Shown in pieces: positions 1 to 45,856 of a stretch of 45,856 nt of DNA. Within the stretch, counting starts at the first letter, position 1, and each line of letters starts with the position of its first letter. Source of the stretch: Candidatus Altimarinota bacterium (lineage in GTDB: Bacteria > Patescibacteriota > Gracilibacteria > UBA4473); assembly GCA_018608565.1 (NCBI GenBank), contig JABAZT010000010.1:1-45856 (forward strand). Direction: 5' to 3'. The translations under genes were made by a program, and so were the position numbers. The notes below the pieces were generated by a model. That model was not told the DNA's origin and did no database searches. It worked only from the letters and a program-made list of their open reading frames with translations.

Positions 1-243
1 ATTTTAGAGTTCTTCTTTACGATAAAACATGCCGAAGAATTAAAAGAAAAAATACAACAACGAAAAGGGATTCGTACTTTTTCAGAGGAAATTTTTAAAG
101 ACAATGAATTACAAAAAACAAAATTTGTAAGACTTTGCAATTATTTAAATATTCCACTTCATGATGGGACTTTACCAACAAGATCTGACGGAGATGCTAC
201 AACAGTTGTGAAATTGTTTTTCGAATGCTTAAAAACTATTTAA
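1..243 (+). CDS. C-terminal fragment of an unrecognised protein (5' truncated)
   Basis: An open frame runs from the window edge to TAA at 241-243 and gives 80 residues, starting ILEFFFTIKH and ending FFECLKTI. No start codon is in view, so the gene begins outside the window. I recognise no domain. The product is rich in Lys, Glu and Phe, like the gene that follows. It stops 7 nt before the next start, so the two are probably co-transcribed. It lies on the 3' side of a tRNA-Ser gene, the usual side for integrated elements, so it may be accessory DNA. Confidence 0.6.
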   Translation: MLEFFFTIKHAEELKEKIQQRKGIRTFSEEIFKDNELQKTKFVRLCNYLNIPLHDGTLPTRSDGDATTVVKLFFECLKTI

Positions 244-250
244 GAAATAG

Positions 251-1417
251 ATGTCTTACTACAAATATCTCAAAACCAGAGAATATTATGAAAATCTCTA
301 CGATGAGATGACAGTGAGAGATTGTCGATTTTTTGAACAAAGTTTTCTCGATGATTACCCTCATGTTGAAATGATTGAATTTCGATCTACCGAAGAAGAA
401 AGAACTATGGAGGTAGATTTAAACAAAAAAGAAAAGGAGAAGAAAGAAGATGTAGAACTGTCAGATGAGGAAAAAGAGTTCCGAACGAGATATGCAATAA
501 CAAGACTAACCCTTCATTACAAATCTGCTGAAAGAGCTATGCACAGGAAACAAACTGTCGACGACTGGATTCAAAAAGATACATTAAAAGATGAGAAAAG
601 AGTACAAATTTGGGAGGCACATCAAGAAAATCCCAGAAAGCGATGCCGAAAATGTGGAGACCTTATGAAGTGTTTCGATAAGGATTTCCATGATACTTCA
701 GACAAAGCCGACAGAATTCTTTTTATGTATGAGTGTATTGATACGAATTGTAAGCACAGGGAAGCCGAATTTGAAAATGGAGAAATCTGGAAAAGAGAAA
801 AGCCAAAATGCCCAAATTGCAATACAACACTTGAAGAGTCTGAGAAAAGACTCAAAACAAAGATCAAATACTCTTCTAAGTGTCCTAAGTGTGATTTTAA
901 AGATGTTTGGGAGTTGGACCTAAACAAGAAATCCAAACAGCAGACAAAGGCACAAATACAAGAAAAAAAGGATATGGAACGAGATAAGTTGCGTTTTTGC
1001 TATTCAGAGAAAGACTGTGCTCAATTTAAAGATGATCATGATAGAATTAAGCGATTTAATCAATCAGTAGCTAGAGAAAAGGAATTAGAGAAGACGGGAG
1101 AATCCTATCAGCAGGTTAAAGAACTGGAGAAACTAACATTATTAGAGGCTCAAAAAAGAATAAAAGAAGGACTTAAAGGCAAAAAATTCTTGAAACTTAA
1201 ATTTGGAGAGCCTGATATGGGGCGTGATGTTGTATTTGAGTTCAAAACTTATGAAGGAAATTCCGATAGAAGAGAGAGCAAGGCAACAAAAGAGCTTAAA
1301 AATATTATTGTAAAAACCTTGGATCAAACCAATTGGAAGCTCATGAGTGATGGAATTAGTGGTCGATTAGGTATCTACTCTGGGCGTATCAGGAGCATAG
1401 AATACAAAAGGTTTTAA
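251..1417 (+). CDS. Hypothetical protein with two zinc-ribbon-like cysteine clusters
   Basis: The 388-residue product is very rich in charged residues and is soluble. Two four-cysteine clusters are visible: Cys132-x2-Cys135 with Cys162-x4-Cys167, and Cys187-x2-Cys190 with Cys211-x2-Cys214. Both have the spacing of zinc ribbons. The N-terminal 120 residues look helical with a Lys/Glu-rich stretch near 58-78. The C-terminal 100 residues (around GEPDMGRDVVFEF) look like a separate mixed alpha/beta domain. Paired zinc ribbons suggest nucleic-acid or protein binding, but I cannot name the family. It starts 7 nt after the truncated gene, with no Shine-Dalgarno sequence. Its position against a tRNA-Ser 3' end and its Lys/Glu-heavy composition would fit an acquired gene. 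Confidence 0.8.
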   Translation: MSYYKYLKTREYYENLYDEMTVRDCRFFEQSFLDDYPHVEMIEFRSTEEERTMEVDLNKKEKEKKEDVELSDEEKEFRTRYAITRLTLHYKSAERAMHRKQTVDDWIQKDTLKDEKRVQIWEAHQENPRKRCRKCGDLMKCFDKDFHDTSDKADRILFMYECIDTNCKHREAEFENGEIWKREKPKCPNCNTTLEESEKRLKTKIKYSSKCPKCDFKDVWELDLNKKSKQQTKAQIQEKKDMERDKLRFCYSEKDCAQFKDDHDRIKRFNQSVAREKELEKTGESYQQVKELEKLTLLEAQKRIKEGLKGKKFLKLKFGEPDMGRDVVFEFKTYEGNSDRRESKATKELKNIIVKTLDQTNWKLMSDGISGRLGIYSGRIRSIEYKRF

Positions 1418-1595
1418 GAGATTTTGAAGGTATTTCAAACCGCCCTTAGTGCCCATTCTAGATATGGTTATAGGTCTAGTACCCTTGAAACACTAAAATC
1501 AGTCCCCAAAAGGGTCTTATTTGTAAATATAGCTAAAAGCTCCTCATTGCTATCCACTAGAGTGGAAAGGAATCAGGTGCCATTAGTGTATGTTC

Positions 1596-1685
1596 TGGCG
1601 GAGAAGAGAGGATTCGAACCTCCGATACCCTTACGGGTATACTCCCTTAGCAGGGGAGCGCGATCGACCACTCTGCCACTTCTCC
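1596..1685 (-). tRNA. tRNA-Ser (anticodon GCU)
   Basis: Read on the minus strand, the 7-bp acceptor stem GGAGAAG/CTTCTCC closes the molecule. The discriminator is G and CCA is encoded at 1598-1596. The anticodon loop carries GCT between CTCCC and GGGAG. A long variable arm (TACCC/GGGTA) and the TTCGAATC T-loop mark a class II serine tRNA. A promoter lies just upstream at 1697-1724. No T-rich terminator is seen downstream. Confidence 0.96.
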
Positions 1686-1696
1686 GTACGCAGGAG

Positions 1697-1724
1697 AGTA
1701 TAGAAAGAAAGAAAAACCGGTCAA
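1697..1724 (-). promoter_or_regulatory. Promoter of tRNA-Ser(GCU)
   Basis: On the minus strand TTGACC (1724-1719) and TATACT (1702-1697) are separated by 16 bp. The tRNA 5' end lies 11 nt beyond the -10 box. Confidence 0.75.
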
Positions 1725-1828
1725 TAACAAAAATTGAATTTGTGTGTTTGTCTGATTCTTTTAGTATTTTTTCTTTGAAAATGAATATATTTTTGATTGA
1801 ATTTAGAGTAAAGTGTCTTTGTATTTTT

Positions 1829-1834
1829 TATAAT
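1829..1834 (+). promoter_or_regulatory. -10 box of a probably leaderless transcript (GlcG-like gene)
   Basis: A perfect TATAAT ends 10 nt before the ATG at 1845. Transcription would then begin within about 4 nt of the start codon. No convincing -35 is seen at 16-18 bp. Confidence 0.5.
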
Positions 1835-1844
1835 AAAATTGAAA

Positions 1845-2246
1845 ATGAATATCACTCTGGAACAAGCACAACAAGTAATCGAAGCGGCCATTGTAAAAGC
1901 GGAAGAACTCAATACTAAGATGGATATTGCGGTTATAGATGCAGGTACGAATTTGACTGCCTTTGCTCGGATGGATGGAGCGTGGATTGGTTCTATTGAT
2001 ATTGCGATGAAAAAAGCAAAAACAGCTCGATATTTTGATATGCCAACGGGAACGATTGGATCTCTTTCTCAGCCTGGAGGATCTCTTTTTGGGATTGAGC
2101 ATTCGAATGGAGGACTTATTTCTTTTCCTGGAGGACTTCCTATTATGAATGAAGCAGGATCTATAATTGGTGCTATAGGGGTTTCTGGTGATTCGGTAGA
2201 GAATGATCACGCCGTAGCAGAAGCTGGACTCAATGCTCTTGTCTAG
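1845..2246 (+). CDS. GlcG/HbpS family protein
   Basis: This 133-residue protein has the whole-length pattern of the GlcG/HbpS (DUF336) family: an N-terminal helix ([13 protein letters not shown]), then VAVID-like strand [15 protein letters not shown], a central [11 protein letters not shown] segment, and the glycine-rich GGLPIM...IGAIGVSG ending. Family members bind small ligands such as heme or cobalamin, or accompany glycolate operons. No glycolate genes are nearby, so the ligand here is unknown. An upstream in-frame TTG (1839) is possible, but the ATG at 1845 fits the family start and the -10 box. The gene is followed by a hairpin terminator and appears monocistronic. Confidence 0.85.
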
Positions 2247-2273
2247 AGATTGGTCTGTTTTGTAAAACGTAAG

Positions 2274-2298
2274 AGCTACCCTTTGTGGTAGCTTTTTT
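2274..2298 (+). terminator. Intrinsic terminator after the GlcG-like gene
   Basis: The hairpin GCTACC/GGTAGC with a 6-nt loop is followed by six T. It sits about 30 nt after the stop codon. Confidence 0.8.
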
Positions 2299-2387
2299 GT
2301 GTCTGAGTATTGGACTGAATCTTTACAGTTTCTTGAGAAAGTTATTTTTGACTATCGTTCTGCGTTTATCTAGCTACAGTGAACGTA

Positions 2388-2795
2388 ATGAAACTAAAAG
2401 CAGCCATCCTCGTCAAGAAACCAATTGAAACTGTTTGGGAGTGTTGGACACAGGCATCTCATATAAAAGAATGGTATCATGCCGCTGATACTTGGTATGT
2501 TCCGAAGGCGGAGGTTGATTTTAAGATTGGAGGAAAGTTTAAGATACGTATGGCGGCTCTTGATAAGACGGGTGCTTTTGATTTTGCGGGTAAGTATACG
2601 GATATTGTGGATCACCAGCAGATTAATTTTACGATAGATGATAACCGTAAGGTCGTAGTCCAATTTGAATCTGTAGATGGAGGTGTTCTGATCAAGGAAC
2701 AGTTTGATCCCACAAGTCAGCAATCTCCTGAAGCTCAGGAAATGGGGTGGCAGTTGATTCTTCAGAGTTTCAAGAAATACGTGGAGAGTGTTTAG
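2388..2795 (+). CDS. SRPBCC / AHSA1-like domain protein
   Basis: The 135-residue product is a single START-like SRPBCC domain of the AHSA1 type. Visible hallmarks are the N-terminal KKPIETVWECWTQ strand-helix, HIKEWYHAADTWYVPKAEVDFKIGGKF (family pattern: W....W..P...D.R.GG.f), the FAGKYTDIVDHQQI turn and a C-terminal helix ending in GWQLILQSFKKYVE. Such proteins bind hydrophobic ligands in a helix-grip fold and their substrates are usually unknown. An in-frame GTG at 2379 could add three residues; I prefer the ATG. It converges with the small gene on the minus strand, 11 nt away. Confidence 0.85.
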   Translation: MKLKAAILVKKPIETVWECWTQASHIKEWYHAADTWYVPKAEVDFKIGGKFKIRMAALDKTGAFDFAGKYTDIVDHQQINFTIDDNRKVVVQFESVDGGVLIKEQFDPTSQQSPEAQEMGWQLILQSFKKYVESV

Positions 2796-2806
2796 TTGCT
2801 TCTTCT

Positions 2807-3025
2807 TTACTTCATTGATTCCACCATTGTTTTGATCTTTGTGGCTTTTTCGAAGTGATCTAGCTGATGTTCTTGGATCCACCAGGTGGCGGCTTGCATG
2901 AGGAGGAGGGGATTTGTGTTTTTGTTTTGGAAAAATGCGTAGAAAGAGAGTCCTACGTTTTCTCCTTTTTTTTCTATCATTTTGGTACAGACTTCGATGA
3001 TTTTTGTTTTTAGTTCTGGGGTCAT
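2807..3025 (-). CDS. Small hypothetical protein, 72 aa
   Basis: The product is short, helical and amphipathic, with a pair of aromatic residues (ATWWIQEH) and a Lys-rich C-terminus. It has no signal peptide or membrane segment. It does not overlap another gene and has a balanced amino-acid make-up, unlike the antisense frames nearby, so I regard it as real. No family is recognised. It converges with the AHSA1-like gene and is divergent from the YegP-like gene, with about 100 nt of very AT-rich DNA between their starts. Confidence 0.55.
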   Translation of the reverse strand: MTPELKTKIIEVCTKMIEKKGENVGLSFYAFFQNKNTNPLLLMQAATWWIQEHQLDHFEKATKIKTMVESMK

Positions 3026-3131
3026 TTTTGTAAATTTTTACTCTTTTTTTATTTCTATTATTTCTTTCTTTTTTGCCTTTACCAATCTTTTTTCCTATAA
3101 ATGAAGTTAATATTTAATTAACTTTTTTATT

Positions 3132-3464
3132 ATGGGTTACTACAAGTTATTTCAGAGCGAAAAATCACAAGAATTTTATTTTAATCTCAAGGCTGGGAAT
3201 CATGAAACAATCTTGAGCAGTGAAGGATACAAGGACGTAGACGGAGCGCGTAATGGTATTGCGTCTGTTCAAGAGAATAGTCAGGATGAATCTAAGTTTG
3301 AAGCAAGAGAATCTAGTAATGGTAAACTTTACTTTGTGCTCAAGGCTGGGAACGGTCAAGAAATTGGACGAAGTGAAATGTATGAGTCAGGATCTGGGAT
3401 GGAAAATGGAATTGAGTCGGTCATGAAAAATGGAGCTTCTGATGAAATTAAAGAAGATCTATAG
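3132..3464 (+). CDS. YegP-like (DUF1508) protein
   Basis: The 110-residue product contains two tandem copies of the small beta-beta-beta-alpha YegP/DUF1508 unit. Copy 1 is about residues 10-52 (QEFYFNLKAGNHETILSSE, then GYKDVDGARNGIASV). Copy 2 is about residues 60-100 (GKLYFVLKAGNGQEIGRSE, then GSGMENGIESV). The function of this family is not established. The gene is monocistronic with its own terminator. Upstream is AT-rich, with a TATAAA at 3096-3101 as a possible -10. Confidence 0.9.
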   Translation: MGYYKLFQSEKSQEFYFNLKAGNHETILSSEGYKDVDGARNGIASVQENSQDESKFEARESSNGKLYFVLKAGNGQEIGRSEMYESGSGMENGIESVMKNGASDEIKEDL

Positions 3465-3498
3465 ATTGAATTGATAAGATACTAGATAATTTGAAAAG

Positions 3499-3525
3499 CA
3501 GTCTCTGTATGGAGGCTGTTTTTTT
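3499..3525 (+). terminator. Terminator after the YegP-like gene
   Basis: The hairpin CAGTCTC/GGAGGCTG (one G-T pair) is followed by seven T. It ends at the stop codon of the convergent flippase gene. Confidence 0.75.
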
Positions 3526-5110
3526 ATACCAATCGTTTTCTGAATTTATACAATAAACTTATGTATATAGCTCCGGCTGTGATCCCTGCATAGAGAAGAT
3601 TGTTTCTAAGTGGTGTGAAATATATGAAGAAGAAAAGTACTATGTTGGTGATAATAATTATGAATAAATTTTGTGTTCTATCTGTGCTTTTTTTGTCTTC
3701 TTTAGATCTAGAAAAAATAGAGAACTGTGTTTGGATTTCTCTCAGAAGGAGTGAAAAGACAATGACTTCGCAGAATACGGTTGTAGCTGCAGCAGCGATG
3801 ATGCCATAACTGGGAAGGAGATAGAGATTGAGTCCTCCGTTGAGGATGAGGGCGGTGGCGTTGACGATGAGGAGGTAGTTTTGTCTGTTTTTTGATACAA
3901 GGGTAAAGGTGAAAAGTTGATTGAGGTAGGCAAAAAGGATGGTGGGAAGAAGAATTTTTAGAGCGGTGTCAGCCCCTATGAATCCTGGGCTTGAGATGAA
4001 ATCTGTAGAACTGAGAATTGTTATGATCTCTGGGGCAAAGATCCACATACTCCAGGTTATGGGGATGGCGATGAGAAGTAGTTTTTCAATTCCCCAGAGG
4101 AGTGTGTTTCGAGCTTGAGAAGATTCGGCGGAACGATTGAACGACGGATCGATTGTTTGGTTGCTCAGCTGCTGAGTTGCTTCCTGACTTATTTTTGGCA
4201 GAATGGATTGTCCGAAAAACACTCCGAGTACCAGGAATGATTCCATAATACGTCCTGCTACTCCATATACTCCTGTGGCCGTTGCTCCAAGGAGAATAGA
4301 GATGAGAATGATATCAAGTCTTAGGTAGAGTGTCTGGAGGATGAGTGCGAGTCCGTAGGGGAGTGAGACTTTTAGGGTTTGTTTCCAGTAGTCGAGTTCA
4401 AACTGTGGACGGATCCGAATTTCTCGTCGAGCGAAATGATAGACGATGATGAGGAATATGAGGTTTGATGCGACTCCGGCGATAAGAAAGAGATAGAAAG
4501 GGGACTGGAGAATAGTAGATAGTAAATGGTTATTGGTTATCTCAAGTGCTGGAAAGGACTGAGTGGTAGCTAGTAAGTAGATAGATAGGGCGAGAAATAT
4601 CTTTCCGAGTACGAGTCCGATCGTGAAGTATTGTATCTTCATCCGTGCTTGGAGGACGGAGCTGAGAGTTCCTGCAACTATGGTAAGTGCCATAGATGTT
4701 GCGGTTAGGTATATTCCGAGTTTTACTTGTGGTGAATACTGAGGAACGAGTTGGGCGGCTATGACGGCAATGATTGAAACAATAAAAATCAAGATCAATC
4801 TCATGGATAGAATATTTCCTAAGATGAATGATGGAGTGTGATGTTGTGAAATCCCCCCTAGCCCTCCTTTGACAAGGGGGGTGTTATTTGAATCTGATTG
4901 AGAAATTTCTTTTACGGCAATGGCAAAAAGCCCCGCATCGGCAATGATTCCAAAGAAGGCGAGAAATTCATAGGCTGTTACGTAATCTCCATAAAAATCG
5001 GCCCCAAATCCGGTAATGATTTTTACGATAACCAGACTCGTGATCATCGTGATTCCTTTTCCAAAAAATTGGGTAAGGGCGTTGGTGAGGACGGATCGAT
5101 TGGTAGCCAC
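3524..5110 (-). CDS. Polysaccharide/lipid flippase of the MATE/MOP superfamily (Wzx-like)
   Basis: The 528-residue product has about a dozen hydrophobic helices spread over its length and the N-terminal pattern of MOP-superfamily exporters (NALTQFFGKGITMITSLVIVK, AYEFLAFFGIIADAGLF). Such proteins flip undecaprenyl-linked oligosaccharides across the inner membrane. The start is GTG at 5110 by position of the first helix. Two kinds of repeat lie inside the frame: a palindromic element at 4848-4888 that adds the peptide NTPLVKGGLGGI to a loop near residue 80, and 7-bp tandem repeats at 4514-4584 that encode a loop between two helices (ALEITNNHLLSTI). No glycosyltransferases are adjacent, so the cargo is unknown. 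MurJ is an alternative reading but the fit looks poorer. Confidence 0.85.
   Translation of the reverse strand: MATNRSVLTNALTQFFGKGITMITSLVIVKIITGFGADFYGDYVTAYEFLAFFGIIADAGLFAIAVKEISQSDSNNTPLVKGGLGGISQHHTPSFILGNILSMRLILIFIVSIIAVIAAQLVPQYSPQVKLGIYLTATSMALTIVAGTLSSVLQARMKIQYFTIGLVLGKIFLALSIYLLATTQSFPALEITNNHLLSTILQSPFYLFLIAGVASNLIFLIIVYHFARREIRIRPQFELDYWKQTLKVSLPYGLALILQTLYLRLDIILISILLGATATGVYGVAGRIMESFLVLGVFFGQSILPKISQEATQQLSNQTIDPSFNRSAESSQARNTLLWGIEKLLLIAIPITWSMWIFAPEIITILSSTDFISSPGFIGADTALKILLPTILFAYLNQLFTFTLVSKNRQNYLLIVNATALILNGGLNLYLLPSYGIIAAAATTVFCEVIVFSLLLREIQTQFSIFSRSKEDKKSTDRTQNLFIIIITNIVLFFFIYFTPLRNNLLYAGITAGAIYISLLYKFRKRLV
4514..4541. repeat. 7-bp tandem repeat, four units
   Basis: Consecutive 7-mers read AGTAGAT, AGTAAAT, GGTTATT, GGTTATC. 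The array lies in frame inside the flippase and encodes an inter-helix loop. Confidence 0.6.
4564..4584. repeat. 7-bp tandem repeat, three units
   Basis: Units are TGGTAGC, TAGTAAG, TAGATAG. It lies 22 bp from the previous array within the same flippase loop. Confidence 0.45.
4848..4888. repeat. Palindromic C-run/G-run interspersed element inside the flippase
   Basis: A CCCCCC run, TAG and CCCTCCTTT are followed by the complement-like AAGGGGGG, flanked by AAAT and ATTT. It can fold into a hairpin (CCCTCCTT/AAGGGGGG, TGAC loop). In the minus-strand frame it reads NTPLVKGGLGGI, a peptide I recognise from a repeat scattered through unrelated bacterial genomes. Confidence 0.8.
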
Positions 5111-5120
5111 GGAGAATATT

Positions 5121-5148
5121 TAGATAGTTAGTAGTTTGTACTGTAGAG
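5121..5148. repeat. Degenerate 7-bp repeat upstream of the flippase
   Basis: Units TAGATAG, TTAGTAG, TTTGTAC, TGTAGAG lie 11 bp before the GTG start. They resemble the arrays inside the gene. Confidence 0.4.
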
Positions 5149-5273
5149 AGAATCAAATAATCGGCAATCGAGAGTTATAAAAGAAATTAATATTGAGCAA
5201 ATATTACTTGATAATTCCTTTTTAAGTTAGTTCTTGCGTTGTTAACTATTTTGATTATCGTTAGAAGCTGACA

Positions 5274-6671
5274 ATGGCTTGTGATTTTTCTTCTTTTTTG
5301 GCAAAAGTTTCTGCTCATCCTCGACTGGATTATGAGGCGGTTCTTTTTGCTCTAAATTTTGCTGAAAAATCTCATGAAGGACAGTTTCGAAAATCAGGGG
5401 AACCGTATGTAACTCATCCAGTTGAAGTGGCTGAGTTGTTGCTACCATATGGGGCAGATCAAGATAGTGTTATTGCGGCGTTGCTCCATGATGTGGTGGA
5501 GGATACGGACGTTGAGATAGAGGAAATAGAAGCTCTGTTTGGAGAATCGGTGAAGTTGTTATTGGATGGACTTACTAAAATTGAAAAGAATAAGTTTCGG
5601 AAACAAGAAGGATTAGAGCGTAAGGTTGAATCGTTACGCCATTGGGTTGATGTAATGTCTAAGGATATTCGAGTTGGGGTTATAAAGTTGTTTGATCGGC
5701 TGCATAATTTACAAACTTTAGAAGGGCATCCTTCTTTTGAAAAACGTAAGGCTATTGCGTATGAATCTTTGGATGTTTATGCAAAATTTGCGTGGAAGTT
5801 TGGTATGTGGGATTTAGCTAATCGTATAGGGGAACTTGCTTTGAAATATGTAGAACCAGAACTTTCTTCTAGTGTTTTCTCTGTGTATGAAGAGGTCAAA
5901 AAACGGCATGAAGTTGATTTTGTAGAGGTTAAGTCTTCTCTTAATCAGGTTGATCTCAAGTCATATATCTTGGATGTATATCGACTCGATTTTTCTCCGT
6001 GTAGGATCTATCGTAAGAAATATCATGAAAAGAATAATTTGGAAGGTATTGTTCCAATGCAGATTCATATAGTGGTAGAGTCTGAAACTCATTGTTATCA
6101 GTTGCTACAATTTTTACATAGTCATTGGAGAGTAAGACCTGATGGTTTTGGTGATAGGATTAGTTCGCCCAAACCAAATGGATGGAAGTACTTAAAAACC
6201 ACTCTTTTGGATAGAGATGGACAAAGTCTTGTTTGTAGAATTATGACTCAGGAGATGAGTGAGAATTTGAAGCGAGGGGTTACAGATTTTTGTTTTTCTG
6301 AGGATTTTAATTCACAAAACATTGCTTGGTTACGTCATTTACATTTTGTGGCGTCGATGGATGATAAGAATAGTGCTTCTTTTTATGAAAAAATGCAGCA
6401 TGATATATTAGAAGAATCTATTACGGTTTATTCTAAGGATGACGTTAGTTTTTTTGTTCCGGCAACTTCTAGTATCTTAGATGCTTTGTTCTATATCTAT
6501 CATGATAAAGCACACTATGTTTCGTCGGTTTATTTAGACGGAGTTGAGGTGGAATTAGGACATCCTCTTACAAATGCTGTTTTTGTTTCGGCTAAATTTG
6601 ATTTTGATAAAAAATCAGATGCTTCTTGGAAGTACTTTTGTAATACGGCGTATTCAAATTCTTTCTTCTAG
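5274..6671 (+). CDS. RelA/SpoT homolog: HD hydrolase with degenerate synthetase and TGS-like region
   Basis: Residues 15-160 match the (p)ppGpp hydrolase domain. The metal and catalytic signatures are intact: His48 in PYVTHPVEVA, His72-Asp73 and Glu76-Asp77 in ALLHDVVEDTD, and KLFDRLHNLQTL around 135-147. Residues 240-310 align with the synthetase region through PKPNGWKYLKTT (family: PKpNGYqSLHT). The tyrosine that stacks on the nucleotide is Trp, and the D..G.R motif that should precede it is replaced by VPMQIHI. Residues 385-440 resemble a worn TGS domain. The length (465 aa) is short for long RSH proteins because the C-terminal regulatory part is missing. The likely activity is alarmone hydrolysis without synthesis. 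The gene converges with the small asparaginase-like gene, 7 nt away. Confidence 0.85.
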   Translation: MACDFSSFLAKVSAHPRLDYEAVLFALNFAEKSHEGQFRKSGEPYVTHPVEVAELLLPYGADQDSVIAALLHDVVEDTDVEIEEIEALFGESVKLLLDGLTKIEKNKFRKQEGLERKVESLRHWVDVMSKDIRVGVIKLFDRLHNLQTLEGHPSFEKRKAIAYESLDVYAKFAWKFGMWDLANRIGELALKYVEPELSSSVFSVYEEVKKRHEVDFVEVKSSLNQVDLKSYILDVYRLDFSPCRIYRKKYHEKNNLEGIVPMQIHIVVESETHCYQLLQFLHSHWRVRPDGFGDRISSPKPNGWKYLKTTLLDRDGQSLVCRIMTQEMSENLKRGVTDFCFSEDFNSQNIAWLRHLHFVASMDDKNSASFYEKMQHDILEESITVYSKDDVSFFVPATSSILDALFYIYHDKAHYVSSVYLDGVEVELGHPLTNAVFVSAKFDFDKKSDASWKYFCNTAYSNSFF

Positions 6672-6678
6672 TACGGTT

Positions 6679-7182
6679 TTAGTTTAGTTCGGTGAATATT
6701 GATTCTCTTTCGTTTTTTACTGTTTTTCCATAAGGGAAAGCTCTTCCGTTCATGGTGATGTAAGTTCCTGGGTCCAGTAGCTGACATGCCGTTATGGCTG
6801 ATCCAAAGTTAAATTGTGCATCACTTTTTCCTATTTCGTAAGGAAACATAGATCCAAAAAATACTACTGTTTTTCCGCCTTTCATATTTTCTTGGACGAC
6901 TTTGGCTGATTCTACCATGGTGCTGGTACCATGCATGACCATTATGTTTTTCTCAACTGATTCATTACAGGCTCTGGCTATTCTTATTCGATCTTCTTCA
7001 TCCATGTCTAGAGAGTCCTTGAGGCATATTACTCTGGAGTTTATAGTAATATCTGGAATTCGAGCTTGCTCGATCATTTTCTCTATGTGTGATTTTCCAA
7101 AATCAAATTTTTCTCGATCAGGAAAATAAACTTTATCAATAGTCCCTCCACACAAAAGCAAGTTTATAGTTATTTTATTCAT
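6679..7182 (-). CDS. Single-domain asparaginase-like protein (N-terminal domain only)
   Basis: The 167-residue product corresponds to only the N-terminal domain of the L-asparaginase/GatD fold. It keeps the first active-site element, LLLCGGTID, with the nucleophile-position Thr14. The second element reads MHGTSTMVESA (family HGTDTM..TA), so Thr86 is kept but the catalytic Asp is Ser87. The GSMFPY and SDAQFNFGSAI elements are present, but the lysine of the classical triad is not evident. The usual C-terminal domain, which completes the active site in the dimer, is absent. It is the most downstream of three asparaginase-fold genes in a row, 47 nt after its neighbour. A TATAAA lies about 16 nt upstream, so it may have its own promoter. 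Confidence 0.8.
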   Translation of the reverse strand: MNKITINLLLCGGTIDKVYFPDREKFDFGKSHIEKMIEQARIPDITINSRVICLKDSLDMDEEDRIRIARACNESVEKNIMVMHGTSTMVESAKVVQENMKGGKTVVFFGSMFPYEIGKSDAQFNFGSAITACQLLDPGTYITMNGRAFPYGKTVKNERESIFTELN

Positions 7183-7229
7183 ATTTTTATTCTTCTATTT
7201 TATATTGATTTTGGAGCTAACTATCAAGT

Positions 7230-8492
7230 TTATTTTCCGTGATGACGTTCAATAATAGTTGTAATTCTTCGGTTGTCTCGAAGTATTTGTTCAGGATCTA
7301 ATGTCTTTTTGAAAGGATCTTCTCCTACTAAATTTCGTTTTAGTAGCATACCTGCTCCTTTCCTTTCTCCAAATTTTACTTTTGGTCCTGTTTCACTTTC
7401 CATAAATTTAGGGTTTATTATTTCAAAAACAAATTGAATTAGTCCTTTTCTTACTGCTGTACATCTCTTTCTTCCGAGATTAAGGATTGGGATGCCTGGA
7501 AATTTTTCTTGTAATTTTTCTTCCATCTGACGATCGCCTCTGATCCGAGAATTCCAGTCAGTTAGTCCGATCATAGGACGTGTGTCGGTGTATAGTATTT
7601 GTAATACCTCCATTACTTCGCTGGACCATTCATTTCTGAATGCTTCTATGGTTAGGACGTAAAGGGCTCTAAATCGCTTAATTCTGTCTTCAAGTGCCGT
7701 TCTGCCTCCTCCTGGGTAAATTGAGCTTTCCGATACTCGGTTGAGGTCTAGGTTCGGAAGAAATGGTAGATAGAGTGAGGTATTTGGATCTGCCTGTACT
7801 GCATGGGAAGCTATCTGTGGAGCTCCTGTGGAAAAATCAATAATTGCAGGGGTAAGGAAATTATTTTGTGATAGTCGTTTTGCATTGACCCTGTTGGCTG
7901 GATCTAGCTCGGAGGCGACCCACGTATCTGTTCCATTATCGTTTATCCATATGCCTCGTTCCACAGTGTTTACTCCTGGTTGAAACAATACTTCTCGTAC
8001 GGAACCTTGTGTTTCCATTATTTCGATTGCTCGTATAGCTCCTTGTAGTTTGGTTTGGTTAAAGGCCGTAGAGTTGTCTTTTGTGCATTCGAGGAGGCTT
8101 GTAAATATTATAGGACGATCTGGAAATCGTAAATGAAGACTCGTGTCGACCACCGAATCAGCGAAATCTTTATTGGGATGTACGACTATTATTCCTTTTA
8201 GTTGTTCTGTGTGTTCAGCTAATAGCTGATCGATCAGTTTCATGAGTCCCATTCTAAAATGAGTGTCTATTGGGATTTCACTTCCTAATTTGAAATCTAT
8301 GATAGTTTCAGCATCTTCGTGTTCTTTTGTATATAAATGATTCAGATTTATGATTAGTGTTGTTTTTTCTCTTTGTCCTAGACTTTCTCGGGCTTGCTCT
8401 AGAGATTCAGAAATAGCTGTTTCTATTTGAGCTCTTCTCTCAGCTTTTGCTTCAGAATCTTCCTTTAAGAGGTCTTCTAATGTTGTTTTCAT
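7230..8492 (-). CDS. Divergent asparaginase-fold paralog lacking catalytic residues
   Basis: This 420-residue protein can be laid over its upstream neighbour. TLIINLNHL sits where the neighbour has IILSGGGTF, IIVVHPNKDFADSV where it has FIGIHGTDSKFITG, and PIIFTSLLECTKDNSTAFN where it has SVGLTGAQ...DSDGKRN. The expected threonines and the Thr-Asp pair are therefore all lost. The C-terminal half is not clearly similar to anything I know, apart from a GGGRTALEDRIKRF segment and a basic tail. The first 45 residues are helical and charged. It starts 8 nt after the neighbour's stop, so the two are translated from one mRNA. A structural or regulatory partner subunit is the simplest guess. Confidence 0.6.
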   Translation of the reverse strand: MKTTLEDLLKEDSEAKAERRAQIETAISESLEQARESLGQREKTTLIINLNHLYTKEHEDAETIIDFKLGSEIPIDTHFRMGLMKLIDQLLAEHTEQLKGIIVVHPNKDFADSVVDTSLHLRFPDRPIIFTSLLECTKDNSTAFNQTKLQGAIRAIEIMETQGSVREVLFQPGVNTVERGIWINDNGTDTWVASELDPANRVNAKRLSQNNFLTPAIIDFSTGAPQIASHAVQADPNTSLYLPFLPNLDLNRVSESSIYPGGGRTALEDRIKRFRALYVLTIEAFRNEWSSEVMEVLQILYTDTRPMIGLTDWNSRIRGDRQMEEKLQEKFPGIPILNLGRKRCTAVRKGLIQFVFEIINPKFMESETGPKVKFGERKGAGMLLKRNLVGEDPFKKTLDPEQILRDNRRITTIIERHHGK

Positions 8493-8500
8493 TCTTGTTT

Positions 8501-9892
8501 TTATTGTTTAGATCTTTGAATTCCAAGTTTATTTTTTGGGGCTTTGTTGGCGAGTGTTCCGAAATAGTTTAGATTCATTTTTTTGAATACTTTTTTTAGC
8601 TCGGCTTGATGTTCAGGAGGAAGGATATTTCCCCATCCAGCTGGATCTTCTGTTAGTTGTGTTATGAGTCCAGATTGGGCAAGTCTGGTGTGAAGTTCTG
8701 CGATTATACCTATTTCTGGTCCTGAAAAAATTGGAATTCCAGCCTCTATGATTTCTTTTGCTCCTGCATCATAAGAAAGTGAGAGATCTGTTTCTGGGGT
8801 TGCGAGTCGGGCTATTACTATTTTTCCTTGTTTGTGTGCCTGAGTTGCCATTAATACCGCCTCGTCGTTTGCGGCGGTGCTTGCTCCTAGCGTGACTACC
8901 ATGGCAAGTGTGTTTGTGGCTTGTATTACGTCAGTTATTGCGCTGGCGCTGGTCCTATCGAGTTCAATGTTTTGTATGTTTCCATATTCACCCATTTTCC
9001 CTAAATCCTGTATATTTATTGGATCTGATTCTTGGGGGTCGGTTCGATGAATTGAGTGCGAGGGGTATTCTATGTTCCAGGCATGAGACCCATTGTTACA
9101 ATCTATTAATTCGGGGGCTTGAAACCATGGAAGGTCTCCAGAGGCATTTTCAAAGAAACTTTCATATGGATGGAAATCACTTCGAGATTTTTTCCCAGTA
9201 ACCCAGCTTCCTCTATGGGCTGTTCCGCTTGTGACAAGCATTGTTTCGTGTACGCCGACTCTTGTTGCTTCTAGTAGTGCGAGGGAGGTGAATTCAATAT
9301 TTCTTTTTCCGTCACTGTCGGTTACTCCTTCTGCGAATGGAGATTCTTGTGCTCCTGTAAGTCCGACGGAGTGTGTAAACCCACTTCCAAGTAAAGGAGG
9401 AAGGTAGGCTCCGGTGATAAATTTTGAGTCGGTTCCGTGTATTCCTATGAAACCGGAGAGTTCATTTTGTGCTTCATGAGCAATTTTTTTTATGGTGTTG
9501 GCAAAAAATACTCTATGAAAAAATTGCATATTAACCGAGTCTATTTCAAAACCTTTGAGGTTTACATAGATAGGATTGACGGTTTCAGGTAGTTTTATTT
9601 TTGCTTTTTCAAATGCCTCTTCTAGATCTGCCCCTGGTTCGAGTAGTCCGGACTCATTTTGTTTACATAAAAAAGTTCCGCCTCCGGATAGGATGATCTG
9701 ATTTTTTTTTTCTTTGTTTTCAGGTTTGTTGAGCTCCTCAATAGCCGTCGCTATTATCGCTTCATTTTCACTTTCTAGTTCTAGATAGGCTTGGACTATA
9801 TCACTTGGTCCCATTCTTGGGAACGTTTCAGGGTTCTCCCTTGCATGATCCAAGAACGTTTCAGGTCCCATTTTTTCTATTGTTTTCCCCAT
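8501..9892 (-). CDS. Asparaginase/GatD-like amidohydrolase, two-domain
   Basis: Residues 70-250 carry the asparaginase active-site order: IILSGGGTF (first Thr), GIHGTDSKF (Thr-Asp pair), VGLTGAQESPF and the DSDGKRNIEF element. The C-terminal domain (about 320-420) has the family pattern VVTLGAS...A...GKIVIARLATPE...DAGA..I.EAGIPIFSG. Family enzymes hydrolyse asparagine or related amides, or in GatD release ammonia for Gln-tRNA formation. The HGTDT motif reads HGTDS here, and a 70-residue N-terminal extension is unusual, so the substrate may differ. No GatE is seen nearby. It heads a run of three related genes. A TATATT box lies 8 nt before the ATG, predicting a leaderless mRNA. Confidence 0.8.
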   Translation of the reverse strand: MGKTIEKMGPETFLDHARENPETFPRMGPSDIVQAYLELESENEAIIATAIEELNKPENKEKKNQIILSGGGTFLCKQNESGLLEPGADLEEAFEKAKIKLPETVNPIYVNLKGFEIDSVNMQFFHRVFFANTIKKIAHEAQNELSGFIGIHGTDSKFITGAYLPPLLGSGFTHSVGLTGAQESPFAEGVTDSDGKRNIEFTSLALLEATRVGVHETMLVTSGTAHRGSWVTGKKSRSDFHPYESFFENASGDLPWFQAPELIDCNNGSHAWNIEYPSHSIHRTDPQESDPINIQDLGKMGEYGNIQNIELDRTSASAITDVIQATNTLAMVVTLGASTAANDEAVLMATQAHKQGKIVIARLATPETDLSLSYDAGAKEIIEAGIPIFSGPEIGIIAELHTRLAQSGLITQLTEDPAGWGNILPPEHQAELKKVFKKMNLNYFGTLANKAPKNKLGIQRSKQ

Positions 9893-9900
9893 TAGACATT

Positions 9901-9906
9901 AATATA
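9901..9906 (-). promoter_or_regulatory. -10 box of the asparaginase-like operon, probably leaderless
   Basis: TATATT on the minus strand ends 8 nt before the ATG at 9892. A TTGACA on the same strand (9942-9937) is 30 bp away, too far to pair with it. Confidence 0.45.
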
Positions 9907-9973
9907 TTTGCTTCATTCTCATTTTTATTGCTATTTTGTCAACATTGTTTTAAGTATGTTTTCTTATATTTTT

Positions 9974-10001
9974 TTGACATCAATAATTTTTCTCATATTA
10001 T
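9974..10001 (+). promoter_or_regulatory. Promoter of tRNA-Glu
   Basis: TTGACA (9974-9979) and TATTAT (9996-10001) are spaced by 16 bp. The tRNA begins 19 nt after the -10 box. Confidence 0.8.
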
Positions 10002-10019
10002 TTGTCGGCTCTAGATAAA

Positions 10020-10094
10020 GACCCGGTCGTCTAGTGGTTAGGACGCTGGATTTTCATTCCAGTAACCGGAGTTCGATTCTCCGTCGGGTCGCCA
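10020..10094 (+). tRNA. tRNA-Glu (anticodon UUC)
   Basis: The acceptor stem GACCCGG pairs with TCGGGTC (one G-T), followed by discriminator G and encoded CCA. The anticodon stem CTGGA/TCCAG encloses TTTTCAT, giving TTC. The GTTCGATTC T-loop is present. Confidence 0.96.
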
Positions 10095-10098
10095 TCGT

Positions 10099-10128
10099 TA
10101 AAACGGACTTATATTAGTTCCGTTTTTT
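10099..10128 (+). terminator. Terminator after tRNA-Glu
   Basis: An imperfect hairpin, AAAACGGA.../...TCCGTTTT, starts 5 nt after the tRNA and runs into a T tract. Confidence 0.75.
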
Positions 10129-10220
10129 TGTTTTATATTCTTTTTTTATCTATTAAAAAAAACATCTTGTAACTCGACATTTCTTCCTAAAAAATTAAGA
10201 TCTGTGGGTAACCCTATTAG

Positions 10221-13200
10221 ATGACTGCTGCGTTCGTAAATCTTCATACTCATAGTCATTATTCTATTCTTGAAGCGCCATTTGCGCCTAAGGCTATATT
10301 GGAGAAGGCCAAAGAAATGGGGCATGGGAAAGTTGCCATTACTGATAGAGGGAATGGTCATGGGTTGGTGGAGATTGTGATGCAGGCAAAAAAGGTAGGT
10401 GATATTGAGCCGATCCTGGGAGTAGAGTTGGCGGTGAGTTTGGATGGAAGATTTGAAAAAAGAGCGGGGATGGATGGAAAAGAAGGATATATTGTACTCT
10501 TGGCACAAAATCAAAAAGGATATGAAAATTTATTGGCATTGATATCAAAAGCACATTTGGAGGGATTTTATTATCAGCCGAGGGTTGATTTGGAGCTTTT
10601 GAGAGAACATAGTGAGGGATTGTATGTTTTGACTGGAGCTCGATTGGGGTTGGTGGGGAAGGCGTATTTTGACTATGGAAGTGAAAAAGGAGAAGAAACG
10701 TTGGGAATATTGCAGGAAATTTTTGGAAAAGAAAATGTGTATTTAGAACTTGTGGCGAGGCATTTTGAAGAACAGAAGGAGCTTAATATCTGGAAGGCGG
10801 AACTTTCGAAAGAGAAAGGAATAGGAATTGTAGCGACGTCGGATGCACGATGTAAGGATGCAAGTGTTGAGGCGGCGGCGGATGTGTTTTGGTGTATAGG
10901 TAAAAATCAAAATGTGCATGATCCTACTCGTTTTAAGGGAATGGAGCAAAATTGGTTTAAGTCTTGGGAAGAGATTTCAAGAGAATTGTCTTATGTGGGG
11001 ACGGATGTTCTTGAAACTGCGAGAGAAAATACGGTGAAAATTGGGGAAGGGTGTAATGTATCAATTGAATTTGATCAGAGTTTATTACCTAAGTTTGAAG
11101 TACCAGAGGGTCATACAGAGGCCACGTGGCTCAAGGAAGAGTGTGAAACGCGCATAAAAGGACGATATGCTGATGAATTTTATGCGAGTGAGCACTTGGT
11201 GGATGGTATGGATAAAGAAGAGGATTATCTTTGGATTACTCCGGGAGTGGTGAAGGATCGATTGGATTATGAATTGTCTATTATTGGGAAGATGGGGTTT
11301 GATGCCTATTTCTTGATTGTGGCGGATTTTATTGATTATGCGAAAGAGGTTGGGATTTTTGTGGGACCTGGGAGGGGATCTGCTGCGGGTTCTCTGGTGG
11401 CGTACTTGCTTGGTATTACCAATATTGATCCGTTACGTTATGAATTGCTTTTTGAGCGGTTTCTAAATCCAGAGCGGATATCGATGCCAGATATCGATAT
11501 CGATTTTTCGGATGAACGACGAGAAGAGGTAATGGACTATGTAGTTGAAAAATATGGAAGTGAACAGGTTTCGAAGGTTTGTACGTTTGGAACCTTGGCG
11601 GCGAAAGCCGCACTCAAGGATGTTGGAAGAGCTTTGGGGGTAGAATATGGACGAATGAATGCAATGACTAAACTTTTGCCTAATAAGCCTGGGTTTGGGT
11701 TGGAGGATGCGAAGGAGATTAAGGAATTTATGGATTTGGTGAATAATAGTCCAGATCTCAAGCGCGTGTTTGATACGGCTGAGACGCTAGAAGGATCAGT
11801 GCGTCATGTTTCTGTGCATGCTTGTGCGGTGATTATTGGTGGACAGCCGCTCTATCATCATACGCCAGTGCAATGGGCGCCAGGAACGGATGACGTAAAA
11901 ATAACACAGTTTCCTTATCAGCAGCTTGAATCTATTGGGTTGTTGAAAATGGATTTCTTGGGATTGAAAAATCTTTCGATTTTAGAAAAAACATTGATTC
12001 ATATAAAGAATACAACAGGACAAGAACTAAATCTGGATGAATTACCGATCAATGATAAGAAGGTGTTTGAGATGATGTCAAATGGAGAGACGACGGGGGT
12101 GTTTCAGTTTGAGTCTGCAGGAATGCGTCGATACCTAAGAGAACTTCAGCCTACAGAGTTGGAGGATCTGGTGGCTATGAATGCCTTGTATCGTCCTGGA
12201 CCGATGGAGTATATTCCTCAGTATATTGCGGGGAAACACAATCCTAAAAAAGTGAAATATCCGCATCCAGTTTTGGAACCATTACTTCGAAAAACCTATG
12301 GAATTGCCGTGTATCAGGAACAGATATTGCGGATTGCGCAGGAGTTTTCAGGATTTAGTTTGGGGGAGGCAGATATATTGCGTAAGGCGATTGGGAAAAA
12401 AATTATTTCTATATTAGAGGAACAACGGAAGAAATTTATCGATGGAGGAATTGCGAAAGGGCATACAAAGCAAGAGGGAGAAAAACTATTTGATGATATT
12501 GTGGTTCCGTTTGCTGGATATGGGTTCAATCGATCTCATGCAGTGTGTTATGCTCGGATTGCATATGAGACCGCCTATATGCGAGCGAATTATCCGGTAG
12601 AGTTTATGGCCGCAATGATGACAACTGATCGAAATAATACTGATCGTATTGTCTTGGAGATGAATGAGTGTCAAACGATGGGGATAGAAGTATTTCCTCC
12701 GAGTGTAAATGAAAGTGGAAGTCATTTTACGGTTGTTGGGAGTGAGAAAGAGAGAATGGGTGAAAGTGAGAAAGGTGCTGATGAGGATGAAAAATCTTCT
12801 TTCTATGAAACTAATGGGAAATCTATTCGTTTTGGTTTGACGGCGATTAAGGGGCTTGGGGAAGAGACGGCAGAAGTCCTGATTGCGGAGCGAGAGGGGA
12901 ATGGTGTATTTAAAAGTCTTGAGGATCTAGCCAAGCGACTTCCGGCGAAGCTTATGAATAAAAAAACACTAGAGGCCTTGAGTTTTAGTGGAGCGTTGGA
13001 TGAATTTGGGGATCGTGGTTCTATTGTTGCGAGTTTGGAGGATCTAGCGAAATTTGCACGGGAACAAGAAGACCAAAAAGAAGCAGGACAGATAGGTCTT
13101 TTTGGAGGTATGGATGATGGTGCGGATGATATTAGTTTTGAATTGAAGAAAGTAGAAACGACTCAAGAAGATATTCTTAACTGGGAACGAGAGAGTCTGG

Positions 13201-14021
13201 GATTGTTTGTTTCTGATCATCCGTTGCGAGGATTGGCAGAGTATTTTGAAAAATATGGGAAGTTGATTGGAAATATTCCAGAAGAAGAAGATGAAATAAA
13301 ACGACTTGAAGAGGAGGAAAAAGAAAAGCTGAAGGAAGGAGGAAAAAAGGGCGGAAAAAAGAAAAAAGAAAAACGGATGGTGACGGTTCATGGATTGGTA
13401 AGTTCTGTGAAAAAGATTACTACAAAGGCTGGAGCTCAGATGGCGGTTATAGAGATAGAGGATACGAGTGGAAAGATGGAGTGTGCTGTGTTTCCAAAGA
13501 TTTATGAAGGGATTAATAAGGCGGCTTTTGAGGTGGATGCGTTTATTCAGTTAATAGCTCGTCCAGATGAACGGGATGGGGTGTATAATTTGTTGGCGGA
13601 AAAAATAAAGGTGGGGAATCTAAAAGAGGTGAAGTTGAGTTGGGCAGAAGAGCAACAGAGCAACGGAGCAACAGAGCAACGGAGTAACGGAATAACAGAT
13701 CAACGGAACAACGGAACAACGGAAGAACAGAATAATGGAATAACAGATACAGAATCCTCTTTGTCGATGGATAGTTCTTCTTTGTCTAAGGAGGCTTCGA
13801 GGGAAGAGGATCTGTTTGAAGTTCGGATTCCTGAGACGGCGACTGAGAATGACATAGGGGTGTTGAGGTCCTATCTTTTGAGTTTGGATAAGGGGGGGAG
13901 TAAACTGGCTATCTGGAAGGGATCAGTGAAAAAAATGATGCCATATGGATTAAATTTAACTCCAGAGGTTAAAGAGAAATTGAATACTTTTTTTGAGAAG
14001 GGTGATCGATTGGAATTTTGA
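10221..14021 (+). CDS. dnaE: DNA polymerase III alpha subunit
   Basis: This 1266-residue protein is the replicative polymerase. Order of domains: PHP (residues 4-210, starting VNLHTHSHYSILEA), palm with GPGRGSAAGSLVAYLLG and the catalytic PDIDIDF aspartates near 423-429, fingers, tandem HhH region (FGLTAIKGLGEETAEVLI), an OB fold (about 1050-1135, TVHGLVSSVKKITTK...AVIEIEDTSG) and a short C-terminal domain. In the PHP domain the ITDxGN motif is ITDRGN rather than ITDHGN, so metal binding may be weakened. A Lys/Glu-rich segment lies near 1030-1053. Residues 1144-1176 are encoded by an 8-bp tandem repeat and form a Gln/Asn/Thr-rich linker. A possible promoter is TCGACA (10174) 16 bp before TAAGAT (10196). 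The stop is TGA. Confidence 0.97.
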   Translation: MTAAFVNLHTHSHYSILEAPFAPKAILEKAKEMGHGKVAITDRGNGHGLVEIVMQAKKVGDIEPILGVELAVSLDGRFEKRAGMDGKEGYIVLLAQNQKGYENLLALISKAHLEGFYYQPRVDLELLREHSEGLYVLTGARLGLVGKAYFDYGSEKGEETLGILQEIFGKENVYLELVARHFEEQKELNIWKAELSKEKGIGIVATSDARCKDASVEAAADVFWCIGKNQNVHDPTRFKGMEQNWFKSWEEISRELSYVGTDVLETARENTVKIGEGCNVSIEFDQSLLPKFEVPEGHTEATWLKEECETRIKGRYADEFYASEHLVDGMDKEEDYLWITPGVVKDRLDYELSIIGKMGFDAYFLIVADFIDYAKEVGIFVGPGRGSAAGSLVAYLLGITNIDPLRYELLFERFLNPERISMPDIDIDFSDERREEVMDYVVEKYGSEQVSKVCTFGTLAAKAALKDVGRALGVEYGRMNAMTKLLPNKPGFGLEDAKEIKEFMDLVNNSPDLKRVFDTAETLEGSVRHVSVHACAVIIGGQPLYHHTPVQWAPGTDDVKITQFPYQQLESIGLLKMDFLGLKNLSILEKTLIHIKNTTGQELNLDELPINDKKVFEMMSNGETTGVFQFESAGMRRYLRELQPTELEDLVAMNALYRPGPMEYIPQYIAGKHNPKKVKYPHPVLEPLLRKTYGIAVYQEQILRIAQEFSGFSLGEADILRKAIGKKIISILEEQRKKFIDGGIAKGHTKQEGEKLFDDIVVPFAGYGFNRSHAVCYARIAYETAYMRANYPVEFMAAMMTTDRNNTDRIVLEMNECQTMGIEVFPPSVNESGSHFTVVGSEKERMGESEKGADEDEKSSFYETNGKSIRFGLTAIKGLGEETAEVLIAEREGNGVFKSLEDLAKRLPAKLMNKKTLEALSFSGALDEFGDRGSIVASLEDLAKFAREQEDQKEAGQIGLFGGMDDGADDISFELKKVETTQEDILNWERESLGLFVSDHPLRGLAEYFEKYGKLIGNIPEEEDEIKRLEEEEKEKLKEGGKKGGKKKKEKRMVTVHGLVSSVKKITTKAGAQMAVIEIEDTSGKMECAVFPKIYEGINKAAFEVDAFIQLIARPDERDGVYNLLAEKIKVGNLKEVKLSWAEEQQSNGATEQRSNGITDQRNNGTTEEQNNGITDTESSLSMDSSSLSKEASREEDLFEVRIPETATENDIGVLRSYLLSLDKGGSKLAIWKGSVKKMMPYGLNLTPEVKEKLNTFFEKGDRLEF
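13651..13748. repeat. 8-bp tandem repeat, about 12 units, in dnaE
   Basis: Uninterrupted 8-mers follow the consensus RRYAACRG (AGCAACAG, AGCAACGG, AGTAACGG, AATAACAG, ATCAACGG and so on). Because 8 is not a multiple of 3, the protein shows an 8-residue period of the type EQQSNGAT. Confidence 0.9.
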
Positions 14022-14053
14022 TGCTTGGTTAATGGTTGATGGAGGCAGTGGAA

Positions 14054-14062
14054 TGATATACT
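14054..14062 (+). promoter_or_regulatory. Extended -10 of the nucleotidyltransferase gene, probably leaderless
   Basis: TGATATACT fits TGn-TATAAT with one mismatch and ends 9 nt before the ATG at 14072. Confidence 0.5.
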
Positions 14063-14071
14063 CTGTTTTTG

Positions 14072-15196
14072 ATGAAAGTTTTGATATTGGCGGGTGGTTT
14101 TGCGACAAGATTATGGCCGCTGACGGAAAATCGAGCAAAGCCGTTATTGTTGCTTGGGGGAAAGACGATATTACATCGAATGTTAGATCAGGTGTTGGGG
14201 CAACAAAGCAACAGAATAACAGAACAACAGAGTAGCCGAGTAACTGATCAACAGAATAATGAGGATGAGGGTTGTATTCGAGCGGAAGATGTAATTATTC
14301 TAACGAATAAAAAATTTGAACAAGACTTTCGAAATGAACTTGAAAAATCTGGGTATGAAGGGGTTGATATCTTTATAGAGGATGCGGAATCTGATGGTCA
14401 AAAAAAGGGAGCGCTTGGGGCTGTTTGGGACTGTATAAATCATTATAAAATTGAAGAAAATGTGGCAATTTTGGCGGGAGATAATGTAATTCCAGGATTC
14501 TCAATTGAACAATTATTTTGTTCAGATGAGGAGGCTAAGATTTTAGTGAAAGATGTGTTTGATTTTGATGCTGCCAAAAAATTTGGAGTAGTGGAGATGA
14601 TGGGTGAGAAAGATGGAAAGATAGAAAGTGAGAAATATATAAATTTGGGAGAAGAGGAGAAGGATGGTAGTAAAAGGTTGAAAGGAAATGATGAAGAGGT
14701 TTTATTTGTAAAAAGATTTGAGGAGAAACCGAGTAATCCAAAATCAACTCTTGTTTCGACGGGATTTGTTTGTCTTGGAAGAGAGTGTTTTCCGGTTCTT
14801 GAGGAGTGGATTAGGGAAAATCCGGATAATTTGGGGGGGGTTTTTTCGGCTTTATTGGAAGCTAAAAAGACGGTTCTTGCGGAGGTGGTGAATGGAGCTT
14901 GGTACGATGTTGGGAGTTTTGAGACGTATCTTGAGGCACATAGGGAGTTGGATGATGAAACAGCAGAACAACTGAATGAAGGATCAATAGGGGCTAACAA
15001 TAGTTTCTCTGGAGCGGTGTATGTGGGAGATGGATGTGCGATCGAAAATTGTACGTTGATTGACTGTATTGTGTATCCAGGAACACGTCTTTTTGATTGT
15101 CGATTAGCTAACTGTGTGATTGATAGTGAGTGTGATTTGTCTGGAGTTGATTTGTGTGGGAAGTTGGTGCGAGGAGGGACGAAAGTGCGAAGCTAA
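14072..15196 (+). CDS. Sugar-phosphate nucleotidyltransferase with C-terminal beta-helix
   Basis: The 374-residue product starts with the nucleotide-binding loop LILAGGFATRLWPLT...KPLL of the NTP_transferase family, which makes NDP-sugars from sugar 1-phosphates. Later landmarks are ILAGDNVI (metal/nucleotide Asp), VVEMMGEKDG, FEEKP, STGFVCLG and WYDVGSFETYLEAH. Residues 305-374 form a hexapeptide-like beta-helix (NNSFSGAVYVGDGCAIENCTLIDCIV). The sugar cannot be told from sequence; glucose-1-P or mannose-1-P are likely. An 8-bp repeat array inserts about 20 Gln/Ser/Thr-rich residues at 43-64, after the first helix. A G8T6 homopolymer near 14833-14846 is a potential slippage site. A TTG three bases upstream (14069) is in frame; I prefer the ATG. 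Confidence 0.88.
   Translation: MKVLILAGGFATRLWPLTENRAKPLLLLGGKTILHRMLDQVLGQQSNRITEQQSSRVTDQQNNEDEGCIRAEDVIILTNKKFEQDFRNELEKSGYEGVDIFIEDAESDGQKKGALGAVWDCINHYKIEENVAILAGDNVIPGFSIEQLFCSDEEAKILVKDVFDFDAAKKFGVVEMMGEKDGKIESEKYINLGEEEKDGSKRLKGNDEEVLFVKRFEEKPSNPKSTLVSTGFVCLGRECFPVLEEWIRENPDNLGGVFSALLEAKKTVLAEVVNGAWYDVGSFETYLEAHRELDDETAEQLNEGSIGANNSFSGAVYVGDGCAIENCTLIDCIVYPGTRLFDCRLANCVIDSECDLSGVDLCGKLVRGGTKVRS
14199..14262. repeat. 8-bp tandem repeat, eight units, in the nucleotidyltransferase
   Basis: Units include AGCAACAG, AATAACAG, AACAACAG, AGTAACTG, ATCAACAG, AATAATGA. This is the same family as the array 450 bp upstream in dnaE. Confidence 0.85.
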
Positions 15197-15302
15197 TATG
15201 TGAATCTGGTTATGTATGAATATTAAAATTATTTTTTGATTATTTTGATCTAAAAGTCTTTTGAGTGATTTGTTATTTCTTCTGGTATTTCTGCTGGTTT
15301 TC

Positions 15303-15311
15303 TGCTATAAT
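15303..15311 (+). promoter_or_regulatory. Extended -10 upstream of the 12-kb membrane-complex block
   Basis: TGCTATAAT is a perfect TGn-TATAAT. It lies 22 nt before the ATG at 15334. No clear -35 is seen. Confidence 0.6.
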
Positions 15312-15333
15312 CACGTGATATTTACAAGTATTT

Positions 15334-15852
15334 ATGAAATCTGTACCTTCTGCGACTTCTAGTTTCAATCCAGGGAAGCGACTCTACCACTGGAAAGCCT
15401 ATGACTATCATCCACATGATAGAGGTCTGATTTGGCATATTTGTTTTGGGTTGGTTGTTTTTGGTGCGGCTGTTTGGTCGTGGTTTTATGGTGGTGATTT
15501 GGGGTGGTTGTCTAGTTTTGGGATATTTCTAGGAGCGGCTGTTTATTTTTGGATTCACAAAGATGGTAATGAAGTGCATCAAATTGAATTTTTTGAGTTT
15601 GGTTTTATGGTTGATGGTCGAGATTTTTTCCCTTGGGATAAGGTTGTTGGGTATTGGATTTTGTTTAATGAGACGGTTAGTGTGATCAAGTTTGTTCAGC
15701 GGAGTCGTATGGGAGAGCAAGAGCTAACCCTGCAACTAGGTGATGCACAGCTGACAAAGCTGAAACAATCGCTCAAAAAAATAGAGATATCAGAATTGGG
15801 TAATCGAAATGAAGCGGTGCTGGATCTGTGGCTTCGTGTATTTAAATTGTAA
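15334..15852 (+). CDS. Two-TM protein with a C-terminal PH-like region
   Basis: The 172-residue product has a short cytoplasmic N-terminus containing YHWKAYDYHPHDRG, two membrane helices with almost no loop (about residues 33-51 and 56-75), and a 95-residue soluble C-terminus. That tail starts with IEFFEFGFMVDGRDFFPWDKVVGYWI, a strand-rich pattern like bacterial PH domains. I recall similar small 'aromatic motif, two-TM, PH-like' proteins beside secretion-like clusters in CPR genomes, but this is memory, not a search. It opens an operon whose next gene starts 6 nt after its stop. Confidence 0.75.
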   Translation: MKSVPSATSSFNPGKRLYHWKAYDYHPHDRGLIWHICFGLVVFGAAVWSWFYGGDLGWLSSFGIFLGAAVYFWIHKDGNEVHQIEFFEFGFMVDGRDFFPWDKVVGYWILFNETVSVIKFVQRSRMGEQELTLQLGDAQLTKLKQSLKKIEISELGNRNEAVLDLWLRVFKL

Positions 15853-15858
15853 TTTATT

Positions 15859-18693
15859 ATGGTGACTCCTATTCCTTCTCTGACACCTAGTGTGACGCCT
15901 CCTGTGGCTTCGGGGGTGGGTGTGTCTGCGGAGGTTTTTGATCCTCATAGTGTTGATAATATAACGAATTTTTTTTCTAAAAAACTATTGTCACTTCGGG
16001 ATGAAATGCCGGTTGGTGACGAGCTAGATGAAATGATGGAAAAATATGAGGCATACTGTAGAGAACAGGAAGCTCGTAATGGTTTGTTGGAGTCTTTTAA
16101 TAAGGCAAGAGTTAAAAAGAAGGTCTTGTACCTTCGGGATACTATTGATACAGATCGTGAGACGATGGAGGATTTTATTTTTGATCTTCAGAAAAAGGGG
16201 AAGGTGTTGTTAACTAACCCTCTTGATAAATCAGGTCCAAAGCTAGTTTTTAATAATCCTATTGCTCCTATTTTTAGTGGGAAAGGTGGAATATCTGATT
16301 CTGGTCCAAAAAAAGGATATACAGAGCACTTGATAGAAGAGAGTGAAAAAATAAATGAGGCAAAAACGGGGGCAGAGGTTTTTTATAATGGAGAGTTATA
16401 TATGGAGGGGGTTCGGAGTATTCAGAATGCTTTGGAAGAGGAGTATAATCTGAAACCAGATAATATACCGGCATTAATATCACAGGTCTCAGCTAATGAG
16501 CATGTTCCCGATGGGTTAGCGGATTCATTGAGTTCGTATGAATCGACTCTTGCGGCACTGGATAGTTCGCATGAAAGATTTTTATCAATTCCGATTGAAG
16601 ATTTGGAGGCCTATAAGACAGAGCATAAGGAGTTGGTTCGTCTTTCTGGGACTATGCTATCGACCTTGATTCAGGCCTCTCATTATAAAGCGGCTATGAA
16701 TGAGGACATGAAAGGTGTTAGTAGTATGGAATTTATAAAGGGTGCTTTGGCAAGTGCTTATGTGCTTACTCTGGGGAAGGGAGTTACGGATAAGGTTATG
16801 AGTCGTCATAAAGATGCTTTTACGAGAGAGTGGAGTGGAATTGGTAAAGTTAAATTTTATCCAAAAACAGGTCTTGGTGATCTTGTACGAGGGGGGCGTG
16901 CTGATGGTGCTAAGGGGGTAAAGAATGCTTTTGTAGATCGTTGGCCTAATATGCTGATCTGGACTGTGGCGATAGCGGATCAGACGAAGTATGACTATCT
17001 TCCGGGGAGGGGACTGCATGTGTTGGCAAATGTTGCCAAGCGAGATTATAATTTTTGGGGAAATGTTCTGGGGCTTCCTATTACGTTACTTGGTGATAGA
17101 GGGGGCGCTTTGGATCAGCTAAATAATGCGGGACGAGCGTTTGCTTTTATTGAGCCGTTGAAGAGTGACATTCATGGTGGTTTGACGATCGATGAGATTG
17201 TCGACTATCTGAAAGATGATGAGTTGATTACGGCGCTTGAAATGATAGATGAAGGAAAAGGAGATGCCCTGTATAATGATCCAAAGTATTCAGGGCTTCG
17301 AGATAAAGTTATCCGTACGAGTCATCTGATAGAGATCGGGGCTATGGGGACTATCGAAGGAAAGGGGCTGCGACGTGAGGAAGACAAGCAGGTGACAAAG
17401 GAGGGATATCGAAGACATATTAAGTCGAGTATCTTTCATAATTTTGAACAAGGGTTCGCGAAACACGATAAAAGTGGGAAAAGTTTTAATGAGACGATGG
17501 CGGCGCGTTTTGGAGGTATGACCGATAAATATATGGCACAACGTCGATATGAATATAAGCTCAATGTGGCCAAGAATAAACCAGAAGAACTAGAAAAAAC
17601 ATTTAATCCATTTAGGGATATTAATCTAGATCTAGACGAGTTTGGAATTACAAGGCATGTAGATCGACATAATGAGGAACGGTATAGTAAGACTCCGTTT
17701 AATCTAATAGCTAGTAATTTGTCTGTTTCAAAGGTTATTTATATGGGGCTTATGTGGTCACATGCTTTTACGGGCATTCGGGTTCTTTCTTCTAAGCTTG
17801 GTTTTTCTAAGATTACTAAATTTTTTACGCAATTGTTTACAAATCCTTCGGCTTCTTTTGCTACGTTGTTTAGCGGAAGGTTGACGAAGCGTGGTCCAGA
17901 AGGCGATCCGTCAAAGAAGGATCCGCCTGGTTCTCTGAAGAAAAGACTTTCGTTGAGAGAAAGAAATAAGATGTTTGGGGATAAAGTTGTTATTACAGAG
18001 GGGGTTTTGCCACATAAAATTCGACCAGAGAAGCTAGTAAAGAAGGTTCCATTGACGGAAATACTAAAAGCATTTGATAAAAAAGGGTTTACTTTTGGTT
18101 CTACGCTGGGGGGTAAATCTTTTGATAAGGATTTAAAAATTCCTCGTGAGGAATTGGGTAGGTTTGAAAGATTGTTGTGTGATAAGAAATTAGATAAGAC
18201 TGATAGCTATGTCGATATTGAAGACCCTGGTCCAGTGAGTGTCACGGATCTTTATGATGCTTTGATGGAAGATCTTGCACTTTGTTCGAATCCTGAGGTC
18301 AAAATAGGGGAAGAACGTCAAAGACGATTTAGAGATGGACATGAGCAGATGAAGACCCTTGCGGGGCTCGCGGCAGATGAGGATGCGAAGGAGGTTACTA
18401 TATCGGTAGAGATAGAGGGGAAATCAGCGGTGAAGTACAAGATAGATTGTGGGAAGAAGGCCACTGCTAATAAAAAATCTATTGAGAAATGGGGGAAGCA
18501 AAAGACTAATGATAAAAGATATAAAAAATCTAAGAGCAATATAATCTGTACCGCAGTGGCGGAGGGGGATGATATTACTGATAAAACATCATCTGATTTG
18601 GCTATTGGGTTTGATGTGGATAATGGATACTGGACTGTGTATCATGGGAGTGGAGAGCAAAAAGAGGTGACAAATATTACGGTTGCTCGTTAG
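15859..18693 (+). CDS. Large hypothetical protein, 944 aa
   Basis: No known domain is recognised. The first 25 residues are rich in Pro, Thr, Ser and Val (PIPSLTPSVTPPVASG) and look unstructured. The next 600 residues are mainly helical and charged. Around 625-665 a moderately hydrophobic stretch (IYMGLMWSHAFTGIRVL) could be one membrane helix or a buried helix. The tail after about 690 is basic and then alpha/beta, ending in a strand-rich segment (LAIGFDVDNGYWTVYHGSG). There is no signal peptide. Only 6 nt separate it from the two-TM gene, so the two are co-translated. Position before a VirB6-like gene suggests a cytoplasmic part of the same membrane assembly; that is inference. Confidence 0.8.
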   Translation: MVTPIPSLTPSVTPPVASGVGVSAEVFDPHSVDNITNFFSKKLLSLRDEMPVGDELDEMMEKYEAYCREQEARNGLLESFNKARVKKKVLYLRDTIDTDRETMEDFIFDLQKKGKVLLTNPLDKSGPKLVFNNPIAPIFSGKGGISDSGPKKGYTEHLIEESEKINEAKTGAEVFYNGELYMEGVRSIQNALEEEYNLKPDNIPALISQVSANEHVPDGLADSLSSYESTLAALDSSHERFLSIPIEDLEAYKTEHKELVRLSGTMLSTLIQASHYKAAMNEDMKGVSSMEFIKGALASAYVLTLGKGVTDKVMSRHKDAFTREWSGIGKVKFYPKTGLGDLVRGGRADGAKGVKNAFVDRWPNMLIWTVAIADQTKYDYLPGRGLHVLANVAKRDYNFWGNVLGLPITLLGDRGGALDQLNNAGRAFAFIEPLKSDIHGGLTIDEIVDYLKDDELITALEMIDEGKGDALYNDPKYSGLRDKVIRTSHLIEIGAMGTIEGKGLRREEDKQVTKEGYRRHIKSSIFHNFEQGFAKHDKSGKSFNETMAARFGGMTDKYMAQRRYEYKLNVAKNKPEELEKTFNPFRDINLDLDEFGITRHVDRHNEERYSKTPFNLIASNLSVSKVIYMGLMWSHAFTGIRVLSSKLGFSKITKFFTQLFTNPSASFATLFSGRLTKRGPEGDPSKKDPPGSLKKRLSLRERNKMFGDKVVITEGVLPHKIRPEKLVKKVPLTEILKAFDKKGFTFGSTLGGKSFDKDLKIPREELGRFERLLCDKKLDKTDSYVDIEDPGPVSVTDLYDALMEDLALCSNPEVKIGEERQRRFRDGHEQMKTLAGLAADEDAKEVTISVEIEGKSAVKYKIDCGKKATANKKSIEKWGKQKTNDKRYKKSKSNIICTAVAEGDDITDKTSSDLAIGFDVDNGYWTVYHGSGEQKEVTNITVAR

Positions 18694-18778
18694 TCTGAGG
18701 AAATCTTTTGGGATATGTTTGTATCTTGTTTCTCTTGTTTTTGTAGTGGCTTTGTTCCTTGTGTGATGGGTCTTTTTC

Positions 18779-18787
18779 TGGTATAAT
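18779..18787 (+). promoter_or_regulatory. Extended -10 of the VirB6-like gene, probably leaderless
   Basis: TGGTATAAT is a perfect extended -10 and ends 8 nt before the ATG. A weak TTGTGT lies 17 bp upstream. Confidence 0.6.
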
Positions 18788-18795
18788 GGGGGGAA

Positions 18796-20982
18796 ATGTT
18801 GACGCAAATTTTTGATTTCGGTTTGTCACTTCTGAGGCAAAAAAGCTTTAAGGCTTTGGGGTGTGTTTTTGTGTTATTGATAGGGGTAGGGATTATGGAT
18901 CCTTTCTCGGTGGCATATGCGGAACGAGATGTGATGGAGGATATTGCCAAAATTCTTTCGCACTTGGTGGACTTGATTATGGTGGTTTCTTTGATTGCGA
19001 TTGATGTGACAGGGCCTTTGTTTGGGACGGAGTTATTGACGGGACCAGATGTAATGCAAGAGGGAATATTGCCGATGTGGGTGATTGTTCGGAATATGGT
19101 GAATATTGGTTTTGTGATGATGATCTTGTATATTGCGTTGGCGAATCTTTTTACTATTGGAGGGGCGCTTGGTGGTAATAACTGGACGATAAAAGAAAAA
19201 CTTCCGCGACTGATTGGGGCTATGATATTGATCAATTTTTCATTGTGGGGATTTAAGGTGGTTCTTGATGCGGTATATGTTGGGACGGTGGCGGTGTTCT
19301 CTATCTCAGATAATGTTCTGGGGGATCAGGTGACGTATAAGAAGATAATGTTTGAGCAAATGGTTTGTGATAAGGACTCTTTGCAGACGGATGAAGAATA
19401 TGAGCATTGTAAGGAAATTTATAAAGATGATCATGAACTTAAGGTGTATGAATTTGTAAATAAAATGCTCTGTGGGAATCAGCATAAGGATGCGGATTCT
19501 TCTAAGTGTTCGTTTGGGTATCTGTCTGAGACCTATATGACTCAGGCTCTCGGGCGAGAGGATGATCGAGTGACCAATCCTGGACGAAATATCATGGCGG
19601 CGGTAGGGGTGCATGTGATGAAGATTCAGGCGCTTCCGTCTATCATTGCAAGGGCCGGGACCGCAAAATATGATGCCTTTAGATTGGTGGATACGGTTAC
19701 GTTTTCAGCGATATTGGGGTTGATATATGCGCTGTCTTTTGTGGCGGTGTTGGTGGCGATGTTGGTGCGGATGGTTTTTCTGTGGATTGTTATGATTGCG
19801 TCTCCATTGATCGTGGCAGATATGGTTATGGGAACTGGATGGACTAATACTTTTACGGAGAAGATTACGAATACGATTATAATGCCAATCAAGGTTGCAG
19901 CCGCGTTTACGGTGAGTTTTCTCATGGTGGCAAATCTCCAGCATATTGCGACGAAGGATGATATTGCGATTGCTTTTGTGACTGGAGATGCGGTGTTTAA
20001 ATTTGGTCCGTCGAGTATTGATCTACTCTGGAAGGTTGCGACTATTATGGCGTTTTGGTTTGCGTTGTGGGCGGCGTTTGATAAGACCGTGGCTCAGAAT
20101 ATAGTGGGAGGGGTTAAGACTTTTGGTGAAAATATTGGGAAGGCGGCATGGACTGGAGTGCAAAATGCACCTGTGTTGCCGTTTGGAAAAATGGATGAAG
20201 ATGGAAATAGGCAGGGGTTGGCGCTTAATTCAGTTACGAAGATTGATGATATGTTGTTGGAGGGGGCGAATAAATTTGAGCAGGAGCAGACTCGGAAACT
20301 GAGAGATCGTTTTGGGCTTTTGGATAGTACTGCAAATACTTTTTTGAAAGCATCAACTGGTTTGAAGGTAGCTGTTCGGAAGTTACCTACTATAACTAAA
20401 GTGATGGATGAATTTAGATCTCAAAAAGGGAGTGCTGAGGTTTTGAAGGATTCTCAGGCACGTAGTCGATTTGGTGAAGCGTTTGCGGGTAATACTGAAA
20501 TTACGCATGCGACTGAAATTGGTAATGCAATTACTAATTTGAAGGTTTCTTCAGCAGATACTCCGTCAGATATTAAGCGTAAATTGAAAGCAGCCTTGGT
20601 TGCTGCGAGTGTTCCAGCTCGAGATATTGATTTTGTATTGAATGGACTTGGGGCTGGGAGTTCAGCTCCTTCGGCGAAGACTGTTGGGGACAATGAACAT
20701 GTTGATAGTTTGTTTGAATCAGATAAGGCAAATTTTGTTAAAAGAGATGATAAAACTTCTAATTTTACGGTTACTTATTCGGGGAATACTCACACGGATA
20801 TTCAAAATGATATTAATGGAGTTAAGGATAAATTTAGGGCAGATCCAAATATGGAACAAGAATTGTTTGCACATATTGAAAGAATGTTAGAACAGGCAAA
20901 TGTTCCTAATCCTGAAAAATATGAAATATCGTATAATAAAACGAGTAAGGAGTATGAGATTAAAGAAAAGCCTGGCTCATAG
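18796..20982 (+). CDS. Polytopic membrane protein, VirB6/TrbL-like
   Basis: The 728-residue product begins with a hydrophobic segment ending in VAYA-ERD (about 20-43), a possible signal peptide. Hydrophobic stretches follow at about 51-72, 91-124, 133-168, 300-340, 361-380 and 408-428. Between the third and fourth stretches is a 130-residue hydrophilic loop with four cysteines (191, 205, 226, 238), suggestive of disulfides or metal binding outside the membrane. The last 300 residues are soluble, charged and probably cytoplasmic. This layout, and the segment KLPRLIGAMILINFSLWGFK, resemble VirB6/TrbL channel proteins of type IV secretion systems. No VirB4, VirB11 or VirD4 ATPase is in the window, so a conjugation role is not supported. 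A terminator follows at 21044. Confidence 0.75.
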   Translation: MLTQIFDFGLSLLRQKSFKALGCVFVLLIGVGIMDPFSVAYAERDVMEDIAKILSHLVDLIMVVSLIAIDVTGPLFGTELLTGPDVMQEGILPMWVIVRNMVNIGFVMMILYIALANLFTIGGALGGNNWTIKEKLPRLIGAMILINFSLWGFKVVLDAVYVGTVAVFSISDNVLGDQVTYKKIMFEQMVCDKDSLQTDEEYEHCKEIYKDDHELKVYEFVNKMLCGNQHKDADSSKCSFGYLSETYMTQALGREDDRVTNPGRNIMAAVGVHVMKIQALPSIIARAGTAKYDAFRLVDTVTFSAILGLIYALSFVAVLVAMLVRMVFLWIVMIASPLIVADMVMGTGWTNTFTEKITNTIIMPIKVAAAFTVSFLMVANLQHIATKDDIAIAFVTGDAVFKFGPSSIDLLWKVATIMAFWFALWAAFDKTVAQNIVGGVKTFGENIGKAAWTGVQNAPVLPFGKMDEDGNRQGLALNSVTKIDDMLLEGANKFEQEQTRKLRDRFGLLDSTANTFLKASTGLKVAVRKLPTITKVMDEFRSQKGSAEVLKDSQARSRFGEAFAGNTEITHATEIGNAITNLKVSSADTPSDIKRKLKAALVAASVPARDIDFVLNGLGAGSSAPSAKTVGDNEHVDSLFESDKANFVKRDDKTSNFTVTYSGNTHTDIQNDINGVKDKFRADPNMEQELFAHIERMLEQANVPNPEKYEISYNKTSKEYEIKEKPGS

Positions 20983-21043
20983 TGTTAGGGGGTGTGGGAG
21001 TAGAGGATGGATCTGTGGTTATGTAGAGATGAGCTTGAGGTTG

Positions 21044-21071
21044 GAGCAGGGTTTATTCCTGCTCTTTTTTT
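21044..21071 (+). terminator. Intrinsic terminator after the VirB6-like gene
   Basis: GAGCAGG and CCTGCTC form a perfect 7-bp stem with a 7-nt loop, followed by seven T. Confidence 0.9.
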
Positions 21072-21261
21072 AAATCTTTTTATTTATTTTTATAGTTTAT
21101 TTATTTTTATTTTCATAGGACTTATTCTTTGTTTTTTGTTTTAATTTTACTTATAAGTAAAAAAACATAGAGTCAGAGATAGTATTGAATTATCTTGTTT
21201 TTTTGTGGGTGGAAGGATGGTCTGTTTAAGACGAATGAAACTTCCATTTTTGCCTGAAATC

Positions 21262-21270
21262 TGGTATAAT
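21262..21270 (+). promoter_or_regulatory. Extended -10 of the 2028-aa gene
   Basis: TGGTATAAT is identical to the box before the VirB6-like gene. It lies 36 nt before the ATG, so this mRNA should have a leader of about 30 nt. Confidence 0.6.
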
Positions 21271-21306
21271 TAGGGGATTATTATCTGTCGTATTAGATAT
21301 TTCTAA

Positions 21307-24300
21307 ATGAAATTACTCAAACACTTAGATCCAAATACAAAAAATCGAGATTCTCGATGGGTCTTTATGAGTATGGATTCGGATAAGATTGATGAGTTAG
21401 TGGATAGGGATATTCCGCTTAAGCCCTATAAGTTTCGGGTGAAGCATCTCAAGATGCTCGAAAAACAAAAAGGGGATTTGGATGTGCGAGACCGAGTTCG
21501 GATCAATGAAATTGCAGAATATTATGTGAGTTTGTTTGCGAATGATAAGGCTGATGGGTTGCTGCCTTCTCGGATGGCGTTTGAGTTTTATAACTCTTCG
21601 TTGTTTTCATCTTTGAGTTTGAAGCTTCAGAGACAGGTCACGCATTTATTTGATAAGAAGCGGGATAGTTTTGTAGCGTTATCGAACAAAAAACCTGGAG
21701 ATATGTTTGATACTGAGATTGTCCAAGCTACTCGAATGTTTCGGGTGTATCAGGTTCGAGGTACTGAATTTCGTGATAAGATTCTCAATACGGCCGTTGA
21801 AACGCTGCAATCCAAGTTGGTCGAGAGAGCCCAAGATCTGATGGCTGGATATACTATTACTGGATCGGGCACTACGAGTCGTATTGATCCGATAAGTCCA
21901 GCGACACCTGCGCTCTCATATGACAAACGATTTTTTCTTTTGGAGGTATATAGATTGTTTCCTCGAGCTGAATTTTGGTTGGATCGAAGTCAGACAGATC
22001 ACTCGGATCCGAGTGTTAAAAAATCTGATAAACCCAAAAAACCTGGGGCTCAGTTTGATAAGCTGAAACAGATGGCAGCGCTTAATATGGCACATGTCAT
22101 AGAGCAGATGACGGATGGGGCTGATGGAGAAAAAAATTCGGCATTGATGATGATGTTCTGGGATATGTTGGAGTTATGGATGGAAGAAGATCCAACAACG
22201 TTTAGTGGTCTTGGGGTTACTGAAATACAAAAAGATCAGATTGTTCGGATGGTGGAGCGGGGGAATGTGGCGCAGTTTTTGGGGTGGGCTAAGTCTTGGC
22301 TCTATGCTGGTAACAAGGTCCTCCTTCCGATGCATATCCATGCACTCAATCAGATAAAAGAAACGCACTATGAATCGATCGATCAGGATGATCCTGTAGA
22401 TGAACTCAAAGCCCTAGCAGAAGAACGTCTAAAGGGAGGGGATAAATGGAAATCAGTTGTGGATGAGATTGAAGAGCTGGAAAAAAAAATTAGAGATACA
22501 GAAAAAGAGGAAGTTAGTAAAGTTATTGGGAGTAGTGATTTTCTGTCATCGGAAAAAGCCTCTGAACTTGAGTCTAAATATAGAAAAGCAGAACAGACAC
22601 AAAAAAAAGTAGAAGATGAATTTTTATTGAAAGAAGCGGGAACTCCACTTGATAAATTTATTAAGGGATTTGAGGCTTGGAGGACAAAATCAAAGAGCAG
22701 CAGTCCTTCAGTCTTTAGATCTATTGAGGCGTCTACTATTTCTCCAGCGATTATTATAAGACTTAACGAAGATTTTACGTTATCAGCCTCTGAGCTAGAG
22801 TCCAAAGTTATCACTACTGGTGCTACGAAAGGGAGTGCTGAGTATTACAAGCAAATGAAGCGTCTGGCGGAACAGCAATTGAAAGACTTTCAAAAAGCTC
22901 TAAATGATGTAGTCCGTCTTACTCGGAAAGAATTAGAGAATACCAGTACGAGAAAAACAAGTTTAACGGATGCAGTTTTATCGAGTAATGAGCAAAAATA
23001 TCAATCAGAGGTGGATGAATTTCAGGCAATTATGGATGGACTTACGTCTCATCTTGGTTCCGTGTCATCGGCAACAGATAAAACTAAGACGGCAGGAACC
23101 TCAATCCTGGAGGCAGCCAATCAGAAATCATCAAAAGAGGTGGAAAATCTGACTCAACGAAAAAATGAATTGGAGGAAAAACTAGGGGTTTCTAAAAGAG
23201 AGCAGAAAAAAATTCAAGCTCGTTTTGATTTGTTTAATGATCCTACAGGAAATGCTACAGAGTTACTGGGGAAATATAGTGAAGGTCTCAAGAAAAGAGC
23301 TCGATCTGGAGGACTATATGCAGCAGATATGGTGGCTTTGTTTAATGATGATATTGATGGTGATTATAAGATAGCGCCTGAACCGTATACAGGTACGGAT
23401 CCAAAAGAAAAAGAAAAACATGACATAGCTGAAAGTACAAATTTATTGGCTCGAGTGTATTCGGATGCTGAGATAAATGGGCTGAATAAGGATGAGTTGA
23501 CGGAGGAGGATCGTGTCAATCATTCTTTTAAAAAAGGATATAAAGAAGTTTTAACTGAATTCAGAAAAGATTTTAATGATGTTTTGGACGAATTACTTGA
23601 TGGTTCGAAAATTGATGATTTCTTTCGGGATAAAAATTTACTGATTGATCATCCTGATAGATTTTCTGTTTGGAATAAAGCGTTGGATCAACTCTTGGGG
23701 TATGATGCAATTCTTAGTGAGTTTGATGAGCCTGGTTATAGTGGATTGGATGATTATGTAGGTTTCTATAAAGAACGAGGGAAAACCCCACAAATTGCAG
23801 CATTGTTGGATGGAGCCATTGCGGCGAATAGAAATAAAATTATTGGTTTGATTCGGACTGGTTTTGAGGCTTCGAGTCCTGACTTTAGTCGAGCGGATCT
23901 CAAGGATTTTGCGGCACAGTATCACCGATTTCATTCGAGTTTGGAACTGTCGGATGAATATAAACAACTACAACAGGATCGAGCAGATTTTGAAAAAGAA
24001 AGACACCAACTGGATCTCCAGTCGAATGAGATTCAGGGAGAAGTTGATGCCTTATTTGGGATAAAAGAATTGGAACCTATTTGGCAGAAATTGGAGCCGT
24101 TTATTCAGTTTGAAGGTCATGATTGGGATGTTGAAACTTTTGATTTGGATACGGCAAAAGAAATTAAACAATTAGTTTTTGATCCTGATTTTTTGTCCAA
24201 GGCTAGTGACCCTGATGCTCAGGCAGCTTGGTATAATGAGGAAAAACTAAAGATACAAGAAAAGCGAACAAAGCTTAAGAATGATGCTCGATCTACGGAA

Positions 24301-27300
24301 TATGATGAAATTAGGTCTAAATTATTGAAGGCTCTTTTTGATACATCATTGGGTTCTCCTACTGGATATTTTGAAACAGGTGGTGGACGATGGGTTGCAG
24401 CAAGAAAAGAGTTATATGATCGTCTGGATGGAATTAGTGGAGTAAATCTAAAGAAAGAAATTCCTGATTTTGATCTAAATTTGTTGCTCGATGAAGTAAT
24501 GGAGCTGTCCCTGAACTATAAGGGGAGAGGGGAGATAACAGATGTCTTGGAAGACTATAAAGAAATCCTCATCAGTGGAGAAGATCAAGGTACTCCAGGG
24601 AAGGAAACACTGAAAGAGGTTGAACTCCAGCTGGCACCTGTGAAGTCTGGGATGGAGCAGGCGATGAATATTCATAATCAAGAACTTTCAAAAATTTTAC
24701 AGGAATTGAAAGATGATCCAGAAGGTCAACAATATGCTTTGAAAGCACAAGTTTTGTATGGACTCAAGGAACTATGTCCTTCGCTTCGAGATAGTATTGC
24801 TTCTGCTGATGCTTTATTGGACTATGTGGTTTCGGATAAGCCTGACTTTAGGGCGGCGTATATAAATAATCTTCTCAGTTATGTAACGGTGCTGGAGGGT
24901 AAATATGTTCAGTGTCGGCAAGAAATGGCATCTGGGAATACTATTCATGCGAATAATCAAATTTTTGATTCGGTGGTTCGTCTGACTGGAGAGGTGCTTG
25001 TGGCCTTTGATGTTACGTCTGGAGCGTGGAAGGATAATTTGGAGGTTTTGAATGAACAACACCGGAATATTCCTAAGGCTGTACAAGTACTCAAAAATGA
25101 ATTTGGACTATATGGGCCGGATGCGGAAGAGACTGCAAAGAAACGATATGGAGAATTTAGAGAAAAGTTTGAGGCTAAACACAAGGCGTATCGGACAGAA
25201 TTGGATTCTGTTTTGAGAACTATTAATAAAAAAGCGAAAGAATTTGGAGGTGATGATGATCAATTTTTTCAGTTATTTGGTGCAACAAGAGAGGATATAA
25301 TTCAAGTCTATCATGAACTGATGGGTAAGGCCGATGGATATGAAACTGCTGCAGCACGTTATTCCGATACAGATTTTTGGTCTGATTGGATGGATAGATA
25401 TAAGGATCCAAAAAAACGAGGTTCGGCATTGGATGATTTTGCTTATTGGGATGATATTAAGTCTCTTGAGGCTGAGATGGAACGTCAGACAAAAGGATTT
25501 TCAGATTGGAGAAAAGATCTGGTTGATCAAGAAAAAGCTATAAATAGGGGACCGGCGGTATATTTTCGGCATGTATCGATTCGATCGATTATTGAAATGT
25601 TTAAGGACTCCTATGAACTGGCTTCTCGTCGAGTAGAACGTCGGGTGGAACGAGATAAAGCGGATCTTGGGAAGGCTATTTTTGGAGATACGGGGGTATT
25701 TGGACTTGGGTATGAGTGGGATCGGAAGTCTACTGAAGAAGAGGAGACTCGAGTGGAAGACTATAAGAAGCAACATAAACGAAAAAACATGTGGGAACTG
25801 CGTAGTTCGCTTTATGATCTTGGTGAAAATCGGATTGATAAAGATGAAGTTAGAGCCTTGATTGATCTATTGGTGGATATGGGGACGATGCGTTGGGATG
25901 ATCCGATGTTTTGGAAAGTGCTCAATCGATTGAATAGAGATAGAATTGGGATGATAATTGATATTGATTATCTGAGGAAGCAGGATATGGGTACGATTCG
26001 GGATCAAGTTAGAACCGCTTGTGGAGCTATTTGGGATGATTATGTATTTAAGGGGTGGGATGATAGTCTTGATGGAAAACACAAAAGTGCGGTCGATATT
26101 GTACAAAAAGAATTTAAGGAAATGGAGGCGATGAATGGACGGCCTGAACTTTTGGCTTCTATGCTTCGAAAATGGCAGGAAGGAACGGTGGATGAGACGG
26201 TTAGTCCAGAACGTTTTGAGGGAATTTTATTTAATGCTTTTGATCAGGCTAAGATGAATGGAACTCCTGATCAAAGATGGTTCTTCCTTATTATGGCAAT
26301 CACGGTGAAGAGTCCGAGTGGGGCCTCGTTGGTCTCTCCGACAATATTGAGTCGTTTTGATGATTCGCTTTTATCTCGGGTTCCGTATTTTGATTTCTTT
26401 ACAGATAGTGAAACCTCCAAGCTTAATGGTTGGTGTGTTCCAGATGGTACTAAAGGGGCGGAACAAAGACCTTGGTCTGTGGATGATTTTGAGGCTTGGG
26501 GGCAGTTTTTTGGAGCGGATGGTCGATATGGGTTTAATCCTGCGGCAGAAGGAAGTCCAATAAATAGTAAGTGTAATGAGTTTTTCTATAATAATATTTG
26601 TAAATCTCAAAATGCACTGAGTCGAGTGGATCGTAAATCTAAATCAATTGATAAAGAGGCTGATCACGATGATGCACCAATGTGGTTTCAAGGAATGTCT
26701 TGGCTTGCTATGACTCAGGCGCTTAATCAAAGTTCACAGGGTACGGATCTAGTGACACAGGATTTCGGGGCTTCATTGCTTATGGGGTTTGATCACTCAA
26801 TGAGAGCTGCCTATGAGTATATAAAAGAAAATGATGCTATATACGGAGAAGGGCATACTGAATGGAGAGTACAACGAGATGAAGCCTTGCGGAGTGTTTC
26901 TGAGCGGATGAGAGTTGGGTTTGGGGCGTTGAATACCTTGAAAGGGAATTACCATGGTACGGATCGTACTACACCATTGGTACTGGATGATTCGTTTTGG
27001 GATGGGAAAAAAGAAAAACGATATAAACTTGATGCGAGTGATAAACAAATTAATTTTTCGATTCAAGAATTACTTAAAGTTTCGGGAGAGGAGATGGAGG
27101 ACTATAATGGTGTTTGGGATTATCATGGTAGTAAGATGGATCGAGGGACTCACTCTGAGCGAAAAGAGACTAAGGGATATAAAGATAATCTGAAAGTTCT
27201 GAAAAAAATTATTGGTGGTGATGATGGAGGTGATGAAGATGGTCAAATCTCTCATTTTTCAAATCTACAAAAAGTGGAAGAGGTATTGATGAATTATGGA

Positions 27301-27393
27301 CAGAAATATGGAGGGATATCAGGACCTGGAGAGATGTTTCATCGTAAGTATTCAGATAGATCTAGAACTTCTTTTGTAGGAGGAAATCAGTGA
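21307..27393 (+). CDS. Giant soluble hypothetical protein, 2028 aa
   Basis: This single frame is 6.1 kb long. The protein has no signal peptide and no membrane helix, so it is probably cytoplasmic. It is dominated by charged helices. Heptad-like coiled-coil stretches are visible around 385-450 (EELEKKIRDTEKEEVSKV), 610-650 (NLTQRKNELEEKLGVSKREQKK) and 905-940. Between them lie more globular parts with many Trp, Phe and Tyr, especially 1380-1830. The C-terminus is Gly/Asp-rich (GGDDGGDEDGQ) and basic at the very end. I recognise no enzymatic motif, in particular no Walker A. It has its own promoter after a terminator but lies in the same orientation as the VirB6-like gene. A scaffold or cytoplasmic ring of the same machine is a guess. 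Confidence 0.8.
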   Translation: MKLLKHLDPNTKNRDSRWVFMSMDSDKIDELVDRDIPLKPYKFRVKHLKMLEKQKGDLDVRDRVRINEIAEYYVSLFANDKADGLLPSRMAFEFYNSSLFSSLSLKLQRQVTHLFDKKRDSFVALSNKKPGDMFDTEIVQATRMFRVYQVRGTEFRDKILNTAVETLQSKLVERAQDLMAGYTITGSGTTSRIDPISPATPALSYDKRFFLLEVYRLFPRAEFWLDRSQTDHSDPSVKKSDKPKKPGAQFDKLKQMAALNMAHVIEQMTDGADGEKNSALMMMFWDMLELWMEEDPTTFSGLGVTEIQKDQIVRMVERGNVAQFLGWAKSWLYAGNKVLLPMHIHALNQIKETHYESIDQDDPVDELKALAEERLKGGDKWKSVVDEIEELEKKIRDTEKEEVSKVIGSSDFLSSEKASELESKYRKAEQTQKKVEDEFLLKEAGTPLDKFIKGFEAWRTKSKSSSPSVFRSIEASTISPAIIIRLNEDFTLSASELESKVITTGATKGSAEYYKQMKRLAEQQLKDFQKALNDVVRLTRKELENTSTRKTSLTDAVLSSNEQKYQSEVDEFQAIMDGLTSHLGSVSSATDKTKTAGTSILEAANQKSSKEVENLTQRKNELEEKLGVSKREQKKIQARFDLFNDPTGNATELLGKYSEGLKKRARSGGLYAADMVALFNDDIDGDYKIAPEPYTGTDPKEKEKHDIAESTNLLARVYSDAEINGLNKDELTEEDRVNHSFKKGYKEVLTEFRKDFNDVLDELLDGSKIDDFFRDKNLLIDHPDRFSVWNKALDQLLGYDAILSEFDEPGYSGLDDYVGFYKERGKTPQIAALLDGAIAANRNKIIGLIRTGFEASSPDFSRADLKDFAAQYHRFHSSLELSDEYKQLQQDRADFEKERHQLDLQSNEIQGEVDALFGIKELEPIWQKLEPFIQFEGHDWDVETFDLDTAKEIKQLVFDPDFLSKASDPDAQAAWYNEEKLKIQEKRTKLKNDARSTEYDEIRSKLLKALFDTSLGSPTGYFETGGGRWVAARKELYDRLDGISGVNLKKEIPDFDLNLLLDEVMELSLNYKGRGEITDVLEDYKEILISGEDQGTPGKETLKEVELQLAPVKSGMEQAMNIHNQELSKILQELKDDPEGQQYALKAQVLYGLKELCPSLRDSIASADALLDYVVSDKPDFRAAYINNLLSYVTVLEGKYVQCRQEMASGNTIHANNQIFDSVVRLTGEVLVAFDVTSGAWKDNLEVLNEQHRNIPKAVQVLKNEFGLYGPDAEETAKKRYGEFREKFEAKHKAYRTELDSVLRTINKKAKEFGGDDDQFFQLFGATREDIIQVYHELMGKADGYETAAARYSDTDFWSDWMDRYKDPKKRGSALDDFAYWDDIKSLEAEMERQTKGFSDWRKDLVDQEKAINRGPAVYFRHVSIRSIIEMFKDSYELASRRVERRVERDKADLGKAIFGDTGVFGLGYEWDRKSTEEEETRVEDYKKQHKRKNMWELRSSLYDLGENRIDKDEVRALIDLLVDMGTMRWDDPMFWKVLNRLNRDRIGMIIDIDYLRKQDMGTIRDQVRTACGAIWDDYVFKGWDDSLDGKHKSAVDIVQKEFKEMEAMNGRPELLASMLRKWQEGTVDETVSPERFEGILFNAFDQAKMNGTPDQRWFFLIMAITVKSPSGASLVSPTILSRFDDSLLSRVPYFDFFTDSETSKLNGWCVPDGTKGAEQRPWSVDDFEAWGQFFGADGRYGFNPAAEGSPINSKCNEFFYNNICKSQNALSRVDRKSKSIDKEADHDDAPMWFQGMSWLAMTQALNQSSQGTDLVTQDFGASLLMGFDHSMRAAYEYIKENDAIYGEGHTEWRVQRDEALRSVSERMRVGFGALNTLKGNYHGTDRTTPLVLDDSFWDGKKEKRYKLDASDKQINFSIQELLKVSGEEMEDYNGVWDYHGSKMDRGTHSERKETKGYKDNLKVLKKIIGGDDGGDEDGQISHFSNLQKVEEVLMNYGQKYGGISGPGEMFHRKYSDRSRTSFVGGNQ

Positions 27394-27460
27394 TTTTTTG
27401 AGAGAGGGGAAATTGATGGGGCGGTTTAAATTTTTGGTTGCTGATGGAGTGAATATTGAT

Positions 27461-27466
27461 TATAAT
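27461..27466 (+). promoter_or_regulatory. -10 box of the TPR gene, probably leaderless
   Basis: TATAAT ends 7 nt before the ATG at 27474, with TTGCTG 17 bp upstream. Confidence 0.55.
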
Positions 27467-27473
27467 ACATGAC

Positions 27474-28106
27474 ATGAAAGATATGAATTACGACTCTGAA
27501 GTATTAGAACTTTTGGCTCAGTCGGAAGAGCTTAAGGTTGAAGGTGAACATGATCGTGCCATTGGTATATTAGAGCAGATTATATTGAGTGATCCAATGT
27601 GTTTTGAGGCGTTTGAGGAACTAGGCGATAACTACCTCTCTTTACGAGAATTGGATAAAGCAGAGAAAGCATTAGCACAGTCTGTAAAAATTAACCCTGA
27701 TAGTTCAAATGGACACTATCTGTTGGGATTTTTATCTTCGCTTCAGGAGCATTGGAAGCATTCTGTTTCTTTACTTGAAAAAGCAGATGCTCTCTCTCCT
27801 AATCATCCAGAAATTTTAAGATGTTTGGGGTGGGCTTTTTATAACTCAAATAGAAAGTCGCAAGGTATTTCTGTTTTAGAGCGTTCACGTAATCTTAATC
27901 CCTATGATCCTAATATTTTGTGTGACCTTGGGGTTTGTTATATGAATTCACAGCAATTTGATGGTGCTGAGGAGACTTTTAATGATGCGTTGAAAATAGA
28001 TCCTAATTCGGAACAAGCAAAGGAATGTTTGATGATGTTGGCGATGTTGAAGGGTGGTTTGACTATTGAGGCATTGGAAGATAAAGATGATGAAGTGAAA
28101 GGATAG
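27474..28106 (+). CDS. Tetratricopeptide-repeat protein
   Basis: The 210-residue product is almost wholly TPR. About five 34-residue units are visible, with the typical A/G-A-P positions, for example EAFEELGDNYLSLRELDKAEKALAQSVKINPDS, split here as EAFEELGDNYLS and KALAQSVKINPDS. Later units contain GHYLLGFLSSLQ, GWAFYNSNRKSQG and DLGVCYMNSQQFDGAEETF. TPR proteins scaffold complexes. There is no signal peptide. The upstream in-frame TTG at 27456 lies before the -10 box and cannot be the start if that box is used; ATG 27474 or 27483 can. A bidirectional terminator separates it from rplA. Confidence 0.85.
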   Translation: MKDMNYDSEVLELLAQSEELKVEGEHDRAIGILEQIILSDPMCFEAFEELGDNYLSLRELDKAEKALAQSVKINPDSSNGHYLLGFLSSLQEHWKHSVSLLEKADALSPNHPEILRCLGWAFYNSNRKSQGISVLERSRNLNPYDPNILCDLGVCYMNSQQFDGAEETFNDALKIDPNSEQAKECLMMLAMLKGGLTIEALEDKDDEVKG

Positions 28107-28158
28107 ATGCACTTTTTGAGTCGATGGAAAGGAATATAAAAGATAAAATTCATATATA

Positions 28159-28197
28159 AAAATACCGATAAGAGATTTTCTTATCGGTATTTTCTTT
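28159..28197. terminator. Bidirectional terminator between the TPR gene and rplA
   Basis: A perfect 14-bp stem (28159-28172 with 28180-28193) has a 7-nt loop. It is flanked by an A tract on the left and T-rich sequence on the right, so it can work for both convergent genes. Confidence 0.9.
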
Positions 28198-28216
28198 TGT
28201 ACTAGTTTTATGAGAG

Positions 28217-28909
28217 TTACTCTCCAATTTCTATTTTGATTCCAGGGCCCATACTTGAACAAACAGTTATTCGTTGTATATAATTTCCTTTTACACCTGA
28301 TGGTTTAGCATCTTTTACAGACTTGATCATAGCGTCTAGATTTTCTACTAGCTGTGCCTCTGTAAATGATGACTTTCCAAAAATTGTATGGATAAGTCCT
28401 GCTTTATCATTTCGGAATTCAATACGTCCTGCAGATAGTTCTTTAACTGCTTTTTCTACTTCTGGTGTTACCGTTCCTGATTTTGGATTTGGCATAAGTC
28501 CTCGGGGCCCTAGGACTCGAGCTGCTTTTGCTAGGTTTTTCATCATAGTTGGTGTTGCAACCGCTACGTCGAAGTCTGTCCATCCTTTTTTGATTACTTT
28601 GTCGATAAGTTCGGTTCCTCCTGCATCGATAGCTCCTGCTGCTTTTGCCGCAGCTACTTTGTCATCTTCACAAAATACTACTACTTTTACGTCTTTACCT
28701 GTTCCGTTTGGAAGAGATGTCGTAGTACGGATTTGTTGATCTGCGTGTTTTGGATCAATTCCAAGTGTGAAGTGAACTTCGGCTGTAGCGTCAAATTTCA
28801 CAGTGATTGTGTCTTTTAAAATCTTCACTGCTTCTGTAGTAGTGTAAGCTTTTTCTTTGTCGAATTTTTCGTATGCACCTTTAAGTGCTTTTGATTGTTT
28901 GATTGCCAT
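28217..28909 (-). CDS. rplA: Ribosomal protein uL1
   Basis: The 230-residue product matches L1 throughout, with the signature LGPRGLMPNPKSGTV and the C-terminal SVKDAKPSGVKGNYIQ. It binds 23S rRNA at the L1 stalk and often represses its own operon. The start MAIKQ at 28909 is chosen over an upstream in-frame ATG (28954) because it matches the L1 N-terminus and because the upstream segment contains hairpins. L1 is missing in some CPR lineages, so its presence is taxonomically useful. rplJ and rplL do not follow. Confidence 0.97.
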   Translation of the reverse strand: MAIKQSKALKGAYEKFDKEKAYTTTEAVKILKDTITVKFDATAEVHFTLGIDPKHADQQIRTTTSLPNGTGKDVKVVVFCEDDKVAAAKAAGAIDAGGTELIDKVIKKGWTDFDVAVATPTMMKNLAKAARVLGPRGLMPNPKSGTVTPEVEKAVKELSAGRIEFRNDKAGLIHTIFGKSSFTEAQLVENLDAMIKSVKDAKPSGVKGNYIQRITVCSSMGPGIKIEIGE

Positions 28910-28953
28910 GTTGTATTTGGTTATGTGGTAGTAGCGGGCGGCTAACCCTTCCA

Positions 28954-28993
28954 CTGCTCAAAAGAGCAGAATACAGGATACGTATATATCCTG
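28954..28993 (-). promoter_or_regulatory. Two hairpins in the rplK-rplA intergenic leader
   Basis: CTGCTC/GAGCAG with an AAAA loop (28954-28969) and CAGGATA/TATCCTG with a 6-nt loop (28974-28993) are stacked 4 nt apart, upstream of rplA. Neither has a T tract suited to termination. They could be a uL1 autoregulatory site or an RNA-processing site. Confidence 0.4.
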
Positions 28994-29010
28994 CGGTCTG
29001 ATCTTGCTTT

Positions 29011-29454
29011 TTAGTTATCCCAGTCTACTAACAGTCCCATCTGTCGAGCTGATCCTGCGATGATTTTAGCTCCTGCTTCTTCATCGTTTGCATTTAAATC
29101 TGCTTTTTTGATGTTGTATATTTCTATAAGTTGTGATTTTTTTACAGTTCCTACTTTTTCTGTATTTGGAACTCCAGATCCTTTTTTGAGTCCAACGGCT
29201 TCTCTCAGAAGATCTGCAGCGGGTGGTGTTTTGAATTCAAGTTCGAATGACTTGTCTTCAAATACGTAACAGATTACTGGAATTTTATATCCTTTGGCTT
29301 TGAACTCGGCCGTACCGTCGTTAAATTGTTGACAGAAGGCTTGGATATTTACTCCGTATTGCCCTAGTACCGGTCCTACTGGAGGAGCTGGTGTAGCACC
29401 ACCGGCAACAAGTTGAATCTTAAATTTGGAAGCGTATGGTTTTTTTGGTGGCAT
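29011..29454 (-). CDS. rplK: Ribosomal protein uL11
   Basis: The 147-residue product has the L11 hallmarks: the Pro-rich PPVGPVLGQYGVNIQAFCQQFN near the N-terminus and a C-terminal rRNA-binding domain ending IIAGSARQMGLLV. It forms part of the GTPase-associated centre. It follows nusG and precedes rplA, the classical order. It has its own promoter in the nusG-rplK gap and a leader of about 40 nt with no Shine-Dalgarno sequence. Confidence 0.97.
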   Translation of the reverse strand: MPPKKPYASKFKIQLVAGGATPAPPVGPVLGQYGVNIQAFCQQFNDGTAEFKAKGYKIPVICYVFEDKSFELEFKTPPAADLLREAVGLKKGSGVPNTEKVGTVKKSQLIEIYNIKKADLNANDEEAGAKIIAGSARQMGLLVDWDN

Positions 29455-29500
29455 GTGGACAATAGGTTAACAATGAACAATTTTTAGTTTTAGCTAAGGA

Positions 29501-29528
29501 TTTATAAGAAATTTTATAAGAGTGTCAA
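29501..29528 (-). promoter_or_regulatory. Promoter of rplK-rplA
   Basis: TTGACA (29528-29523) and TATAAA (29506-29501) are spaced by 16 bp on the minus strand. It is one of the strongest promoter-like sequences in the window. Confidence 0.8.
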
Positions 29529-29557
29529 GCTGCGCATTACATATGGTGCTTTGATTC

Positions 29558-30106
29558 TTATGATTTTGGGATGACTTGTTCGAAGTCGAGTTCTACTTTT
29601 GTATCTCGATCAAATACGGTAACCATTACGGTAACTTTTCCTTTTGCTGGATTTACGGCCGAAACAACTCCTTCGTAGTTTGCGAATGGACCTTCCTTGA
29701 TTTGAACTGGATCATCGACAGAAAGTCGAATGTCTGCGGTTGGTTCGTCTTCTTTCATTCGTCGCTGGATAACTCCGTATTCTTCTGGGAGTACTGGTAC
29801 TGGAATATTTCCAGAACCGACAAACCCAGTTACATTTGGTGTGTTTCGGATGTTAAACCATGATGCATCTGTTACGATCATGTCTACGAGTATATATCCT
29901 GGGAATAATTTTTTTTCCTCTACGACTCTTTTTCCATTTTTAACCACTACTACTTTTTCTTTTGGTACTACTACTTCAAATATGAATTCTTGCATTCCCA
30001 TTGATTCGGTTCTTTGCATAACTGCTTTTTGGACTGAATCTTCGTATCCAGAGTACGTGTGTACTACATACCAGTGTCGACCGAGGGAAGGATCTTGTTT
30101 TACCAT
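29558..30106 (-). CDS. nusG: Transcription termination/antitermination factor NusG
   Basis: The 182-residue product has the NGN domain starting RHWYVVHTYSGYEDSVQKAV and containing KKLFPGYILVDM and VTGFVGSG. It ends with a KOW domain (IKEGPFANYEGVVSAV). NusG binds RNA polymerase and couples it to Rho or the ribosome. It lies 41 nt downstream of secE and about 100 nt upstream of rplK, a widely conserved cluster. Confidence 0.97.
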   Translation of the reverse strand: MVKQDPSLGRHWYVVHTYSGYEDSVQKAVMQRTESMGMQEFIFEVVVPKEKVVVVKNGKRVVEEKKLFPGYILVDMIVTDASWFNIRNTPNVTGFVGSGNIPVPVLPEEYGVIQRRMKEDEPTADIRLSVDDPVQIKEGPFANYEGVVSAVNPAKGKVTVMVTVFDRDTKVELDFEQVIPKS

Positions 30107-30147
30107 GGGAAAAAGAGAGGAAGTTAGAAAAAGAGTGCGTTAGGTTT

Positions 30148-30321
30148 TTAGCTGATAAATTTTAGTACGGCTTGATTGAGTCCGTAATCTACACTACTGA
30201 GAAAGAATCCAACGATTATCATTATGATGATTACCGTTATCATTGAGTGTATGGCTTGTTTTTGTGTTGGCCAAGTGATGTTGTTGAGTTCGCTTACACG
30301 ATCTTTGATGTAGTTTTTCAT
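30148..30321 (-). CDS. secE: Preprotein translocase subunit SecE
   Basis: This 57-residue gene reads MKNYIKDRVSELNNITWPT at its start. The amphipathic helix, the ITWPT signature and a single membrane helix (about 27-45, VIIMIIVGFFLSS) identify the short, one-helix SecE of many bacteria. SecE clamps SecY. It precedes nusG, as usual. The gene is short and easily missed. The promoter lies at 30399-30426. Confidence 0.93.
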   Translation of the reverse strand: MKNYIKDRVSELNNITWPTQKQAIHSMITVIIIMIIVGFFLSSVDYGLNQAVLKFIS

Positions 30322-30398
30322 TATGTAGAAGCTTTAAATGTTTTTAGTTTAGGAGTTTTTATTCACTTTTAAAAAGCGCTCCGTCAGTAACACAACGC

Positions 30399-30426
30399 AT
30401 TATGTAGAGTCTTGAGGAGAAGTCAA
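30399..30426 (-). promoter_or_regulatory. Promoter of secE-nusG
   Basis: TTGACT (30426-30421) and CATAAT (30404-30399) are spaced by 16 bp on the minus strand, about 80 nt before the secE start. Confidence 0.7.
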
Positions 30427-30468
30427 ACCTATAGTGTGAAAGGTTGATCGGTTGAAAACTTTGAAAGG

Positions 30469-31164
30469 CTAATATCCTATAACAATAACTATATCTGAGA
30501 CTTCGATTATGTCTGTGCTGTTGGTGTATAGTTTTTTAAGGTCAAAGTTGAATTCTTGTTTGTCTGAATAATCAATGTTTTGAAGTTCTCCACTTTGAAG
30601 TGCTTTTTTTAGGTTTTCTTTAGAGTTGCTTGTAATGTTTTGGGTTTTTATATGCGGGTAGCTTTTTTCAATCCAGTTTTGGATATTGTTAGAAATTTCG
30701 GTAAGTTCTTGATCTTCAAAGTAGACAGTAGCTCCAATGGTTCCAATATTAGAGTCTGCTTTAAGGATCTTTTTGTATCCGGCCTCAATTAATTTGTTTT
30801 TGATCGGAGTAATCTTGAAAATATTAGGATCTCCTGCATGAATAATACTTATTTTAGGATCGTAAGTGGTTGTAGGGATGGTGAAAGTATTTCGTTCTTT
30901 TTCTGTGGTGTGTTCTCCTTTTGTTTTAAATATTGCGGTTTGAGGTTCTGTCTTTTGGGTAGAGGCCTTTTTTATACTTGAAATAGTAAGGTCTTTTGAA
31001 AAGACTTTCCAAATAGATGAGGCACCAATGGTTTTTCCATCATCCGCTTGAAGAAAATTTACAAAAACACTCAAAGTTCCGAATACTAGTACTGTTACTA
31101 GGGCGAGCCTTATTTTTTGTTCATTACTAAATGATGGCGTTTCTGGAATTTCTTCTTCGTTCAT
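30469..31164 (-). CDS. Membrane-anchored LytR_C-like protein
   Basis: The 231-residue product has a short cytoplasmic N-terminus, one membrane helix at about 19-38 (LALVTVLVFGTLSVFVNFL) and an extracytoplasmic part. After a Thr/Lys-rich linker, residues 105-165 resemble a LytR C-terminal domain (ISIIHAGDPNIFKITPIKNKLIEAGYKKI). A second similar unit may end in DIIEVSDIVIVIG, the usual last strand of that domain. The domain is common on Gram-positive-like cell-envelope proteins; its function is unclear. It lies 67 nt after dnaX, with its own promoter. Confidence 0.6.
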   Translation of the reverse strand: MNEEEIPETPSFSNEQKIRLALVTVLVFGTLSVFVNFLQADDGKTIGASSIWKVFSKDLTISSIKKASTQKTEPQTAIFKTKGEHTTEKERNTFTIPTTTYDPKISIIHAGDPNIFKITPIKNKLIEAGYKKILKADSNIGTIGATVYFEDQELTEISNNIQNWIEKSYPHIKTQNITSNSKENLKKALQSGELQNIDYSDKQEFNFDLKKLYTNSTDIIEVSDIVIVIGY

Positions 31165-31194
31165 TCTTAGATGAGTTTTTATATAAATCTCATC

Positions 31195-31223
31195 ATTATA
31201 TCATGGATTCTTCTTTTTTCCAA
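31195..31223 (-). promoter_or_regulatory. Promoter of the LytR_C-like gene
   Basis: TTGGAA (31223-31218), a 17-bp spacer and the extended -10 TGATATAAT (31203-31195) lie just after the dnaX stop. The leader contains a small GATGAG/CTCATC hairpin before the ATG. Confidence 0.6.
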
Positions 31224-31231
31224 TTATTATA

Positions 31232-32803
31232 TTAGAATACGAGGAAGTCATCAGATGCGGCTTGATTATTTGGGGTAGAGGCTGGAGCTCTTTGTATATC
31301 TGTTTTTATAAAATCAATTTCTATGTTTGTTTGAAATATTTCGTTGAATGCTTTTCGAATGTTTGATTTTGTTGCTATGTTTGTAAGTTTTTCTCGGTGA
31401 AACTCTGAATCTGTTTGAAATATTATGTTTCCATCTTTTATTTCTGCTTTTGTAGTAATAAATGATTTTTTTACAAAGGCGGGAAGTCCTGCTCTTGTGG
31501 CTATTTCTGGCATTTTATCTTGTATTTGTCCTGTGGTGGGAAGAGCATTGGAGGAGGAGCCGGCTGGAGCGCGAGGTGGTTCTGGGGTAGGTTCAATGTC
31601 TTTCTTGGGGTCTTCTTTTTTTGAAGAAGTTTCGGAGAATATTTCATCATTGGACATAATGGAAGCTATTTTTTGCGGTTTCGGAGCTGGGTTGGAAGTT
31701 GGTTTTGTTTGAGGTTTTAGAGAAGGGGATATTTTTTGAGGGGCAGGGGGTTCTTTGATTTCTTGAGTTTGAATTACAGAACCCTGAGTGCATATGTTTA
31801 TAATAGCGATCTCTAGTGGTAGTTCGACGATTGGGGATGTTTTGAGTCTAAATAGTGCTTTTTCTATCTCTTCTATGGATTTTAGTATTATAGGAAGTTC
31901 GACTAATGCACTTGTTTTTACTGATTCATGCATTTTTTCTCTTAAATGCCCAAGGAAATCATGACCAAAGTTTCTGAAATCAGCTCCTACTTGAGCGAGG
32001 GTTTCGATTATATCTATACCGGTTTGTGCTTCTTTATTTATGAGGGATTTATATAGGTTTTCTAGTTGCTCGGTGTCAGAGACTCCAAGACTTTTCCTCG
32101 TCCCTTCCTCCGTTAGGTTGTGTTCTGTTTCTGCTGCGGTTTGTTCTAGTAAGGATATAGCGTCACGAAGTCCTCCTTCTGCTTTTTTTGCAATAATTTC
32201 TAGGGCTGGTTCTTCATATTTAATTTTTTCGTTCTCACAGATGTATTTAAGTCGATCAACCATCTGTTTGATTGTGAAACGTCCAAACATGAAAACCTGA
32301 CATCGTGATATAATGGTTTCGGGTAGTTTGTGTATTTCGGTTGTGGCAAGGCAGAAAAACGCATGATCTGGTGGTTCTTCTAGTGTTTTGAGAAGTGCAT
32401 TGAATGATTCTTTGGTGAGCATATGTACCTCATCAATGATATATACTTTTCTTTTAGCGATAGAGGGAGAAAACTTTATTTTTTCTCGTAGGTCTCGGAT
32501 TTGGTCAATCCCTCGATTTGATGCGGCGTCTATCTCTATTACATCTACGAGTGAACCATCAGCCACGGTATTACATAGATCACATACTCCGCATGGATCT
32601 CCATCTTTGAGGGATTGGCAGATGAGTCCCTTTGCAAATATTCGTGCCGTTGATGTTTTTCCTGTTCCTCGTGATCCAGAAAAAAGGTAGGCATGTCCTG
32701 GGCGTTGGGCTTTTAGTGCGTTCTGAAGAGTTTTTCGGATGGAGTCTTGTCCAACTAGGTCAGAGAATGTTTGTGGTCGATATTTGAGGAATAGGGTGGA
32801 CAT
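31232..32803 (-). CDS. dnaX: DNA polymerase III subunit gamma/tau
   Basis: The 523-residue product is the clamp-loader ATPase. It begins with RPQTFSDLVGQ. The Walker A is GSRGTGKTS at about 43-51. The zinc module cysteines are Cys62, 71, 74 and 77, and IDEVHML is the Walker B. The sensor 1 region (CLATTEIHKLPETIISRCQ) and arginine finger are present. After residue 360 comes a Pro/Lys-rich linker and a short C-terminal domain. No obvious slippery A-run with a downstream hairpin was found, so a gamma form by frameshift is not indicated. It belongs to the minus-strand run from purD. Confidence 0.97.
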   Translation of the reverse strand: MSTLFLKYRPQTFSDLVGQDSIRKTLQNALKAQRPGHAYLFSGSRGTGKTSTARIFAKGLICQSLKDGDPCGVCDLCNTVADGSLVDVIEIDAASNRGIDQIRDLREKIKFSPSIAKRKVYIIDEVHMLTKESFNALLKTLEEPPDHAFFCLATTEIHKLPETIISRCQVFMFGRFTIKQMVDRLKYICENEKIKYEEPALEIIAKKAEGGLRDAISLLEQTAAETEHNLTEEGTRKSLGVSDTEQLENLYKSLINKEAQTGIDIIETLAQVGADFRNFGHDFLGHLREKMHESVKTSALVELPIILKSIEEIEKALFRLKTSPIVELPLEIAIINICTQGSVIQTQEIKEPPAPQKISPSLKPQTKPTSNPAPKPQKIASIMSNDEIFSETSSKKEDPKKDIEPTPEPPRAPAGSSSNALPTTGQIQDKMPEIATRAGLPAFVKKSFITTKAEIKDGNIIFQTDSEFHREKLTNIATKSNIRKAFNEIFQTNIEIDFIKTDIQRAPASTPNNQAASDDFLVF

Positions 32804-32865
32804 GAATGATTTTGGGGATTGGAAGTTTTGAACTGTTTATTGGTGGTTGAGAGTCTAGATATATT

Positions 32866-33960
32866 TTATAGATCTTCTAGCATTTTCTGTGCAATTTCTT
32901 TTTCAGATGATGTTATGTGTGATTGGTCTAAGTTTTGTTTGATGGAGGTGTCGTGAAGTGTTTTTTCTATTTGATTGAGAAATGAAGTGTTTGTGATGTT
33001 TTTTTGTTCTATGTAATGACATAGCTTTTGATCTTTGAAGTATTGGGCATTGTGAAGCTGATGCTCTCTAGCTGAACCGGGTAGTGGGATTAGAATGGAT
33101 GGGGTTTTGAGGTGTAGTATCTGAAATATAGAGGCTCCGGCTCGTGTAATGACAAGGTCGGATTGTGCAATTGATTTATATAGTTGGGCTTGTGGGAGAG
33201 ATGGATGAACTTGAAGATTTGAGTTGAGGGTTGGTTGTAGGGATTGAATAGATTCTTTTACCTCGTGGTAGTTATTGGTTCCGGTGACGAGTGTTATGTT
33301 GTATTTACTGGTAAGCGTTTCTAGATTTTTTAAAATTAGATTGTTTAGGAATTGAGCTCCTTGTGAGCCTCCGAATATAAGGATTTGGGGAAGGGGATTC
33401 TCGGAGTTGGCTTTCTTACTAGTTATTGATGGGTCATGCCAGAACAGGGGAGTGCAGGAACGGGGAATGGTTGGTGGTTGATGGTTGATAGTGCTCGATG
33501 GGTAGGAGAGGAATATGTGGTTAGCGATTGAGGTAAAGTGTTTGGTAAGTCTTCCGGCGGATATGTCTGATTCGTGTAGAAATATTTTTGGTTTGTTTTT
33601 TTGAGATTTGAGTGCTTTTAGGATAGGAAAACCTACAAATCCTCCTTTAAAAAATATAACATCTGGTTGTATTTCTTTGAGCATTTTTTTTGCTGTCTTT
33701 ATCGCTTTTAGAACCTTTATTCCGTCTGATATATTTTGTAATGACAAATAGGCTCGCAGCTTTCCTGTACATATTTCACAGTGTTCTATTTCTAGGCTTG
33801 AAAAGTTATCTTGAATAATTTTTGTGTCCAGTTTTGAGTTGGATGTAATGACGTGTACTTGATGTCCTTTTTGTATTAGTTCTTGTGCTAAGGGATATAG
33901 AGGAAGGATGTGTCCCCCCGATCCTCCTCCTACTAATAATATTTTCTTAGATTGTGTCAT
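32866..33960 (-). CDS. murG: UDP-GlcNAc:lipid II-precursor glycosyltransferase MurG
   Basis: The 364-residue product has the first GT-B loop GGGSGGHILP (residues 11-20), the FFKGGFVGFPIL segment, FGGSQGAQ in the second domain and ITRAGASIF. It adds GlcNAc to lipid I in peptidoglycan synthesis at the inner membrane. Two oddities: the usual GNP(V)R segment before the second domain is replaced by a Pro/Ser-rich stretch partly encoded by 7-bp repeats (STINHQPPT), and the RAGAxTxxE motif lacks its conserved Thr and Glu (RAGASIFQIL). It follows ftsW by 77 nt, as in classical dcw clusters. Confidence 0.9.
   Translation of the reverse strand: MTQSKKILLVGGGSGGHILPLYPLAQELIQKGHQVHVITSNSKLDTKIIQDNFSSLEIEHCEICTGKLRAYLSLQNISDGIKVLKAIKTAKKMLKEIQPDVIFFKGGFVGFPILKALKSQKNKPKIFLHESDISAGRLTKHFTSIANHIFLSYPSSTINHQPPTIPRSCTPLFWHDPSITSKKANSENPLPQILIFGGSQGAQFLNNLILKNLETLTSKYNITLVTGTNNYHEVKESIQSLQPTLNSNLQVHPSLPQAQLYKSIAQSDLVITRAGASIFQILHLKTPSILIPLPGSAREHQLHNAQYFKDQKLCHYIEQKNITNTSFLNQIEKTLHDTSIKQNLDQSHITSSEKEIAQKMLEDL
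33462..33496. repeat. 7-bp tandem repeat in murG
   Basis: GGTTGGT, GGTTGAT, GGTTGAT are consecutive perfect 7-mers with degenerate flanking units. They encode INHQPPT on the minus strand. Confidence 0.7.
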
Positions 33961-34037
33961 AGTTAGCGTATTAGGTTTTCTGTCGTATATTACTTTCTAA
34001 AACATTTTTCTTACACTTTTTTTTTGCTATTCAATAG

Positions 34038-35147
34038 CTATATAAATCTTCTAGTTCTACTTTTGTTATGTGTTTGGCTTGATATATGAAGGAGTAGACC
34101 AAATGCTGCAAATGTTGCCCAGAGGGAGCTTCCTCCATATGAAATAAGGGGGAGTGTGATTCCAGTGTTTGGTAGTATGGCGAGATTTACTCCTATGTTG
34201 ATGAAGGTTTGTCCGACAATGAATACGGTGAGTCCTGTTGCCATTAATTGAGTAAAGGTGTCTGGAGCATTTCTGGCGATGGTAAGTCCTCGATAGCCTA
34301 TGTAGAGATATATTCCAACGAGTATGAGAATTCTAAAGAAACCCATTTCTTCTGAAATAGCTGCGAATATAGTGTCAGATTGTACTTCTGGTAGATAATC
34401 AAATTTTTGTATTGAGTTTTGGAATCCTCGACCAAATAGTCCACCACTTCCTATTGCGATAAGTCCTTGTTTTACTTGAAACCCAGCACCTAGAGGGTCT
34501 AGCTCTGGATTTAGTAGTACTTGTATTCTGGTTCTTACGTAAGGGGTAGTAAATATTACGATTAGTATTGCGAGCATGGCAACTCCTACACCGCCAAAGA
34601 AGTGTTTTAGGTTTGCGCCGGCTACAAAATAAATACTGGCTGCGATCGTCGATAGAACCAAAATTGATCCAAAGTCGGGTTGTCCCATAATAAGCATGAT
34701 TGGAATTGCTGCGACTACGACAAATGGAATTAGCCCTTTTTCAAAAGAATGTGCATTGTTTCGTCCGTTCGAAAATATGGCGGAGAGAAATATGATAGTG
34801 GCAACTTTTGCTACTTCGGTTGGTTGAAACGAAAGTGGTCCAACTTTGAGCCATGACTTGGCGGCGGTTCCAAAGCTTTCTCCAATAGTTAGAACCAAGA
34901 CGAGTAGTAGCGTTGATCCGAGGAAGATTGGAATTGAAAGTTTTTTGAGTGTTTCTGATGGAGTTTTTAGGGTTATCAGAAAAATTGGGATTCCTATTAT
35001 GACGTATATGAAGTGTCTCCAGAAATAGTAGTCATTTCGCCCAGTTACATCAAAACTCCCTGCTACAGAAATAGAGCTCATCATGATTAATCCAAAAAGT
35101 GTAAGTCCGGCAAATGCGGTAAAGAGTCCTTTGTCTATGGATTGCAT
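34038..35147 (-). CDS. ftsW: SEDS peptidoglycan glycosyltransferase, FtsW type
   Basis: The 369-residue product has about ten membrane helices. The SEDS signatures are visible: KSWLKVGPLSFQPTEVAKVA after the fourth helix, GQPDFGSILVL, and the C-terminal NTGITLPLISYGGSS. SEDS proteins polymerise lipid II. FtsW rather than RodA is preferred because murG follows directly, but sequence alone does not settle this. The short cytoplasmic tail is basic (NKSRTRRFI). purD lies 52 nt upstream on the same strand. Confidence 0.88.
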   Translation of the reverse strand: MQSIDKGLFTAFAGLTLFGLIMMSSISVAGSFDVTGRNDYYFWRHFIYVIIGIPIFLITLKTPSETLKKLSIPIFLGSTLLLVLVLTIGESFGTAAKSWLKVGPLSFQPTEVAKVATIIFLSAIFSNGRNNAHSFEKGLIPFVVVAAIPIMLIMGQPDFGSILVLSTIAASIYFVAGANLKHFFGGVGVAMLAILIVIFTTPYVRTRIQVLLNPELDPLGAGFQVKQGLIAIGSGGLFGRGFQNSIQKFDYLPEVQSDTIFAAISEEMGFFRILILVGIYLYIGYRGLTIARNAPDTFTQLMATGLTVFIVGQTFINIGVNLAILPNTGITLPLISYGGSSLWATFAAFGLLLHISSQTHNKSRTRRFI

Positions 35148-35199
35148 TGTGAAGAGATGGGAAGATAGGAATGTGCGGAAATAAAAGTATATTTATCTC

Positions 35200-36558
35200 T
35201 TATTGTTGAGATCTTATGTGTGTCATATGATCGATTCTTTTTTGGATTAGGTTTTTGGTTCCTATGTCTTTTCGGAAAAAAACTGGTCCTTCAAATTCGG
35301 TGATGAGTGATTCACAGTTTTTTAGTGCTTGCTCTATGTTTTTTCCAGTTCCAAGGATTCCAATAGCTCGTGAGCCTTTGAGTATCAGCTTATCATCTTC
35401 TAGTCCTACTGAGGCGAAGAAGATTTGTTGGTTTCCCGTTTGAGGATTTTTTTCGGTTGATTTGTATTTAGTAAATGGAACGTTTTTAACACTATTGGTT
35501 GGGTATCCTTCTGGGCAGAGGTATTTGACTACCGTGGCAACAGGTTCGAATTCTAGTTTTTTGATATCTGAGAGTGAATGACTGATTGCCTTTTCACAGA
35601 CTTCTACAAAATCAGTTTTTAGTATGGGTAATATGTTGAGCGCCTCTGGATCTCCAAAACGAGCGTTGTATTCAATCAGTTTTACGCCTCTTTTTGTTAC
35701 GATAAATCCTCCGTACATAATTCCGACAAAACGCTCGTCTAGTTCTTTTGTAATTGCCTTCATTGTTTGAACCGTAATCTTGTGTGCCTCGTCTAGGTCT
35801 GACTGAGTTATGAATGGGAGTGAGCTGTTTTCATCGCTGTAACATCCCATTCCTCCTGTGTTTGGCCCTTCATCATTTTCAAAAGCTCTTTTGTGATCTT
35901 GTATTGCTGGGGTATCGAGAACGGTTTCACCATCAACAATAGAGATGAGGGAAAATTCTTCTCCGATAAGTTTTTCTTCGAGTACTACTTTCCCAAACTT
36001 ATCTATTGATTTTTGAGCAAACTCTTCGGCTTCTTCGAATGTAGTAAAATGTTCTCCTGCTACGATAACTCCTTTTCCTCCGAGTAGTCCGTCTGCTTTT
36101 ACGACGATTTGTCCGTCGTATTCTTCGTAGAAAAGTCGCCGCTGATCTTGCTGAGTGATGTCGGTACTGACTCCAAAGTCAGGTGAGGCATCGATATTGT
36201 GTTTCGCTAAAAGATTTCGGGTAAAAGCCTTTGAGCTTTCGAGTTGTGCACAAGCAGCCGATGGAGCAAATGTAGGAATATTTATTTCTTTTAGTTTGTC
36301 TGCGGCTCCGTTTCCGATTGGATCGTCTGGACCGACGATGGCAAAAGTAAGGTTGAGTGGTTTGGCTATGTTTTGTATGGCTTGATTGTCCATTATGTCT
36401 CCGACGAATACTTCTTCACAGAGATTTTGTATTCCTGGGTTTATTGCCGTTCCAAAATTATAAAGGATTGGTTTTTGTGGCGAACGTGAGAGCGCTTCTA
36501 TAATTGCGTGTTCTCTTCCACCGTTTCCGATTATGAGTATTTTTTTTTGTTCTGACAT
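35200..36558 (-). CDS. purD: Phosphoribosylamine-glycine ligase (GAR synthetase)
   Basis: The 452-residue product carries the N-terminal loop IGNGGREHAI, the IVGPDDPIGNGAADKL segment, an ATP-grasp core (VVKADGLLGGKGVIVA, then EEKLIGEEFSL), the signature QDHKRAFENDEGPNTGGMG and IEYNARFGDPE. It catalyses the second step of purine synthesis. The GPDDPIGNG motif reads GPExPLvxG in most relatives. No other pur gene is nearby, which fits the scattered or partial purine pathways seen in CPR genomes. Upstream lies a short degenerate 7-bp repeat (TAGTAAC, TGGTAAT near 36570). Confidence 0.95.
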   Translation of the reverse strand: MSEQKKILIIGNGGREHAIIEALSRSPQKPILYNFGTAINPGIQNLCEEVFVGDIMDNQAIQNIAKPLNLTFAIVGPDDPIGNGAADKLKEINIPTFAPSAACAQLESSKAFTRNLLAKHNIDASPDFGVSTDITQQDQRRLFYEEYDGQIVVKADGLLGGKGVIVAGEHFTTFEEAEEFAQKSIDKFGKVVLEEKLIGEEFSLISIVDGETVLDTPAIQDHKRAFENDEGPNTGGMGCYSDENSSLPFITQSDLDEAHKITVQTMKAITKELDERFVGIMYGGFIVTKRGVKLIEYNARFGDPEALNILPILKTDFVEVCEKAISHSLSDIKKLEFEPVATVVKYLCPEGYPTNSVKNVPFTKYKSTEKNPQTGNQQIFFASVGLEDDKLILKGSRAIGILGTGKNIEQALKNCESLITEFEGPVFFRKDIGTKNLIQKRIDHMTHIRSQQ

Positions 36559-36758
36559 TGTGGCTCAATTAGTAACTGGTAATAAACAAATGTTAAATAT
36601 TGTTTTTAAAATTCATTGAAACTGTAGTGATTTTTTTGTGATTTAAAATGTATTTTCGACTTACTTTGGATTGATATTTTTTAAAAATAATCTTTCTTAA
36701 TGGAAGAGAGGTCAAGAGGATGAAATTTCATTTCTTTACTATTATATACTTTTACTCG

Positions 36759-36764
36759 TATACT
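36759..36764 (+). promoter_or_regulatory. -10 box before the FAM173-like gene, probably leaderless
   Basis: TATACT ends 6 nt before the ATG at 36771. A second TATACT lies at 36745-36750. Confidence 0.45.
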
Positions 36765-36770
36765 TTTGGT

Positions 36771-37304
36771 ATGTGGTTAGAAATTTTATTTTGGAGTTTG
36801 GTTGTGTTTATTTTTGTATTTGGGTTTATCTATATTGTAATTGGGATTGGTGGCTTTTGGTTTGGGATTCCATTTATTCCATCGAATAAAAAAGTTGTTC
36901 AAAAAATGTTGGAAATGGCAGATTTGGACTCTACCGATAGGGTGGTGGAGCTAGGATGTGGAGATGGTCGTTTGGTTTTTGATTCGGCTGATATTTCGAA
37001 AGAATCAGTAGGATGTGAGGGAGTTTTTGTGGTGGCTTTATGGGCACGATTACTCCAGAAAATGGGAAAAAAGAAGGGGACTATTAGATGTATTAATTTT
37101 TATAAGGAGGATTTATCTAGGTTTGATGTGGTGTTTGTATATCTATCGGATGAGATAATGAGAACGTTGTATGAAAAAAAATGGGATGAATTTAAGCCTG
37201 GTTGTCGGATCATTTCAAATACGTTTAAATTTCCGATGGATCAAGTATTACCAGAAAGTGAGGTGATGGAGGGCAAGTATAAGTTAAGAAGGTATGTGAG
37301 ATGA
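36771..37304 (+). CDS. Membrane-anchored class I methyltransferase, FAM173-like
   Basis: From the ATG at 36771 the product has 177 residues: one N-terminal membrane helix (about 2-31), then FIPSNKKVVQKMLEMADL, motif I VVELGCGDGRLVF, the acidic EDLSRFDVVFVYLSDE segment and KPGCRIISNTFKF. This order matches the FAM173/ATPSCKMT-like family, whose eukaryotic members methylate lysines in membrane ATP synthase or carrier proteins. The target here is unknown. An upstream in-frame ATG (36720) has a GAGAGG Shine-Dalgarno-like sequence 8 nt before it and would add 17 residues; I prefer 36771 because the helix then starts at the N-terminus and TATACT sits just before it. Confidence 0.8.
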   Translation: MWLEILFWSLVVFIFVFGFIYIVIGIGGFWFGIPFIPSNKKVVQKMLEMADLDSTDRVVELGCGDGRLVFDSADISKESVGCEGVFVVALWARLLQKMGKKKGTIRCINFYKEDLSRFDVVFVYLSDEIMRTLYEKKWDEFKPGCRIISNTFKFPMDQVLPESEVMEGKYKLRRYVR

Positions 37305-37362
37305 CTAGCTCTTGATCTTGTTTTAAAATATTGAACTTTGTATTTCTTTGTGTAGGTTTTTT

Positions 37363-38073
37363 ATGATGGGTGAAATAGAGACAACGATTTCTTCGTTAAA
37401 ACCAATTTCGGATATTCCACATCGTCAGCAGGGAGGACATCATGAGTGTCTATTTTCTGATGATGAGCCTAGGCTTGTATTTAAGCCTGGGAAGTCAGAA
37501 ACAAGGCTTTCGGTTGAAGATCAGCAACGATGTGTTGATAAGATTATGGCACGTTTTGGAGATGTTGGGATGCCTACGATTATATTTGAAAGAGTTATAG
37601 ATAGTGAAGTTGTTGGAGTTCCTGTTCAGTGGAATTTCGATGGCAAGCCTATTTGTGATTTAAGTATAGATCAACTTACGAGTAAACAGCTTCAGCAACT
37701 ACAAAAATTAATATCTAGGGCTATTATGTATTATCTTTTAGATGGATATGTGGATCTATCTGGTTCTTGCTCTCCGAAAGACCTAGATAGATTGAGTGAA
37801 TTATCTTTTGTTAAGTATCTTTTACGTAAAACTGATCCATTTTTTTCTACAAATATAATGGTTGGAGATGGAGGTGTTTTTTTTGTGGATACCGTTGATA
37901 CCAGTGTTGATTGTTATGGTAAACAAGTTGTTTTGACTAGAGCTATTCGTCGTGGTATTGGACGTGTTCTATCTATACCTATGTTAGTATTGCAAAAAGG
38001 ACTTATTGCTCGTGAGCAATTAGGACGAAGGAGGAGTTCCTTTTCGGTTATTAGGGGTAATAACTATCTATAG
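37363..38073 (+). CDS. Unrecognised protein, possible kinase-fold remnant
   Basis: The product has about 236 residues and is soluble. RLVFKPGKSETRL near residue 40 could be a strand with a Lys. Later, TNIMVGDGGVFFVDT (about 165) resembles the N-I-x-V...-D catalytic loop and metal-binding Asp of protein-kinase-like phosphotransferases. The usual HxD is missing, so this is only suggestive. The C-terminus is strongly basic (RRGIGRV, GRRRSS). A TTG 15 nt upstream (37348) is also in frame. Its last six bases, CTATAG, are shared with the convergent pilC stop. Confidence 0.65.
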   Translation: MMGEIETTISSLKPISDIPHRQQGGHHECLFSDDEPRLVFKPGKSETRLSVEDQQRCVDKIMARFGDVGMPTIIFERVIDSEVVGVPVQWNFDGKPICDLSIDQLTSKQLQQLQKLISRAIMYYLLDGYVDLSGSCSPKDLDRLSELSFVKYLLRKTDPFFSTNIMVGDGGVFFVDTVDTSVDCYGKQVVLTRAIRRGIGRVLSIPMLVLQKGLIAREQLGRRRSSFSVIRGNNYL

Positions 38074-39243
38074 CATCGTATCGTTCATCTTGAGGATTGG
38101 GAGATAGATCGCAAGGATCATAAATACTGCTCCACAAGCAATAAATGCTAAAATGAATGGTTCTAATATTTTAGAGAGAGATTTTATTTCTCGTTCTAGT
38201 TCTTCGTCGTAGAAACTGGCAACTCGTCCCATAACCGTATCGAGGCTCGCCGTCTTTTCTCCTATGGCGATCATGTTTATACAGATCTCAGGAAAAAGTT
38301 TTTCTTTGTCGGCGAGATTTTCTGCAATAGAAATTCCTCTAGAGATATCTTCGGATGCGAGTAGTAGTTTTTCCTTGTAGAGGTGATTTCCGGCTACATT
38401 AGCCGCAATCTTGAGTGATTCTACGATTGGAACTCCTGCTGTAAGAAGAAGACTGAACATTCGAGTAATTCGAGAAAGAATCATTTTTTTCAATATTTTC
38501 CCAATAATTGGGGTATTGATTCCAATGATGTCTATAGTTCTTTTTCCGTTCATGGTCGTTTTCCAGAACAATAGTAGTCCTGTTAAGACTATTGCGGCGA
38601 ATCCGATTCCGAACCAGTTTCCTATAAGGTATTCACTTGAATTTACGAGTACTTGTGTTGGTAGTGGAAGATTGTCTCGTCCATCAAATATATTTTCTAG
38701 TTTTGGCACTACAAAGATTAAGAGAATAATGGTAAGGATTGCCATTACAATTATCACAATGGTGGGATAGAGCATTACTCCCTTTACTTGTCCTCTTAGG
38801 AAGTTCATTTTTTCGAGTTGGAGGATGAGTTCTTTTAATATCGTATTAAGTTTTCCTGATTTTTCTCCTGCTTCGATGATAGAACATTTTGCTTCATCAA
38901 ATACTTTGTTGTGTCTTCGAAGACTCTCGGCGAAGGATGATCCTTCTTCCATATCGTTTCGGATTTGTTTAATAATTTTCTTGAGCTTTGGATTCTTTGT
39001 TTGTCGAGAAAGTATATCAAGACTCTCTATCACCGGAAGTCCTGCGTTATTAAGGGTTCCCAGTAATTCAAAGAAAAATAATATTTCTTTTTGAGATACA
39101 GGATTTAGTTCTGCGACTATATCATTTAATTTATCTATGAATCCTCCTTCTTTTGATACTTTTTTAGCAACTTCTTGCACGTGATTACCGCTGATATTTA
39201 ATACCAGATCTTGAGAGGCAGGGGCGGTGTTTAATTCTGTCAT
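38068..39243 (-). CDS. pilC: Type IV pilus inner-membrane platform protein PilC (GspF family)
   Basis: The 391-residue product has two GspF domains, each a helical bundle followed by membrane helices. Landmarks are FFFELLGTLNNAGLPVIESLDIL and RMFSLLLTAGVPIVESLKIA, the two copies of the family motif, with membrane helices near 155-185, 205-230 and 360-385. It anchors the assembly ATPase and extrudes pilin subunits. Its start overlaps the pilB stop by 4 nt (ATGA), so translation is coupled. Its stop codon overlaps the convergent upstream-strand gene. Confidence 0.93.
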   Translation of the reverse strand: MTELNTAPASQDLVLNISGNHVQEVAKKVSKEGGFIDKLNDIVAELNPVSQKEILFFFELLGTLNNAGLPVIESLDILSRQTKNPKLKKIIKQIRNDMEEGSSFAESLRRHNKVFDEAKCSIIEAGEKSGKLNTILKELILQLEKMNFLRGQVKGVMLYPTIVIIVMAILTIILLIFVVPKLENIFDGRDNLPLPTQVLVNSSEYLIGNWFGIGFAAIVLTGLLLFWKTTMNGKRTIDIIGINTPIIGKILKKMILSRITRMFSLLLTAGVPIVESLKIAANVAGNHLYKEKLLLASEDISRGISIAENLADKEKLFPEICINMIAIGEKTASLDTVMGRVASFYDEELEREIKSLSKILEPFILAFIACGAVFMILAIYLPILKMNDTML

Positions 39244-40496
39244 GATTGTTGTTTATTGTCTTTCACTATTTTGTAGACTTCTGTGAGTGATGTAAGTCCT
39301 TGGTAGGCTTTTATGAGTCCATCTTGTTCGAGGGATACCATTCCTTCTTGTTTTGCTATTGTTTCTATTTGAAAGGCTGGTTTTCCTTGTAGTACTGCTT
39401 TTTTAACATTTTCAGTCATTGGCATGATCTCATATACCCCAGCTCGTCCTCGGTACCCGACGCCATTACATTCTTCACAGCCATCTTCTTTGGCTTCGTA
39501 CAATGGTTGGTTGAAGACGTTCATATCTAGTCCTGGATAAGGAGTGAAGACTTCGAATGCTTCTTTTATTTTTTTCTGTGCGTCTTGGCTGAGTTCTTGT
39601 GGAACTCGGCAGTGAGGACAGACTCGTCGGACTAGTCGTTGTGCGATGATTAGATTGATTGATGATACTAGCAGAAAGTCTGGTACTTTCATGTTTAGTA
39701 CTCGTATGATTGTATCTACCGCAGAGTTTGTATGTATGGTTGAAAGCACGAGATGCCCAGTAAGACTTGCTTCAATCGCAATATCAATGGTTTCTTTATC
39801 TCGGATTTCCCCCACCATTATGATATCGGGATCTTGTCTCAGGGCGGTTCTAAGACCGGATGCAAATGTATATCCAATATCTGGATGCATTTGACTCTGA
39901 TTGAGCCCCTCCATTTGATTTTCTATCGGATCCTCGAGCGTCATTATGTTTACCGAGGCTTTGTTGAGAAAAGACATGGCAGAGTACATCGTCGTAGTCT
40001 TCCCTGAACCGGTAGGTCCTGATGTGAGTACGATTCCATTTGGTTGGCTGATAGCCTCTGTAAATCTTTCGTAATTTCTTCCGATGATTCCAAGTGTTTG
40101 TAGGTCTGGTATCTTTTTTGATTTATCCAAGACCCGCATTACGATTTTTTCGCCACTAGGAGTCGGGAGTGTGGATATCCGTAGATCAATTTCTTTTTCT
40201 TCAATCCAGGTATTAATCCGTCCATCTTGTGGGATCCGTTGTTCGTCGATCTTTAGGTTCGACATGAGTTTCAATTTGGATACGACTCCAGGATGTAGAT
40301 TGAGTGGATATTCAATAAGTTCCTGTAGTACTCCATCTATTCGTATACGAATGTGTACTGAGTTTTTTCGGGCTTCAACATGTATATCGGAAGCTCTTTC
40401 TTTGAGAGCAATCCGCATAAAGTCTTCTATTATCTTGGGAATGTCTCCGGCAATAATTGAGTTTTTTAGTTGTTGAATTTCTGGTGAGTCTTTCAT
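39240..40496 (-). CDS. pilB: Type IV pilus assembly ATPase PilB (GspE family)
   Basis: The 418-residue product has Walker A SGPTGSGKTT (about 159-168), Asp box LEDPIEN, Walker B DPDIIMVGEIRD (222-233), His box GHLVLSTIHTN (247-257), and the zinc tetracysteine Cys293, 296, 340 and 343, which marks assembly (PilB/GspE) rather than retraction ATPases. It lacks the N-terminal MshEN-type region and is therefore shorter than the usual 550-570 residues. It overlaps both neighbours by 4 nt, so the three genes are translationally coupled. Confidence 0.93.
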   Translation of the reverse strand: MKDSPEIQQLKNSIIAGDIPKIIEDFMRIALKERASDIHVEARKNSVHIRIRIDGVLQELIEYPLNLHPGVVSKLKLMSNLKIDEQRIPQDGRINTWIEEKEIDLRISTLPTPSGEKIVMRVLDKSKKIPDLQTLGIIGRNYERFTEAISQPNGIVLTSGPTGSGKTTTMYSAMSFLNKASVNIMTLEDPIENQMEGLNQSQMHPDIGYTFASGLRTALRQDPDIIMVGEIRDKETIDIAIEASLTGHLVLSTIHTNSAVDTIIRVLNMKVPDFLLVSSINLIIAQRLVRRVCPHCRVPQELSQDAQKKIKEAFEVFTPYPGLDMNVFNQPLYEAKEDGCEECNGVGYRGRAGVYEIMPMTENVKKAVLQGKPAFQIETIAKQEGMVSLEQDGLIKAYQGLTSLTEVYKIVKDNKQQS

Positions 40497-41185
40497 GATT
40501 CTCTTGAGTAAAAGTGAACTTGTAGATTTGCTTTTATTTCTCCTGGGTTTCGTCCCTGATTAAACTGTACTCGTTCGATAGTTGCGATAGGTAGTAGATC
40601 GTTTTCGATTGTATCAATGATGTCTTTACTAGTTATTACTTCTTCATCTATTCCTTTTTTGATTATGGCTTGGCTGTCTCCTGTTTTTATAAAGTTTATA
40701 AATTTTTGGATACTGGCTTTGTCTCCATCAACACTTATGTCTGCTTTTGTATAATAAGCTTCGTTGTTTTTCTGACTTCCAGAGAACCGTATGTTTTGTA
40801 GGTTTAGTTTGGCTGAACGTTGAAATCCGTTGTATTCAGTTTGGAATGCTATGATTTCTAGTATGTTTGCGATTTTTTGTGTATCTACTTTTATTGGATA
40901 GACTTGATCCTCTGTTGCTGCTTCATTTCCAGCAAGTTTTCTTTTTTTCTTTTCTTGTGCATTTTTAGTTTTTATCTTTTCGTCAATATCTGCTTTTATT
41001 TCTTCAATTTTTTCTTTTTGTGTTTCGTTTTCTTTATTGAGACTTTTCCAAGTTGAAAACTGAGGAGCTAGTACAAATATTATTAGTACTGAGAAGATAC
41101 CACTTAGTATAAGCCAATGCTTTTCAAGGGTGTGTTTTTTACTTTTTTCTGAACGAATTTTGAGACTGAATGTTGGATCTGCCAT
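40493..41185 (-). CDS. PilO-like pilus alignment protein
   Basis: The 230-residue product has a short cytoplasmic N-terminus, one membrane helix at about 25-43 (WLILSGIFSVLIIFVLAP), a coiled coil (45-85, NKENETQKEKIEEIKADI) and a periplasmic ferredoxin-like domain of mixed strands and helices. This is the PilO architecture, and the position between a PilN-like gene and pilB agrees. Sequence identity to model PilO proteins is not evident by eye, so the call rests on layout and context. Confidence 0.65.
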   Translation of the reverse strand: MADPTFSLKIRSEKSKKHTLEKHWLILSGIFSVLIIFVLAPQFSTWKSLNKENETQKEKIEEIKADIDEKIKTKNAQEKKKRKLAGNEAATEDQVYPIKVDTQKIANILEIIAFQTEYNGFQRSAKLNLQNIRFSGSQKNNEAYYTKADISVDGDKASIQKFINFIKTGDSQAIIKKGIDEEVITSKDIIDTIENDLLPIATIERVQFNQGRNPGEIKANLQVHFYSRES

Positions 41186-41197
41186 GGTGTGTAAATA

Positions 41198-42118
41198 TTA
41201 AAATTCTTCGCTAGAAGCTTGAAGTCCGTTGTTGTTTTGAATCCATTCTTGGAACTTCATAGAACTTGCTTGTCGATCTTTTGGATCTTTGTCCTCTGAT
41301 GTCTGTACTTCTACTGAGAGTGTGAAACTCATAGAGTGTTGTCCGTTTTTTTCTTTCACTCGACTATAGTTCATGATTTTCCCGTTTTTAAATTCAGGAA
41401 GACCATTTATGATCTCAGTTATTTCGGAAGAGAGAAGAAATACGTTTCCAAGGAAATTGGAGGCGTGAATTGTGAAATTTGCTTTTTCTCGATCGATATT
41501 GAAGTTTTTTATGGTTATGCTGTTCGCGTTTTGAAGTATTTTGTGCTCTTGATGTCCTTTGTTTATGTAGTTTTGTAGATGTGTTGTTAGATCTAATAGT
41601 CCAAATTGAAATTCGCCTTCGTTAATACTGTCGCTCCAGTTTCGTTGTTGTTTTTGTATTCCTCCTATTATGTCAGAGTGAATGAAAAAGTTTTTGTCTT
41701 CAATTTGTTTTTGTGTTCTAGCAATTTCACCTTTGAGTGTGGCTTGTTTTATGGTTTCATTTGTTTTTTCTTCTTCTAGTTTTATATTTAAAGATTTTGT
41801 ATTGTCTGAAATCTGAAATATTCCTAGATATGCATTTTTTTCATGAAGCACGGCTTTGAAGCTAATAAGTCCGACAACAAACAGAGTTATGAGTGTCATT
41901 GTTAGATACTTCATAACGGTATTTAGCCGTTGAGGATTCTCGATTGAGGCCTGGGCTTTATTTTTTAGTAATTCTTTGAGCTTGCTTTGTGGTTGTGGAG
42001 TAGGCGGAATTACGGGAGTTACCACTGAATTGATATTCACTGGAGGTGGTGGGGCTACAGGAGTTTGTCTTGTAGTCTGTGCACCTTGCATCGGAGGCAT
42101 TTGTGGTATAGCGACCAT
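41198..42118 (-). CDS. PilN-like pilus alignment protein with Pro-rich N-terminus
   Basis: The 306-residue product starts with about 45 residues rich in Pro, Gln and Val (PVAPPPPVNINSVV), probably cytoplasmic and unstructured. One membrane helix follows at about 70-90 (LTMTLITLFVVGLISF), then a coiled coil (100-140) and a periplasmic domain. In Proteobacteria the PilN N-terminus binds PilM; no pilM is seen here, and the Pro-rich tail may bind another partner. It is the first gene of the operon, 12 nt before the PilO-like gene. Confidence 0.6.
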   Translation of the reverse strand: MVAIPQMPPMQGAQTTRQTPVAPPPPVNINSVVTPVIPPTPQPQSKLKELLKNKAQASIENPQRLNTVMKYLTMTLITLFVVGLISFKAVLHEKNAYLGIFQISDNTKSLNIKLEEEKTNETIKQATLKGEIARTQKQIEDKNFFIHSDIIGGIQKQQRNWSDSINEGEFQFGLLDLTTHLQNYINKGHQEHKILQNANSITIKNFNIDREKANFTIHASNFLGNVFLLSSEITEIINGLPEFKNGKIMNYSRVKEKNGQHSMSFTLSVEVQTSEDKDPKDRQASSMKFQEWIQNNNGLQASSEEF

Positions 42119-42140
42119 TTTTACGTGTTAAAATCCCCCT

Positions 42141-42169
42141 ATTTTACCAAAGATTGGGTCTTTTTACAA
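42141..42169 (-). promoter_or_regulatory. Promoter of the type IV pilus operon
   Basis: On the minus strand TTGTAA (42169-42164), a 17-bp spacer and TAAAAT (42146-42141) preceded by TGG form an extended promoter about 22 nt before the first start codon. Confidence 0.7.
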
Positions 42170-42225
42170 GTAAGCGAGCATGACTTTTGGTGTTTTTGTT
42201 TTAATGTGTCTATTTTTATTGTCCT

Positions 42226-42741
42226 TTATTCTTCGTTTAGGCTTACAATTGCTTCCTCTAGGGTTTTAAATTTTTTCCAGGTAGTAATACTTCGATCATC
42301 AGCAAGAAAACCAATATGCCAGGTTTCTTGATCTGACTCTATAAGGAATAGGTCATTGATGCTGATTAGTTTTGTGGCGGTTATTTTTGTTATTTTCTCT
42401 GGATCGTCTTTACTGACCGCTTGTATGTCGTAGTTTTGTGGTTTGTAGCATTCGAACTCTGTGTCGGGAATCATTTTGGATAGTTCTTCTTTCCATTGTC
42501 TTGTAACGGTAAGATCTCGTTCTTCTCCACTAAATAGATCTAGTTGTATTTGGGCTTGTTTGTTGGCTTGGTCTATGTCGTCGAGGATGAATGGTCCTGC
42601 GACTCGTTCCCAGAGAAATTTTTCGTCATCATCGATTACATCACTCCAGTGATAGATATTGATTTCAAATTTTTCTTTGAGTTGGTTTATTATGGCTTTG
42701 TAGTTTTCGTTTTCGGCGAGAATGGTGATTTGTTCTGACAT
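42226..42741 (-). CDS. Hypothetical protein, 171 aa
   Basis: From MSEQITILAENE the product has 171 residues, is acidic and soluble, and has no known motif. A mid-region ELSKMIPDTEFECYKPQNYDIQAV is followed by a strand-rich C-terminus (LISINDLFLIESDQETWHIGFLAD). An upstream in-frame ATG (42828) would add 29 residues, but that stretch is made of an 8-bp repeat array (42758-42789), so I take the shorter form. It lies about 105 nt upstream of the pilus operon in the same orientation; a link to pili is unproven. Confidence 0.65.
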   Translation of the reverse strand: MSEQITILAENENYKAIINQLKEKFEINIYHWSDVIDDDEKFLWERVAGPFILDDIDQANKQAQIQLDLFSGEERDLTVTRQWKEELSKMIPDTEFECYKPQNYDIQAVSKDDPEKITKITATKLISINDLFLIESDQETWHIGFLADDRSITTWKKFKTLEEAIVSLNEE

Positions 42742-42757
42742 GGGAGTTTGAGAAAAG

Positions 42758-42789
42758 AGTAACTGAGTAATTTGGTAACAGAATAATGT
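42758..42789. repeat. 8-bp tandem repeat, four units
   Basis: AGTAACTG, AGTAATTT, GGTAACAG, AATAATGT are consecutive 8-mers of the same family as the arrays in dnaE and the nucleotidyltransferase, here just upstream of a gene start. Confidence 0.65.
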
Positions 42790-42828
42790 TTCTTTTTTGG
42801 GGTGAAAGTTTTTATCGGATGAAAACAT

Positions 42829-42856
42829 TTGCCAAAATTGCTTTGGTTTTTAGAAT
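42829..42856 (+). promoter_or_regulatory. Promoter of tRNA-Ser(UGA)
   Basis: TTGCCA (42829-42834) and TAGAAT (42851-42856) are spaced by 16 bp. The tRNA starts about 50 nt downstream. Confidence 0.65.
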
Positions 42857-42908
42857 CTTTCGGCTCTCTATGAGCTAGAGACTTTCGACCAAGTCTTGAA
42901 ATTACTAC

Positions 42909-42998
42909 GGAGAGATGGCAGAGTGGTCGAATGCGGCGGTCTTGAAAACCGTTGAGCCAGCAATGGTTCCTAGGGTTCGAATCCCTATCTCTCCGCCA
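42909..42998 (+). tRNA. tRNA-Ser (anticodon UGA)
   Basis: The acceptor stem GGAGAGA/TCTCTCC is followed by G and encoded CCA. The anticodon loop CTTGAAA gives TGA. A long variable arm and GGTTCGAATCC T-arm mark a class II serine tRNA. Confidence 0.96.
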
Positions 42999-43000
42999 CG

Positions 43001-43036
43001 AAAAATTTCTTAAGCCTTTGGTTTACGAAATTTTTT
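43001..43036 (+). terminator. Terminator after tRNA-Ser(UGA)
   Basis: AAAAATTTC and GAAATTTTT form a 9-bp stem, with T-rich sequence on the 3' side. Confidence 0.65.
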
Positions 43037-43161
43037 GCATTAGGATGTGTGTTAGTCAATGAAACGGATTTAATTTAATTTTCAAATAAAGTAAGTATTG
43101 ATTGTTTCTCGATTTCTGAGAAATAAGGAATAGATATATTTTATAGATTTAAACTAAACGT

Positions 43162-43440
43162 ATGACAAAACCAGAAATCGCCACCGGGGTAGTGCATGAA
43201 GTGCCAGCTGATTTAGAAGAAGTTTTGATTTCGCACTCGAAAGTGTTGGAAAAATGGAATAATCTTACGCCATTGGCACGTAATGAATGGATATGTTGGA
43301 TGACTATTGTGAAAAAATCTGAAACAAGAGCGGCTCATTTAGGTCGTTTGTGTGAAGATCTATTGAAGGGAAAGAAAAGGCCTTGTTGTTGGCCTGGATG
43401 TCCACATCGTAGAGAAAGTGCTAAAAAATGGTTTAAATAA
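43162..43440 (+). CDS. YdeI/OmdA-type small protein
   Basis: The 92-residue product matches the YdeI/OmpD-associated (OmdA) domain: VPADLEEVLISHSKVLEKWNNL is the N-terminal half, PLARNEWICWMTIVKKSETRAAHLGRLCEDL carries the family's W(I/M)..AK..ETR..R signature. A Cys cluster near the end (RPCCWPGCPHRR) is unusual for the family and could bind a metal. The domain appears alone here. Its role is not well defined; it is linked to bacteriocin or stress tolerance in some bacteria. There is no Shine-Dalgarno sequence. Confidence 0.8.
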   Translation: MTKPEIATGVVHEVPADLEEVLISHSKVLEKWNNLTPLARNEWICWMTIVKKSETRAAHLGRLCEDLLKGKKRPCCWPGCPHRRESAKKWFK

Positions 43441-43531
43441 TTTGAATTTAATGCTTTAATGAAAGTTCTAATTTTGGAGGTAGTTTTATTTTTTTGACAT
43501 AGCTTGCCATAATTAGCAATATGAGTCAGTA

Positions 43532-44371
43532 ATGTTTAGATCCTTCAAAGATTTTTGTGATAGACGAATTAAGATTCCAGTGGATTGGGAAGGGTTAGTG
43601 TTGGATGTAGGTTCGGGAGACAAGCCTCATTGGAGAGCGGATATTCTTTGTGATTTATATCCTGAGGATACGTATGCACATCATCGTTCTGGGGGAGGAA
43701 AGGCAAAAGTTTCAGCGCCGTTAGTAGTAGGGGATGTACAAAATTTACCATTTAAGGATAAGGCCTTTGATTTTGTGGTTTGTTCTCATGTTCTGACGCA
43801 TGTGCCTGATATTGATAAAGCGTGTAAGGAACTTATGAGAGTAGGGAAGTCAGGGTACATAGAGTTGCCGGCAGAAGGACATGCTAAAATTAATGATTTT
43901 GAATCTCATCTGTGGTGGTGTCATAAAAATGGACGAACTCTTACTTTTACACCAAAGGAGTCCATGCAGTTTGATAAAGAGATTTATAAGTTTTCTCAAA
44001 CTTTGATTAAACGAAAGGTTTGGTTTGAAAAGGTGATTCATCCAAATTTTGATCTAGTGACCGTGCAAATCTGGTGGCATGATAGTTTTGATTACAAGGT
44101 GAAGGGCCCAGTTTCTGAAACGCTTTTGGAAGAGATACGTGAGTTTGAATTGCATCATCACCATCCAGCTCGAAATAAAGAATCTTTATTACTTAAGATC
44201 TTTAGAACTTTTTTAAAATTATTTATGTGGCATAAAACAAGAAAGGATGGTTTTTATCTCGAATCATTACTGAGATGTCCTGAGTCAAAAGAAGAAAATA
44301 TAAAGAAAATAAGTGATCACAAGTATGTTGGAGCTGAGTCTGGAGAGCGGATTAAGGTTTTGTCTCGTTAA
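43532..44371 (+). CDS. SAM-dependent methyltransferase, type 11
   Basis: The 279-residue product has motif I VLDVGSGDKPH, the following acidic strand ILCDLYPED, VGDVQNLPFKDKAFDFVVCSHVLTHV split as GDVQNLPF and AFDFVVCSHVL, and KELMRVGKSGYIELP. These mark a Methyltransf_11 enzyme. After residue 240 a short tail (SLLRCPESKEENI...GAESGERIKVL) resembles a shrunken Trm112-like domain with only one cysteine left. His-rich HHHHP occurs at about 208. The substrate is unknown. A TTGACA (43494) lies upstream but no good -10 is seen at the right spacing. Confidence 0.82.
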   Translation: MFRSFKDFCDRRIKIPVDWEGLVLDVGSGDKPHWRADILCDLYPEDTYAHHRSGGGKAKVSAPLVVGDVQNLPFKDKAFDFVVCSHVLTHVPDIDKACKELMRVGKSGYIELPAEGHAKINDFESHLWWCHKNGRTLTFTPKESMQFDKEIYKFSQTLIKRKVWFEKVIHPNFDLVTVQIWWHDSFDYKVKGPVSETLLEEIREFELHHHHPARNKESLLLKIFRTFLKLFMWHKTRKDGFYLESLLRCPESKEENIKKISDHKYVGAESGERIKVLSR

Positions 44372-44375
44372 AAAT

Positions 44376-44403
44376 TTGATTTTTTATTCTTGGCATTTAA
44401 GAT
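44376..44403 (+). promoter_or_regulatory. Promoter of tRNA-Val
   Basis: TTGATT (44376-44381) and TAAGAT (44398-44403) are spaced by 16 bp, and the tRNA starts 16 nt later. Confidence 0.6.
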
Positions 44404-44419
44404 GCCTTGGCACTTTTTA

Positions 44420-44496
44420 GGGCGATTAGCTCAGTTGGCTAGAGCATCTGGTTTACACCCAGGAGGTCGCGGGTTCGAATCCCTCATCGCCCACCA
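44420..44496 (+). tRNA. tRNA-Val (anticodon UAC)
   Basis: The acceptor stem GGGCGAT/ATCGCCC is followed by A and encoded CCA. The anticodon loop TTTACAC gives TAC, and the GGTTCGAATCC T-arm is standard. Confidence 0.96.
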
Positions 44497-44498
44497 TG

Positions 44499-44536
44499 AA
44501 AATTCTTTCAAGCTTTAGGTTTGAAAGAATTTTTAT
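44499..44536. terminator. Terminator between tRNA-Val and the TauE-like gene
   Basis: AAAATTCTTTCAA and TTGAAAGAATTTT form a long perfect stem with a 9-nt loop. It can serve both convergent genes. Confidence 0.8.
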
Positions 44537-44541
44537 ATATA

Positions 44542-45288
44542 TCAAAATACTAATAGTTTTAGAATTGAGGTTATGACTACTATGATAAGTAGAAAACGAA
44601 CCCATTGGTTGCCTTTTTTGATAGCGTGTTTCGCTCCGTAGTGACTTCCTATCATGTATCCTAGGGCTGCCGGGATTCCGAGTTCATAGTTTATGTAGTT
44701 ATGATAGATCATGAAAATGAGGATGTAGATCCCTCCTGGGTATCCAGCAAGGCTCCTGGTGGCTTTTGCTTGGATGAAGGTCATGCCCCAGAATACAACG
44801 AGAATATACATTCCTACAGTCCCTGTTCCTGCGGAAAAGAAAAATGACCAGATACTAATTCCAAAAAGAAGGATGGTCCCAATTACTCTTTTTGTGATTG
44901 ATGTCTTTTGAGGTGTTAATCCAGATTTTTTCTTCCACATAAATAATAAGGGAAGGGTCATTCCAATTGCGGCTATTATTTTTAGTTTTTCCTCTGATAG
45001 ATCGAGAAATATTTTTCCCCCTATGAAATTGGCAATCATAGTGAGGACGAAAATAATTGGAACGGCTGACCAGATGATTTGTTTGGCTTTGAGATATTGA
45101 TGGACCGAGAATATCTTTCCGGCCATAATGGCAAGTCTATGTGTTCCTACCGTCGTATGAATTGGGACTCCCATAAAGAGAAGCCAGGGGATCAATAATA
45201 ATCCTCCGCCTCCGACTTGTGATCCATACCAGCTTCCGAAAAATCCTATTATAAAGGTGGCAATTATTTTCCAGAGTTCTGTTTCCAT
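44542..45288 (-). CDS. TauE/SafE family permease
   Basis: The 248-residue product has about seven membrane helices. The family pattern is clear: FIIGFFGSWYGSQVGGGGLLLIPWLLFMGVP split as GSQVGGGGLL and IPWLLFMGVP at the start, THRLAIMAGK after it, and the second repeat with FFSAGTGTVGMYILVVFWGM. TauE/SafE proteins export sulfite, sulfoacetate or other small organosulfur anions; the substrate cannot be told here. TATAAT on the minus strand ends 9 nt before the ATG, suggesting a leaderless mRNA. It stands alone between tRNA-Val and a small membrane protein. Confidence 0.88.
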   Translation of the reverse strand: METELWKIIATFIIGFFGSWYGSQVGGGGLLLIPWLLFMGVPIHTTVGTHRLAIMAGKIFSVHQYLKAKQIIWSAVPIIFVLTMIANFIGGKIFLDLSEEKLKIIAAIGMTLPLLFMWKKKSGLTPQKTSITKRVIGTILLFGISIWSFFFSAGTGTVGMYILVVFWGMTFIQAKATRSLAGYPGGIYILIFMIYHNYINYELGIPAALGYMIGSHYGAKHAIKKGNQWVRFLLIIVVITSILKLLVF

Positions 45289-45297
45289 CTAGTTTAT

Positions 45298-45303
45298 ATT
45301 ATA
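45298..45303 (-). promoter_or_regulatory. -10 box of the TauE-like gene, probably leaderless
   Basis: A perfect TATAAT on the minus strand lies 9 nt before the ATG at 45288. Confidence 0.5.
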
Positions 45304-45410
45304 TTTTTTGTATTTTTTATACATTGTTATTTTTATTCTTAAGATTCTTGCGTTTTTTATAATTAGTTTTTTCTTGCAATTTCTTGCGATTTGGTTTTTA
45401 TGTAAATTGT

Positions 45411-45770
45411 ATGAATTATAAAGAAGAAATTTCGGAGGAATCAGAGCACAGTAATTTCAGAAATGCACTTATTCAAAGAATAAAGGGAGCGGTTATGGTT
45501 ATGCTTGGTGGATCTGGGTTGAGTTCTTTGGCTCTTACTCATGAGCAACTGATAGAAAAAATTGATGCTTTACCAGTGGTAGACGGGATAGGAAAAGAGG
45601 TTGTCTATGTTTCAGTTCTTGGAACTGGGGCTTTGGTTTCCATTGTCTTGATAGGGGCTGGGGCTATAAAGTGTTTTAAAAATAGGGTTAAAAAAGAATA
45701 TATTCACAATATAAAGGGGAAGTGGCTTACGGAAACTATGATCGGGGAATTACCGGAGGAAGAAGAATAA
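45411..45770 (+). CDS. Small membrane protein, hypothetical
   Basis: From MNYKEEISEESE the product has 119 residues. It has an acidic N-terminus, a weakly hydrophobic stretch (about 24-42, AVMVMLGGSGLSSLAL), a clear membrane helix (about 64-88, VYVSVLGTGALVSIVLIGAGAI), then a basic segment and an acidic end (GELPEEEE). I recognise no family. A TTG at 45384 in the same frame would add nine residues. It converges with a partial gene 5 nt away. Confidence 0.6.
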   Translation: MNYKEEISEESEHSNFRNALIQRIKGAVMVMLGGSGLSSLALTHEQLIEKIDALPVVDGIGKEVVYVSVLGTGALVSIVLIGAGAIKCFKNRVKKEYIHNIKGKWLTETMIGELPEEEE

Positions 45771-45775
45771 GCTTT

Positions 45776-45856
45776 CTATTTCTGATATAAATGAATTTTT
45801 GTCTCCTCTTTTTTTTCTTTGATAGTTTTTGATGATCCATCCCAGTCTTTTAGTTC
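45776..45856 (-). CDS. C-terminal fragment of a minus-strand gene
   Basis: An open frame from the window edge gives 26 residues, ELKDWDGSSKTIKEKKEE and on to HLYQK, with a TAG stop at 45778-45776. It is too short to identify and is listed because no other gene occupies the end. Confidence 0.4.
   Translation of the reverse strand, partial: ELKDWDGSSKTIKEKKEETKIHLYQK

What the first reader, a model, noticed from the sequence alone, without database searches (positions are those of the whole stretch)
15334..27393. 12-kb block pairing a VirB6-like membrane protein with 944-aa and 2028-aa unrecognised proteins
Seen: four same-strand genes, comprising a two-TM PH-like protein, a 944-aa mainly helical protein 6 nt behind it, a polytopic protein with a four-Cys extracytoplasmic loop and a large soluble tail, and a 2028-aa soluble coiled-coil protein. 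Two of the genes have the identical TGGTATAAT box. Known: VirB6/TrbL proteins form the inner-membrane channel of type IV secretion systems. Inference: this could be a reduced or novel CPR envelope machine in which the two giant proteins make a cytoplasmic assembly. No ATPase, pilin or relaxase is in the window, so it is not a standard T4SS.
Basis: partly seen in the sequence, partly recalled or inferred. Interest (0 to 1): 0.75.

Follow-up and report, generated by a model that had tools for sequence, protein, structure and literature searches.

The report
Missing VirB6 locus of Gracilibacteria
The four genes are a real, conserved gene block that holds the previously unrecognised channel protein (VirB6) of the type IV secretion system of a large class of ultra-small, host-dependent bacteria, together with a giant partner protein found only in that class.

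Summary
In detail: four same-strand genes at 15334-27393. The 728-aa membrane protein (P0003) is a VirB6 homologue. No curated model names it, but its family profile matches 169 of 287 Patescibacteria genomes. Outside the class, 32 of 46 such genomes have virB4 within 10 kb downstream on the same strand. In 8 of 9 genomes with a TrbL/VirB6 match above Pfam's cut-off, that very ORF is our match. The window's genome does have a T4SS ATPase: virB4 lies 1.1 kb past the window end on the same contig, PrgI-TrsD on another contig, pilins elsewhere. 'Not a T4SS' was an edge effect. A 2025 survey reported VirB6 as absent in Gracilibacteria; this block fills that gap. Gene order P0001-slot B-VirB6-P0004 recurs in at least six families of the class. 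P0001 is near-universal and single-copy in the phylum. P0002's slot is kept but its sequence is not. The P0004 core is class-specific (21 of 26 class genomes, 0 of 261 outside), all-helical, with no known fold match. Linkage is not absolute: several relatives carry the genes apart. No interface was tested. Best reading: a dispersed Patescibacteria-type T4SS whose extended VirB6 has a lineage-specific giant cytoplasmic partner.

The parts
15334..15852 (+). P0001: 172-aa protein with two N-proximal hydrophobic stretches and a soluble C-terminal domain; near-universal, single-copy Patescibacteria family; not PrgI (a separate PrgI exists in the genome)
15859..18693 (+). P0002: 944-aa protein in a conserved gene slot (500-940 aa in relatives); sequence not conserved, no family match
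18796..20982 (+). P0003: 728-aa extended VirB6 homologue: N-terminal signal-like segment ending AYA, 7-8 hydrophobic segments, four-Cys loop, 290-aa soluble tail
21307..27393 (+). P0004: 2028-aa protein without signal peptide or TM; C-terminal core (residues about 1225-2000) is a class-specific all-helical domain with a nearly invariant D-H-D motif
18779..18787 (+). TGGTATAAT extended -10-like box before P0003
21262..21270 (+). TGGTATAAT extended -10-like box before P0004
15303..15311 (+). TGCTATAAT extended -10-like box before P0001
45856..45856 (.). Window edge; virB4 (784-aa ORF, minus strand) lies just beyond, at contig C30:46931-49285

Best explanation
The block is the virB6 locus of the chromosomal, Patescibacteria-type T4SS of a Gracilibacteria (Peregrinibacteria/Peribacteria-like) cell. 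P0003 is an extended VirB6, the inner-membrane/periplasmic translocon subunit. By analogy with known T4SSs it works with VirB4 (19.5 kb away on the same contig), PrgI/VirB3 and TrsD (contig C3) and VirB2-like pilins to build a surface channel or pilus used on host or neighbour cells. P0001 is a near-universal Patescibacteria membrane protein that tends to sit near T4SS genes. P0004 is a class-specific giant helical protein, most likely a cytoplasmic partner or scaffold at the base of this VirB6 translocon. P0002 fills a fast-evolving accessory slot. Shown: homology of P0003 to VirB6, conserved gene order, presence of the other T4SS genes, class restriction of P0004. Inferred: joint function, location and role of P0002 and P0004, and secretion activity.
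For: The A1 profile, built only from class members, finds homologues in 169/287 Patescibacteria genomes. In 32 of 46 out-of-class genomes virB4 is within 10 kb downstream on the same strand. In 8 of 9 genomes with an over-cut-off PF04610 TrbL/VirB6 ORF, the same ORF is an A1 match: G207, G162, G282, G075, G137, G110, G093, G310. hhalign of A1 to a virB4-linked ORF that also matches TrbL (E 3e-4) gives probability 98 and E 1e-13. The own VirB4 passes curated model NF045971. PrgI passes PF12666 and lies next to a TrsD-like gene. There are 16 T4SS_pilin matches. Order P0001-B-VirB6-P0004 recurs on one strand in most family members and in families f4, f16, f18, f21, f22.
Against: P0003 itself matches no Pfam or NCBIfam model, and its AlphaFold model (pLDDT 57) has no significant PDB match; VirB6 chains 7o3v_G and 8rtd_L appear only at E about 5. 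In this genome virB6 and virB4 are not adjacent (P0004 end to virB4 19.5 kb), and in many class genomes they lie on different contigs. Family f5 has P0004 next to P0001 but VirB6 elsewhere; G014 and G006 also split the set. No interaction data exist. P0002 has no detectable homologue.
Confidence: 0.72

Rival explanations
1. P0003 is VirB6, but P0002 and P0004 are neighbours with an unrelated job (for example a cytoskeletal or cell-shape scaffold) that merely share the locus.
For: P0004 can sit away from VirB6 (G014, G006, family f5), and is missing or undetectable in about 5 of 26 class genomes that have VirB6.
Against: The order is kept across at least six families of the class at about 16-33% protein identity, on one strand with short gaps; when VirB6 leaves in f5, P0001 and P0004 stay adjacent.
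Confidence: 0.25
2. P0004 (and perhaps P0002) are substrates delivered through the T4SS to host cells rather than parts of it.
For: No signal peptide or TM, very large, fast-evolving outside the core, encoded beside the channel gene.
Against: One copy per genome with a core kept across the whole class; effectors usually vary more and come in sets (general knowledge). No T4SS export signal was tested.
Confidence: 0.15
3. P0003 is not VirB6 but another polytopic envelope protein that shares only a TM-pair motif; the block is a separate Gracilibacteria machine.
For: No direct family match; structure search not significant; many out-of-class matches cover only about 70 residues.
Against: Those same ORFs are the virB4-linked and TrbL-matching ones; profile alignment runs over residues 43-389; the genome has the rest of a T4SS and no other VirB6 candidate was found by PF04610.
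Confidence: 0.07

Closest known systems
VirB6/TrbL (Pfam PF04610), including 'extended VirB6' proteins and Patescibacteria VirB6
   Same: Polytopic membrane protein with large soluble tail; homologous ORFs in other Patescibacteria classes are virB4-linked and match PF04610
   Different: Sequence too divergent for any curated model; class-conserved four-Cys loop; paired with P0004
Chromosomal T4SS of Patescibacteria (PMC12102498; essential in Southlakia epibionticum, PMC10633639)
   Same: VirB4, PrgI, TrsD and VirB2-like pilins present
   Different: Genes dispersed over several loci in this class; virB6 sits with P0001, slot B and P0004 instead of with virB4
Dispersed T4SS islands of Rickettsia (mentioned in PMC12102498)
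   Same: T4SS genes scattered over the chromosome
   Different: Unrelated lineage and different accessory proteins; comparison from the literature only

Membership tests
VirB6/TrbL | Homology to accepted VirB6/TrbL proteins | tested here: met
   Not by direct Pfam hit, but the A1 profile matches the same ORFs that pass PF04610's cut-off in 8 of 9 genomes; hhalign 98%
VirB6/TrbL | Polytopic membrane protein, five or more hydrophobic segments | tested here: met
   7-8 segments in family-averaged hydropathy
VirB6/TrbL | Fold like solved VirB6 | tested here: inconclusive
   Model pLDDT 57; VirB6 chains found only at E about 5
VirB6/TrbL | Encoded with virB4 | tested here: inconclusive
   32/46 out-of-class genomes within 10 kb same strand; in the own genome on one contig but not adjacent; many class genomes unlinked
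Patescibacteria-type T4SS | VirB4 ATPase in the genome | tested here: met
   C30:46931-49285; NF045971 377.8 bits over cut-off 325
Patescibacteria-type T4SS | VirB3/PrgI and TrsD | tested here: met
   PrgI C3:824-1093 over cut-off; TrsD-like neighbour E 8e-10, below its curated cut-off
Patescibacteria-type T4SS | VirB2-like pilins | tested here: met
   16 PF18895 matches in the own genome
Patescibacteria-type T4SS | VirB1, VirB8, coupling protein, relaxase | not tested
Patescibacteria-type T4SS | Translocates a substrate | not testable with these tools
   Needs experiment
PrgI (PF12666) for P0001 | Match to PrgI model | tested here: not met
   No PF12666 match; the genome's PrgI is another gene

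The most novel reading that the evidence does not exclude
Gracilibacteria rebuilt their T4SS around a class-specific cytoplasmic platform: P0004 (1.1-2.0 thousand residues) docks on an extended, disulphide-bearing VirB6, with P0001 as membrane adaptor, and in many relatives the same locus also encodes a Sec-exported giant surface protein, making one host-contact machine unlike any described T4SS.
Probability: 0.25. Interest if true: 0.8.

Novelty: new variant of a known kind. Interest (0 to 1): 0.58.

Why it matters
A 2025 survey of Patescibacteria T4SSs found VirB6 absent in Gracilibacteria and scarce in Microgenomatia and guessed at extreme divergence (PMC12102498). This block supplies the missing Gracilibacteria protein and a profile that also finds virB4-linked candidates in Microgenomatia (Woesebacteria). 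The T4SS is essential for epibiotic growth in the one Patescibacterium tested (PMC10633639), so its parts bear directly on how these bacteria exploit hosts. The class-specific giant partner and the near-universal P0001 family are new, testable candidate components.

Tried and rejected
Pfam, NCBIfam and PHROGs scans of all four proteins: nothing significant. PDB sequence searches with P0003 and with A1, A2, A3: nothing. Foldseek of P0003 and of the P0004 core against PDB, and of the core against BFVD: nothing significant; weak P0004 matches are generic helical-repeat proteins. P0002 by sequence: 0 of 60 relatives beyond itself, and iterative search within the syntenic slot also fails for P0002 itself, although most other slot-B proteins join one family. 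Genome-contig scan with P0003: none confirmed; A2 alignment too divergent for that scan. Considered and rejected: P0001 = PrgI/VirB3 (the own PrgI is elsewhere); P0002 or P0004 = TrsD or VirB4 (both found elsewhere); recoded TGA reading of the block (unnecessary).

Full report
What is there. The window is contig C30:1-45856 of a 1.66-Mb, 99%-complete genome. Gaps are 6 nt (P0001-P0002), 102 nt (P0002-P0003) and 324 nt (P0003-P0004). The boxes TGGTATAAT before P0003 and P0004 are real (3 in the window, 0.49 expected; one is inside P0004) and look like ordinary extended -10 elements.

Taxon. The own VirB4's nearest clearly named records are 'Candidatus Gracilibacteria bacterium M50B91' (62% identity) and 'Candidatus Peribacteria bacterium CH-Oct18-39' (55%), so I call the class Gracilibacteria in the GTDB sense. 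That name is an inference.

P0003 is VirB6. No library names it. P0003 finds relatives in 52 of 60 kin genomes. A profile from 20 members (A1) then hits 169 of 287 genomes spread over the phylum. Two independent checks say what those hits are. First, position: in 46 out-of-class genomes that have both an A1 match and a VirB4 above Pfam's cut-off, virB4 lies within 10 kb downstream on the same strand in 32 (positions). About 1% per genome would be expected by chance. Second, identity: of the nine genomes whose TrbL/VirB6 (PF04610) match exceeds the curated cut-off, eight have that match in the very ORF hit by A1. hhalign aligns A1 (P0003 residues 43-389) with a virB4-linked ORF that itself matches TrbL at probability 98, E 1e-13. 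In a locus that resembles the Saccharibacteria T4SS, with a run of small 2-TM ORFs and a lysozyme-like 1-TM protein, the iterated profile picks the 7-TM ORF upstream of virB4 (L162). In a complete Woesebacteria genome it picks an 8-TM ORF 4 kb upstream of virB4 (L207). The structure route was uninformative: the model has pLDDT 57, and R388 VirB6 chains appear only at E about 5.

Topology. Family-averaged hydropathy gives a signal-like N-terminus (consensus ending AFA), then about seven more segments, with an 87-residue loop at 178-265 holding four Cys in about 17 of 20 members. Conserved Cys suggest that the loop is outside. With an even number of segments between loop and tail, the tail would then be outside too. 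The review PMC12857230 notes that solved VirB6 is mostly periplasmic despite such predictions. So a cytoplasmic tail is unproven.

The rest of the T4SS is in this genome. virB4 lies at C30:46931-49285, minus strand, 1,075 bp past the window end, and passes NF045971 (VirB4-like, CD1110 family) at 377.8 bits against a cut-off of 325. PrgI is at C3:824-1093, followed at once by a 252-aa TrsD-like gene. PrgI with a 240-255-aa neighbour recurs in five relatives. There are 16 T4SS_pilin matches. This fits the statement in PMC12102498 that in Gracilibacteria PrgI and TrsD are not near VirB4 and VirB6 homologues are absent, 'suggesting extreme sequence divergence'. The block supplies that protein.

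Synteny. Order P0001 - slot B - VirB6 - P0004 on one strand is seen in the same family (L031-L034, L036, L040, L041, L045) and in five other families of the class (L048, L130, L131, L174, L176, L180). In the other families slot B is often two genes. Exceptions: G014 has P0004 on another contig, about 12 kb from virB4; G006 splits the set in three; family f5 has P0004 directly behind P0001 with VirB6 tens of kb away or on another contig. In G008 and G010 the P0001 end of the block is near virB4, separated by a large TM protein that in G010 is a P-type ATPase.

P0001. Profile A3 hits 244 of 287 Patescibacteria genomes, almost always once. It is not PrgI. In 28 genomes outside the class with positions for both, it lies within 20 kb of VirB6 or VirB4 in 11, against about 1.7 expected. 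The PH-like reading rests on pattern only; no solved relative was found.

P0004. Its C-terminal core (profile A2) is found in 21 of 26 class genomes and in none of 261 others. AlphaFold gives a confident all-helical model (pLDDT 82, pTM 0.65) with no significant neighbour in PDB or BFVD. A nearly invariant D-H-D motif and scattered invariant R/G/D residues argue for a functional core rather than a passive coil. It has no signal or TM, so it is cytoplasmic unless it is itself a substrate.

P0002. It holds a conserved slot but shows no detectable sequence relative. Slot-B proteins of most family members join one fast-evolving family with one or two hydrophobic stretches; P0002 lacks these.

Reading. 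The best account is a dispersed Patescibacteria-type T4SS whose extended VirB6 travels with a near-universal small membrane protein and, in this class, a giant helical partner. Homology, order and gene content are shown; complex formation and function are inferred.

Noticed in passing
L031, L033, L034, L036/L115, L045, L047, L117, L123, L197 (downstream of P0004): In the same-family relatives whose DNA runs on, P0004 is followed by a homologous, even larger gene, mostly with a Sec-type signal peptide at the start (in G013 an ORF of about 4,000 codons with an FG-GAP repeat). It is absent from the window, where a TPR gene follows. Likely a giant surface protein.
   Followed up: partly
window 15334-15852; phylum-wide: P0001 belongs to a single-copy family present in 244 of 287 Patescibacteria genomes yet unnamed in Pfam/NCBIfam.
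   Followed up: partly
L182:815-2031 (own contig C3) and L183-L187: PrgI and a TrsD-like gene form a conserved pair detached from virB4 in this class.
   Followed up: partly
L112:9886-12606; L120:2260-4932; L124:4456-7068; L125:12336-14990; L126:4254-6896; L041:14211-16850: A large 7-9-TM protein of about 870-910 aa sits near virB4 or the block in several relatives; the L041 copy is a P-type cation ATPase.
   Followed up: no
L188-L192: In family f5 a 1500-1685-aa protein with the P0004 core follows P0001 directly, as if slot B and P0004 were fused or slot B lost; others in f5 have an unmatched 800-1150-aa protein there.
   Followed up: partly
G030, G032, G058 and others: VirB6 matches in some class genomes contain many in-frame TGA codons, consistent with the TGA=Gly code known in parts of this class; the window does not need it.
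   Followed up: no
L163:8597-13796, L168:8276-15276, G250, G302, G319: Two VirB6 paralogues upstream of virB4 in several other classes.
   Followed up: no
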